From: Spinellus fusiger
Lineage: Eukaryota > Mucoromycota > Mucoromycetes > Mucorales > Phycomycetaceae
Direction: 5' to 3'
DNA length: 64,000 nucleotides
Assembly: GCA_025094145.1 (NCBI GenBank)
Contig: JALLLS010000053.1
Span: forward strand, 1 to 64,000
Shown: one piece after another, positions 1 through 64,000 of the stretch
Numbering within the stretch: the first letter of the stretch is position 1
How the letters are laid out: each line of letters starts with the position of its first letter
Made by a program: the position numbers and the translations under genes
Notes under the pieces: generated by a model
What the model was told of the DNA's origin: nothing
What the model saw: the letters and a program-made list of their open reading frames with translations, nothing else
Databases searched by the model: none

Positions 1-2914
1 GAAGCAATAGCTGATATTATGAACAAGCACTATGTTAATATCAAAGGTAAGAAAAAGAAACGTAAGAATACAAGTCAGCTTATTCATATGCCTATTTCTC
101 TTTGTTATTCCTACTATTAACCAGTTGATCGGTAAGAAGGAAAAGATAAAAACTAGTCCTGATAGTTCTGTTATCCTTTGTGTCTATACATATGAACATC
201 TTTAGTGAAGAGAATCCCGGTGTAGACAAACTGTACATGACCTATCTTCAATTAACCTCAGGAAGTGCTGGATGGCCCATGTCTTTATTTTTAACACCGA
301 AGCTGCATCCTTTCTTTGGCTCTACTTACTTTTCACCAGTTGATCAATATGGAAAACCAGGTTTTAAGACAATATTGACTCGAATTGCCCAAGTATGGGC
401 AGCTCAGCCTGATAAATTGATACAGAGCAGTCAGCTCACATTGAACCAATTCAAGGAATATATACAAGTAAATACTTTATTATTAGCAAAAAAATAATAA
501 GACAAGTGTGGATTACTAATCCTTCTAAATCAACCCTCTATTGATTAGTCTGGACCTTCTGAACCACAAAACCATCTGGATCCTTGGAAAGTGGCTGAAT
601 CAACTTATGATCACTTCCATGATTCTTTTGATGCCAGTTTTGGTGGGTTTGGTGGTGCTCCTAAGTTTCCTACGCCTGTACAACTGAATTTCTTGTTGGA
701 TTATCACATCTATACAAAGAACCAGCCTAGTAAAACTCTGGTTTCTCAACGCTCCCTTGATATGGTGTTATTTACACTCAAGGTAATACACAATCATCAT
801 CCTTGAGTAAAAAACACTTGTTGTTTAACACACAGTACATATCTATCTATCTCTATAAAAGAAAATTTCAGCAGGCGGTATCCATGGTGAGTGTACATAG
901 TAAAAGAACTCTTTAGACATGTGATTTTACTTTTATTTCTTTCACTAACAGACTATATTCCTAGATCATATTGGAAGTGGGTTCCACCGGTAAGTAATGT
1001 TGACTCCTTTTTTTTTATTATAAAAAATGGGTTAAGACAATTACATTCTCTTCTCTAGGTATAGCACTGATCATTGTTGGCATATCCCTCATTTTGAGAA
1101 AATGCTCTATGATCAGGCTCAACTCTTATCTTTGTATGTAATAGCCTATCAAATCACACAAGAAACTGTCTATGCCGATGTTGCTAAAGACATTATTCTC
1201 TATGTCTCGCGTGATCTTCAGCATAAACAGGGTGCCTTCTATTGTGCAGAAGATGCTGATTCACTTCCTAATTATGGAACTGATAAAAAACATGGTAAGA
1301 AAGAACTAAATCGATAAATAAAGAGAGAAAATATGTCTTATTTCTTTTGAAGAGGGAGCATTTTGTGTGTGGGAGGCTGTTGAGATCGATAAACTCTTGG
1401 ATTCTGAGACTGCAATTCTTTTCAAGTACTATTTTGGTGTGAAGAAGTATGGAAATGTAGCTATTGAACAAGATCCACATAACGAGCTGCAAAACAAGGT
1501 AATGTAAATACTTTTGTCTATGCGCTTACCTTTTTCTTTATACAGAATGTATTGATGCAATGCTATACAATTGAAGAGGCTGCTGCTATTGCTGGTATGT
1601 CTGTTGAAAAGGCGACTGTCTTGTTGGAACACGCCAAGGAGACACTTTGGAGGCATAGAAGAACATCACGTCCTGGACCCCATCGAGATGAAAAGGTAAG
1701 TAAATGATAGTATTATACAATATATATAATAGTATACTTTACTAAACTTTTCTCTTTATACTTATATAAACAATACAATGTATACATTAGATTTTAACAT
1801 GTTGGAATGGTAGGTTAACCCATTGACACTATTATTATTATTATTACAATTGAATGGGTTTGTATAAATACAGCTATTCACTTTACATTTTCAAAAACAT
1901 AGGGCTTATGATCAGTGGTTTAACACGTGCTTACCAAGTATTCAGAGATAGTGCTATTCTTGATCTTGCTATTCGTACTGCTAACTTTGTCTATAAGGAG
2001 CTTTACTTGAAAGACAGTAATACTTTGTTGCGTTGCTACTGTAAAGCTCCTTCCACAATTGAAGGATTTGCTGACGATTATAGGTAAATATATACATTTA
2101 AACACAAATATACACATACATAGGTTATTTTGTATTTGTGTAGTAAACATATATTGACCTTTTCTAGTACAGTTTCTGGATTCAGGGGCTTTTAGACCTT
2201 TATGAAACTACTTTTGACGATTCCTGGCTTCTTTGGGCCTATGATCTTCAAGAAAAGCAAAACAAACTGTTTTATGATAAGGAATCGGGTGGTTATTTCA
2301 ACGTATCTGAAAAAGACACAAATATCTTCCTCAGACTAAAAGACGGTAATTCTATAAGCACCCTCCTTGAAAGATAAGTGTTAATGCACTGTAATCTATT
2401 TTAGAACAAGATGGTGCTGAACCTTCATCGTAGGTTCATCTCTGCTACAAACACATTGGAAAAACTCACTCTTGTTGAATATAGCAATGCCATCTCTTTG
2501 AGGAACCTTGTGCGATTGGGCACACTCTTTGAAGAGCATGAGTACTTAAAAAAGGCACAAAGCACAGTGGATGCATTTCATCTTGCATTATCTAAATTTC
2601 CTTTTGCACTTCCCGCCTTCACATCGTCACTTTTGATTTTGACAAAGGGTGTCAAAGAAATTATCATTACAGGTGACCTTTCACAAGAAAAAATACTACA
2701 ATTTGAGGCCTTTATCCACCGGCCTTTTATTCCAAATAGACTTGTTGCAAGAGCTACTGTGGGTGGTGTTTTGAGCAAGCGAAACGCCATCTTTGCGGAT
2801 ATTGCATTAAAGCATGGTGATTCAAAAACTCCTGTTGCTCGCATTTGCGAAAACTTTACCTGTGGACTTTCGATCAGTAATGAAGAAGAGTTGGAGAAAA
2901 AACTACTTGCTTAG
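1..2914 (+). CDS. SPATA20/SSP411-like DUF255 thioredoxin-domain protein (5' end outside window)
   Basis: Family of proteins with an N-terminal thioredoxin-like DUF255 domain and a C-terminal six-hairpin glycosidase-like domain; the biochemical role is not firmly established. Seen here: VDREENPGVDKLYM, SGSAGWPMSLFLTP, FGGFGGAPKFP, GFHRYSTD, HFEKMLYDQAQL, CWNGLMISGL and DGAEPSSN, all family hallmarks in the right order. Exons: 1-46, 125-131, 206-467, 549-782, 862-886, 965-989, 1059-1294, 1353-1498, 1546-1695, 1791-1809, 1903-2083, 2173-2345, 2405-2429, 2485-2914. They sum to 1959 nt (653 codons), in frame throughout, ending at TAG 2912-2914. Exon 2 is only 7 nt and encodes the core of V-D-R; exons of 19 and 25 nt also occur. 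The start codon and the first conserved motif lie upstream of the window. The family call is firm; individual tiny exons are inferred from splice signals and homology. Confidence 0.9.
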
Positions 2915-2925
2915 TACCATAATGT

Positions 2926-2970
2926 TTTTTTTTGTATAAGACACTTTTTATTATAGGTGTCTTTACACAA
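2926..2970. repeat. Hairpin-forming dispersed repeat, copy 1
   Basis: A T-run followed by GTATAAGACAC, then TTTTTATTATAG, then GTGTCTTTAC. AAGACAC and GTGTCTT can pair as a stem. A 28-nt stretch is identical to a second copy at 20283-20325. Both lie just beyond the end of a coding region, so a 3'-UTR or terminator-like element or a transposon end is possible. Confidence 0.5.
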
Positions 2971-3253
2971 GTACCAGTAATGTTTTTTTATAAAGGAGCC
3001 TAAGCTTGAATTTATTGTGAAAATCTGTACAAAGTAGCTATACACACCAGGAGATCTTTAGAATATAAAAGGAAATAGTCGAAATACAATTGTTTAAGAA
3101 ATGACAAATCGATTTGAAAAGGAGGGAAAATAAAGTGATATATTCATGTTAGTTCTTAAATAAAGATTATTATGTAGATTTACCTGTAGATATCTGAATC
3201 CCGAAGGAAACCACCTTTGATATGGTGATATGATATGATATGAATACAAATAT

Positions 3254-3740
3254 CTATTCTTCTCGAAAGAGTGTAACTAGTCGGTGGCGACCCTTTAAAC
3301 CCTCTTCTGTGATTGTATAGATATTCTTTGATGTATCCACATCCCTGCTCCAAACAATTCTATAATCTTGGCAAGCGTGGATACTGTTGAAATTTACTAA
3401 TACTTTGGTGAGGTTATTTGTGTTATAAGTGTGGCAGATCTTGAGAACAAAAAAAGAAAACAAAACAGAGTAACTGTTAAAAGAGCTTTTCATATTGAGT
3501 GAGAGGTCAATCATGCTTACCCTTGATGTTCGAAACTCATCAACATCAACTACAAGAAGATCACCATCTTTTTATCTCTTTTTCAATGATTGATATAAAT
3601 TTCTCGTCAAACAAACACAATGGCCTTTAAACTTGGCTGCCTCTTTTACCTTTATTCTTGTGCCATAAGCAACGACTGGCAGCTTGGCAGGATCATACTC
3701 CAATCTTTTTAGGTACCAATACCCCTTTTTAATAATAAAA
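3254..3740 (-). pseudogene. Degraded TnpB/Fanzor-like (OrfB Zn-ribbon) transposase relic
   Basis: Reading the minus strand gives DPAKLPVVAYGTRIKVK, then DVDEFRTSRV, then VWSRDVDTSKNIYTI. In OrfB/TnpB proteins the TS motif opens the zinc ribbon and R-D-x-N-A-A-x-N-I carries the last RuvC aspartate. The order and spacing fit that family, but the reading frame changes, stops interrupt it and the zinc-ribbon cysteines are largely missing. A short poly-Lys/Gly piece further upstream (about 3800-3840) may be another fragment. No intact N-terminus was found. Family assignment is from motif recall, so moderate. Confidence 0.5.
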
Positions 3741-4330
3741 TAATAGTAAAAAAGAATTAGTTTGAGATGTATTAATGTACTCTCTATGTGTGTGTCGTAT
3801 TACCCTTGCACTGGCACCTTCTTCTTGCCTTTGCCTTTGTAACAGATTCACTAGGTTTATTATAGTAAAAGAGTATACAATAGAAACTGACTAACATGTC
3901 AGACATAATAAACATACACAAACACTCACCAGATCACAACTGTTGGTTTATATGCCAGACAAAGGCAAACAAGTTAGAGGGTAGAATTTATGAAGAACAA
4001 AAGACAGTGTGGTTGGCAGGTATTTATATCCGAACAGAAGAGAACAAAACGAAATTTCACAAGTCATTTGCTTAATCAGAACTACCAAAGTAATATAGAC
4101 TACAGCAACATTCTAGAAAGAAAAAGAATTGCTTAAAGAACAGTTGCCTAGTTACCCGTTGTGATCAAATCGCGTATTGTGTTCCTGTTCATTTATCCTC
4201 TTTGATTTCCTTAGACTAGCCTTTTTATCCAAATTCTATTTTGTCGTCTCTGCTATAGACCCAATATCTACAGATTCATCTCTCTAGTAGTCCTGTTGAT
4301 AACCACAGTGCCCTTTATTACAGATACTTA
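3741..4330. other. Intergenic, no supported feature
   Basis: AT-rich stretch between the transposase relic and the MITE. No long ORF or RNA gene seen. Confidence 0.5.
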
Positions 4331-4793
4331 CAAACCTTTGATTTTAAACACAGTTTTATAAAAGGTGGAACAACGTTATTTATCCAAAAATAAGGCCAGT
4401 CACAATTATTTTACGCTGTAAAATAAATCTCCAAAAAGCCCAAAAATATATAAAATTTAGACAAAAAGACTTAGAAAATAATTTTTTTTAAAAAAAATTA
4501 TATTGAATAATTGAAACAACAATAAATAAAAAAATAAAGTGACCTGACAAAAGTAATAGAGTTTTTTCCAATGTAGATTTTCTTTTTTAGATTCATGTTC
4601 TATATTAGTAGTGCTATAACTTCATGAGTTCATTAGATAAAGACATAAAAGTCTCAGTAGATAACAGAAGTTATATATTTTTGGGCTTTTTGGAGATTTA
4701 TTTTACAGCGTAAAATAATTGTGACTGGCCTTATTTTTGGATAAATAACGTTGTTCCACCTTTTATAAAACTGTGTTTAAAATCAAAAGTTTG
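4331..4793. mobile_element. MITE with ~120-bp near-perfect terminal inverted repeats
   Basis: The left arm (4331 to about 4450, starting CAAACCTTTGATTTT) is the reverse complement of the right arm (about 4672 to 4793, ending AAATCAAAAGTTTG). I see a single mismatch, at 4336, over roughly 118 bp. The interior (about 4451-4671) is AT-rich and non-coding. CAGATA stands at 4321-4326 on the left and at 4794-4799 directly after the right end; this could be part of an imperfect 9-10 bp target duplication, as MULE-type elements make. The near identity of the arms points to recent insertion or to arm homogenisation. Confidence 0.8.
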
Positions 4794-4832
4794 CAGATAT
4801 CCAGATATTTATTTTGTTCAAAAGCCCAAAAA

Positions 4833-5050
4833 ACAAGAGGTGTGTTAAGTTGGTAAAAAGGTATATTTCTCAAAGACTTAATTCTTCAAAATCTAAAGAC
4901 TACTTATACACTTCTTCTAAGGTATTTCTGATACAAGACTAATTTTCAATAGCATTCTCTATAAAAAATGCACGGACAATAGTCTTCCCTTCTCTAGCTT
5001 CTAGGGACAGAATCTTTCCTTATTTGTAACAATTTCTTTTTATGGATACC
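4833..5050. repeat. Diverged dispersed repeat shared with ~32780-33000
   Basis: The segment reads CAAGAGGTGTGTTAAG, then GGTAAAAAGGTATATTTCTC, then AGACTACTTATACACTT. A clearly related but diverged copy begins at 32781 (CAAGTGGTGTGTTTGG, TATATTTCTCAAAG, ACTACTTATATACTTTT). Both copies sit beside Tc1-type relics, so they may be transposon non-coding ends. Identity was judged by eye only. Confidence 0.35.
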
Positions 5051-5254
5051 TCACTATCAAGTTGTATTATCAGTAAAATAGTGTTGATGAATGAAATTGT
5101 TTATTATAATAGTATAGCTAATACTATAGTATGACTATAGCGACTGCCCAAGTAAATTCCCTCATAGCAATAGAATCTACAACCTAAAAGACTTGTGCTT
5201 TATCCTTGGGAGATAGATAACTATACTCAGGAGTATACCCTAGACACCCTAGAC

Positions 5255-5390
5255 AGTATAGAGGAAAGAAGGGTATCTATTATCAATGTAGAAAGTTGGT
5301 ATTGAACTTGCACAACGATGAGTTCAGAGTATGACAGACAGATGCCAAGATGTCATTGATGCCAAAGAAGGCCATACAAAATATTAATTG
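5255..5390 (+). pseudogene. Tc1/mariner transposase C-terminal fragment
   Basis: The sequence starting GAGGAAAGAAGGGTATCTAT, and its end GGCCATACAAAATATTAA, match the tail of the longer Tc1 relic at 36760-36925 (E-E-R-R-V-S-I and G-H-T-K-Y). The middle of that tail is missing here and several bases differ, so this is a truncated, internally deleted copy. No N-terminal part lies immediately upstream. Confidence 0.6.
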
Positions 5391-5399
5391 TATTAATAT

Positions 5400-6270
5400 T
5401 ATTTCATTCTCTATAATCGAATATACTAAGCTTTGATATGCTCAAGTCTGAAGCTTCTAAATAAAATGTAAAGTGTTTTATTTAATCATGAACAGTTTCT
5501 GTCTGCTTCATCCTGATATTTATACTCAAAGGTATTTGATTCAATTGTGTGTGGCTGTATTAACACTTTCTTGAACAAGTATGTTTATCCTAATTATATA
5601 CCCAATAGCATTATTTGAGTGAACCATCTTCAAAATAGATATACAGGCTGTTGTGGATATGGCTATTTGTACAAAAGTCATTACAATTGTCCAAACAATG
5701 ATAGATACCAAACAGAAAGTAGAGACATTATGATATGATCAAGAGATGGTAGCATACTGCAAAAAATGAGTAAAATGAATCAGGCATACAATCCTATGAG
5801 ATATGTACTTCTTCTTATAGGATAAGCTGTAGTATATTTGAATAAAGTGTATTGATCTTTCAGAGATAATATAAAAGTACAACAGCCTGCATTAGAATGT
5901 ATGCCTTTTGGTGTTGATTTCTGCCAAGTTTTCCTATTTGTAGTAATCATTAAAGTATAAAAGAAGTATAAAAGAATAACAAACAAGTTGAATAAATAAG
6001 AGCATAGTTAATTGTACGTTAACTAAACCAAATACCTTTGGACCTAAGAAGTCATTAACGACACCATCACATCAATGAATGATAAATAGTAGCTGACACT
6101 ATTCAGTGTTGCTAATAAGATAACTATCTATTTCCTTTTTCTTATTGTATTTCTATCTATTATTTCTGAACTAAAGGTGTTATGCAGCCAACAATATACA
6201 AATAAAGTAAAAAAGATATAATATGTTTATAGAATCAATCTGGGGTTCTTAAATATATTTGATTTTTATA
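5400..6270. other. Intergenic, no supported feature
   Basis: AT-rich sequence with only short spurious ORFs. Nothing recognised. Confidence 0.5.
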
Positions 6271-6660
6271 GGAGACTATAGCAAGTTATTCAGGTGCGAA
6301 TCCTACCAGAGTAATGACAATAAAGGGAAGAGGCATGCGGAGGATGTTGAAGAAAGAAGGACTCAGACTCTATCTTATCAATGAATTCAAAATATCAAGC
6401 CTGTGTCCTGGGTGCAAGTTCTCACCTTTGGAAACATTTAAACATGTCAAGAACCCCAGGCCCTATCAACGAACAAAAATGCCCAAAGTTAAATGTCATA
6501 GTCTTCTCAGGTCATTTCTTCTTAATTCTATATCAAAAAAGAAAGACTCATCCTTCTCTCTCTTCAAATAGGTGTTCAAACCAAAATTTTATGAAAGACA
6601 AGATATTGAACTTTAGATATATTCTAATGTCTCAAAGGGAAAATGGTACCTTCTTATAGT
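6271..6660 (+). pseudogene. Second TnpB/Fanzor-like transposase relic (C-terminal part)
   Basis: Translation gives GRGMRRMLKKEGLRLYLINE, then FKISSLCPGC, then NPRPYQRTKMPKVKCHSLLR in one frame, and LNFRYILMSQRENGTF in another. The TS-x-C-x-x-C segment, the later Cys-His part and an L-N-F-R-x-I-L tail resemble OrfB zinc-ribbon transposases common in Mucorales genomes. At least two frame changes are needed to join the pieces, so it is dead. It lies on the opposite strand to the relic at 3254-3740 and looks like a different subgroup. Confidence 0.5.
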
Positions 6661-7447
6661 GCTTTTGTAGATAGAACAAAATAAAACATAAATATACAAT
6701 TAGAACCAAGAAAAGGTCCAAGCCTTCTGGTTCATTTCTATCCTTCTCCTTGCCCAGTTATCACTGGAGCCTCGGTTTACTCACTGAAACAAACCCCATG
6801 CTACAGTTAAACTATCTAAAAAGTGATAATGAAGTGTATCTTATTCGATTTTGTCATGCAAAAAGACTTATAATGTCTAGTATTTTATTCCTCAAAAATG
6901 CACTAATACTTTCTGAAAATAGTATAACTATTGCTAAAATAGGCAGATAAAATTTGAAATATCTTATTTAGATAGCGAAAAGGCCTTTTTCAAACACATT
7001 AGCCAATCAGAGTAATAGTGTTATTTTATTGTCCGTGTATTTACTTTTATATCCCAAAAATCTTTAGATGTGTATTTATATTCCCAACTACATCTTTATT
7101 TTTTTGGCTAAGATATATGACACTAAGAAAACAGATATCTTTTGCCCGAAAACTGGTTAGCAAGTCAATCCATAAACCTAGTTTTCTTCTAATGACAGTA
7201 AATCACACAGAACAAACAACACATAGACCAACCAGTAAGAATTGAGATAATTATATTAATAGATAGTTTAATAGTTATTATTATCCATGGACTATAGACC
7301 TATAAAATGGAATGAATGGAATGGAGTGATAAACAAATGTAAGCATTGGTTGAGGGAGTGGAAGTGTTTGAATTTGAAAATAATAAAAAGGAAAAATATC
7401 AATGAAGAATGAATGAATAGGAAACAATTAAAAAGAGACAAGATAGA
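6661..7447. other. Intergenic, no supported feature
   Basis: AT-rich. Some weak plus-strand coding-like sequence to about 6950 may be further transposon debris, but nothing is recognisable. Confidence 0.4.
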
Positions 7448-8884
7448 CTAGCTAACTGTCTTTTTGCCTGTAAAGAGTTTACTAAGAGACGCCTTTTTAC
7501 TGACAATGGAACGCATCACAAAATTTCTTTCTTTTGATGTCTTGGTGCTCACAGACGCTGAGGGCAATGGAGGAGATGGCTTTGACTGATGAAGATGGCT
7601 CACTGTAGAGGGAACGGATCTACTCTTGGTAATGGTGGGTTTCTTCACTTCAATAGCCCAAGGATCACTCTTTTTGTAGCTGTGGTCGTCAGAACAAGTT
7701 GTTGAAGACCTCGAATAAAGAAAGGGGCACTCAAGTGTCTTACATCTTGGTGCCAAGTTCTTGCTAATGGGCCGAAATCCAGAAATACTGGACTCACTTC
7801 TAAGAATAGAACTTGTAACGACAGGCAAGACAGATGCATCATGCATTGTGTATCGTGTGCGAAGGGCACTTTTCAATGGCTGAAATGACTTAGGTGGACT
7901 GCAGGCAAGATCCATTCTATTTTCACTATAGGGTGTGCTAATAGACAGAGTAGGGGTGGCTATGGGGACATCATCAAGAGCAATTGTATTGGTGGATGAA
8001 GAATAAAGGTGGTGGCTATGTGGATCCTTCATATGAATCTCTGAAGAAGAAAGCAGCCCTTGTTCATGCCAGCTACACCAGGGTTTTGCCTCTACTGTCT
8101 CAGATGAATTTCCAACGAGCTTTTTCCATGTAGATAAATGCTTATACAAAGGCTCGCGTGCACCCTCAGGATTTCTTGTATTGGCTTCCACCTGTGTCTT
8201 TTCTTCTGAAAGCACAGATGCTGCACGAGGATAATTCCAGTAGGTGTTGTTTGAGATGGAGGGTGAGTATGGATCTAAATCAGTAGGATCATAATCTGCA
8301 ATGGACATTATGGAGTCAGAGACTTGGTTGCTGCCCAGTTGTTGAGTTCGTAGAAGAGGTGCATGCATTTCTTCTTCTGAGAGAGCGAATGAGACTCTGC
8401 TATTGGGAGATCCAGGTGTAGGAATCGCAGAATGAGTGTCTGGGGTTGGAGTTGGTAAAGAGAAGGATTCTACTAGTATGTCTTTTTTGCCACCAAAAAT
8501 GTCAAGGAACTCGCGTCTAGCATCAATGGACCGTTGCATGGTGCGTAGACTTAGAATGTTCATTGTGTGTACAGCTTCTACTGGGTTGAGGGTAGGGTAA
8601 GTGTTCCATGCCTGTGCACATTGAAGCATTTGTTGTGAGTCAATCCACTGCTGGTCTAGATAGCGGTGTATTAGTCTCAGCCATAAATATCGCGTTGACT
8701 GTGGATCTGTAGAGGGCTTTAATGAGCTGTTAGCGAGATGAGGGGTAGGAGGCTCGTTCAGGAGCTGCTGTGTCCATGCATTGACTAGTTTGTTGTATTC
8801 TAGTTCAATACTTGGATCCAACTGATCATATAAAAAGTTTTTATTATGGGGAAAGACTGGTAATTCATCAGAATCATAAAGCAT
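7448..8884 (-). CDS. Uncharacterised Ser/Thr/Pro-rich protein, 478 aa
   Basis: A single uninterrupted ORF starts at a true ATG (M-L-Y-D-S-D-E-L-P). I do not recognise a family. Residues about 20-140 look folded and helical, with a Trp/Leu-rich stretch (YLWLRLIHRYLDQQWID) and a following helix ending near EFLDIFGG. The rest is low-complexity, rich in Ser, Thr and Pro with many S/T-P sites, and ends in a basic tail (KKASLSKLFTGKKTVS). That composition suggests a phosphorylated regulatory or scaffold protein, but this is inference. It has no introns, unlike most neighbours. No signal peptide or membrane segment is visible. Confidence 0.6.
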   Translation of the reverse strand: MLYDSDELPVFPHNKNFLYDQLDPSIELEYNKLVNAWTQQLLNEPPTPHLANSSLKPSTDPQSTRYLWLRLIHRYLDQQWIDSQQMLQCAQAWNTYPTLNPVEAVHTMNILSLRTMQRSIDARREFLDIFGGKKDILVESFSLPTPTPDTHSAIPTPGSPNSRVSFALSEEEMHAPLLRTQQLGSNQVSDSIMSIADYDPTDLDPYSPSISNNTYWNYPRAASVLSEEKTQVEANTRNPEGAREPLYKHLSTWKKLVGNSSETVEAKPWCSWHEQGLLSSSEIHMKDPHSHHLYSSSTNTIALDDVPIATPTLSISTPYSENRMDLACSPPKSFQPLKSALRTRYTMHDASVLPVVTSSILRSESSISGFRPISKNLAPRCKTLECPFLYSRSSTTCSDDHSYKKSDPWAIEVKKPTITKSRSVPSTVSHLHQSKPSPPLPSASVSTKTSKERNFVMRSIVSKKASLSKLFTGKKTVS

Positions 8885-9420
8885 AGTGAAGGAAAGGACT
8901 GTGAAGGGTGTTTATGATGATAACATGTGTCTAGACATTGTTATATAATCCTAAGCTTTGCCTTTTTTTAATAAAGTATATTAATCATCACAGCCTGCCC
9001 CAATTTGAATTATATTGCATTCCGGTGTTTATAAGGAAGAGGAAGAAGAGAAGAAAAGAGAGCCCCTAAAAGAAGAATATATCATTTTGTTTTTAGTTGT
9101 TTTTCCTTCTTTTCATGATCACGGCACGACCTATGTTTTGTTTGTGTGTGATGTAAAGATATGCCCAATGCTACTACATAGATACTATAAAACATAGAAA
9201 TATATCTCTGACATGTATTGTATTAAGAAAAGTAATCCTGTCATAAGAAAACTTGGACTCCCATTGAATTTATGCAACTTTATCATTGTGTTTGTGTTCA
9301 CGGACTTTTGTTTGCATCATGTCAATATTATTTATTAGTTATTAAATTATATTTGGCACTGATATTATTAAGGATAGTAATGCTAGTGATAGTAGTGATG
9401 ATGACAGTTTGACTGCTGGC

Positions 9421-9570
9421 ATAGTGTAGTGTAGTATAGTGTAGTATAGTGTAGTATGGTATTCTATTCTATTCTATAATATCATATCATATCATATCAT
9501 ATAGTATTGTATAGTATTGTATTGTATAGTATAGTATTGTATAGTATAGTATTGTATTGTATTGTATTGC
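9421..9570. repeat. Pentanucleotide-type microsatellite
   Basis: Imperfect runs of GTATA/GTAGT, TTCTA, CATAT and GTATT units fill the promoter-side gap before the gene at 9893. It is a simple-sequence tract with no coding content. Confidence 0.85.
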
Positions 9571-9892
9571 TAATGGCCCACTATCCTTAATAACCCACTA
9601 TTCTTGATACTGAGAACATTAATAACCTTATCTTACATATTATTATCACATGGAATAGTATTTATCTCATTTCATCATAAACTATGATTTTAAAAGGTAG
9701 ATGAATACTCATACAAACAAGCACTTCCAGACATTTTACTGTAGACATTGCACCACACCTCACCACACAAGCTATCTATTCTGCTTGCCCATCACAAGTC
9801 ACATCATTCGACTCAGATTATTCCGATAGCATCACACTTGGACCAAAAAAGTTTCTCTTTATTTTTCTTTCACTTATACTTTCATATACTTT

Positions 9893-12495
9893 ATGCCGCC
9901 TCGCACTATCAAAAAGTTAGAGACGTCTCTCTCTGATGAAAAGCAGCTGAAATCAAAGTTTTTTGTGCAAGGTAATTTGCCCTCGCTTTTCTCCCCCCTT
10001 TAAGACACGTAGATATGAATTTAAAAGGGGGTATGGCAACACTCAGTACTAATAACTCAAGGCCTGTAGTTCAGCAGAACAACGCTCTACAGTCCAGTTC
10101 TAGATCAATACCCGCTTTCAAAAATGCTTATTTGCATTGGAAGTGTGTCAAAATACCCCAAGATATCCAAGTGTCTTCTGTTCTGGTAGATATCAATAGA
10201 TATAAAAGAGTGAACTTTTATCCATCATCAAAGAGTGAACTAAATCATGCATGGAACAGCAACGCCTAAGAGACAATAAACAAAAACCTCTTGTAACAGA
10301 AACATCTCAAAATAATCCACAGACACCCCTTCAAAGTTTGTTTAACAGGTAGAAAAAAAGATAAAGAAAGGGGGCTCTTTGATCCAACTTGCTAAGATTT
10401 TACAAAGTCAAAATATAGAGACAGTGCGCAAACAAAATTTTTTCAGTGAAGAAGTGACAGAAGAAGAGCAGAATATTATTGCACAAAGAGTGGCTCTTCA
10501 GCAGCGTCAATTCGCAGAATACGAAAGAAGAGAAAAGAACAGGAAATCTTCCAAGATTCTACAAATATTTGACTATGTCAATGAGGAAGAGATTGAGGAA
10601 ATATTACAAGATTGTAGCCAAGATGAGGTAAGGAATAGTATAAAGAAGGGATGACTGACAGTCCCTTCAAGGATGAGGCCATTTACCGTCTTACAAAACC
10701 AGAGTATCTTATGGAGATAAGAAAGGCAGTGGCCTCTAATTACAATCCTGTAGAAGAAAACAGTGGTAAATGCATGCTACATGAGAAGACATGGGTCCAC
10801 TCACACCCCACCCTTCTTCCTAGTGCCAACAATGAATGCAGCACAAATGGCGGCGTACCAGCAGTTAATAAAGAAGCGTTCAGGAACATTGAAAAAGACA
10901 ACCAACGATCAAGCAAAAAAGTGAGATAGTATTTACAGTCAATGGCCTTTACTAACACGCCTTACTAAAGACAATATCGGCTGGCAGTTAGACTGGGTCT
11001 TGATGAGGCACTTCAACAGGTCCAGAATCACCAAGTGGATCCTGAAAAGGCCTTTGAGGGATGGTCCCAAGCACGCATCCGTGCCTACCAAATGATTGAC
11101 CAGAACCCAAACAGTTATTACTATCGCTTCAATGCACCAGGGGAAATTCAGCGTAAAGGGCAATGGACAGAGGTAACGATTGTATAAAGACAGACTATTC
11201 ATGGGATAGGAAGAAAAAGAGCTATTTCACGAGCGATTGCGTGAAGTGGGTGCGAATGGACAGTGGGGCATTTTCTCCATCAAGATACCTGGGAGGGTTG
11301 GCTATCAGGTAAAATATACATTGGCTATAAAAGACACCCTACTCACCCTTGAATAGTGTTCCAATTACTACAGACTGTTAATAGAAACGAAAAAGATCCT
11401 GGATCCCAACTATGTCATTGATGAGAAGGGAAAATCGCATTACTTGTTTGATAAAAAGACACCTACAGGAGAGACACAAAAGACCTTTCGGACGTATTCT
11501 AGACAGGAGAGTCTTTCGGATGATTTAGAAGGCAGTCCAAGTGCCTGTTCTGTGCTTGAAGGATCCTCGCCCAAGACAGGCCTTTCCCATTTGAAGCATG
11601 AGCCCATCACACGAACATTGAGGTCTTCCACACCCAAATCACCCTCCTCCCCTTTGACCACGACAGCGACCTCTACAGCAAAGCGTGTCCGAAGATCAAG
11701 AAAGTTATCTTCTAGTGAAGATGAGAGTCCACCACCTACAGACCGTATGCCACAGGACAGAAGAGTCAGTAAACGCATTCGTCGTCCAACAGTCGCTGCT
11801 CTTGAGGCCAGTGCATCGTGTGCATGGAGCAGCAGTCTTTCTAGTGTCAATGTCTCCACCAACCACCCTCTGCCTGGTTTTATTGATCCAATTACACTGG
11901 AGGAAGTAGTGAAGCCTGCCATTTCTAAATACGGCCATGTGATGGGGTATCTTGTTATTCTTATCCATATCAAGTACTTACTGTACATTAGGTATGATAG
12001 TTGGGTGAGATGCTTAACAAGCTGGGAGGGTAAGCGCAACACATGTCCTCTCACTAAGAAACCCTTGACGAAGCGCGATCTTGGTAAGGCATAAGAAAGG
12101 GGGATTCTTGGGTGACTAGGGTGTTAGGGTGTTAGGGTGTTAGGTTGTTAGGTTGTTAGGCTATTGGGCTATTATGTCACTATGCCACTAGGCCACTAGG
12201 CTATCAGACCACTAGACCACTAGACCATTGCATCCTTCCATCCTTTCTCCCTTAATTTCTTCTCTTCTCCTTTTGCACTCTTCCTTGTTCTTCTTTCCTT
12301 CTCCCTTAATTTTATTTCCTTGTTTTGGACTCATTGAATTTTATTTGGATTTTATTTCTTTAGTCATTCTGGACATGGATAACATTGAGGAATTGAGGTA
12401 CTTTGGGAATTATGACCAAGAACGAAAAAGACATCTTGGAATCTCACACTTATTACATCTCTATTAACTATAGACATACAATCGTAAACCTCTAA
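9893..12495 (+). CDS. Myb/SANT-domain protein with C-terminal U-box, ~597 aa
   Basis: Hand-built exons: 9893-9971, 10013-10185, 10260-10292, 10349-10627, 10672-10765, 10824-10920, 10971-11172, 11210-11308, 11357-11946, 11992-12083, 12364-12397, 12474-12495 (1794 nt, in frame). The middle encodes a SANT/Myb repeat (KGQWTEEEKELFHERLREVG, then GRVGYQCSNYYRLLI). A Ser/Pro/Lys-rich disordered stretch follows, then a U-box-like fold (GFIDPITLEEVV, YGHVMGYDSW, CPLTKKPLTKRDL). U-boxes recruit E2 enzymes, so an E3 ligase acting on chromatin is a reasonable inference. Introns of 37, 41 and 44 nt are unusually short, while the 280-nt intron 10 holds a tandem repeat. Exons 2-5 are the least certain. Confidence 0.7.
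12110..12235. repeat. Short tandem repeats inside an intron
   Basis: GTGTTAGG-type octamers give way to CACTAGGC/CACTAGAC units. The tract lies in the 280-nt intron of the Myb/U-box gene (12084-12363) and explains that intron's exceptional length. Confidence 0.8.
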
Positions 12496-12660
12496 CATAT
12501 GAGGTCTTTTCTTTTCCGTTCATTTCCTTCATGTGAGTACAAAGACCAATCCATGTGTTATTTTCTATACACCTCCTCCACTTCGCCTGCAATGCCATTG
12601 TTATTGTTATTATTCATCAATAAAAAAGAAGGGCTTTCTGAAGAGCACATGTGAAATGAC

Positions 12661-12911
12661 TTACTCTACTCCACGCAGACCAATGCCATTATTATGTTTC
12701 GCCCAGTCTTCTCGAACACGCTTTCGTTCCAGTTCACTCGAGTCACTTGATAGGATGTAGTCCGTAGTGGGGTGTTCGTGCTTTGCTTTCTCCTTTACAT
12801 AATAAGCTGCTCCTGCTACCAGAGCCACGGGCAGAGTCCTTTTTATTATTACCTATTGAATGGTGTTGTCTTTCTTTACCAATAAACGGGTGATTTGAAG
12901 ATGGACTTCAT
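12661..12911 (-). CDS. Small single-pass membrane protein, 69 aa
   Basis: Two exons, 12911-12880 and 12838-12661, with a 41-nt GT-AG intron, give exactly 70 codons including the stop. The protein begins MKSIFKSPVYW and continues into a short hydrophobic segment (TLPVALVAGAAYYV, residues about 12-25). A charged, hydrophilic C-terminus follows, rich in Lys, Glu, Asp and Arg. The basic N-terminus before one membrane segment would suit an inner-mitochondrial-membrane protein; that is inference, as I do not recognise the family. The gene is tail-to-tail with the Myb/U-box gene (stops about 165 nt apart). Confidence 0.6.
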
Positions 12912-13528
12912 TACAAAATAAGAGTGGGAAAAAAAAAAGAGGACGGCCGTTGAGACTCAGTTTTATATGCAATTGAAAGAAGCTTGCCTAAATTAGTGGA
13001 CCTTGGACTGTGACTACTTATTGTGAGAAAGAGACTGCTTCTTCCTGTCGATGGATGATCAGATTTTGGCAGGCAAGCCTTTTCTACTCTAGTCCTATTT
13101 CCAACACTAGGCTGGTATATATCCCATTTGAAGTGCTTTTAAAGTGCTTGTAAAGTGCCTGTATAGTTTCTCTTGAGTTTTTTCTGGTGAGGAAGTCATT
13201 CTCTACCGATTCATCTGTCCAAGTGTGTCTGCCAATCTTAAGACTGAGTCATCCACTGTCCTTAGTTCATTCTTTCCATCTGTATTCACGTCCTCCCCCT
13301 TCACCACTTGCAGTTTTCACACTTTCCATCTTTTAGTGACTTGTCCAACTATCCACCCAAGAAAGCAAACAAGTGTAATAAAATAGACATAAGCCTGGTA
13401 GGAGTTTGAAAGAAAAGGCCCAACATCATCACCTATGATTTCCACCCACCCTCCAAGAGGAGAAAACACTTCTTTTTTACACTCTCTTAATAGAGTGTGT
13501 TTATGCAAAATAAATAAAGATACACTGG

Positions 13529-14958
13529 ATGTCGCAGCCTTCTAAGGAATGGATAAAGCAGCGCATGAATCAGCTGAAGAGACAGACAGGGTTTTCATTC
13601 AATCAGGACCTCTTTATCTCTGTGCTTCTCTGTCTTGTCTCTGGTAAAGACAAATATGCCATACTGACTGCACCCTCCCACCGTGTGGCTGAAGTTGCTA
13701 CAATGGCCACCCAAGTAAGCCTACTGTCTTCCTACCTGCTGATGCATTAGATATCCCACTGCTTGTTTGGGTTTACAACTGCCAATATTGTCTGTCACCA
13801 CAGCCAGGCAGCCTCAGACCTGATCCAGTCTCTGTTTGTTTCCACACTAGAAGACGAACAACTCACCTCCAAGGCAGTACGTGATATTAAAAACCACAAG
13901 GTAGGAATAGCCATGGCTCTTGTTCTGGTCTATTCACCTACAGACGATAAAGCTACCACAGGACAGTCCAGAGACATCCACCCTGCACCCGATTAGCCCT
14001 GTTGATTTCACTCTTTCTATCAAGAGAGACAAAAGTCAGTCAAGATCAATGAAGGAGACACAGCGATGGACAGAAGCAGAAACAATGAAGCGGTCCTCCA
14101 TGAACAGGCTGCCACAAACCCTTGTTGTTCAGTCTCTGGATCAGGCCAATGCAGTGATCCAGGCTGCGTTACTAGAGGTAAAGATAGATAGATGGATAGA
14201 TTTTTTTTATAAATCCCCTTACTTATTCTTTGTGTTTGACCAAGTTGATTGTCACTAAAGAACTCAAGGTGTCGAATGCCCGCTATACACTGCCCAAACC
14301 CTTTTTACTGCTCATTGTTCTACCCCAAGGCTTTGATTCCTCCACCATTTCTGCTCAACTAGTAAGTAGCAGGGAAGGGTCGACTCATAACAGGCCCATT
14401 AGTTGGACAGAGTCTTTGTCAGTTATCCCATTCATGAACCCAGTCAGCCCTCCAACTCCACACGAACCTATACAGGAAGACGCACTGCTCATATCAAAGC
14501 AGAAGTAAGTAAGACAGTGGACATGGGACCTACCTTCCTCCATACCTATCTTTATGTCTATATTCACTCAAGAGTAGGAAATCAAGCATCTGGAAGATCG
14601 TGCTTCTCAAGTCTACATTAATATTGACATTTCTCGCTATATTCGAGACATTGTTGTTGGCATACGAACACATCCTTTGGTAAAGAGTGGACTCACAGCA
14701 AGAGCATCACAGGAACTTGTCTTGGTGACAAAGTGAGTGATTGTGGTTGTGGTTGTGGTTGTGAATATATGTTTTTGTTTCTCATCAAAGACATAAAGAT
14801 CACTAGCCGTTATCTTTGGAAAAGAATATTTGACTCCGGATCTTGTAAGTATTGCAGCAGAAAAGGTGTTTGGCCATCGTCTTCGGCTTACTTCTCCCCA
14901 CCTTACACCTGCTGATGTGGTTGCTGAGATATTGTGTTTGGTGTATGTACCTGTATAA
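13529..14958 (+). CDS. MoxR/ChlI-type AAA-lid protein lacking visible Walker motifs, ~348 aa
   Basis: Exons: 13529-13714, 13808-13900, 13944-14177, 14245-14361, 14403-14504, 14578-14732, 14799-14958, with introns of 41-93 nt. The C-terminal third (YINIDISRYIRDIVVGIRTH, RASQELVLVTKSLAVIFG, EYLTPDLVSIAAEKVFGHRL) matches the helical lid (AAA_lid_2) of MoxR and magnesium-chelatase-I ATPases. The N-terminal part (VSGKDKYAILTAPSHRVAEV) has no P-loop or Walker B, so catalytic activity is unlikely from this reading. The last junction is uncertain: splicing out a 44-nt GTATGT...CAG intron near 14944-14988 would carry the frame into about 15030. Role unknown. Confidence 0.5.
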
Positions 14959-15017
14959 CACAATGGATAACTGTCCTTTGTACCAGGAGAAGCAAGGTGC
15001 TTATTCACATGATAATA

Positions 15018-15135
15018 ATAAAAGGTTATAGCATACTATAGCATACTATAACATCTTATAACATCCTATAACATCCTATAACATCCTATAACATCCTATA
15101 ACATCCTATAACACCTTATAACATCTTGTATTCAT
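15018..15135. repeat. 10-bp minisatellite
   Basis: About eleven tandem copies of a unit close to ATAACATCCT (first copies ATAGCATACT). It starts right after the AAA-lid gene and could include its 3' UTR. Confidence 0.9.
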
Positions 15136-15252
15136 AAAGCATTATACAATATTAAAAAGCTAATAACAATTAATGAAATAAGAATCAAATAGTGAAGTAG
15201 GACGATAATTATGATGATTATTATTAGGATAATAATGTTAAAATGATAATGA

Positions 15253-17079
15253 TCAAAGACGGCCCGAGATCCAATTATTCAACATCTCCAAACTATGTTC
15301 AGGCTGATCATAAGGCACCATATGGCCTGCATTGAACACACGTAAAAAGGCCAACCGACCATCTTGTGTAGAACGCAGTTCACCTGCAGTTTGACCTGTG
15401 ATTTCAGACACCCATTCCTTGTCTTTGGCAGAAGCAAACTCATTCTGTCCGCTCCATGGCAATTCTATAGTCCATGCCTTATTTCCCATCCAATTGCAGA
15501 TATAATCAGCATCTCCTGCATAGATCAATATTTTGATATTGTCCTCCAATAAAGGTGCTACCATGTTCACATAAGGTCTCATGTAATCACCCGACATTTG
15601 GAAACGGAAGTTAATGCTCATGTCACAGCTCTCGTAGCCTTTTGTTTTGGCACCCACAGCCTCTTTGACATGCTCAAGATTGAGATATTTCTGGACACTC
15701 TGAACGATTTTATAGCAGGTGCCTCCTGTCTCACATTTCTCGCGCACATCGTAGATATTCTTGTCTGTCTTTAGGAAAGGCTGGACTTGGTCTCTATCAC
15801 ACTTCATGGCTGCAGGGATACACGTGAAGCGGCCGGGGGAGTGGTAACAACGTTCAATAAGTTTAGCACAAGCAGGGTATTTTGATTCCATATTTTTGCA
15901 GGTAGATGCATCAAGGATAAGGCCATAGTTACTTTCACAGGCCATTTTAGAGTAGTATTTATACTGAACAAGTGGGTCTGTAAGACCATTGCCAATGAGA
16001 AGACTCTTGAGATGAATGGTGCCAATGGTAGAAGTGTATCTCTGCATCACGTTGGTTGTATAGCTGCCCTTGTTTTGTTTATGGATGGCGGTTGCAATCG
16101 CAGGAATATAATGACCAGCATCTATTAGAGTAGATGGTGAGGATATTGCACGTTTTTTATTTTACTTCTGTCATGGTAACTTACAAGACTCGCCAGAAAT
16201 GTGAAAATCAAGCTCAGAGTATTCTTAAATATGTAAGTACAAAGATAAATTATACAACTTACGGGTGAATTCCCTGATGAAGAGTTGAAGAAATGCATTC
16301 ACATCTTTAGCAGCATCCTCAGTATTGGAGACAGAAGCAGAACCATAAGAGTAACCAACATTAACAGGCTTTTATAATGAGTGTTGTGTGTATAAATACT
16401 ACCGACTTACTTGATCAAGGAAGATGATGTTGGCGTTGCTATTCCATGAGTATTTATTGTAAGTTGTATCGTTGCCAGCAAGATTAACACTGCATGGACT
16501 AGTGTATAAATTGGAAGGATGATGATGATTAGCATGATAATAGTGTTCTACATTTATAGCCAACATACCCTAATTCCATGAATAGACCCGTAAGAGAAGA
16601 GCAACCAGGTCCACCATTGAGCCAGAGAACAAGAGGATCTTTGCTAGGATTGCTTCTTGATTCAAAAAACCAAAAGAAAAAGTGCTTATCTTTTCCCACA
16701 TCCAAATAACCACTGATCTGTACTTTGATGTTACTTTAATAGATTCTAATATATTATTCTTTACCTGTTTTACATCTGGATCACACAAAGAAGGTTGCTT
16801 GTAACGCATAGAATACTCAGGGAAAGCAGGATGAGAGAATTGCGTAAACCCATCGATGTATTTTCTGTTTATATCCAACCACCCTTCTACTCTATTGCGG
16901 GTATCATCCAACATATCTTTTACTGTATCTTTTACTGTATCAAATGTCTTTTCAATAGTATTCCATGGATTAGGGGATTCTATGTCTTGGATAATTATTT
17001 GTGACTGTGGTGAAGCCAACACACCAACAGCAAATGTAGCTAAAAAAGCCCACTTTGTTAAGGAAGTAAGAGTCGGCAT
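15253..17079 (-). CDS. Serine carboxypeptidase (peptidase S10, carboxypeptidase Y-like), 521 aa
   Basis: A vacuolar or secreted acid exopeptidase that removes C-terminal residues. Exons (minus strand): 17079-16765, 16717-16569, 16498-16411, 16368-16263, 16223-16185, 16121-15253; 1566 nt, in frame. Residues 1-22 form a signal peptide ending near VLASPQ, followed by a likely propeptide. [10 protein letters not shown] is the oxyanion/substrate motif. Nucleophile Ser about 232 lies in GESYAGHYIP, Asp about 438 in [10 protein letters not shown] and His about 499 in [11 protein letters not shown], so the triad is complete. Many cysteines fit the conserved disulfides. Introns are 39-70 nt. The protein ends without an HDEL-type signal. 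Vacuolar location is inferred from the yeast CPY family. Confidence 0.93.
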
Positions 17080-17124
17080 AGAAAAGAAAGCGACTTAGTA
17101 AATAGTAATCAATACAGATTAATA

Positions 17125-17132
17125 TTTATATA
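17125..17132 (-). promoter_or_regulatory. TATA box of the carboxypeptidase gene
   Basis: TATATAAA on the minus strand, about 46-53 nt upstream of the ATG at 17079, in AT-rich DNA. Confidence 0.45.
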
Positions 17133-17139
17133 TCCATTG

Positions 17140-18600
17140 AGTTTATCCTCCGACATATGTTTCTGCTTTTTGTCATTTTTTGTTTATTTATTTTTTCAAA
17201 GATACTCTTTAGAGTCAGGCGCAGACATTGACTGGCTAGGAATTTTATAAAAATAAAACCTAATCAGTGCTTAAATATGCATTGGGCATATTGAATATAG
17301 AGCATTTTGGTTCTATTGTATTTATTCTAATATTTATAATATAAGGAGTCAAACAGGATGAGTCTACAAGACTTCAAGTACAATCTATTTGACTTTTTTT
17401 ATTATTATTATATTGTATATTACGTAGCCTTTATTATCATGGACAGAAATTAATATTATCAGGGCCACAAGCTGCTTATTTAAGAGATATAAAAACTATA
17501 AAAATACTTTTAACAAGAGAAAAAAATAGATGCAAAATATATTGGACTTGTACGTATTCTTCATCATTCAGTAGTCATTATACCACCCGTTACTCAAGTT
17601 TACAAAATGGTATTTCATAAGATGTATCATCTTAGTTCTATTAGGTAAAGTTGTTATTGTTATCATTGTTTTGTCTTTTTTTTGTCTTTTCATATTTTAG
17701 TGACTTGTGGAGCTATTTAGAATTTATAGCGCCTGATCCTCTTTTTCTTTCATTCTTTATATTATTATTATCATTATATTTTTATAAGAATCTCTTAGAT
17801 AAAAGTTCTGGATCATTCAATGAATAAATAAAAGAGAATCTTTACACATCAGCATTGGGTGTATCTATTACTAACGCAGACCTTAACCTAACCTCTCTTA
17901 TCCATATTCATAATAAGAGTATTGACAAACTATCTATTTATTTTATATATCTCCAACCACCCGAAAGATTTCCAACATTCTCTTGATGATAAATAAACAA
18001 AAATAATAAATAAAAAGGTGTTTACATTTATAATCTTCTCTTTCACCCTAATACAGAGATTCAATGGGATCTAAATCCAGGAATTATAAAGGTCGGCCAA
18101 GGAAAGTGTCATTGTGGTATTTTCTAATTTCCAAAGTTTATTTTTGGTAGGAGTCTCAGAGCATTCTCTAATCTTCAAAGCTTATCTTTTTTACTGTGTG
18201 GCAATCAAAATGATTATCCTGTACACTATTTTGAGATATAATCCGTTTGCTTTTTTAAGTAAAATTCAGTTAAAAAGAATCGTTTGTTTTGTTCATTGTA
18301 CCTTTCATAAAGCGAGCGTATAATATATCCGTAGGACAGATATATTTATTTCTTTAGTTCAGGTGACATGTTAAATGAACCCTTATTAAAGTTACTTTAT
18401 ATACTATTACTGTCATGACATATGAACTTAAATATTTCTTCACTGAACCCTATTTTCAATTATGAGCAGAAAGTTGATATCATGTTTCTTGAGAACACTC
18501 GTTAAACACCTTATTGAAGTATGTATTACTATGGGTTTCATAGTTTGTATTCCATTTGACAATGATTATTTTGTTTCATTATAAATACTTAGTTTTTCTC
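17140..18600. other. Gene-free AT-rich stretch
   Basis: No ORF with recognisable content on either strand. Contains only AT-rich simple sequence. Confidence 0.5.
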
Positions 18601-18609
18601 TTCTAGGCG

Positions 18610-19980
18610 TCCCAATAAAAAGCTAAACCAGACATAAAAAGACTTATAGATCTCAATGATTTTTAGGCTTTTTATAAGCATTCATTGGAAGCTGTTGTAG
18701 TTGTTCAACAAGAGTTAATTACCGATGAGTCAACAAGTAAGAAAGGATGAAGAAAGGATCTGGGCCAAGACTACAGCTACTAAAAACATTGTGTGTCCAT
18801 ATCGTTCATGTTCTCCTATACAAGCATAGGAATTGTTTGGTTTTTTTCATTTATCAAGGAATGTCTACAAGACAAGCAGAATCAACGGTGGATATAGATG
18901 TAAGAACAGTTTAACATTATGTGAAAGCATACAAAGAGAAGGAAGAGAAACGTTTGTCGGGTACCAAAAATGTGTTACATTTGGGAGACAATAGGAGACT
19001 TGAGGCAAAGCACACCCTTTTCCTTGTCAATTGTATGACACTAACCCTGCTGCTATCTTATGTGAGGCAAAAGATGCACCCATTCCCACCTTCTCAAACA
19101 CTAAGTCAATTATTATTTCCTGTCTTTATAAGCATCTATGAGCATTTTTCTTTACTATCAAGAATATAAATTAATCTGTAGCTGGGAGAACATCTTAGAG
19201 TACTACACTTCATTGAAGACAGAGAGAGTGCTGGAGTGGATAAATGATAAAGAAATAAACAAGTATAGCAATTACGTTTCTACTGATAAAGCAGAATTCA
19301 ATAGACATATCGGATAAGGTTTCGGAAAATTCAAGCAAGGACTGCCGGCCAAAACCGTGCTTCTTTCAGAAGCATTTACATTACTACCATCGGAGTAATA
19401 TATGAAAAAGAAGCTATTGATTTAATCTTGCGCAGACCAAGGGATGTTGAGAAGAAACATGCTTCCTCTAAGAAGAGAAAAAGAGACAATAGTGGGGCAA
19501 ATGAATTCATTGAAATAAATGCAAGAATTGGTACACAAGTCAATCACTTAATACAACTTATCACTGGTGTTATGGGTACACTTGATGCACATAAAATATC
19601 TGATCGTTATCTCATCTTGAATAACACAGCTATACACAAGGTTGCTGCTGTCCAAGAACTTCTTGAGAGTCGTGGATACAAATATGTTTATTTGTTTCTT
19701 TACTCTTTCTAAATCTTTTAGTCATAAGTTACACCGTTTTCACAAATCATTTGTTTACTTTTTTTTTTCTTCTTCTTTTGCAAATAGAGTAAAGCTAAAG
19801 TAAAAAGAGACTGTCTCACTGCAACTGATCCTATGAAGAATAGAGTTATCGAGTCAACATGGCAGGTAAATGTGGAGGATTGCTGAGGCTAGATCAAGCT
19901 TTCTAATTCATTCTTTTAATAAATGCTTAGACCTAGAGTCAATGCTATAATAAACTTCATTATGAATAAATTTTGATCTT
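18610..19980 (+). pseudogene. Decayed DDE-superfamily transposase (homeodomain-like plus DDE_3)
   Basis: Pieces in order: AFYKHSLEAVVVVQQELITD (after an in-frame stop), VKAYKEKEEKRLSG, LHLGDNRRLEAKHTLFLV, RRPRDVEKKHASSKKRKRD, INARIGTQVNHLIQLITG, NNTAIHKVAAVQELLESRGY and KVKRDCLTATD. The arrangement is that of a multicopy DDE transposase frequent in Mucorales. Frameshifts and stops separate the pieces, and the central catalytic position reads NNTAIHK where D-N-A-x-H-K is usual, so an aspartate is lost. The third acidic motif is not recognisable after an insertion-like T-rich stretch at about 19700-19785. A related N-terminal piece sits at 31905-32030. Confidence 0.7.
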
Positions 19981-20282
19981 TAGTAGAAATAGTAAGATTG
20001 TCTTGTATTTTATGTTATATCCAAAAATAAATAACTAATAATTAAGATGCACACATTGTTTAGAAAAAAAACCAATAATAGCATCTGCCTATTTAGTATT
20101 AATTTAAATAAATAAAGAAAATAAAGGTAATCTGAAATAGTGTCTTAGCTTTTCTTTTTCTTTTTTAAATCATTTTGGGACTTGAATCTAAAGTGAAATA
20201 TCATTTCAGTGGGCGTTTGAATAGAAGAATAGGTTTGTACGTTTGGGTTTCATTATTTGACTCTACTTTGGATAATGTTATG

Positions 20283-20325
20283 ATTTTTTTTGTATAAGAC
20301 ACTTTTTATTAAGCGTCTTTACGCA
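20283..20325. repeat. Hairpin-forming dispersed repeat, copy 2
   Basis: Shares a 28-nt identical stretch with the copy at 2926-2970, in the same orientation. The stem is AAGAC(AC)...(GC)GTCTT. It lies about 160 nt beyond the stop of the minus-strand fragment at 20484. Confidence 0.5.
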
Positions 20326-20483
20326 GTCACACGTCGCACTGAGAGGACTGACTGGGAAAGTATATTGGACACAAGTCACTTGCAGAAAATTAAAATAACA
20401 GAAAAAGAAAGAAAACAGAACTAGCTAAAAGAAAGGAAAGGAATATATAAGAGAAAAGGGCATAAAGGTAAATATACACTGGA

Positions 20484-20730
20484 CTATGACATGTCTTCGT
20501 TTTCGAGGGTAAGGGTGGTAAGAAGGGATCGGGCGCGTTCAGAGACGGTGGAGGTGAGGAAAGGAGAGTTGTGGAAGTGGCTGGCCCAGTAGGCATGCCA
20601 AATGGTCTGCAGTACCGCTCCATAGACTTGACTACCAGTCAGAGGTCCATTGGGAAAGAGGATAATGTTATGATACACAGTGATAAGGTAATTTGAAGCA
20701 ATGTTTGATGCCCGGTTAGCGCTGAGGCAT
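20484..20730 (-). pseudogene. Orphan C-terminal coding fragment or terminal exon
   Basis: One frame reads coherently to a stop: ASNYLITVYHNIILFPNGPL, TGSQVYGAVLQTIWHAYWAS, then SERARSLLTTLTLENEDMS. The composition is that of a folded protein, but there is no ATG and a stop closes the frame at about 20735. It could be the last exon of a gene whose other exons I cannot find, or a leftover of one. I do not recognise the family. Confidence 0.35.
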
Positions 20731-20739
20731 TATTTTTAT

Positions 20740-21260
20740 GGTTACTAATATTCTATAATGGTTGTATTATTATTAAAGAATATATAGAAATATCAATTGA
20801 TATGTTAAAATGAAAATCGATTTAAAGAATATATTATTTTCAATAAACATAATTGTGTATCTGAAGTATAACTATTATATTTCTAGCTTTGTTGTTATGT
20901 CTATTATTTACTATTGTTATCTGATAATACATGTTATTTATATGAAAACCATACATAGGATTAATAAATAAATAGTAACAAATCTTAAGTTATAATGATT
21001 GTACTCATGTTATTTACTGGTTGATGTTAATAATAATAGTTCACTATAGGAATTATCATTAGCATGATGAATAAGAATAAGAATGATTTCAAGCTTATTA
21101 TACAATGTTAAACAACATGAAAACAATTTATCTTATTTTTGGAAATAGGATAGATAGACTGGCTTAATCCTTGAATGTTTGAGATGAAAAAAAGAAAACA
21201 AGCCATGCTGTGCTACTTAAACCAGTATATCATAATTTTCATTCAAGCCTATCTAGACTC
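20740..21260. other. AT-rich intergenic stretch
   Basis: Strongly AT-rich upstream region of the membrane-protein gene at 21269. No clear TATA box was singled out. Confidence 0.4.
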
Positions 21261-21268
21261 TTTTCCTC

Positions 21269-22305
21269 ATGGTGTCAGCTATTGACGGTCATAACAAAGC
21301 CAGACCTTTAGCAAATACATTGGGAAAGCAAAAGGAGGATCTTCCAATGGACCTTGACAGCCTCAAAGACATATTCAGCTTTTCTTTCTTTTCTGGAAGG
21401 CCAATCATAAACCTTCTTCTCTCTATTCTATGGGATATTGGGTTGCCTGTTCTTCTGTACCATTTGTTGAAGCCAGTAATAGGGCAAACGCTGGCCATGA
21501 TAGCTGCCTCCTCCCCTCCTCTTGTCATTGTACTCATGTAAGACATGATCATGCTTTAACTATTCACTTGAGCAGACGTATGGCAAAAGAACAAGTGATA
21601 GATATGCTTGGCTGTATCTCTGGCATAGGTTTCTTAATCTCTGGCATTGTGGTAAGTTGTGGCAAAGATGTAATCACTCATTGAATAAGTCCATTGCAAA
21701 ACCAGATGAAAGAGTTGCTTCTATTTGTGAAGCACTTATTCCTTTACTGATAGGTGTTTTCTGTCTCTTGTCTCTTTTACCTATTCGCATTGGATCTTTT
21801 GAGCTCAGACCCATTGTTTTCCAAGTGGCTACACAGATCATGCCACGGCAAGCATCCAACACAACACTCGAGTCATTTGATAATGCACGCCTTCAAAATA
21901 CAAAGGCTCAAAAAATGAATTGGTAAACACGGACAAGACCACTAAGTCTTATTCACTATACCCAGGCTTTATTTTCATGCAGCAAGGTTCAGAACAGATA
22001 TGAGAATCATGACAGGTGCATGGGGTACACTCCTTATTATTGGTTTCATTGTCAAGGTTGTTATTGTAGAGAGAGAAGCCGATATTAGTCATGCACAGTC
22101 TGCAGGTTACATCCTATTTGGCATCATTGCATTCTTGATGGCCTGTTTTACCTGGATATATAGTACTATAGTGAATGTACATGTTGTGAAACAAGTTACT
22201 TTTTGGCGCACTCACCCAGAAACAGTTCCTCAAGGAGAGGGTGTATTCAATCTTAACTGGGCTCTACAAGCCATCTCCAGTGCCTATAGTCAAATAGAGA
22301 GCTAA
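21269..22305 (+). CDS. Polytopic membrane protein (VC0807-like), 305 aa
   Basis: Exons 21269-21537, 21576-21651, 21690-21922, 21966-22305 (918 nt, in frame) with introns of 38, 38 and 43 nt. After a polar N-terminus the protein alternates hydrophobic segments: LLLSILWDIGLPVLLYHLL, a segment around LVIVLI, LGCISGIGFLISGIVV, ALIPLLIGVFCLLSLLP, GTLLIIGFIVKVVIV and SAGYILFGIIAFLMACFTWI. That gives about six membrane spans. The pattern, including a dimeric-looking IRIGSFELRP loop, resembles small integral membrane proteins annotated as VC0807-like in fungi, whose function is unknown. Its stop lies 40 nt from the convergent INTS13-like gene. The family label is tentative; the membrane topology is clear. 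Confidence 0.6.
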
Positions 22306-22345
22306 TGTAACAATTATACCAAACAATAGTTTATTTCTGTCTAAA

Positions 22346-25300
22346 TTAAATCAATTCACCCTGTTCACCTCCTTGCACAGGCATACGACCATCGAACTCT
22401 TTCTTTGCCCTTCTCCATACACCTTGCTTATAGACTAATTCAGTACCATCATAAGGATCGTTCTCTTCTCGGAAACCTCTTTTCCTAATCTGTCTTGTTT
22501 TCCAATAGGCCCAGTGTACACTCTGGGGTGTGCCTAACTGTTTATCTTCCTGTGTCTCTTCTACTGCCTTTTCCTCATATGTAGGAGGGGCAATGTCAAG
22601 ATAAGAACTGTACATTGCACTTGTCCCCATGTATTTACTCTTCTCCTCTACTATGTCTTTGCCTTTTCGACGGCCACGGAAGAGAGGATTCACACCCAAG
22701 GGAGTAGGGTTTCTTGTCTGCTTGGGGTGAAATCCATCCCTCTCTTTGAATTGACTGTCCATGCCATCGAATGAAATAGCATCTTCTCTTTCACGATGGC
22801 TCATTCCTTGATAGTGCTGTGTTTGACGCCATGCCATGTCCACATCAGACTCTGAACTATTCACCTCTTTGGCAGGCTCTTTTGCAGTTTCATTTTCAGT
22901 TGTTTTTTGTGAAATAGTCGTCAAGATACGACTACACAGCTATAACAAAATAATCAATAATCAATAATAAAAGAAAAAGGAAAAAGGAAAAACCATTTGC
23001 CTTGGTATGGTTTGGAGAATCTTCTGTGAATCGTTTTCCAATGAGTTGAAGAGCCAACAAGAGCTTTTTAGCAAGGAGTCTATCCAATCAGTGTATGGAT
23101 ACTTAATACACACTTACTGAACTTCTTTGCCTCTAAGTGATTTTGGAAATACGTTTCTGGGTCTGCCTTGAAGGGCCATTGTTAATTCATCTACAAGCTG
23201 ATAATGAAAGAAGAGAGACATGAAGCATAAGTGGAATGATTTTTTTTAAAATAAAACAATAACAACAACAATAACAACAACAACAACATTTACCATATCA
23301 ATTAAGCCTTCTGCTGATCTTTGGTCTCGGATATGACTTTGAACCATAATGGTTTCTAGCTGTTCAAAGAGATCATTGACTAGGCCCTGATAGAGTAAGC
23401 CACAGGAGTTGCTGATAGGACCTACCGAAGCTACACCAAATCCAGTGCTGATAGGGTCTCCATTCAATGCATCAATAGAGCATGCCATGATGGAGCGTGA
23501 ATCCACCTCGACAGGGAATCGGTCAGTGCCATTGCAATCCCGCATGCATGTACGCCACCGTGCAGCCCTCTCTATGTATTGGTTTGTATAGACCTTTTGT
23601 GTTTTAAAGGCTAAAGGACTCAATAGGACAGGAATACTGTTCTTATGAGTGAATCGAAATGGGTTATAAGGCACCATAGCACAGCGATCGGTAGAAACAG
23701 TAACAGTCTTCAAATAGGCTTCTCTGCTGTCAAAGACAATAGGACGTACAAAATTATCCATAAACTCCTACACTATTAGAGACTGTCTGTATAGAAATAG
23801 CCATTACCTGGAGAGAGGCAGACGAAGGAGTCATCCACAAGGGTGTAGGCTTGGATTCTTGCTTTACATGCAATTCTTCTTGTTTTACAAACACACCTTC
23901 TTCTTGTTTGATCATGCTTTCCTCCTCCTCTTCCTCCTCCTCCTCCTGTTTTATAAATACTTCTTCCTCCTGTTTGACAATTGCTTTGTTGGTGCCAGTC
24001 TCTGCTCTGATAAAGGCAGCTTCCATATTCCGGTCTAAACAGCGTAAATAGACTTCACCTATGAACAGGATGTACATGCATCCACTGTTAATTAATATCA
24101 TCTTATTTATTGATACATCATTGCTTACCTTGATGCTCTACCAACACATGAGTCCAGTCTTTTTTGTTGACTGAGTGTGCTTTCACTGTCACCAAGTATG
24201 ATGCACTTCCTAGAAATAGGCACATGTGCATACATGTGTATAGGTTCATAGACTTATAGGTAGATTCTATGCGTATAGTATCAATGCCTGTCTTACCTTT
24301 TAATGTCATGTCCAGAAATGTCTCTGTAGGTGGGTCCTGCGACTAATGAAGAAGATGAATAAGAAGTATAAGCAAACTCATACCTTTACAGGTGACACTA
24401 CATGCATACATGTGCACCAACCAGTGTCTAGCCCGAACAACATGCGTCAGTGATTTCTCTACAGACATGTCTATAGATAGATAGATACCTGATCTCTTGC
24501 CTCGTTTCAGGTACACAAGTTCTGTTGTGCGCCCTTCCAAGAAGTGGTGGTGGTAAAGACGAAGCTCAGTTGTAGGTACAATTGGATCAAAGCGATGCTG
24601 ACATCCCGCTTGGTAATAAAAAGACACAGTTTTTGTTGTAGCAGGTTGACCAGGATGAGCAAGGTCTGCCTTTGTCTTTTATATATATTTATATTTATAT
24701 ATACATTTATTCATTCATTCATAGGTTAATATCAGCCCAAGGATTCTCTTATTACCTTCATTGGGATCTTGGAAATGACAAGTCGGTTGACATTGTAGTA
24801 CTGTTGTGCTAAATGAATCATTGCATAATAAAAGTCATCTTGTCCATTGGGAATGTTGTAAACAGACATTGTGATTTGAGAAGAGACCTGTTGATAATGA
24901 ATACTAGTACATGGCACACTCTTTCACCTTGGAATGACATGTGTCTGGTGGTACATTGCTGTTAAAGGGGAGCACTCGAAGGACATCCACTTGAAGATGT
25001 TTGATACTATCCATGGTTACAAATACACTCGAGTGTATTGGCTTACTTTGACTGCATTTCTGATGATAATGTCTGAAATGCTTGAAATACCAAACTCCTC
25101 AGATCAACAAAAGCTTCTTCTTCATTGTCTCTATAGCTGTGGATATATATTGGCATTCATTCAAATGATTCCCTTTTTCTTTCTTTCTTCTTCCTTACAG
25201 AGTGCCTGTTTCGTCTGCCTTTTTCCATAGCACCACCAATACCATACGAAAGCGACGCCATCGTGGTAGACGTGAGCCCTTATTAGAGGACAGATCCTGC

Positions 25301-25774
25301 ATTACTTGCTGGACAGTGTTGGCCATACGTTGGCCTGTGACCTGTTCGCGTGGTTGAGCCTTTTCAAAACTAGCTGCTATCTACACTGCATGTCAGTATC
25401 ATCCAATGGTCTATAGGCACTCTCGTCTTACTTTCACTAAGTTCTGGTCACTGTCTTTCCATGAATTGAAAATAAAAGGCGTCTGCTTAGCCGCAACTAC
25501 CAGTACCTATAGCTCATGAGTCGATTGCTCTAAGCAAACCACCTTACAGGAGCCTGATGAGGTCGAGCAAGACCCCATGCTATTCTACAAAACCCAAGAG
25601 TGCCTTCCACCATGGAGGCCCATAGTGGGAATGGCGGCAAAAGTTCTTTACATTATAGTTGTTGTCTCAATGACCCTTACGTGTAGGTGCTACATTAGGT
25701 ATAGGCAGAGACACTGTGGGCGAGAATGCACCGGGATGACTATCCAAGACAATGACAGTGCGTGGTTCCGTCAT
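22346..25774 (-). CDS. Integrator complex subunit 13 (Asunder) homologue, ~835 aa
   Basis: INTS13 is part of the nuclear Integrator module that joins the RNA-cleaving module in metazoans. Exons (minus strand): 25774-25681, 25645-25548, 25506-25432, 25380-25199, 25130-25047, 25006-24928, 24887-24756, 24675-24517, 24342-24297, 24209-24129, 24058-23808, 23767-23294, 23197-23118, 23079-23001, 22939-22346 (2508 nt). The start RTVIVLDSHP and the segments GTLGFCRIAW, FIFNSWKDSDQNL and NVNRLVISKIPMK parallel metazoan INTS13 (x-V-F-V-V-D-H, S-M-E-Y-C-R-I, LNSWTQEDQNL, ITNIPMK). H-Q-G-E-V-Y-L-R-C-L parallels the later HGGEIFLHVL. The junction between exons 8 and 9 is uncertain. The intron 22940-23000 appears to be GC-AG. 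An acidic stretch carries five [VI]KQE motifs. The C-terminal ~200 residues are charged and disordered. Confidence 0.78.
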
Positions 25775-25889
25775 GAAGAAAGGGGTGGTTTGTTTATGAT
25801 TCTATTCTTCTCTAGCCAGTGATTTTACCAAGTCACTTGCAGACGATAAAGCATGAGATGTTTTCTCAATGAATTTTATTTTATTTTAT

Positions 25890-26892
25890 TTAAGCAGAGG
25901 CAGACTTCTGGATGGAAGAGGTTCTGCGTCTAGCAATCTTACGGTCCTTGGTCTCCTTCACACGCTTAGCAAGCAACTGCTTGTATTCAGCCTCAGCTTC
26001 AGTGGAGGCAGCAGCTCTTCTGCGCTTGATGGCGGTTCTCTGTCTCTTGCGCTGGAGAGTGAGGGGAGTGACAAGACGCTGGATCTTGGGGGCCTTGGTG
26101 TAGGCCTTCTTCTCGGCGTTTTTGGGCTGTACTTCACGACGGATAACGTACTTGCGGACATCATCTTCCTTGCTCAAGTTCTGTCCAAAGAAAGAAAGAC
26201 AAAAAAAAAGACAATAAGTGACCCCATTCTCTCTCTCTCTTTTATTTTCTCTTATTCTCTTTTCAATAGACTTACGAAGAACTTGCGGATCTTAGAGGCA
26301 CGCTTGGGACCGAGACGCTTGGGGACAGTCACATCAGTCAAACCAGGAATCTCCTGCTCACCCTGCTTCACAACAACAAGGGACAAGACAGCGAGGTCAG
26401 AGCCAACAATGCAGCCACGGACGGACTTTCTCTTGCGCTCACCAGTGCGGCGAGGACGGTAGCAAGAGTGGCCCTTGCTCAACAAGAGGCGGACACGGTA
26501 GGGCAAGAGAACACCCTGCTTCATGGGGAAACCCTGCTTGTCGTTACCACCAGAGACACGGAAGACGTAGCCCTTGAACTCATCACCAAGAGCATCGCCA
26601 GACACTTCCTGGGACATGCGCTTGTCGTAGAATCCACGGCTGATAATAGCAATAATAAAGAGGTCAATCCAAGGGCACTCATGGATAGAAAGATAAGCTT
26701 TTACTCACAGACGACGCTCATCGTCGATTTCAATGAGCTTTTGGCAGCCAGTGGCCGGGTTCGCAATGTTCAGCTAAGAGAATCAAGAGGATGAATTTAG
26801 CACGTCTTCATCCATCTCTTCTATCGATCAATTCATCCATCCATCCATTGTCGCGTGCAATAAGATGCCCTTGTTCTGATGCCTACCTTCAT
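25890..26892 (-). CDS. RPS6: 40S ribosomal protein S6 (eS6)
   Basis: Component of the small ribosomal subunit and a classic TOR/S6-kinase target. Exons (minus strand): 26892-26887, 26773-26709, 26639-26276, 26180-25890. It reads [20 protein letters not shown], then [51 protein letters not shown] and [11 protein letters not shown]. The basic C-terminus ends in [12 protein letters not shown] with the phospho-acceptor serines. The first exon holds only two codons (M-K), the usual pattern of an early intron in ribosomal-protein genes. The intron before exon 2 is the longest (113 nt). Confidence 0.97.
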
Positions 26893-27059
26893 GCTAGCTT
26901 CAAAGGAACGATAAAAAGGAGAGAGAATTGCTTGTCGAGAGAGACTGCTTTGCAAGCACTGGCCTGAGATACAATCACATTTCCATAAAAGGATGATTTG
27001 ATTTCTATCTATGGTATTTTCAATAAGAGAAACGTGGGGATTTCTTTTCAAACTTTAAT

Positions 27060-27550
27060 TCTGAATAGGACAAATTTATTATTTACAAATAAGTTAACAC
27101 ATTGAATTAGTTAACAGATTAACAAGCTGAATAAACTAAACCGAAATAAATAGAGCGTTAGGCTATAATATATGCTATGAAGGGCTTGTTAGCAGTTGAT
27201 CTGTTGCTGGTTTTTATTATATAGCCATGTAAACAGATATATAAATACGATATAGATGGATAAGTGGTTAGTGATACACTTATATAAACTCTTATTCGGA
27301 TATTTATCTAAAGATGCCTCTGTGTATCACTGTTCTTATAGAGAAAACAAGAGGGAAAAGCAAGAAGAAGAAAGGGGGGCAAAACACTGAAAATGTGTGG
27401 ATCTGCAATAAAACTTACTGCTCGTGTATCCACCACTGTACTGTGTAGCTTCCACTGTAGCTCGCATGACACACAAACTATAAACATCCTTCCCCTGGAT
27501 GCAGTTTTAGACGTCTCAGTTGTACGTGTTCGATCCTTTTGTTTGGACAA
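27060..27550. other. Intergenic, no supported gene
   Basis: Region between the eS6 start and the FGE-fusion gene. A minus-strand ORF near 27308-27550 is not convincing. Confidence 0.4.
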
Positions 27551-27555
27551 ATGAG

Positions 27556-27563
27556 TATAAATA
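27556..27563 (+). promoter_or_regulatory. TATA box of the glycosidase-like/FGE gene
   Basis: TATAAATA, 66-73 nt before the ATG at 27629. Confidence 0.5.
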
Positions 27564-27628
27564 GACTCTATTGGACTTTTTATATGAATATATATTTATA
27601 AAAAATACATCCATACCCTATTATTCCT

Positions 27629-30560
27629 ATGCTTATTAAACCTTTGTCTGAAGACTATGTTCTCAGATTGCGCCCTCATCAAGTAGATGGCCCTGCTACT
27701 CCGCGTGAATTTGCTCATTGGAATATTGCCATGAAGAAGTGGCGTCGGGAGAAACTAGAAAAGACTCCAAAAGACTCTATTACTGTGGGCTATGATGTGC
27801 CCAATCTCATAGTAAGAAGTGCTGTTCCTTACAGTGACTAATGTTCTAGTGGATGCAATCCAACTACGCTCAACTCCATGTGATGGCCCATGATATTTTC
27901 TTGTTTGATTACAAGACAAATACTTACACAGTAGACCGTTTCTTAAAGGGTAAATTTCTATCTATTCTTTGTCTTTGGCTCACATACCACAGATACGGAA
28001 GAGCGGTATGGTTTGATAGACTCTGTCGTTGTAAGTGGCTATTCTATTTTACATTTTGTTTCTATATTGATTCCATAATAAACATAAACATAAATTAACA
28101 AAGAGTGGATAGATTTGGCCTGTATTCCCCAACCTGGGGTGTGATAGTCGCAATACAGAGGATTTCTTTCGTTCTCTTCCTGGTGGTAAGCCAACCATAG
28201 ACCAACAGTGTAGTGACCGATCATGCAACTTAGGCACATACGGCACACGGGGACTTGTTGAACAGTTCCATCAGCGCAATGTCAGGGTCATCTTTTCTGT
28301 ATTACCATGGGATAATGGCACAGTAAGTGGTGGAGTCCAGACAAACATCTAACAAATGATCAGCGTGACCCCCAGGCAGATTGGAGTTATGTCTTGCCTC
28401 GTCTGATGAGTAAGAAGCAGACTATTCTATCTATTTATCCAATGATGTCTTAATAACATATACAACAGAGGAGTACCATGTCGATGGCATGCTGAGTGAA
28501 GTGGCCTATTTCACCCAAGAGTATTGGTTGACTTCTCTTGCCATTGGTTATCCATTAGTGCTCCAGTCTGCTGCAGATGTCCCTGAGACAATGAACAGAT
28601 CTTCGAATGAAGATGATACATCCGTAAGTTTTTGTTCGATTCTTTCTTATTCTAAACAACAGGATAGTTTTTACGCTTTAACACTACAGACACGGGTAAG
28701 TTGAACTGAGATTGGACTTTCAATTGAATCTAATCGTCTGCTGTTTCTATAGCCAAATATGATACACGACTGTATGTATGGATAGAATGAGCTGATTTCC
28801 TCTTTATATTTCTGTTGGGCACTGACTCAATGGATTCTTCTCTAGTCGTATTCCTACCGTTGCCTCTCGAAAATACACAGAGTCCAGGCATATGACCCAT
28901 TCTACTGACAGATGGTCTCGTAACAAGACAGACTTGATTCAACATGCATTCTTTAATGGTATTTTCTCTCTTTTTTCTCCTTTTCTTTCTTTTCTTTTCT
29001 TATTTGTCTTTTTATCTTTTTATCTTTCTCATTACACTAATAACAATGATTAGGCATTGGTGTTGATACTTGGGAGAATATCTTTGGTACATGGAACCAA
29101 ATGACACCCCGTGATGGTGAGGCACTTCGTCGTACGAGTAGTATTCTCCGTGCCTTTGGTCCTACTTTCTTGAGTTCACCAGAATGGGAGCCTCACTCAC
29201 CTTGCATCAATTACAAGAACGTATTCAGCAGCAAATGGAAATCCACTGCGTGTCCTGAACAATCCTTATGGACATTTGTCAACAGAGGCCCCTTCCAAGT
29301 GAATGGACATCAAATAGTTGTAGGGTATCGTATAGGTCTGCAGTTCTATGATGTGTGGCATGGACGTGAGTTGTATCCTTCCAACATTGTCGATGGATTG
29401 GCCACCCTCACGTTTGATATTGAACCCAAGGGCTATGGATGTATATTTGCATCGCCCGACATGACAGAGCTGCCTTTCCATTTCAACGAGTGTCTTGCCT
29501 TTATGGCGGAGAGATCCAAGATACCTCTACAGAACTATCCTATCTCCAACTCCATCTTGTGGCAGGAGTTGGATGAGATCAAGGTGTCTCCTATTGTAAA
29601 ACAGACACCACCTTCTATGGTCAGAATTGATGGGGACCAATATCAGTTCCGTATCAATGGCCGTGAAAACCACCCACCAGGCATTGAATATCCCGGTGTT
29701 GACATTCAATACCCCTGGGAGTAAGTCCATGTGTAGAGCTAGACTAGAGTCACTCACTGGAGACAATCTTTTCTTATTTATTATTTGTTTAATTATTTAT
29801 TTGTTTATTTTATAGATTTGAACCTACTCGCATCCATTCTTCACATCAAATCAAAATGAGACCCTTTTATATAGATGTGTTTCCAGTCACTGAGAAACAG
29901 TTCAAGGAGTTTCTGGATGTTTCTCATTACCAACCTTCTGATCCCACCAACTTCCTCAAGCACTGGTCGGATGGCACTTACCCATGCGACACAGGTAATA
30001 AACCTGTCACTCATGTCTCTATTGAAGATGCACGTGCCTATGCACAGTGGGCAGGAAAGAGGTAATGTTTGTTTTAATGAGAGAGCAACTACCAATACTT
30101 TAGATTGCCACACGAATGGGAGTGGCAGTATGTAGCTCAAGGGGGTGTCGAGTATCGCACATACCCCTGGGGTGATATCTGGGATGATGAACGTGTTCCT
30201 GAGTCCTATACTGGCCGAGACCGCCTCTATCCTAATCATCCACCAGCTGATGTGGATGCCCATGTTCAAGGACGGTCTGTATTTGGTGTCTATGATCTTG
30301 TGGGCAACGTGTGGGAATGGACAGATGTCTATGTGGATGAACACACAAGAGCTGCAGTGATTCGAGGTGGATCTTATTACACTCCCCAGCACAGTGACCG
30401 ATATTTCCCACAGGCCTACCGTAATGACGAGCATGGCAAGTACCTGCTCATGTCTCCTTCTATGGACCGATCAGGAACCATTGGATTCCGTTGTGTAAAA
30501 GATACAGAAGAGAGTGCTGCTGCCTATGGTAACTGTCCATGGTATGGCCAAGAAGATTAA
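27629..30560 (+). CDS. Glycosidase-like N-terminal domain fused to a C-terminal FGE-sulfatase (SUMF1/EgtB/PvdO-type) domain, 753 aa
   Basis: Exons: 27629-27811, 27850-27949, 27993-28030, 28113-28322, 28364-28409, 28469-28623, 28668-28695, 28753-28771, 28846-28958, 29054-29720, 29816-30061, 30104-30560 (2262 nt, in frame). The N-terminal part holds IWPVFPNLGCDSRNTEDF, VRVIFSVLPWDNGTRDPQAD, RWSRNKTDLIQHAFFNGIGV and TWENIFGTWNQMTPRDGEAL, typical of an uncharacterised glycoside-hydrolase-like domain also found in bacteria. From residue about 520 on it is an FGE domain: PFYIDVFPVTEKQFKEFL, HVSIEDARAYAQWAGKRLPH, EWEWQYVAQGG, GNVWEWTDVY, RGGSYYT and IGFRCVKD. FGE-fold proteins convert sulfatase cysteine to formylglycine or act as non-haem iron enzymes; which applies here is unknown. 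No signal peptide is visible. Confidence 0.85.
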
Positions 30561-30774
30561 GTGGATTCTACTTGAGTTTCCTCATATATATATTTTGGAA
30601 AAACATTCATTATCAATAATAAATGTCACTGTATGAGTGATAATGGAAATATACTATTATATAAATGCATGTGCTATTAAATCAACAAAACCTCAATGCT
30701 ACTTAGACATTGATAGAATGAAATACTCATAATAGAAATGACATAACAGAAATAATAAAGACATATAAATAGCC

Positions 30775-31416
30775 CTAAAGTGCCTTGTAAACAGGAATTG
30801 TACCCCTTTGTTTCGGATGAGGACGCCCAGCAGAAAATCCTTTTGCACTGCCAGAAGGGGGTTGACGTACACGAAGATCAACAGGAATGGAATAGACCCG
30901 ATCTATTCTATCAAGATCATCCACGCCACCAGGGTACTCTGAAGAGACTTTGCTCTGGCTTGGGGAATAGACAAAATCAAATGATGCCTCTTCTACACAA
31001 GCAGTACTACTTGAGATGAAAAGAGGATCAAACATGCTTGATATGGTGTTATTGTAAATAAACTCTTCCGTCTTTGAGTCTACTGAGAGGGCTATGGAGT
31101 TGCTAGAAGAGTGTAGATCCTGTAATAAGGACACCAAGGGCCCTTCTATAGAAGAAACATCTATTGAGTCAACTATGGAAGTGTCACTAGATGCAGTGTC
31201 TGTGATAATCAAAGGAAGAGCATATTCATCTTCGTTCTCATCCTCATTCTCTGTAGTGATGTATTCATTGCTCTGTTCCTTCTCTCTCATACACTTTTCA
31301 CTGTGATTTTCCATAGTATTTTCCACAGTATTTTGTAGGTTGGTTTGGACAAGGTTGTCTTCACTGCTTTCTAAACTCTCCTCTTTTTCACTGTCTTCTT
31401 TATCGTCAGAGTTCAA
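30775..31416 (-). CDS. Acidic, disordered protein of unknown function (start unresolved)
   Basis: The reading frame ends in KGFSAGRPHPKQRGTIPVYK and carries a long Glu/Asp/Ser-rich N-terminal half (EDSEKEESLESSEDN and similar). Upstream it runs open only to about 31437 and no ATG is found in frame, so at least one 5' exon is missing from this model. A nearby MDRRDIINLFPKTK ORF at about 31480 may belong to it, but no splice junction of normal intron length joins them. No domain recognised. It is tail-to-tail with the FGE-fusion gene. Confidence 0.45.
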   Translation of the reverse strand: MNSDDKEDSEKEESLESSEDNLVQTNLQNTVENTMENHSEKCMREKEQSNEYITTENEDENEDEYALPLIITDTASSDTSIVDSIDVSSIEGPLVSLLQDLHSSSNSIALSVDSKTEEFIYNNTISSMFDPLFISSSTACVEEASFDFVYSPSQSKVSSEYPGGVDDLDRIDRVYSIPVDLRVRQPPSGSAKGFSAGRPHPKQRGTIPVYKAL

Positions 31417-31429
31417 TATGTATGCTATG

Positions 31430-31900
31430 CGTTTTCTTTACCATTATTCAAACTTAGTCTTTGGAAATAGATTGATAATGTCTCTTCTATCCATGAGAAG
31501 GTGTCTTCAGTCTTGGAGAATTTCATCAAAATCAACAAAAGAAAAAAGATAGAATTGCTTACTACCTATAGAATCATACTTTTATTACCCCTGTCAGATG
31601 ATAGTTTTCTATTTTCATTGTAAAAAATGTATTAGCTTTTTCCAAACACTTTGCATATCTGATTTTTATTTTGCGTCTATGTTTTTCTTGTTTGTGTGCT
31701 TACCCTACAAAAATAAAAATAAAATGTCTAATAAAGACATGCCTTCTGAATATATACATTGCTTCAACATTGTTGATGAAATTCCCTAGTTTGATCTAAT
31801 AGAGGTAAAAGGGCAACGCGAAAAAGATTTGTACGAAATGAGTGCCCTGGAATAGCATAAATAGAAAATATGCGTAGGTGAGAAGAATCCTTCAAAAGAG
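31430..31900. other. Intergenic, nothing recognised
   Basis: AT-rich sequence beside the acidic-protein gene. Confidence 0.4.
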
Positions 31901-31904
31901 CCTG

Positions 31905-32030
31905 ATTCAGACTTAATGAGACTCATGGATCTTGATAGTTACAAGATTTTTTGTAAGACTTCACAGGAAACAGTCATGGTTATTCAGCAAGAGTCAGTTA
32001 CTTTATTATTATTTAGGTTCCAGTTTTTAT
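31905..32030 (+). pseudogene. N-terminal fragment of the DDE transposase family seen at 18.6 kb
   Basis: Translates as RLMDLDSYKIFCKTSQETVM followed by VIQQESVT. It aligns with the piece at about 18636-18730 (FYKHSLEAVVVVQQELIT). Only this N-terminal portion is visible; the rest of the element is absent or unrecognisable. Confidence 0.5.
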
Positions 32031-32099
32031 ATATGGGGTTTGTTTTGTTTTATGAGATTAGAGCTTGGAGAAAAGTAGAGCCTTTGGTGAAGGATTGAC

Positions 32100-33480
32100 C
32101 AGATCCATTTCAGCAGTAAGCTGTTGTATGGGTCTGATGGTGGAAGAGAGAACAAGAGAAGAGGTAAATGGTTGGTTCTAGAAGACAGTGAAAGAAGGCC
32201 TCTTGAATGTAATGGGCTACTGGGAACAGGTAGGCAAATAATACTAGGTGTTGTGTAAATTGGACAGAGGATAGTTTTGGGTAGTATCTGATAGCAGATA
32301 TCAGAATGCATATTTTATTATGACAATTAGATAAGTATTTATATTATGTTTCTGTGGTACTATCCAATTCCCAAGTGATAAATGCTGTGATAAAATAAAG
32401 AAATGTATGATGAATGATGGGTAAGAACCAAGAGTTATTGTGATAGAGAGGTGAACGGTGATGGACACAGTTATCCCAGTAGTCTTCAAGATTTGGAGGT
32501 AGCTTTTTTTTTAACGATGGGAGAAAATCCCCAAGGATACTACAGACAACCTCATTTCAAGCATGCATAGAAGATACTAGGCTGTCATTAATACCAAGGG
32601 TGGAAACAATAAATATTGATATTTTTCACCCAATAAACTTACATCTATTATTCTATTGACTTTCTTTGTACTTCATTCAATTTCCAAGTCTTTATTATAT
32701 GTTTAATGTATTATTATAAATTATAAAGTATTCAATCCCTGCCATATATTAATATGCTACTGTTCAGAAACGACGAGGAACAAGTGGTGTGTTTGGTAAT
32801 AAAAGAGTTATATTTCTCAAAGTTATATACTACAACATTTGCAACTACTTATATACTTTTCAGACTATGTTAGATTAATATAATTTATACAATAGCAATG
32901 TGTCTTGGAATGTACGAGTCAAATTCATCTACATCCTCAACACTAAGAATCCTCCCCATGCTTTTGGAAGAGATTGCTTTTGTAATTTTATATAGATTAA
33001 TGTATCATATAGAAAAGTTATATAAGCTATCTATCTATTAGATGGAAGAAAGCTTTGCGATTTTTCTTTTATATTACAAACACACCTTTTGTTTCTGATT
33101 TTTTGAACAGTATGTTTTAATGATAAGGAGAAAGTATTTCCTATTACAGAAGCATATTAGAATCTAAAAAATCTACCTAAGATTTTCACAAGCCATTGTA
33201 ACAAAAAATTTAAGTTCTTATAGGGTGGCCAACATGTCCAATACGTGAATAGCAACTCGACACCTAAAATAATAATAAAATATACTTTGGATTGTATGTT
33301 ATGTCTTGATACAGTCACACAAAATTAGAAAGCATACGACTCCCTAATTTATACATTTTTAAACATGATTCTTCTTCTTTTTTACCACAGAATCACATTC
33401 CATTAAGCAATCTCAAATGTCAAACGCAGAATCCTCAACTAGAAACTATAGAGTTTATAATAAGCTTGAAGAAAATAGAT
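32100..33480. other. AT-rich transposon-flanking DNA, no gene
   Basis: Contains the diverged repeat shared with 4833-5050 (from about 32781). No intact ORF. Confidence 0.45.
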
Positions 33481-33481
33481 T

Positions 33482-34490
33482 AATGAGGTGTTTATTGGCT
33501 TAAAAAATGAAAGTTACTCCATGGGTAGCATTTCAAAGGTCATTGGCATTAGCAAGACTACTGTCCAAAAGATCATTAGTAGAATCAAGACTAATGGCAC
33601 ACCTCTACCAAGACCTAGTTCTAGTGCACCAAAAAAAAACTAAACGAGAGAGACCTCAGACGGCTTGAGGCCATTCTAAGAGGCAACCCATTTGCCTCCT
33701 ATAACTTCATAAATTTTGAACTTAAGGCACATCAGATAATCATCTGTAGAGCAATATTAATCAAATACATACATCAGATTGAGTTTGGTTCCTACTTTGC
33801 AGCACACAAGCCAAGGTTGTCTGAAGAAAATATGAAGAAAAAGACTTCGTTGGGCAAAGGAGCGGGTCAATTGAACCCCTAAGGACTGGAGACATGTTGT
33901 ATAGGCTGATGAGCCACGGTTTGAAGTAGAGGGTTACCAGGGAGGAGCCAGTGGGATTCGAAAGATTGGAGAAAGATACAAGACTGTTCATAGTATGCCC
34001 ACAACCAAAATAGAAGAAAAGCGGCCTAATGATCTGGAGCTGTTTCTGAGCGGGTGGATTTAGGCCTTTGGTCTTTGTTGATAGCACTGTGAATCAGGAC
34101 GTATACGTCAACATTTTGGCAGGAAAATTTCTGCCATGGTTTATTGAATTGAATGAAAAAGAGGATAAGGACTTTATATTCCAAGAAGATGGGGTTATCT
34201 GCCATATAGGCGGCTATACAACATGGTGGAAAAACACACACGCGATCAGGCGTTTTGATTACTGGCCTGCCCAAAGTCCTGATCTCAACCCCATCGAATA
34301 TCTCTGGAACTGTCTTGATAAGCCTATCGATAACAAGAGAGCCATTAATAATAATATCGACGAGCTCAAGACAACTTTAGAAGAAGCTTGGGGAAATATC
34401 CACGTTGATCTTGCCGAACGTTTAGTTGGCTCAATAAAAGATTGCTACCAGACAGTTATTGATGCCAAAGGTGGCCCAACAAAATATTAA
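33482..34490 (+). pseudogene. Decayed Tc1-type DDE transposase with intact C-terminal half
   Basis: The helix-turn-helix part (SMGSISKVIGISKTTVQKII, 33482-33643) ends at a stop. Then come a middle region with frame changes (NPFASYNF; ADEPRFEVEGYQGG, with a stop just before it) and an intact 3' ORF from about 34068 to 34490. The latter includes VFVDSTVNQDVYVNIL, FQEDGVICHIGGYTTWW, YWPAQSPDLNPIEYLWN and IDAKGGPTKY. Q-E-D-G and P-D-L-N-P-I-E carry the second and third catalytic acids. Stops and frameshifts upstream make it inactive as it stands. It directly precedes the poly-HTH gene, and its HTH resembles the repeat unit there. Confidence 0.75.
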
Positions 34491-34667
34491 ATAAAAAATT
34501 CTTTATATAAATATATTACTATAAAAAATATGTTAAACTAACTTTGTGTTGAATTTGAGGTCATTAGTATGTGTTTTGAGGTCGTAACATTTATATCCGT
34601 GAAGCATGTTTTTTTTTTCAGGATTTCAAAAAAGAGAAATCGTACCCTTTCTAATGTTGTGTGACTG

Positions 34668-34675
34668 TATAAAAA
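34668..34675 (+). promoter_or_regulatory. Candidate TATA box of the poly-HTH gene
   Basis: TATAAAAA about 90 nt upstream of the preferred ATG at 34765. Its position favours that start over the earlier in-frame ATG at 34606, which lies upstream of it. Confidence 0.45.
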
Positions 34676-34764
34676 CAGTTCGGAATCTGAAATATCCGGG
34701 TTTGTTTTCTGTTTACTTTATTTACACCGGACATTGTATATCAATTATCTACCTTCATTACTCA

Positions 34765-36090
34765 ATGTCTATTTCATTCACTGAAGAAGAAAATGACATT
34801 GAAAAAGCCTTCACGAATGAAGAAGCAACCATAACTGAACAACCAACCAACACAGAGAAAAAGGACAATAATAAACAGAATTTCAGTGATGAAGATACCC
34901 ACAAGACTCATAAAAAGGGGAAACGTGTTGAAGACATGCGCAAAACTATTGTACATGAACACAAGGTCAATGGACTCACTCAAGAAAAGATAGCTGCCAT
35001 GTTTGGCACTAGCCAAGTGAATGTTAGTGAAATATTGAATGAACATACACTTAGTACTGGAATTCCACATAAGACTCATAAAAAGGGGAAACGTGTTGAT
35101 GAAGACATGCGCAAAACTATCGTACATGAACACATTAACAATGGACTTAGTCAAGAAAAAATAGCTGCCCTGGCTGGCATTAGCAAATCGACTGTTGGCA
35201 TAGTATTGAGGAAACATACACTTAGTACTGGAATCCCCCATAAGACTCATAAAGTGGGAAAACGTGTTGATGAAGACATGCGCAAAACTATCGTACATGA
35301 ACACATTAACAATGGACTCAGTCAAGAAAAAATAGCTGCCATGGCTGGCATTAGCAAATCGACTGTTGGCATAGTATTGAGGAAACATACACTTAGTACT
35401 GGAATCCCCCATAAGACTCGTAAAAAGGGAAAACGTGTTGATGAAGACATGCGCAAAACTATCGTACATGAACACAAGGTCAATGGACTCAGCCAAAGGA
35501 AGATAGCTGCCATAGTGGGCACCAGTACATATACTATTAGTAAAATATTGAATGAACATACACTTAGTACTGGAATTCCACATAAGACTCGTAAAAAGGG
35601 AAAACGTGTTGATGAAGACATGCGCAACACTATTGTACATGAACACATTAACAATGGACTCACTCAAGAAAAAATAGCTGCTATAGTGGGCAATGACAAA
35701 TCGACTGTTAGTAAAATATTGAGGAAACATACACTTAGTACTGGAATCCCCCATAAGACTCGTAAAGTGGGAAAATGTGTTGATGAAGATATGCGCAGCA
35801 CTATTGTACATGAACACAAGGTCAATGGACTCAGCCAAAGGAAGATAGCTGCCATAGTGGGCACCAGTACATATACTATTAGTAAAATATTGAATGAACA
35901 TACACTTAGTACTGGAATTCCACATAAGACTCGTAAAAAGGGAAAACGTGTTGATGAAGACATGCGCAAAACTATCGTACATGAACACATTAACAATGGA
36001 CTCAGTCAAAAGAAAATAGCTGCTATAGTTGGTATTTGCCATTCGACTGTTAGTAAAATATTGAAGAAGCATACAGCCACACATAATTGA
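34765..36090 (+). CDS. Poly-helix-turn-helix protein: seven tandem 57-residue HTH repeats, 441 aa
   Basis: Intronless ORF. The frame is open from 34606, but the ATG at 34765 (MSISFTEEEN) is preferred: it follows a TATA-like box, and the residues before it look like non-coding translation. Residues 1-45 are acidic and hydrophilic. Repeats begin at 34900, 35068, 35239, 35410, 35581, 35752 and 35923; units are 171 bp except the first (168 bp, one codon short). Consensus: HKTRKKGKRVDEDMRKTIVH, then an NGLSQEKIAA helix, a turn IVGIS and a recognition helix such as KSTVSKILRKH, then TLSTGIP. This is the HTH fold of Tc1-like transposases or related regulators. Two subtypes alternate: K-V-N-G-L with ILNEH (repeats 1, 4, 6) and I-N-N-G-L with LRKH or LKKH (2, 3, 5, 7). 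KKGKR patches could serve as nuclear signals. No catalytic domain is present. The function is unknown; a multivalent DNA-binding protein is inferred. Confidence 0.8.
   Translation: MSISFTEEENDIEKAFTNEEATITEQPTNTEKKDNNKQNFSDEDTHKTHKKGKRVEDMRKTIVHEHKVNGLTQEKIAAMFGTSQVNVSEILNEHTLSTGIPHKTHKKGKRVDEDMRKTIVHEHINNGLSQEKIAALAGISKSTVGIVLRKHTLSTGIPHKTHKVGKRVDEDMRKTIVHEHINNGLSQEKIAAMAGISKSTVGIVLRKHTLSTGIPHKTRKKGKRVDEDMRKTIVHEHKVNGLSQRKIAAIVGTSTYTISKILNEHTLSTGIPHKTRKKGKRVDEDMRNTIVHEHINNGLTQEKIAAIVGNDKSTVSKILRKHTLSTGIPHKTRKVGKCVDEDMRSTIVHEHKVNGLSQRKIAAIVGTSTYTISKILNEHTLSTGIPHKTRKKGKRVDEDMRKTIVHEHINNGLSQKKIAAIVGICHSTVSKILKKHTATHN
34900..36087 (+). repeat. Seven-copy 171-bp tandem repeat within the poly-HTH gene
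   Basis: Units at 34900, 35068, 35239, 35410, 35581, 35752, 35923. Units 4 and 6 are almost identical over their second half. Units 4-5 and 6-7 form a two-unit higher-order pair. GTGGG replaces AAGGG at the same place in units 3 and 6. This indicates unequal crossing-over or gene conversion. Confidence 0.95.
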
Positions 36091-36182
36091 ATTTAATACT
36101 TGCCTAAATTTTAATAATATTTTTTTTTTGTTTTTTGCATAAAACTCTTATTCTTTCCGAATAGTGTTAAACCAACACAACA

Positions 36183-36925
36183 TGTCAGACACATTTTCAG
36201 AAACTCACACTCATGGAGAATATGAAAAGGCAAAATATAGAAGATGATGGGATATTTATTACCAGTTGAAGACTGGATTAAAGTTGACTGTCATTGTGAG
36301 TGTAGTTGAGATGAAAAAGCCCACAGATCAAAATAGTATCAGAAATATTAAAGAACGTGGGTCACCATTACGTTTAAATAGTCATGGAAAACATAAAACA
36401 TAAAAAATTAATGAGAAGGGCCCTGGACACCCGGAAAAGGTCATTAGAAAGGACTCATTTGCCTCATATAATCAGCTGAAATTGGAGATGTTGAAGATTT
36501 AAGCTGATGTATGTAGAAACACCATTATCAGCTACTACAATAAGTTAGGGTTTGGATTTTTTTATGTAAATCACACTCTGGCCTTGACTGAAAAATACAA
36601 AGAGAAATAACTTGACTGAACAAGGGTGCTAGCTGTCATACTGGGGCCTATACTAGATAGTGGAAAGAGACGCATCAGATTCGAGGCATTGAGTGATCGC
36701 CCACACAATGTCCTGACTTGAACTCAATTGAACATGTCTGATACGCCTTGAAAATATAAATTGAGGAAAGAAGGGTATCTATTAACAATGTAGAATGTTT
36801 GATGGCTCTACTTACAGAGGAGTGGGAGAGAGTTAGTGTTGAACTTGCATAACAATGAGTTCTGAGTACAACAGATAGATTCCAGACAGTCATTGATGCC
36901 AGAGGAGGCCATACAAAATATTAAC
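36183..36925 (+). pseudogene. Second decayed Tc1-type transposase
   Basis: In-order pieces: MSDTFSETHTHGEYEKAKYR, SVVEMKKPTDQNSIRNIKER, VIRKDSFASYNQLKLEML, NTIISYYNKLGFGFFYVNHT, SDRPHNVLT, IEERRVSINNVECLMALLTE and TVIDARGGHTKY. The first two are the HTH region and the last ones the C-terminal domain. Many stops interrupt it, and most of the catalytic core between about 36600 and 36660 is lost. It is of a different subfamily from the copy at 33482, and its tail matches the fragment at 5255. Confidence 0.65.
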
Positions 36926-36929
36926 TATA

Positions 36930-38700
36930 TTATTATTTTATTTTCAATCTGTTGTCTATATATTTATTCAAATTGATGGTACAAACTAAGCTTTAGGTGT
37001 CTTTGATTCTAATCTTGGAGATATTAGTGATATGGAGATGAACATGAGGAGAAAATGATAAAGTCAGTGACCTTAACCAGAGCAAAGACGTAGTACCTGT
37101 TTATAGTCAACGCCACATACACTTGCTTGCATAAATGTCTCACTATGTGTGACTCTAAGAACAATAAAAAAACAGCCAAGTGCTCATTTTCATTACTATT
37201 TTCATTTTTGTTGTTGTTGTATCCAATTCGATAAGAAATGACCCCAACCATGGAGTGCATTTCTGAGAATGGTTCTGTCCTGAGGACAAAATATATCTTA
37301 CAGAGAGATGTACTAGCATACTCATAGGAGATCAGACTGCCCATGATAAGAAACGTCGGGGTTAATATAATAATGTATTCTATGAGAAAAAAGGGCCTTT
37401 ATATTATTGTTTTGAAATGAGATCACACTCTAAACTCGTGTGAATATTATCTATGGCTCCTATTCATTTGTGGATTATATAGCTGTACAGCATATCATCA
37501 GTTATATGCAGAACAATCAACAAGGATTATGATGTGTATACTTTTGATCTAAAAAAAATTGATTCGCGTTTCTTTCCACATATTTCCCACAAACTACATA
37601 ATTGTAGTGCATTTGAATAAGCACATGCTTTTCTAACCAATAACCACGTTCCCTGTGTGCATGATAATTTAGGTGTAACAAATATGCATAGAATGATCAT
37701 ATCGATAAGTTTATAGCGGTGGAAGTATATACCATCTATCATTGAGCAAAAAATCCTATTAAATTTCTTAACCATAGTGAATTATCACAAGTACAGAAGC
37801 GAGATTTCATCAAGTACATACGATAGACTAGCTCATAGTATTTTATCAGTCATGGTCACCATTATAATGATGATGGTGATTATCATTTACGTATAGAAAT
37901 AACAATCTCACCAGGTCTTATGCTAAAATACTGAATCAATCAATAAAAGGTGATAGAGCATCTCAAGCATCTCAATTTAATTTACTCTTTTGGTCTGCCA
38001 AAGAAGAAAGAAAGAAGAAAGACTAATGGGAGACATAGAAAGTACACAAAGTAGTCGTAATAAAAACCAGAGTTTGAGATGAATAAATAAATAAAGTATT
38101 TAAAAGAATAACTATTTATTTATTCATTCATTGTGCACTTAAAGTTTATATCCAAGACATCTATAAAATTTTCGCCATAAGAAAATCTAAGAGAATAATA
38201 ATAATAAAGATTTATATATTAATCTATAAATTTAATACCAAAGTTTATCCAGGTCAGACCATCTTTATTGATGACAAGTAAAAAGACAATTGAAAGACTT
38301 ATAAAATAACTATCACCAACAGAATGCTAAAATTCAAAAGTATATATGGAATACATTCTGTAGCATGAATAAAAATAGTTGTTATTTCAGAATAAATGTT
38401 GTCCTGGATTTAAACTTCACTTGTCGGCATAAGACTCAACGCCCCAATAAGAGTCCTATTACAGCATTTCTATTTCTACTGGTGTTTCTTTATTCTCATA
38501 GTATTTCATTTTCAAAACAAAAAAAACGAGAGATCTTTTTATAGATCTTATGTTTGCTTGTTCCATAAACTGTGTAGAGACAATAGACCATGACCAGTAC
38601 AACAAGGGAGAAGTAATTGAATCTTTATTAATATTGGATAGAGTTACATAAACAAGCTAATGATCATCTTGAATGTTTTTTATAAGAATTTAAGTATAAG
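36930..38700. other. Gene-free AT-rich stretch
   Basis: Only short spurious ORFs on both strands. Nothing recognised. Confidence 0.5.
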
Positions 38701-38709
38701 CATTTTATA

Positions 38710-40695
38710 CTAGACAACACGAACAATTCTTCTGCTAAATCCAGCAGCTATTAATGCCATGAATCCACCAAAAGCCAAGACAAAAGCAACACTTGACACA
38801 TTTTCATCTTTGTCCGTCATTATATTGACGAGGGCAAATATTAATGAAGAAAGAATGGCCACGACAAATTGAGGGAATACAATGTACATATTGTGTACAC
38901 CAAGGATCATGCCAGCATCGAAATCATTCTTTTGATCTTCAGCTCGTATAATAGTATCATTAGAAGCATTATTGTCCGTAATAATAGTCGAAGAAGAAGA
39001 AGCCAATGGGGAAGCAATGGAGGGCGAATGTTCCATCTGTCGTCGTTTGTCTTCATAGCTCACATATTCACCTACAAGTGAGAAGGGTACCCATAATACA
39101 ATGGCCCAAGAAACACCCATCACTGCCAGTACTATAGTAGCTGATGTGACTGATGTGACAAACCAGGCAGACAGTAAGGCAGCAGCAGCAATCAGATGAG
39201 AAGTAGTATAGATGTTTAAAAGAGAGAAATGTTTGATATTTGCAAATATATCAGCCATCATAGGAATCATCACTCCTGCCAAGACAGAAACAATAGAATA
39301 ACACAGTAAAGCAAATGAGCCTGCACGGGTTCCTTTTGACCAATCATCGGATCCTTCTTGTGGAGGATGGTTGAAGAAGTAGATATCAGAGATCCATTGA
39401 GTGCTTTCTTTTGTTAGTCACTTATGCTATGTTGGTTGGATTTCATACCTATAGAACAAAAATGGAAACCATCCCATCCAAGCAAAGAATTGTGTGTTGC
39501 AAAGGGTTTGCATTGGACGTGGTAAGAATCGAAAAGCACGCCAAATATACACAAATGTGTGGTGCCAAGGTCTATTCACATTTAGATTTTATCTACCCCT
39601 GTTTCTTGAACTTACACTTCATTCATTTCAATGGGCTCTGGTGACTTTTCTTGAATAGACACGCACGTCACAGTAAGTGTTGCAATGAACACACCTATGG
39701 CCACGACACAGAATACTTTGACTTGACTATCACCTAGCCATGGTGTGTATTTCACTAGATCCACGAATCCTACAGAGTACCCCACTACCATTGCCATATT
39801 ACTCATACGTGCGCTCCATGCATTGGCGTCATCCTGCTGCCATATAGGAGGAATATCAAGAATAAGCGCACGACAGATTGCCTGTACTGCGTTCAATGTA
39901 AAGTCCATAAAGTAGAATGATGTCACAGCGACGACAATCGCGTAACTCTGTGTCTACAAATGTTAAGTAGGACAAGCATGTACTACTTACAATGCCAATA
40001 AGCTCGTTATTGCTTGTGTTTGAATGAAGAAAACGGGCCACTCCATGGGCTATTTCTTTGGTATAGGCAATCCCCATAGTAGAGAGACAGGTTAGAATAC
40101 CGCCTACAAGTATAAACGGTCTTCGTCTCCCGAATCGAGAAGTGCATTTATCACTAAAAGCACCTATCACCTTGTACTGTTAGAAGGTGTCACAGCAATT
40201 GGTTTACTTACTGGTTGGACAAGCAGACCAGACAATGGACCTGCTAGCCATACAAGGGCTGTGAGTTCTTTAGAGAGATGGAGAGATAGAAGATAAGGAG
40301 TTCCATAACTGTTGTAGTATGGTAGCCTTCATTTAGCCCTTTTTTCTTTCTTATATTACCATTCTACTCTATTCTATTATCATAGGCTTACGAGAGCTCC
40401 ACAGTCCCTAAAGCACACCCTGGTCAGTATAAAGCAAAAAGAGGAAGAAAAGAAAAGAACCCTTACATATGAACTGAACACCAGCCATACATAGAGTGAG
40501 GGCTAGCAATTGGCTCAAATGAAGTCCAGGATCATCTCTTATTGTTTCTGTAGTAGGTTTTGCGTGAAATAAGGTTGGGGTTGTACTATTGTAAGTAGAG
40601 GCTTCAAAGGACGATCTGCTTCTTTTCATTTGATAGCGAGTCATAGGAGGCTTCTTTCGCAACAAAGGCACTTTTACATCCATCTCATTGGTCAT
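38710..40695 (-). CDS. GPH/SLC45-type (sucrose-transporter-like) MFS sugar transporter, 517 aa
   Basis: Exons (minus strand): 40695-40467, 40407-40392, 40308-40212, 40170-39991, 39953-39616, 39403-38710; 1554 nt, in frame, with a 16-nt microexon second. Twelve membrane segments can be traced. The first is LALTLCMAGVQFIWTVELSY; the loop GAFSDKCTSRFGRRRPFIL is the diagnostic MFS loop 2-3 (G-x-x-S-D-R/K and RRRP) of the sucrose/proton symporter group. A long polar cytoplasmic loop (residues about 395-440, Ser/Asn/Asp-rich) separates two late segments. The polar N-terminus of about 55 residues is Ser/Thr-rich. The substrate is probably a di- or monosaccharide, taken in with protons at the plasma or vacuolar membrane; this is inferred from the family. 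Confidence 0.87.
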
Positions 40696-40813
40696 GGAGA
40701 AAAAGACACTCTATTATTATTATAATAATAGATACACACACAAGAGAGGATAGCCTAAGAAGAACCACTAGCTTATTTTATAAGCTGTGATAAAAACTGT
40801 GTGTGTGTTTTTT

Positions 40814-42254
40814 TTAATCCACTCCTAAATTGGGCTTTTTTATTAAAGCACTGTCTGGTTTTTGTGCTGTGATGAAATGAAAATTACTGTAACTGTGATA
40901 CTGTTCCACTTCTCGGGACACTTGAGCCAACTCATGCTCGAACCTCTGTTCAGTGTCTGGCTGGGAGAAGTGGCCATAAAACTCATTGACATAAGCCTGA
41001 CATTTAGTAAGGACATACAATAGATCATCCCTAGACAGTACGCCCAACCTTCCACCCCACACCCCAAGCGGTAAAGATCTGTATTTCTCTTGTAAATTAT
41101 AGGCTTCATGCGGCACCATTTCTGACAAGTGACGGGCCAAGAGTGGTTTGAACCCTCTGTGTTTTGCCATTTCCGATACTATCCCCCTGTAAGATACTGT
41201 AGGCACTACCGAAATGACCTACCCTCTTTGTTCAGCCGTGCAGTCACAGGTCCTGGGGAATAGACGGTCATGTCTGCCTCCATTATTTCCAGATAACCTC
41301 CTGGACGTAGCAGTTTCCAACAGTCTTTGATCATTTGGGTGTATTGATCATAAGGAAAAGAAAGGGCCATGAAACGTATATGCACAAAATCAAAAGAACT
41401 ATCTGTAAGATCACTTAGACCATCGAGAACATTGTGCATAATAAAGTGACAGTTGAAGGGTACATTGGCAGGATCTGGAAACATATTTACACTGTCTACT
41501 CCAAATACTTGTACAGAAGGGTTTTGTGTGGCAATGTCCATGCACCATGAGCCAGTGCCACACCCAACATCCAAGATACGGCCCTGCTGGAGCTCACCAA
41601 GGTTGATGGGCAGTGCACATTCCCTAACATTGAATAAGAAAAGCCACTCTACCAACACACCTACTCTGAAAAGGCCAATTTGATCAAGTCACTTTTGAGC
41701 TGGATACGGTCGGCCTCGTCTTCGTCAGGCTTAAGGAGACAGGAGTGTCCATGTGCTGGTCGTTTGCGTAGAGAGAGACGTGGCTGGAGTGGGTGAACAG
41801 AGTCTAGTACTGATTCCAATAGAATAGAGTGTCGACTGTACCGTTTGCTTTCATCTTTTTCTGACGGCTGAGTGGCAATAGAGAAATAGTCGCTGGGTTC
41901 CTGTGCTGAGGTCATTTCAGCAGACAGCCGAGAACTACGTTTGGCCTTGGATAATAGAGATGAGAGCGCTAATTTGCCAAGGGATGTTTTGTAGGAAGTG
42001 TCTGGATCAAAGGAGTGAGAGCGCTGTTTAGGTCCATTTTCAAGGACAGGCGACGATGGATTGGAAGTGAAAATAGAGAATATAGAACTTTGGAACCAGG
42101 ATTTCCGCCTTAACTTTCTTGGTAACATGGAATTTGTTCTCCTTAAACCTGGGGTTGTGTTGGATGAAGATGATTCTGTTGCATTGGAGGTGAATGGCAT
42201 GATGACTAGAGATCTCGGAGACAGGAAAATAATAAAATGGCTATTGCTATCCAT
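40814..42254 (-). CDS. SAM-dependent class I methyltransferase with Ser-rich N-terminal extension, ~457 aa
   Basis: Exons (minus strand): 42254-41665, 41623-41223, 41196-40814 (1374 nt, in frame). A Ser/Arg-rich, probably phosphorylated N-terminus of about 190 residues leads to DEDEADRIQLKSDLIKLAF and then the Rossmann core. Motif I is RILDVGCGTGSWCMDIA, the acidic strand-2 end is VFGVDSV, post-I is NVLDGL and motif IV/V runs SFDFVHIRFM to LLRPGGYLEIME. This is a common Mucorales methyltransferase group of unknown substrate. A second ATG at about 42200 (MPFTSNATES) could be the true start. The model needs a 26-nt second intron (41197-41222); otherwise a frameshift lies there. Confidence 0.75.
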
Positions 42255-42299
42255 CTAAACAGAGGACTGTCAAGATAGCGTCATGTGACGATTTTCACG

Positions 42300-43440
42300 C
42301 ATAATGGGCGGGAATAGTCTCTTATTAGGAGTTGTAAATGAAGTGGCTTGTCACTAGAAGAAGGCCTTAAAAAGACATGGACTCACGGTACTATGCAGTG
42401 CGCTGGGTTGCGTTGGGGGTTTTTTTTTCCAGGACCCTTGCCCACAGTCTACTGGCAGAATAGACTATGGACTTTTTCTTTTTTTAATCTTTTTCTATGC
42501 CTGATAGGAATCCATAGTCTCCTCTTTCTCTTTCTCTTTTTTATTTTCCCCTTGTTCTTCTGTGAGGAATTCTTGGTGCTTTTTTTTTGGTACATTTATG
42601 CAACCAAGGCTGTGGAACAAGGCAGTTGTGGAAGAGCAGGAGATAGATTTGGCTTTTTTCATTATTATTGTCTACCTTCGGAGTTCATGAGTGAGTGTCT
42701 TTTTTGAAGTCTCGGTGATTTGGTGACCCAGATATGGATCTATCTACGGAAATAGTCCAATCTCCCGTTGCACTCTTTGCCATGAAAGATCAGCACATCA
42801 AAAAAGGAAATAGGTGTGTTTGTGGAGATGGAAGGTGTAAAGAACAGGGAAAAATGGAAACGAGAAAGAAACAGACAGGAAAAATTGCAAAGGTAAACAC
42901 AAATGCAAGTCCCAATGCAAGTCCCTCCTTTTAATCAAGGGCCCTACCTTGTCCTGATAGTGACTGCTTCTTGGCCCTTCCACTCATCTGTGTCTTTTTT
43001 TCCAAACCTGGATTATGCAATGAGTGATCTTTTAAAGACAAATCAATCACTTTTTATATATTTGTATTTACACACCATCAGCCTATCAGAACGAGAGAAA
43101 GTGGAGAAGGATTATGCAATGAGTCTATTCAGGGCCATTTAATGCAGGTTGATATTCAACTGCACTCAGTGGGTAGAGTCAGTGACACCCAAGCACCGTA
43201 AGAGAAGATTGGACGTCATGGGCTGTAGTAAAGAGACGGGGATTTTCCTATTTGAAGCCCCGCACCTCTCTCTGTTTTATCTTCATATTTTCTTATTTTC
43301 ATATTTTCATATTTTCTATTTTCATATTTTCTTATTTTCTTATTTTCATTTGTGCATTTGCCTCTTATTACAGAAAATAGCATTTTGCTCTTCTTGCCCT
43401 TTTGTTCTTGTTGTTTTTACTTTGCCTTTTATATATTGAA
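42300..43440. other. Intergenic, low-complexity stretches
   Basis: T-rich and TTTTCATA-type runs (43280-43350) and a duplicated GGATTATGCAATGAG at about 43010 and 43109. No gene supported. Confidence 0.5.
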
Positions 43441-43442
43441 AA

Positions 43443-45153
43443 ATGTCCTCTGCCACTCTCCAGTCCTCACATGAGACTTCCAACACAAACTCCACCTTCT
43501 CTTCTCGGAGAATATCCCAACACATCACTGATATTGTCACGGGTAGTATCTCCAGCAAGAACAAGACTCACAGCCCACCCTCACCACCACTGGACACAAA
43601 GCCAACCGAGCTTAGTATAGAAATTGAAGGGGGCCACCAACTCATTATAAGACCCAATAGAATTGCAAGAGGTAGAGCAAAAACATAAAGACAAAACAGA
43701 AAAGAAAAGAAAGATATTCATGCTCTGTAGGGTGTGTTGTTCTGAATACCACTGCTCGTGTGTATGCCACTCAGATACGCATCAAGGTAACAGAACCACT
43801 GCCGAACAGACTAGAACCCATGCCATGTCATCAGGACTCAATCTTAACAGTTTAGAGCAGAAGAAATGGCTACAGTCAAAGTGAGAGAACCAGGGCTTGA
43901 GAGTAAGATCGACCGCATTGACCAAATAACGACGACCTATTTTGAGGTGGATTCCAAGATATGGGGAAATGAGACAAGTGGTAGGGCTCCTTGATTGCAT
44001 TGGATCTGTTGACCAATCCCTATAGAGTTTTCATTGAATCCATGGAAAACCCTTGAGCCTGGAGAACATCGCTTTGAGTTTGCATTAAAGGTAAGCAAGT
44101 GAACTCTTGGAAGGTGCACAAGTGAGGGTAGTAATTATAAATGGCATGGAAATGATACAGTTTCCCAATGTAAACTATCCGCCTTCTATGGAGGAGCCTT
44201 CGGGGTTTTCTATTCGCTACATTTGGTCAGCGCATTTGGACGCACCTTCATTTCATCCAGGCATCCGTAGTAAATGTCTTATTGTTCCCTATCGTCCTAT
44301 TCTATGTGCACCGGTCTCTGAAGAGTGGACCTACAGTGATATTATATATAAAGACAGAAAGACACCTTCTGCCCGTGTCCATGTCACCTTCCCCCAGCAG
44401 GTGTATTGTCCAGGTAAGTGAGACGGGTACACGGACGAGTCTAAGCAAGTATCAGATGAAATTGTAAACTTTGTTCTTGAGGTGGACTGCATTCCCTCGG
44501 ATCTCATGGCCACAAATGTGATATTCACCCTTCAAAAGCATCATGAAGGGAAGCTTCTTCTTCAAAAGGGGACAGCCCACAAAACATATGTCCGTCTTAT
44601 TCTCCACTCCTCTGTCCCCATCGCAAACAACAAGGGCCGCATTCATGTTCCTATTCAGTTTCAAATCCCCACCCGTCTTGTCTCTCCTTCTTTTGCTTCT
44701 CGTCATTTACGTGTGTACTATCACTTGGTATTGACCCTTCAGTTTGAGAATTTTGGCAGTCTGTTAAAGTCCACCCATACTGCTGAACTTATGGTACCCA
44801 TTGGCATTGCGAACTTGCCCCACGATCATTTACTACGCATTCCAGAACTGACGTCAGTACAATCCTATGAATCATCAAGAGAGGCACCCTTGTTCTTTGA
44901 TCCTTCATTGGACGAACCACCAGCTCAGGCAAGCATCCCTAATGAACTATGGGGATCCTTGACAGCTGCTCTGGTCACACCTCCCAACACATCACCTCCC
45001 AACTACTTTAGCATCCCTTCTTTACCACCTCAGCTAATGCGTAGAGAAAGAGTGGAGCGCACAGTGTTCACCAGTCGTCTAGTGAAGTCTGGATTTGCTT
45101 CCGAGTTGGGAGAGCCCATTGTCTTGACGAATGTAGATGATGATGAATGGTGA
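43443..45153 (+). CDS. Alpha-arrestin (arrestin-related trafficking adaptor-like), 478 aa
   Basis: Exons: 43443-43671, 43731-43786, 43851-43980, 44026-44090, 44161-44413, 44450-45153 (1437 nt, in frame). The N-terminal arrestin lobe shows LSIEIEGGHQLIIRPN, VVLNTTARVYATQIRIKF, TTTYFEVDSKIWG and the hallmark LEPGEHRFEFALKFPNVNYP. It then has PSGFSIRYIWSAHLD. The C-terminal lobe begins VNFVLEVDCIPSDLMATNVI and has a Pro-rich tail. Alpha-arrestins recruit Nedd4/Rsp5-type ubiquitin ligases to membrane transporters. A canonical PPxY was not seen in the tail (PPNYF is closest), so the ligase contact is uncertain. The last acceptor is slightly ambiguous. Confidence 0.87.
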
Positions 45154-45159
45154 ATGAGT

Positions 45160-47055
45160 GAACGACTCTTCTATGTATATAGACTATATATCCACTGTAC
45201 ATCTTATTGAATTTATTTGCATAAATAACAAAGACAGTAGACCCTCTATTGTTTATGAACATACATGCTCCTTCAGCTCTTTGTTTTTACATGTTGTTTG
45301 AATTGGGCCATCTTTTTCTTGCTCATGCATTGTAGATCTTTGCTTGTATTTCAAATGAAGTATAGGTGTGCTCTTTTCTACATAGAGATAGCAACAGTCT
45401 AAATGGTTAAAGAATAGGGGATACATGATAGATCCATTGACTGTTCTTGTCATTGGCGTTGGCTTTTGCTTCTTATTTATTGACATGCTCATTCAAAAGA
45501 TCTTGCTGTATCTGTGGGTGGTTGAAATCGCTTTATCAATCCATTAGGGTACACATTGAATATATCAAATATCACCAAGAGGGTCACACCATAATTGTAC
45601 TAATGATAGCTATTTTATACTAGGGGATTCTATCTTTAATCTTAATAATAATAATAATAATAAAGAGAAATAGATTAAAAAAACAAGTATTCACTGGAGT
45701 CAGTGATGCCATAAGGAGTGTTTATATCTATCTCATGAGTGATGGTAAAATACTGTCTTTTCAATTCTCTTTTTGGTTGAGAATAGGCCTAATAAAAATA
45801 AAATCTACTGTTCCTGAAAGGTGGATTCATATCTCAGGCTACTTTATTAATAGAGTCCACTCTATACCTACTGATACTCTTTACTTTATTATTGTTATTG
45901 ACACTGTCCCTTTTCTCTCACACTCAGAAACACAGAGGCCATGTTGGTGCAAATATTACATTGTGGTGTAGAGTAGCCTCTCTTTTATGATACAAACAAG
46001 GGAGCATGCAAAGAAAATTCTTAGTTTCCGATCTTATTCCCAGCATATGAAATAGATCGAATATGTTCAATTGTAGATATACTTTATCATCATTCCATTA
46101 CGGCATTTCAATACATGACAGAAGGGGGTGCCTTGAAATGAGTGTATGAGATCAAACTTGGCCTTTTTTCAGTTAGATGTTTTTTATTTATTTATTTATT
46201 CAATGACAAGTACGTTCATGTTTACGTCATAAATAGAAGCTTTCTTAAGAGTACAAACACAATGCATTTTTATCTTCCTGTTCACCTCGGAAGAGTATTT
46301 ACAAAGAGTGGGGCTCAAGGAGGTTTTATTATCTTTGGATGGACACAACTTTGGATACCCAATAGAAACAAGACAGGTTTTATGTTTAGGAAATAATAAT
46401 GAGATACAAAATACAAAATACAAAACAGTGACTACCAATAATAACAATAACAATAGACATTCTCGAGACTCATTCTATTATCTTTAACAAAAGAGGATTC
46501 TAAAACTAAAAGGAGTTTTGTTCTATGATTGTTTCAGTAACATGTATAGACTCCAGCAGATGAAAATAACAAATGACAATGGGAACTCAGAGAACAGACC
46601 AAGTTTCTTGAAATAAACCGTCATAAAGTTAACTAGTGTGGTTCATAAGAAAAGAGAAAAATACACTATCTTTACCCCTCTATTTTATATATCTCGACCT
46701 TATCATTTGATCATCGCAATCACCATTGATCCTCAACCAAGGCAGATGATAACAATGGCAAATACAGTTGTCTTTGGTATACTAACAATGGGTCCCCATG
46801 TAGTTAGGCTTATGGCATAGCATCCACAGATGTACAATAGGTTTATCTCTATTATAAGACTACTGCTCAGTGAAGGACTATGTATTACCTATGGATTGTG
46901 TTATCAATGCATAGGTAATGTTCTAATAGACTCCAAGCACAGCGACATCTTGCAAGTCAGTCTGTAAGTCAGTCAGTCAAGTTTCATCAAGGCAAGCCAC
47001 TCTCTTTGAATTGATTTATTATAATTATTTATTTCTCATTCACTCTCCTAGGAGT
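45160..47055. other. Gene-poor AT-rich stretch
   Basis: Start of a roughly 10-kb gene desert. A 79-codon minus-strand ORF at 45253-45492 is unsupported by any recognisable domain. Confidence 0.45.
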
Positions 47056-47059
47056 GCGC

Positions 47060-47182
47060 CACGTATTTCCAATACTATCTATACTCCCCTCGGAGTCAGC
47101 CACGTATTTCCAATACTATCTATACTCCCCTCGGAGTCAGCCACGTATTTCCAATACTATCTATACTCCCCTTGGAGTCAGC
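47060..47182. repeat. 41-bp minisatellite, three copies
   Basis: Units start at 47060, 47101 and 47142 (CACGTATTTCCAATACTATC, then TATACTCCCCTCGGAGTCAGC), nearly identical, with decay in the third. A CTCCTAGGAG palindrome precedes them. Confidence 0.9.
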
Positions 47183-47189
47183 CATATTT

Positions 47190-50100
47190 CTTCAACTGAA
47201 ATATAGCTTTGCACTCAACCAACATATTCCACTCCACATGTGAGATGCATAGTGTGTTTGTTGATTCTATTAAGAAGAGTATCCTTAGTCTGTATAAATA
47301 TCAATGATGAATAGCTTATAGTAACAAAGAGTGTAGTGAGTCTACTAGAGAAAATAGTCGTTCTGTAAAAGCCTATCAGTGTTTTTCCCTTTTTTTTTCC
47401 CTTTTACACAAGTCAAAACAGGGGAAGTCCCACCAGGTTCACCTGCTTAGTTTCAGTCATGGCTACTCAAAATATACTTTAAATTCGTTTGGTGTGTATG
47501 TGCAGGATGTGACATAAGCAGGACATTTCTGCTCAACAAGTGTGATAACCTGCCTAAAACCAAATACTCGCAAGAATCATTTGACTGATCTGGATCCAGG
47601 CACTAAAGATCCAAAGACATATCGAGAGTATTCTTGTCTGTTATCTTGGGTTTATTATAAACAGTGTTTGGGCACGATGGCTATTTATGATCCCAGGGTA
47701 GCCTTCATTGACTTGGTAGGTGACAAAATGACTCAAAATGGATATTTTAGTCGAGCGATGAAAACTTTATCTCTCATTATTTTATTATAAAGACTGTTTT
47801 GTTGAGATAAAACGTATCCATGTTGCCACCCAGTAGTGTGGCATTGATCATTCATTTAATTATTTAATTATTCATAAAGGGTAGGTGTACTGATTGTCTT
47901 TTCTAAAGATGGATTCTTTAGTCTTGTAGATTCTATTTATTATTATAATATAATATAATATAAAAAAAAGAAACATTGAATCATAAAATCACGCACACAC
48001 TCCATAATCTCCGGTAAAAGACGATAGCAAAGATAATGAGTTCTTTACACATGCTGAGACATTTCATAATGCTATGTAGTTGATTGGTATTGTTATAATA
48101 AGATAAGACTTTAAATACCATAACACCATGGTGTCTTCTAAACATGGCTCATTCTGTACAACGATGGGAGATGTGGCTAACAGAGTCATCTTCACTATCA
48201 AAAAGAATTTCATTTTAAAGTTGCTGAGTTTGATGAATGAACGATCTTCTGTAATGTTCAGCTAACCAACAGAATGAATAAAAGACTCTATGGAATAGAA
48301 TGAATACCCGAAAATAGCATTCTGTCGTATTCACAATGAAAAAAGGGGGTATAGCATTATAAAATGAAAGGAGAAATTGAAGTCTTTTTAGAAAGAAAGA
48401 AAGAAAAAAGTTCAAGTAAATGATGAAAAGAGATCTCTTATTAAATGCATCTGTGAATGTAGTACGTACTGATGCATTGTAAAGCCTAAATATTTTTGTA
48501 TTATTCTAAAGTACAAGGTATTCCTAAATGCAGATATAAATGTGTGGCTGCTCAAGACAGAAGCTGTTGGTGTGAAAAAGCCACTGTCTTATTTGAAAAA
48601 CATAAAGGATTGAATAGATGCCTTACATAAAAAGAATATTTACATATAAAATTACCTAATATAAAACAATTCACCCTCACTATCTATTGACCTATGGATT
48701 GGTGTTATAATAGAATAACAGGTAGAATGTGAAGAATAAGTGAGATATTTCATAAATGCCTTATAGTTTACAGCAATGAAAGTTTTATATATCTTCTACT
48801 CCAAGACTCCCAGAATAAAAGCAACCGATGATCATTTGCTTTGGTTTAATTTGATATGGTCATTACTTAACAATGAAAGAATATGACTAGTGAATCAGCA
48901 AAAGCAGTCTATTTGACCCATCATGAATAGACAATGAATACATCTATGTTTATAACTCATTAAAAAACAATATCTCTTTGTTATTAAGTTCAGTAAAGAT
49001 AAGGATGTTAATCATCAATTGAAATAGAATGCATCAGTAAAGACACCTTGACAAAGCTTGCATTAGAATAGAGTGCTGTTCTATTGATCAATAGGCTGAT
49101 AACACACATTATTCTAATAAAGAGAAAACCTAGTTTATAAAAGGACACTGTCTGTCTGTATACTTCTTGAGTAAGCTATCTATAATATCAAAGCCCCTTT
49201 TCTTCTCTTTTTTGTTTTATTTTCCTGGATACTATTTATGTTTAAAATTTTACCTATTTATTGTATAAAGAAATGAAATACAAAAACAGTAAAACATACA
49301 TGCTTTCAAAATGAATACCTTATTTTATTCCACTTTTGATGATGAATTTAGACTTCACTATCTGTACAATCTTTCCATCCCCAATGAGCCATTTCACCGA
49401 AAACAATGGTCACTTCTATGAAATCAATTGGTTACTTTATCAGGAATAATCTGGTCAAAAACACAAACAGAATGAGTGTTTTCTTTGAGAAACCCAGTGA
49501 ATAAACCTATTAAATTAATAGTTCAAGACATCTTAGACAACAGAAGAAACCTTCAAAGGGACGATCGTTCTCGTTGAAATGACTCATTGAGGATGGAAAA
49601 CTGTATTATTATAAACCAATGCTTCATTGTTGAATTTCTATCTTTTATTCTTATGCTTCAGTGTGACCTTTCAGTCCAAAAATCACTCTTTTCTCTTTCC
49701 AAAGACTACTTCCACTGTCCATGAAGTGGTTTATTACTAGGATTTTAGTCTACTCTCCAGCTATCCATAGCCATGTTGATAGACAGAACGACTCTGAGGC
49801 ATGAGGTTCATCTGTCAATGTTTGTGGAACTTCCTTTTATATCTCTCTTGATATGTCTAAAATAGTGGCCACTATTAAATCAGTCAAGTAAGGTAGATTC
49901 GGAATGACCTATTGAAACGGAGAAAAGGCTCCTCCACGATTATTTTTTACCCAATGAAACGAAAAGAACCAATTCATGCTACCAAAAGTGACATACTGAG
50001 TGTTTAGTGCTTTTAGAGATGTTACATTTACAGAATAAAAAATAATAGTGTACGACAAAAGCATAGGTGCAAGGACAGAGATAAAAAATATTCTTCCAAA

Positions 50101-51060
50101 AGTCGGAATTAGACAATAGAATTTATTTTACTTTATCTATCCAAAAGGTAATCAGAATATTTCTGGTAGTTTTGAGTCTTTGAGTTTGTGCAGAAGAGTG
50201 AAATCCCCTCTCCCCTTAAGTTTGTCCAGCAAAGATGTCTTTTTTGAACTCCAGAAGATAGAAACAAATATGGCAACTATCTTAGCAATGGCTTGTGCTT
50301 GTAGTATAGAAAGTAGCACTAGCACAACACAGATCACAAAAATATTCTCCAGCAGTGGAATATAAGGGGTGCTTCTAACTTTTATTATTCTATGGGGTGA
50401 GTGCCTTTACAATGATACTACTCGCACAAAAGATCGGTCTGTGTTGGTAACTCAGAGATAAGGCTGAGGACTGTACTGAGAACTACCTTTATTAGATACT
50501 ATTTTACATATCCTTGCTCCTTAATATTTCTATCATTGCTGTTGGTGTTATTATTTCTTACTCATCCCACCACTCATCCTACTTTTACTTTCACTATAAT
50601 GGTCATATTCTATTCTCACTGTGGCTGGTTTATTTTCTTCCACAACACTTACTCTCTTCTCAAGAGATGGATAAAAAAAATAAACAACTCGTAAGTCTGA
50701 TCTCATTGCTTATGATTTAAGCTTATATCAATCTCAGTAACATTGCACGGGTTAAAGCTGTTATTTAAATTCTTATAGATAGTTCTTCGTGGTATAGAAG
50801 TGCATTTGATAAATAATAAAATAGTACAGTAATACAGTAATAAATTTGGGAAATAGTGCAGTACACGGATCATACCGATTAAAGATAATAATACAGACAA
50901 GAGCTAGTGTATTATCTTGTTCAATGTTAGACACCAAGAGAAATTCTGTTTTTTTGTTTTCTTTCTTTTGCAGGATGGCTGTGAATGGGGAATGAGTGTG
51001 AAGACATAGAATGCTGTACTGAGTTCTAATGCTGTATGTAATATGTATTGGAAAATGAGA
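47190..51060. other. Gene-poor AT-rich stretch with weak coding traces
   Basis: A plus-strand frame at 47455-47790 (CLKPNTRKNHLTDLDPGTKD, then DPRVAFIDLVGDKMTQNGYF, with a stop upstream) looks like a decayed coding fragment of unknown origin. Elsewhere nothing is recognised. Confidence 0.35.
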
Positions 51061-51070
51061 TCAAATAGCT

Positions 51071-51365
51071 TCAAAATAGTACTGCACTGAGTAACAATAC
51101 AATGGTTAAGGCAATGACTGGCCCTGAATAGGTTGTTTCTTTTTGACGTGGTAGTATGATAAGAGGATGCTTTGATGTGTTTTGATGGTATAGAGGTGAG
51201 AGAGCAGTTTGTAGAATAAATGAATGGTTGAGAGTATGTTGTAAAATAGACTTTGACGCACGAACATTAAAAGAGTTCTTCAAACTGGTCTTCAAATCCA
51301 AGTCAACTGGTGATGGATAAAAGCAAGATGGGGTCTCTACATGGCTTATATTATGCTGTTGAAGG
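51071..51365 (-). CDS. Possible terminal exon of a tail-anchored protein (doubtful)
   Basis: An open minus-strand frame with no ATG reads SHVETPSCFYPSPVDLD, then KSILQHTLNHSFILQTALSP. It ends in a single hydrophobic stretch GPVIALTIVLLLSAVLF just before the stop, as in tail-anchored proteins. No upstream exon was identified and the family is unknown. It may be spurious. Confidence 0.25.
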
Positions 51366-51479
51366 GTAAGTATTGTAATATGTATGCATTATTTATTTAT
51401 TTATTTATTACCTTTGCTATACTATTGGGTAAAATTTCTATGCATTTGACTCCATCAAAAGCTTGAAAGACAGAAAGCA

Positions 51480-53250
51480 CAATAAACAGAAACACTGCAG
51501 AAACCATGAAGCCAGGCAAAAGAAAAAGAAGACTGCCATTGAGCTCAAGATATTATGTGATTTTAATGGTCCGACTTTACATGACGTCAAAACAAAGCAA
51601 GAGTCTGCTCACCTACCGTCCTGCCTGTGTTTACAGCAGGCCAAAAGACCGCCTGGCGTTGTTATTATCTCAACTCTTTATAGTGAACCCCGCTCTTATA
51701 AGTTTCAAGGGACATTTGAGGTATCTTTAGTCTCTGTGCATGGCTCTATTAACGAGTCTACGTAGTGCTTTACTTACAGGAAATATTTTCCTAAACCAAT
51801 AGAACATAGCTCTATAGGATTGAAAAATGAAAATAAGAAAGCAGGGGTGTAGCGATCATTTTAACCTCGTTATCCTTTTTTTGCAAGAAAGAAAATGACA
51901 TTTACACCTTATTCAGCTGTCAGCTTTTTTTTTTTTGGATAATTCTCCACACTTTTGATAAGAGTATTTATTGAGAGAAGAATACTTTATTAAATGATAT
52001 TAATAAGAGATAATTTTTTAGTGATAAGAAGACATTGATGTATCACTGTTGATCTACAAGTGTCTTTATCTTTAGATGTATTTTCAATCTATAAAATGAG
52101 TTCAATCACTGATGTTTTGGTTTTATTCAAGAATTCATTTGTGTTGTGCTTTTTATATTCCCAATGGGTAGCCGATGTTAAATAGATTCGCCGTAAAACT
52201 CAAGCTGTTTCTTGCTTTGACCTAATCGTATAGAATACTGAACATGGTTGAAAAAAAAGAGGAAAATACCCATACCTTTTTATTCAGCATGCCAATAACT
52301 CATCTTCTGGAGTCTATACATTAGCTTGAGTACTATTAATAGAAAAGATACTGCTCCAAAAGTTATCTTTACTATATAAATATAAAAGCACCGTTCATTG
52401 TTCATATTCACAAATAAATTTGTGTCCCGATAGATAAAGTTGTATCAGCAAATTACATTCACAAATAACACAAATGTACATACTTTATAATTTTAATATT
52501 ACACTATTTATTGTGTAAAATAAGGGGGAGTGTGTAGGGGCTGAAGGAAAGAAGATACTTTGATTCTTCTTACAGTATATTCAAAAGAAAAATACATATA
52601 TCAAACACAAGACACATATGAAATAGTGAACAGTCTGGTAATCTTCTGGGATTGTCTAGAGGGTATAAATAGGAACAGCCTAATTCTTAATTCAAATCCT
52701 ATTCAACAAACTTATTAGTATGTAGCACTACCTAACAACTAGAAAGGGGGGTTGGGAGTGGGTGGGTCTATATTATTGGTTGTAGCATTTACATAATCAA
52801 AGAAATACTCTGTTAGAATGAAATTATAAAAATAAAATGGCTTTGTTAAGGTCGAGAACACTTTCTAAAATAGACCCTTTTTCATCTCAATTATCTTTTT
52901 CTATTTCTTATATACTATTTCTTAATTATAGTGACCAAAAAGAATAATCCGGATATTTTTAAGACGTAAATTTCTTTTTCGGTATATGCTTTATCTTGAT
53001 AGTGTAATTACTTTATGAATTCACTATAGTTAGAGATGTAGTGTCTTCATTAGTTAAATAAAAGAGTATTGAGACTACAAAATAATGGTTTTATTTCAAG
53101 GCTCATTAGTAAATACCATCATTGAATGGCATCTCCGCCCTACACTGGTAATAAGAGTGTCTATTGCCTTTGATATTCTACCCCATGCCAGTACCATAAT
53201 AAACATCAACTCTTTTTGGGTGGAAATACACCCTCTTTTTTCTTCCTAAT
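51480..53250. other. Gene-free AT-rich stretch
   Basis: Two overlapping plus-strand ORFs at 51463-51765 are not recognisable. No other structure. Confidence 0.45.
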
Positions 53251-53255
53251 AATAT

Positions 53256-53600
53256 TTAGTGAAGCTCAAAGACACTCCATTGAATTGGAATCAGTATTAT
53301 AAGGACTATTAAAGAGTCACTACTGCACTCTTTACCACCCTCCCATTGGGTTGTTTTACTCGTATGGGGCCTAGCATTGTCTTGTTGTTGATCTTTTTTT
53401 ATTCGACACCTGTTGGGTAAAGGTACCACAAAGTCTGTCTCTTTGAGATAGTTTATTATGTCTCTCACAGTAGTAGAAGGCATAGTGAACATTCAAGGTA
53501 CCTCCTACAGTGAAGTGCATGCTCAGCACCTGACATGAGATGGCTAGACGGATCTCGATAGGAGCCTCCCTTTGATACATCCTGGGGTTCTATAGAAGAG
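53256..53600 (-). pseudogene. Tc1/mariner-type transposase fragment
   Basis: The minus strand reads QQDNARPHTSKTTQWEGG, the classic second-aspartate motif of Tc1/mariner DDE transposases, followed by LIPIQWSVFELH, a corrupted N-P-I-E-x-x-W region. Upstream VGGTLNVHYAF sits in another frame. The fragment covers only the catalytic-domain middle and is frameshifted. Confidence 0.65.
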
Positions 53601-53609
53601 ATCTACGGT

Positions 53610-55520
53610 GTTGGATGAGTCATGATAAGAAGATGAGTGTTATGAGACAAGAGAAAAGATGACTCAGAGTCTGAAAGATCTGGATTATTCTCTTTGATCA
53701 CTTTATATAACATACATTTAAAAACATTAACTTGCCAAGAAATAATAATAAGAGGATTCCAATTTATTAATTTTTTATATTGTTAATGGCTAATGATTGC
53801 TCAAACTCTGTAGTATGAATGGTAGACCATTAATATCCACCTTGAATTGATTTCCCTAAAAAATATAACTTGTATTGGTAATAAAGATGTTTATTTCCTC
53901 TCAAGGCATAGATTAATATTCAGGTTTAGGGTTTTTTCTTTTTAAAAAGGGTAGGCTCACTTTTTTAATATATAGGATCTGGATACTAAATTAGTTCCAG
54001 ATCAGAGTCTTGCACTGATTCACCAGACACAATACCAATACCAATACCAATACCAATTCATTCATTTCTTTGTTTCATTTCTTTGATAGGTGGTGTGTAG
54101 AGTGTCCAGTAGTGTCTTATTGGAAGCCACTGTCAATTCTAGAACTTGGGTTAGTGAACCGACACACCTCAGGGCCATTAGTCCCCTTCAAAATGTTTAT
54201 GTCATTGAGAAACTTACCACTGCCTTTTTATTCTACACAAATTCCCAATAGGTCCACTTCCAAGGTGTAATCTCATAAGCACGATTTGTTTTATAAAGAT
54301 ATTCCTATTGTTCTTTCTCATTGTACACTTCCTGACACCAACAGATTTAAAATAAACGTACAATGCATCGAGCTATGTAGTTTTTTTTTTAAAATACCCT
54401 TGTGATGATCTACACTTGTTGGACTTTGCTCTCTCTTTCCTGTTTTTTCTTTCTTTCTTGGAACAGAAGAATAGAGGGGTTTTTTTTTATATAGAAAAAG
54501 AATCTTCTTTTCATTAAAGAAATAAACACTATTTTCTATAGGAACTTAAACTGCTACTATGACTTGACCAGTAATTGTTTCAACTCGGTACAGACCATGC
54601 TCTATCTCTTAATGATTCTTCGGTATCCCTTTTACTAAACCACTTTTTGCCTTGTCCACTCAGTAGCATCATCAATGGAACCAGTCCAATACTAGTAACT
54701 TGAAAATTGACTAGCGATATAAAAATCCATGTTCAGTAGGCTTAATGGCCTAGTATTAGATTCTCTATTGGTAACAAATTCTGTGATGGCACAGAGTGTA
54801 TCTGAATGCTAGTGGTTTGGAATTCTTTCTATAGGGGAGATTCATTTTTTAAGCAGTAATAATCGATAGACGGATAAATATAAATGGATTTATAAATAAA
54901 TAATGCTTCATCAAAACACAAGAAAGAGGAGTGTCTATTTATTTTTAGTGATGAATGCACATTTTGTGGTTGAGATTTAACGTGAATTCTTCATCCCTTG
55001 TTATGAGTTTTTATTGATGATTCACAGTTGAGTAGTCTCAAATGCTATTAGCACAGATGGCTATGTTCCTCTCTTTGTTGGAGTATTTTAAAGACGTGTT
55101 TTTCTCTATTCTCTTTGAGATTTCTATTGACTGCAAAGAACACAGCTGTTTTTATAGAATGATGGAATCTACATACGACATATTTCTTTTGCATAGGAGT
55201 ATATAGAGTGTTGTATAGGATCCTCATCTAGATACTCTTATTACTATAAATACACGCATACAAGTACGATGACTATATCAGTCTCTTACTACCTTTGTTT
55301 CTCTACTAATTATTGTGTTGGTAAAGATGAAACAAAACAGGATAAGGTGCCTATAGCCCTAACTTATCCAAGCACAACACCATATCCAATTCATCTTATG
55401 CTCCTTCTCACCCTACTGCATATATACATTACACATATAACGCATACTGTACAAATTGCAATGAAAGAGAATCAAGTAGATTACATTTATCATTCTTTTT
55501 ATTATGGCAATAAGGGTATT
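53610..55520. other. Gene-free stretch with an AATACC microsatellite
   Basis: AATACC repeats four or more times near 54030-54056. Otherwise AT-rich with no supported gene. Confidence 0.5.
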
Positions 55521-55527
55521 ATTTGCT

Positions 55528-56174
55528 TTACTTGCTGCCCATCATAGACTTGAACTCATCAAAGCTGATCTGTCCATCACCATTCTCATCAGCCTCTTTG
55601 ATCATAGCATCAAGTTCTTCCTCAGAAAGGGCTTCATTTAGAGATGCCATGACTTTACGCAACTCTTCACGATCAATCAAGCCATTGCCATCTGCATCAA
55701 ACACTCTGCAAAATGAAACAGTTTATCAACAGAACAACACACACACACACACACACACAAACTTACTTGAAGGCTTCTTTAAGATCATCAGTATCAGCGT
55801 CTGTCTTGAGGTTCTTCACAAGACCCAAAAATTCTTGGAAATCAATAGTACCGTTGCCGTCTGCGTCAACGTCATTGACCTACAAAGCTAAGTACAAGTA
55901 CTTTTCTTCTCTTTCTCTCTCTCTCTTCCCCTAAACTTACCATATCTTGCAATTCTTGTTCACTGGGGTTCATGCCAAAAGAACGAAGAACAACACCAAG
56001 CTCCTTTGCGCTTATAGTGCCATCACCGTCCTTGTCGAATAATTGAAATGCCTCGCGATATTCGGCAATTTGCTCTTCTGAAAGTTGGTCTGCCTGAAAA
56101 TCTTATATCAGCATTGAGGTCTTGATACACCAACAGACAGTAGAATGTTTAATATATTTTTGTTTGTTTACCAT
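55528..56174 (-). CDS. Calmodulin, 148 aa
   Basis: Four-EF-hand calcium sensor that activates kinases, calcineurin and other targets. Exons (minus strand): 56174-56172 (the ATG alone), 56093-55941, 55879-55767, 55705-55528; 447 nt, in frame. Loops: [36 protein letters not shown] and [12 protein letters not shown], all with Asp at 1, Asp/Asn at 3 and 5, and Glu at 12, so four functional sites. The N-terminus is [17 protein letters not shown]. Differences from animal calmodulin are concentrated in the central helix and third lobe ([20 protein letters not shown]). A CA/AC microsatellite lies in its second-to-last intron. Confidence 0.97.
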
Positions 56175-57400
56175 TGGAAAAGAAGTACTGCTAAAGAAGT
56201 AAGCTGTATGAAAAATATTAAAATACTCTATTTTTCTGTTGAGTTGGAATAGTTTAGCCAATCATAGTCATAGAGTGTGTTTGGGTGGTGGTGTTTGGTC
56301 CATGTCTTGTTGGATATAGGTGTGGTGGGAAGAGTATCATAGAAATAATAAGAGGTTAGCAGAGAAATAGGGTTTATCTAGAGATGGCAGGAAAATAGCA
56401 ATGGCATCTTTGGATGTAGGCTATGCAGAAATTCAGCAGAGAAGGTGTGTTTTTGGGTGTGTCCAAGGGAGTCCAACATGTCTTTTCTGTTTTGTTTTGT
56501 TTATAAATATAAAAGAAGGGCTTTCTCTTGGTGCAATTCCCTGTTTTATTTATTACTAAAGAAAAGTGTAGAGAGAGACAGATGTCCCTATCCCTATAGA
56601 CTACACCCAGTCATTGTAGAAGATTGGGAGGTGTATCTTGTATATTTCTTTCTACTAAAGAAATGACCCACTTCTCTACTGAAATATCAACAAAAAGTAA
56701 CAAGTGTTTATTGCCCATCTCCATCTTCTCCTGCCTTAAATAAGTGAGCAATCCGGGTTAGATTCAAGTAAGATTCGAGTAAGATTCGAGTACACTTTTT
56801 AGTGTACTTTTTAGTACACTTTTTAGTTACAAGGAAATCATATGCATGTGGCCTAGAATGAAGGCTTTATTATTCACACTAAAAGAATAAATCTATAAGA
56901 CAAACACTACAGTACACATATAGCCTAAGAGGTTCAAGTCAAAGAAGTCTAATATCTTGGTGAGTATATTAGTATGCCCTTCATTCAGTGTATTTGTTCT
57001 ATGGATAAAGGTTTAGGATAAACAGTGCAGATCAGCACGAGTCATAGAGCCTCCACAAAAAGATCGCTGTATTCATAGACCAATGATAAAGGAAAAGATA
57101 AAGACAAAATCCAAGGTATTTACATGGCTGTTTTCCTTTTTTATCCTCAGCAGGTGGGTGGCAATTTACTTTGTGGCATGGTTACAGACAGCATGATGGG
57201 CTACTCTCAAGGACTAGCATAAGAAATAGACCCCAAAGAAGTCAAAGAAGTCTCTCATCTACATTAAAACTTGGTCTAATTTACACACTCACTATTGAGG
57301 TAGCCACAGATAATGTGTTACCGTAGTGGTCTGATGTAGATGACAAGGGAGAGGTATGAGCGATACAAATGTATGTAGATACATAGATAGATACATAGAT
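56175..57400. other. Intergenic with short direct repeats
   Basis: AAGATTCGAGT-type repeats and ACTTTTTAGT/GTACACT alternating units at about 56765-56825 form a small palindromic block. No gene supported. Confidence 0.55.
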
Positions 57401-57461
57401 AATACATACATACATACATACATACATACATACATACATACATACATACATACATACATAA
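57401..57461. repeat. (ATAC)n microsatellite
   Basis: About fourteen uninterrupted CATA units. Confidence 0.97.
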
Positions 57462-57464
57462 AGA

Positions 57465-58330
57465 AGAATAGAGGGAGTCTAGTCACAATCCAGTCCAATA
57501 ACATAATCTATAACATTAGCTTTCATAGTCATCCTAAAGAAACTCAAGCAGTGTCAATATAGCCTAATAACAAATGTATGGGAGATTGCTACCTTCACTG
57601 TCTTGATTCTTAAACTCAAGTAGAAGCAAGAAATAGACCCCCTATTATTTTACAAGGGGATTATAGAACCAATCTCCTTACATAGAGTCTTCCTGTAATC
57701 TGTCATGGTACTTAATAAAAGAAAGAAAGAAAAGCAACAATGAGCTGAGGACTTGAAATGCATCAAATGAACTTATGCAATCAACAAAAGATCCACATAG
57801 TCAGTCTTAAGGTTATCTCTATTATTGAGCAATGTAGTTATTCATTCTGATATGAGTAAAATAGATCAAGAACAACACCAATGAAGGCTACTGCTTTCAT
57901 TTCCTCCTAATAAAAGGGTCAAGCAGTATTCATGCTATTGATTTTCTATGGAAAGAGACAACCCCTACAATCTATTTTATCTTAATGAACAGTGGTGGTT
58001 TCTTCACTGTCTGAGATAGACACACTATTTTTAGTCCAGTGAGTCCTAGGAAGCTCATTTCCTGCTTTATCTCTATTGTTAAAGTCTGTTTCTACTTCAG
58101 CCATCATAGAGTACGTATGTACATACATATCTATAAATATATAAATATATAAATAAAAAGGACAAGGAGAAAACAAGAGAAAAACAAAGAAACTCTTCTT
58201 TCCTTTACACTCCACTACAATGCAAGGAAGTAACAGGCACGACACGTCACCCAAAGAGATCTGTCGCGTTTTACGCGTTTTTACGCGTTTGTTTTTCAAC
58301 CCAAGTCAAAAGGCTCTTTCCTCCTTTGAC
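57465..58330. other. Intergenic region upstream of the MT-A70 gene
   Basis: Contains (TATAAA)-like runs at 58130-58160 and a TTTTACGCG repeat (58269-58288) just upstream of the gene. No ORF supported. Confidence 0.45.
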
Positions 58331-58331
58331 C

Positions 58332-60132
58332 ATGAGCGATCGTCCACGAAGAGCAAGAAAGCAAAAAGCAACAGTGGCCAGGTAAACACACCATTGCCTT
58401 CTTTTCCAATGCGTCTCTGATCATCAGCAGTAATGTACACTATGTTGGCTATGTAGAAGATGCAGAATCAGTCGAGGCTATTATGAAGAAGTTCGAAGAG
58501 CTGGAACGCATTCAGAAAGAGTTTTCGAACATGGGTGTCAAGAGTGAAGAAGCACCTCAAGTAGAGAATGTGTGTGTTGATACAGTAAATACATTGGACC
58601 CACCAGATCATATCATGCAAGTCAAGTCTCGACCACTGACAGAAGAACAACTGCAAGAAGTATTCAAGCGGACTTCTGCATTTACTGTGAAGACAGTGAC
58701 CATGGATTCTAGAGCTGCTGATGAAATGGATGCTCTTGAGCTGTGGCAGGTGGAGAATAAGGATGGCAATACAGATGAGATTTATGAAGAAGAGTAAGTC
58801 TATTGATGTCTTTTGGAGTAGCACTCATAGTGTAGGGATTATATTCATGTGGATGATGATTTCTGGGATGTTGAATTTGGAGAAATGCCTCGACCCAAGA
58901 GAATACGTAAAGGACAGACGAGCAGTGAAAAGGTTATTCGAAGGAGTGTAGATAGAGAGACAATCTTGGCAAGATACAAGATTATGCAAGTACAAGTGCA
59001 GGATAGGAATGGCAATTATCTCCTAGTCAAAAAGAGAGTCAGGTAAATAGGAGGGCTAACACAGCAGCACCATCAGTGGATTGATGGATTATTCTCCTAT
59101 AGTACAATGGATCCTAGTCTCCCTACCTATGTAAAAATTCCTGGAAGACCCATCCCTCAATCATGGGCACATAATATAATGACACACTCGTTTATTACTA
59201 ATATACCAGTGGGATCAAGGCAAGAAGAACAAGATGTACTGTGTAGAGTACTGTGTAGAATAACTCGATGGGGATAGGTTATATACAGTGGACCGCATAC
59301 TTTCCACGGATCTTAGGCAGTTTGGTACATCCTATAGTGCAGTGTACATGGACCCACCTCTGCTGCTTCCTGGTGAACTACATGTACCTGGCAAGATACA
59401 TATTGATGATCTGGTAGGGTATTAGTAGTTTACAATGACTTATGCGTACTTAGGCCAAACTCAATGTACCCAACGTAGTGTCGGCAGGATTTCTGTTTGT
59501 ATGGCTTGAGAAGGAATGGCTTCAACGGATTGTGAACATTGCAAGCAGCTGGGGATTCAAATATGTCGAGAATTTTTGCTGGATCAAGAAAGACATCAAC
59601 AACCAAATCCATAAAAGCCACTACAAGTACTTTAACAAGAGCAAACTCAGTCTACTCATCTTTAGAAAGGTAGTGTGAGTGTATAGATAAGTATTTATGT
59701 GTATAGGAAGGAAATGTTGAGCTGCGTCACCAAAGAAATGCAGACTGTGTATTTGACTTTGTAAAGCCATTGCTACCTGGTAAATGATGGCTATTCTGGC
59801 TCTATTCATATCAGCTCATGTTTATTCTTATTCCTGCAGATGAGGTCACTGAACCAAAGCCTTCATTTGTTTATAGCGTTATAGAGACACTTCTTCCCAA
59901 TGCAGTTTACCACTCAGATACCAATGCAGAGGGTCGTGGTTTGCTTGAACTGTAAGTGTGTCTTGGATTTATGATACCACGGATCTCTGGTGGATCTCCA
60001 ATGAATCTCCTATTGATTTCTAATGAACTAATTATAAATCCAACACGAATCTAACATTCTTGTGGATATGTTCTTAGGTGGGCAAAAAAGGGTCATAGGC
60101 GGAAGGGCTGGACAACCGTAGTAGAGCAGTAA
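58332..60132 (+). CDS. MT-A70-family adenine methyltransferase-like protein with DPPL motif, ~447 aa
   Basis: MT-A70 proteins methylate adenine N6 in RNA or DNA; some members are non-catalytic partners. Exons: 58332-58381, 58428-58793, 58836-59042, 59103-59242 (or to 59254), 59289-59413, 59454-59669, 59707-59779, 59840-59951, 60078-60132. The C-terminal domain reads SAVYMDPPLLLPGELHVPG, then FLFVWLEKEWLQRIVNIASS, WGFKYVENFCWIKKDINNQI, SKLSLLIFRK, RHQRNADCVFDFVKP and a final LWAKKGHRRKGWTTV. The catalytic position is DPPL (residue about 276) instead of DPPW, as in degenerate subunits such as METTL14 (EPPL). The N-terminal half is acidic and charged. Early-diverging fungi have abundant N6-methyladenine in DNA, so a partner subunit is a plausible role. 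Confidence 0.8.
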
Positions 60133-60319
60133 CAGAGGATCATTAGACACTAAAGGACAAATGCAATTCCTTTTTCTGGTAAAATAAAAGGTATTCCTAG
60201 TTGAATATAGACTTGACAGTAAATACGACACGGCAAGTCTGAATGAATAAGCCAAACAGAAACAAAAAAACAAAAAAAAACTTTATATGCTAGATCTTCT
60301 AAAGTAGAATAAAGTCTTC

Positions 60320-60327
60320 TATAAAAA
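60320..60327 (+). promoter_or_regulatory. Candidate TATA box of the FkbM-type gene
   Basis: TATAAAAA, about 45 nt before the ATG at 60372. The interval is pyrimidine-rich. Confidence 0.5.
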
Positions 60328-60371
60328 GACGGTGGTGTGATATTTGATTATATTTTCTTTCTTTCTTCTTT

Positions 60372-62333
60372 ATGAAGCCTTATATAAAACTCGCTACTCT
60401 TTTCACACTCGTCCTCTTTGGATTTCTTCTCTATGTTGTATTTCCTATTAATGAAGATGAACTCGTCATAGAAAACAGTTTTACGGTAAATTATATCTCT
60501 CTTTCTCTTGCAAGACTGATGACTAAGCGACAAATAAAATAATAGCATCCACAACAACCACCACCACCACCGTCTCATTTTGTTCCTCCTCCCCCTGTTG
60601 CTGTTCCTATAGAAGCCCTACTGAAGCCTTATCCACACTTTCAAAGTCAACCATTGAAGCAGCCCAAACCTTATTTACCAGGTGAGTTTTTGTTTATTTG
60701 TTTATTCTTCTCTTCTATGGAGTGTTTCTAGTGTGTACTGAATTCACTCAATGCATTGAACCCTGTCTATAGCCTCCCAGCCTTCTTCTTCCATTCCACT
60801 TGATACATTAGCACCTACAGCTGATGAAATCACCATCCGTCTCAATGGCGCACAGGCTCTTAGTTATGCCAAGCCAAATGAAGTATGGCAATTTAGTGTG
60901 GTAAGTCAGAACATGTAAATCCAAGCAAACAGAGTCAATCTATTCTATCTATCTATTCTATCCATATCTATAGTATAAAATACACATAATGACTGATAAA
61001 AATATTCATAGATCAATACCAAACCAGATGTATTTATTGCAACAGAAGGACATGTAGTGGATATCAATAATCATTATGAACGTGAATACCGTATCTACAG
61101 TCTAATGAAGTGGATTCTGCGTGTCCATCGCCGAGACTCCTTACGTAAAGATCCTCTTCTTATGGTAGATGTTGGTAAGTTGGATAGATACACAACTCTA
61201 CATATAAAACAAACTCTAAAGAAAACACACCTGCTACCAGGCTCTAATCATGGTCTTTTCACACTGGTTGCTGGTGCAAGTGGTGCACATGCCATTGCCT
61301 TTGAGCCCCAGACACCTCTTCAAAGTAAGAATAAAACACAGCCACGGATGTGGATTTCTCATCTACCTCATCCTCCCTATTCTGCCTACTTATCCTGGTT
61401 ATTTGTTCATTGTCTTTAGGTGTTATCAATCTAGCCTGTCGCCTCAACTCCATCTCTGACCGTGTAAGAATCCTTCCCTTTGCTGCCCTCGACAAATTCA
61501 GGGAAATCTCCATGTCCAATTACAGATCAGGTGACGGAGGTGTTGGATTCCTTGATTTTAATGCAAAGGACTCTATTATCAAAACACAAACAATTCGGAT
61601 TGATAGCATCCCTTCTTTTTCTCGGTTGTTTGCTGCCTCCAAAAAGGTGAGCTCAGTAAGGACTAAGCAGGATATTGGAAAGGACTACGCTGCTATTCTG
61701 GAAATCAACAATCTTAAAGACATCCCTACTACTTTGGATAAAGCCATGGTGTTAAGACAGCCAATCCATTTCATGAAGATTGATGTAGAAGGGTTTGAAC
61801 TAAAATCCTTGGAATCAGCATCAGGACTCTATGAGGCGGGTTTAGTTGAACACACAGTGCTTGAATTCGGTCCTCCTAGTCGATGGGATGTTACTTTGGA
61901 GAGCACAACAGGAATGTCCGTAGAAGAGAAGCGTGCGACTACCACAGCTCAAGCAAAGAGGATTCTACTAAAGGCAATGAGAGAATGGCATTTGGATATT
62001 TATTTGTTGCCTGCCATAGGATGGGAGTCTACAGTTCGTTGGATGTTAGATCATGGCGTGGACTACAGTCAGAATATATCATCCACCAGCCAATCCAAGA
62101 GCAACAAAGTAGTCTATCAACTGATGGCATGGGATTTTGATGGCATGGGAATGGAAAGCGATGAATTTGAGGATGAACTCAAGGCTAAGGACCAAATGGT
62201 CACTGAATTCATCCCTTTACCTGAGAATCTACTAGAAGCCTATCTCGATGACTTGGAAAGTATTGGAGAAATGTATCTTTGGTTTGCTAAGCGTGGAAGT
62301 AAATCCCCGGTACTGGCAAAGACAACTCTTTAA
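60372..62333 (+). CDS. FkbM-family methyltransferase with N-terminal signal anchor, 512 aa
   Basis: Exons: 60372-60485, 60546-60681, 60773-60900, 61012-61174, 61241-61324, 61420-62333 (1539 nt, in frame). Residues about 7-25 (LATLFTLVLFGFLLYVVFP) form a type II membrane anchor. A Pro/Gln-rich stem follows (residues 39-85), as in Golgi enzymes. The catalytic core has LLMVDVGSNHGLFTLVAGAS (motif I, D-V-G-x-N-x-G), AIAFEPQTPLQ (motif II E) and a typical FkbM ending IHFMKIDVEGFELKSLESAS, then HTVLEFGPPSRW. FkbM enzymes O-methylate sugars or polyketides; a glycan in the secretory pathway is the likely substrate here, by inference from the topology. Good match in order and spacing; substrate unknown. 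Confidence 0.87.
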
Positions 62334-62605
62334 TCTCAAACCCCACACTTTCCTCCCTTATTTCTTCTTTATTATTATTGATCTGCTTGTAGATAATAGC
62401 ATAAAATCAAGGCAAGTAGAAGAGGATGCCTATGTGTGCATTACTTTATATAAACATCCTTTGAATTTAAGAATGAACTTCATTAGAGCCAATGGATTCT
62501 ATATGTTCTTTCAGTATAAGCAACCATTCTTATTCTTCTCACTTCTCCTTACCAAAAGGCTTTACTACTTGGTATAGACAAGTGTACGGCTCAAACTGTT
62601 CCTTA

Positions 62606-64000
62606 TCAATCCCCAGGGATAATAGCTAACCCATGGAAAAATAACCATTCATCAGTCTATAGTAAGAAACAGATGGACTCAATCCTTACTTCTTTGCCTA
62701 CTTGACGAACATCCAATAAAAGCTGTAGACGTATTTTGTCTTCATCTGTCATGGCTGCATCTGTCAAAAGATTTCCTACTTTATGGGCCTTCTCCATCTT
62801 TTTACTCTTCTTGAGCTTCTTCAATGACGCTTCCGTCTTTTGGAGATTCGTTAACATCTCCGTCATAACATCCATGTATCTAGAGCAGATCCACTTGAAT
62901 ATAAATGATTGTAGAATGTTTGTAGGGATGACTGAACATTGGCTTGGAGTTGATCTTACCTAGTGAGTACAGCCTTACCCACTGTTTGACCCCACAGTGA
63001 ATGTTTGCTGGGATCTGCCCACTCAGTAGTCTGATCAATAAACACTGTATAGGGTCGGAAGAGAGTAGGAACAAAATAAGAGGGTTCTGTAGGAGGAGCC
63101 TTGTTGGTGTGTCGGTATTGACTGGTGATGCCTGGAATAAGTCGTATGGTGTCCATACAACGACGACTCATAATGCCAGTAATTCTGTTATGAATGTTGA
63201 CAAGAGTAGCATTATCGAGCTCATGTAGAATATCGTTTATGTTTCCTATTCTATTAGATGCACCCATGTCTTGATGTAGCATACCTTGAAGTAAAGAACA
63301 AGGCATTGTTGTAGGGAGTTTGGGCAGAATTACTTCCTCCAACAAGTTGGTTATCTGAAAGAAGAGAATACATCATTGGTCTGTTGTACCTATAGAATAT
63401 GCTTTATTGACCTTACTGACTAGGATTTCTATGTCATGCTCAAGTAAGGCTAGTTGCTTTAACTTGACTGCTTCTTCAGTGATGTCTGTATCACTGCTGT
63501 TGTTGGCATTTAGGCCTAAACGAGGTGTATTCATGCCAGGATAAAAGTGTGTCTATTCACATCCACCATCAATACACATTGTAGATCCTTTGGTCTAATA
63601 ATAACATTATTATTTTACCTTTTCTTTCTCGGGTGAGGTAGGCGCATACTCTTGAACAGACTCTACAAACTCTGATGCCCAAGAGATATAACGTCGAAGC
63701 AGCTAGGTTCACAGGTAAGATGACATGGATGGAGAAGAACAGTAACTTACTTGAAGGGTCAACTTCCAAAAACGATGAGAAAGTCCATAGAGGAATATTT
63801 TGTCTGACCAACATTGCTGGATTGCCTTGAAGACAGCCTTTGTTCCTGGAAGAGCAATGCCTGTACAATCGCATGTTGGACACTTTTATTCTTCTTCTTC
63901 CGTCTTTCTTTCTTTTTATGGACTTCTTGATGAAAAGAAAGAAAGAAAGAGGGAATCTTACCTTCTTCCATCTCCAAAGACTGGAGAGAAATGCTTTTCT
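62606..64000 (-). CDS. COG2: Conserved oligomeric Golgi complex subunit 2 (COG2), C-terminal part; gene runs off the window
   Basis: COG is the multisubunit tether for retrograde vesicles at the Golgi. Visible exons (minus strand): 64000-63962, 63860-63751, 63702-63619, 63552-63412, 63354-62960, 62879-62690, 62656-62606. The seams keep frame and end at a TGA. Text reads KAIQQCWSDKIFLYGLSHRF, WKLTLQ, LLRRYISWASEFVES, LLEHDIEILVSKITNLLEEV, SLWGQTVGKAVLTRYMDVMT, then LQKTEASLKKLKKSKKMEK and MTDEDKIRLQLLLDV. The last part is the conserved COG2 C-terminal domain. The N-terminal half lies beyond 64000. Introns are 33-101 nt, the shortest being between the last two exons. Confidence 0.85.

Follow-up and report, generated by a model that had tools for sequence, protein, structure and literature searches.

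A 441-codon open reading frame (ORF) in a 64,000-nucleotide stretch of the Spinellus fusiger genome (the window; contig JALLLS010000053.1) encodes an acidic head followed by seven helix-turn-helix (HTH) units of 57 residues, and it has relatives in at least 55 places in the genome. Judging from patterns in these sequences, we consider it probable that the arrays are transposase-derived modular DNA-binding proteins, probably sequence-specific and diversifying in target, a large family of which the window carries a damaged copy. Descent from a transposase, tandem structure, constraint on the scaffold and diversity at the contacts are each apparent as sequence patterns. The array does not stand alone in the genome.

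The window copy and its transposon insertions

The array ORF runs from ATG to stop at 34765..36090 on the plus strand, with a repeat period of 171 nt (84% matches). Its acidic N-terminal head (MSISFTEEENDIEK..., 34765..34896) is conserved across a group of 13 loci. The head is followed on the same strand by HTH units 1 (34897..35046), 2 (35047..35217), 3 (35218..35388), 4 (35389..35559), 5 (35560..35730), 6 (35731..35901) and 7 (35902..36072). Recognition residues 47, 48, 51 and 52 of the unit are Q V S E in unit 1, K S G I in units 2 and 3, T Y S K in units 4 and 6, K S S K in unit 5 and H S S K in unit 7. The features listed in an earlier, sequence-only reading of this DNA were all found in the sequence: an open frame, seven units, an acidic head, KKGKR linkers of basic character and the quoted recognition helices. 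Pfam models HTH_23 (E 1e-31) and HTH_SB, the Sleeping Beauty transposase HTH (E 1.3e-28), matched six stretches each, as compared with E 1.3e-6 for HTH_psq, indicating that a Psq-type HTH is not the best match.

The sequence-only reading had called the protein intact. By contrast, we observed that the window copy is damaged: its leader is interrupted by one Tc1-type element and its array is cut by another. The upstream element (about 33312..34667, plus strand) has inverted ends CAGTCACACA..., with arms at 33302-33339 and 34640-34677 that are 87% complementary, and is flanked by a TA duplication at 33310-33311 and 34668-34669. It is inserted at a TA located 97 bases before the array ATG, right at the TATAAAA box, such that the TATAAAA at 34668 in the leader, a putative core promoter (34668..34764, plus strand), abuts the right end of the transposon. 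The leader is uninterrupted by this insertion in four other loci (L014, L024, L026 and L032). The stop-to-stop frame spans 34603-36087 and is thus open upstream of the ATG as far as 34603; bases up to 34667 are transposon DNA, and the ATG at 34765 is the start that the paralogues conserve. A remnant of the C-terminal part of a transposase (DDE_3, E 1.9e-7, 34068..34490, plus strand) lies inside this separately inserted element and hence is not part of the array protein. We therefore rejected the array as the front of the flanking transposase, since the DDE remnant sits in a different element, bounded by inverted ends and a TA duplication of its own. Also upstream of the array is the terminal inverted repeat (TIR) end of a short non-autonomous element (33238..33296, minus strand).

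The second Tc1-type element is degenerate (36074..36949, plus strand). It is inserted at the TA at 36072-36073, the position at which a further unit would be expected to start, judging from the borders between the other units; array bases, including the TA, extend to 36073, and everything from 36074 is transposon DNA. Its left end, CAGYCACAC directly after the TA, recurs in L045, L025 and L015. Homology to other copies continues until about 36949, and a right end of the element was not found. The C-terminus of the window protein, TATHN, is wholly or almost wholly transposon-derived, and a tail of the paralogue type is missing; DNA comparison with the tails of seven paralogues found no copy elsewhere in the window (E <= 1e-3). 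The statement that the protein has no other domain holds for the window copy, and the paralogues carry a further tail.

The frame has stayed open across seven repeats, as claimed. We rejected this openness as proof of selection on the window copy, because the antisense frame is open as well: a mechanical antisense ORF, which we do not consider a gene, covers the array at 34774..36084 on the minus strand (436 aa, ATG to stop). Openness of this copy alone therefore proves little. Among 36 arrays with at least three units, in a comparison where the sense frame is stop-free by construction, antisense frame -1 was stop-free in four, including the window array.

Elsewhere in the window are a tandem array with a 41-base unit (47042-47184, 3.5 copies, 95% matches), an ORF with an FGE-sulfatase-type domain (30081-30557, E 7.8e-17) and a gene for a eukaryotic-type ribosomal protein S6 (Ribosomal_S6e, E 8.7e-47).

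Descent of the units and spread of the family

Profile comparisons indicate that the array units descend from the HTH of Tc1-type transposases. The array-unit profile matched the HTH in all 26 transposase loci examined, and the array units have the N-terminal PAI-type HTH that characterises Tc1/mariner transposases, consistent with the HTH_SB match. Reading a resident transposase piece (L012, 755-1468) by eye, we saw one HTH unit of the same kind, then a RED domain and then the beginning of the catalytic region. With a RED profile made from 12 transposase pieces, 8 of 30 array tails matched, at E-values from 6.6e-15 to 0.0033 and in seven cases below 1e-5; by contrast, the best E-value among 600 shuffled tails was 0.038. 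Pfam detected no RED above its cut-off in six tails or in one transposase piece, and the window copy has no RED-bearing tail. The arrays share a homologous unit and, in those eight tails, a putatively homologous RED with Tc1/mariner transposases, but differ from them in lacking the DDE/D catalytic domain, in having 2-10 units rather than one, and in varying at residues 51 and 52, which the transposases keep. The sequence-only reading had named, as something that would count against it, that the array might simply be the known N-terminus of a longer transposase; the transposase origin of the HTH bears this out in part, whereas no array ORF that we read has room for a catalytic domain, none in the 41 loci continuing for more than about 120 residues past its final unit. 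We propose that a Tc1-type transposase N-terminal half (PAI plus RED) would have lost its catalytic part, and that the PAI would then have duplicated in tandem; the profiles support the descent, and the order of these events is our inference.

We searched the assembly (38.1 Mb, 197 contigs) with the array and scored 95 of 385 first-look candidates, yielding at least 100 matches. Merging by hand the 65 matches at E <= 2.1e-20 gave at least 55 array-related places, a few of which may be redundant contigs (C19 and C109 are nearly identical), the shortest matches spanning little over one unit. In the 41 loci that we read, 40 fetched and the window, the arrays have between 2 and 10 units, and many end in an acidic tail that is conserved. 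Head and tail had pN/pS values of 0.57 (66 pairs of 12 sequences) and 0.62, respectively. The tail motif EIKxEHDxSSxxxHLLQA also occurs in modified form (DHDPSSLQALLLLHAG) in distant members, namely L021 and the minus-strand array of L035; head and tail motif may recruit partners. Twelve of the 55 places are dispersed on one contig (C110, 1.17 Mb), about 15 kb or more apart; this contig is possibly a transposon-rich or dispensable region.

Recombination between units would let arrays grow and shrink in multiples of the 171-base unit, and one near-identical pair of loci supports this. Of 2528 aligned bases in L039 and L047, 2524 are the same; inside the array there is one gap of 171 bases, and outside it a single-base gap upstream and ends that do not align. 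L047, which is on a contig of 10 kb, may be an allele or assembly variant of L039. A unit-sized, in-frame change of this kind is what recombination between units predicts.

Variation in the recognition helix

We next consider where the units vary. Units with more than 10 gap codons were dropped, leaving 168 units from 203 matches, and two of these without a contact position were also set aside, leaving 166. Over 155 nearly complete units, entropy was highest at positions 47 (3.19 bits), 48 (3.09), 16 (2.71), 52 (2.67) and 51 (2.29), such that positions 47, 48 and 52 rank first, second and fourth of 57 columns; position 16, in the linker, is as variable as the contact positions. Positions 35-55 of the unit profile align without gaps with residues 168-188 of E. 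coli CRP, placing positions 47, 48 and 52 at CRP residues 180, 181 and 185. In the accessible part of PMC12531629 (Table 1), the specific base contacts of CRP are R180, E181 and R185. The probability that three given columns would all fall in the top four of 57 by chance is 4/29260, with the contact list having been taken from that paper after the entropies were computed. The same portion of PMC12531629 includes R169, Q170, S179, T182 and K188 among the phosphate contacts of CRP. Of the equivalents of these residues in the array unit, as far as that list goes, positions 36, 46 and 49 are largely fixed (Q in 133, S in 116 and T in 139 of the 155 units, respectively), and positions 37 and 55 are variable (entropy 2.23 and 1.99). 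Among the 166 units, positions 47, 48, 51 and 52 show 109 distinct combinations of residues, and positions 47, 48 and 52 show 90. The claim that a fixed scaffold with varied helices marks a modular, multi-site binder is supported by this pattern, with the binding itself putative. Comparison of the array contact residues with the resident Tc1 helix (SL at 51 and 52) revealed no copying.

We measured diversity in a 72-unit subfamily from 20 loci, made up of units whose median distance to those of the window is below 0.22. First- and second-position diversity at codons 47, 48, 51 and 52 was 0.531, compared with 0.167 for third positions of the scaffold, a ratio of 3.18 (2.92-3.46, bootstrap by locus). 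For the other 96 units, the corresponding values were 0.501 and 0.386, a ratio of 1.3. With the same measure taken over columns 14-57, the ratio was 2.97 for the subfamily and 1.58 for all 168 units; the HTHs of 25 Tc1 transposases, invariant for S at 51 and L at 52, gave 0.85. These control loci were picked by hand, mostly from the upper part of the 150 listed transposase matches; 26 were chosen, and L049 was left out because the match kept for it was an array unit. Within the subfamily, silent change is nearly absent at codons 49 and 50, which are flanked by the variable codons, and a residue at a variable position is usually encoded by one codon. The scarcity of silent change at codons 49 and 50 fits neither regional hypermutation nor the exchange of whole cassettes in any simple way, and we rejected both.

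Among 113 units with at most three gap codons, contact residues differed in one of eight pairs with a scaffold DNA difference of up to 2%, in 16 of 20 pairs at 2-4%, and in 105 of 116 pairs at 4-7%. For codon models, fitted to 58 non-identical units of the subfamily (three gap codons at most), and for NG86 estimates, we used a set of six contact codons (46, 47, 48, 51, 52 and 55) that was picked after the entropy table had been seen. Codon-model omega for this set was 1.61, and for 30 random six-codon sets from the same tree it ranged from 0.07 to 3.97, with three of the 30 higher; omega above 1 at the contact codons is not significant alone, and because random sets overlap it, we rejected it as a proof of selection by itself. 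Tree length for the contact codons was 35.7, compared with 3.9-25.9 for the random sets; this rate is the only value outside their range. NG86 pN/pS at the contacts was 1.77, 0.87, 0.80, 0.77 and 0.75 over five distance bins beginning with the closest, and 0.92 for nearest neighbours, with synonymous change at contact codons possibly inflated by multi-step codon paths; the closest bin contains 24 pairs, with 17 nonsynonymous and two synonymous changes. Contact pN relative to pS of the other codons was 0.75, 1.58, 1.99, 1.61 and 0.95 over the five bins, and 1.37 for nearest neighbours. Scaffold pN/pS was 0.39-0.52 over the five bins, and that of the core helix positions was 0.13-0.22 in all bins but the closest (0.47). 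Given the overlap of omega with random codon sets, our conclusion rests on the diversity ratios, the transposase control and the match in position to CRP. Taken as sequence patterns, and with the CRP contacts limited to the part of PMC12531629 available to us, these data indicate that the scaffold, the phosphate-contact equivalents 36, 46 and 49, the head and the tail are kept while the base-reading positions change fast. Each array would then bind a composite site, with one short subsite per unit and basic linkers between.

Alternative readings, likely role and meaning

The arrays could be functionless debris, in which Tc1 N-termini multiplied as a coding minisatellite and segmental duplication spread them, with the recognition residues relaxed. 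Consistent with this, truncation and interruption affect the window copy, at least six further loci appear broken (L012, L013, L022, L023, L024 and L044), flanks are rich in transposons, stop-free repeats propagate open frames, with the window antisense frame open too, and NG86 pN/pS at the contact codons is near 0.8-0.9 in most bins. However, 60 of 65 array matches are stop-free, as compared with 16 of 150 listed matches to the resident Tc1 transposase, although lengths differ in this comparison (about 77-441 query residues for array matches, about 200-237 for transposase matches); few arrays are open in antisense frame -1, and the core helix is constrained in all but the closest bin. Moreover, contact-codon change in the subfamily is threefold above the third-position level of the rest of the unit, which relaxation alone should reach but not exceed. 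We consider debris quite unlikely. An even less likely reading is that the arrays are cargo, accessory DNA-binding proteins of a non-autonomous element that serve its movement. In the head-sharing group (L009, L012-L016, L023, L024, L026, L032, L033, L038 and the window), each of the 13 loci has a TIR-element end on the upstream side of its array, in 11 of them within about 310 bases of the open frame, and three arrays lie between inverted repeats. The arrays of L023 and L033 are flanked by inverted TIR elements of ~730 bases (1536-2265 and 3378-4108 in L023, 1451-2177 and 3119-3843 in L033) that are 99.6-99.7% identical to each other, suggesting conversion between the arms or movement of the whole unit. 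The array of L040 is flanked by longer inverted repeats (352-1902 and 3951-5501) of at least 1551 bases at 100% identity, running off the fetched stretch (coordinates array-oriented throughout). By contrast, in 19 of the 41 loci the flanks read contain no end of this kind at E < 1e-3, and homology between loci stops at various distances. We rejected a single common transposon carrying all arrays, since the ends are shared just in part.

The arrays could also be a host DNA-binding family with another fast-changing target, such as centromere or satellite DNA, recombination hotspots in the manner of PRDM9, or a nuclear or mating-partner conflict. A like pattern of change is described for PRDM9 in the portion of PMC3126818 available to us; on the other hand, inspection by eye of the array ORFs read, and Pfam on the window ORF and some tails, revealed no methyltransferase-like extra domain, and we regard such a target as unlikely. 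For the transposase-derived, diversifying DNA-binding family that we favour, the most likely single role, which we put forward tentatively, would be to recognise and repress genomic targets that change, transposons in particular, by analogy with KRAB zinc-finger arrays. We suggest this role because of the neighbourhood, the transposase origin and the pattern of change. The array contacts are unlike the resident Tc1 helix, leaving simple competition for those transposon ends without direct support.

Transposase HTHs retained as DNA-binding domains are known from Pipsqueak-type and CENP-B-type proteins, Pipsqueak having tandem repeats; to our knowledge, these have few copies and few repeats, and we know of no array-wide diversification among them. 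TAL effectors also read DNA in a modular way, with hypervariable residues in a fixed repeat and one base per repeat, and have a fold unrelated to that of the HTH arrays. Arrays of DNA-reading modules with freely varying contacts are known mainly among metazoan zinc fingers and bacterial TALEs. We found no description of a tandem-HTH family of this kind in the open-licence PMC literature. A comparison of P0001 with 5.8 billion proteins gave no match at E <= 0.001 among the 8000 candidates scored, viral contigs gave no match with A1, and a sequence search of the PDB gave one match, at 0.036, that looks like chance. One metagenomic protein, P0002 (599 aa), is a row of HTH units, eight by a hand-made pattern, but its unit spacing is mostly about 52 aa and it is 25% identical to the window protein. 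As an independent HTH row, it means that the tandem-HTH architecture alone is not unique. The same pattern gives two, one and no units in its relatives P0003, P0004 and P0005. A viral contig (IMGVR_UViG_3300032893_000735, 105.8 kb) has a distant match (31%) to P0002 at L075 1387-1881, and the pattern finds no row of HTH units in its ORFs.

As far as PMC3126818 is accessible, zinc-finger arrays change fast at base-contacting residues in duplicates and in PRDM9, and orthologues other than PRDM9 show few contact changes. KRAB zinc-finger and PRDM9 arrays, as described in that portion, resemble the HTH arrays in their tandem modules, gain and loss of units, large families and fast-changing base contacts. 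The concentration of fast change on base contacts is likewise present in the HTH arrays as a sequence pattern, strongest in the 72-unit subfamily. Unlike those proteins, the arrays consist of units with the Tc1 HTH fold, without zinc and not C2H2 fingers, and no KRAB or SET domain was seen in them. Their sequences thus indicate that the arrays would work like a poly-zinc-finger array, yet are not one, and that they descend from Tc1 transposases, yet are not one. That they form a eukaryotic poly-module DNA-reading system, with diversifying selection on base contacts and a genome-encoded repertoire against transposons as a counterpart of KRAB zinc fingers, we consider possible, though on the unlikely side. 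According to the part of PMC5588721 available to us, freedom of the contacts depends on residues that do not contact bases, and zinc fingers are constrained in fungi, in plants and in other lineages. If the proposed reading is true, an HTH version outside metazoans would mean that a transposase can be the starting point for reinventing the strategy, and the family would be a counterpart of the vertebrate KRAB zinc fingers built from the enemy's own DNA-binding domain. The 166 units with their 109 contact sets would also be a natural dataset for learning an HTH recognition code, and so may lead towards programmable DNA binding.
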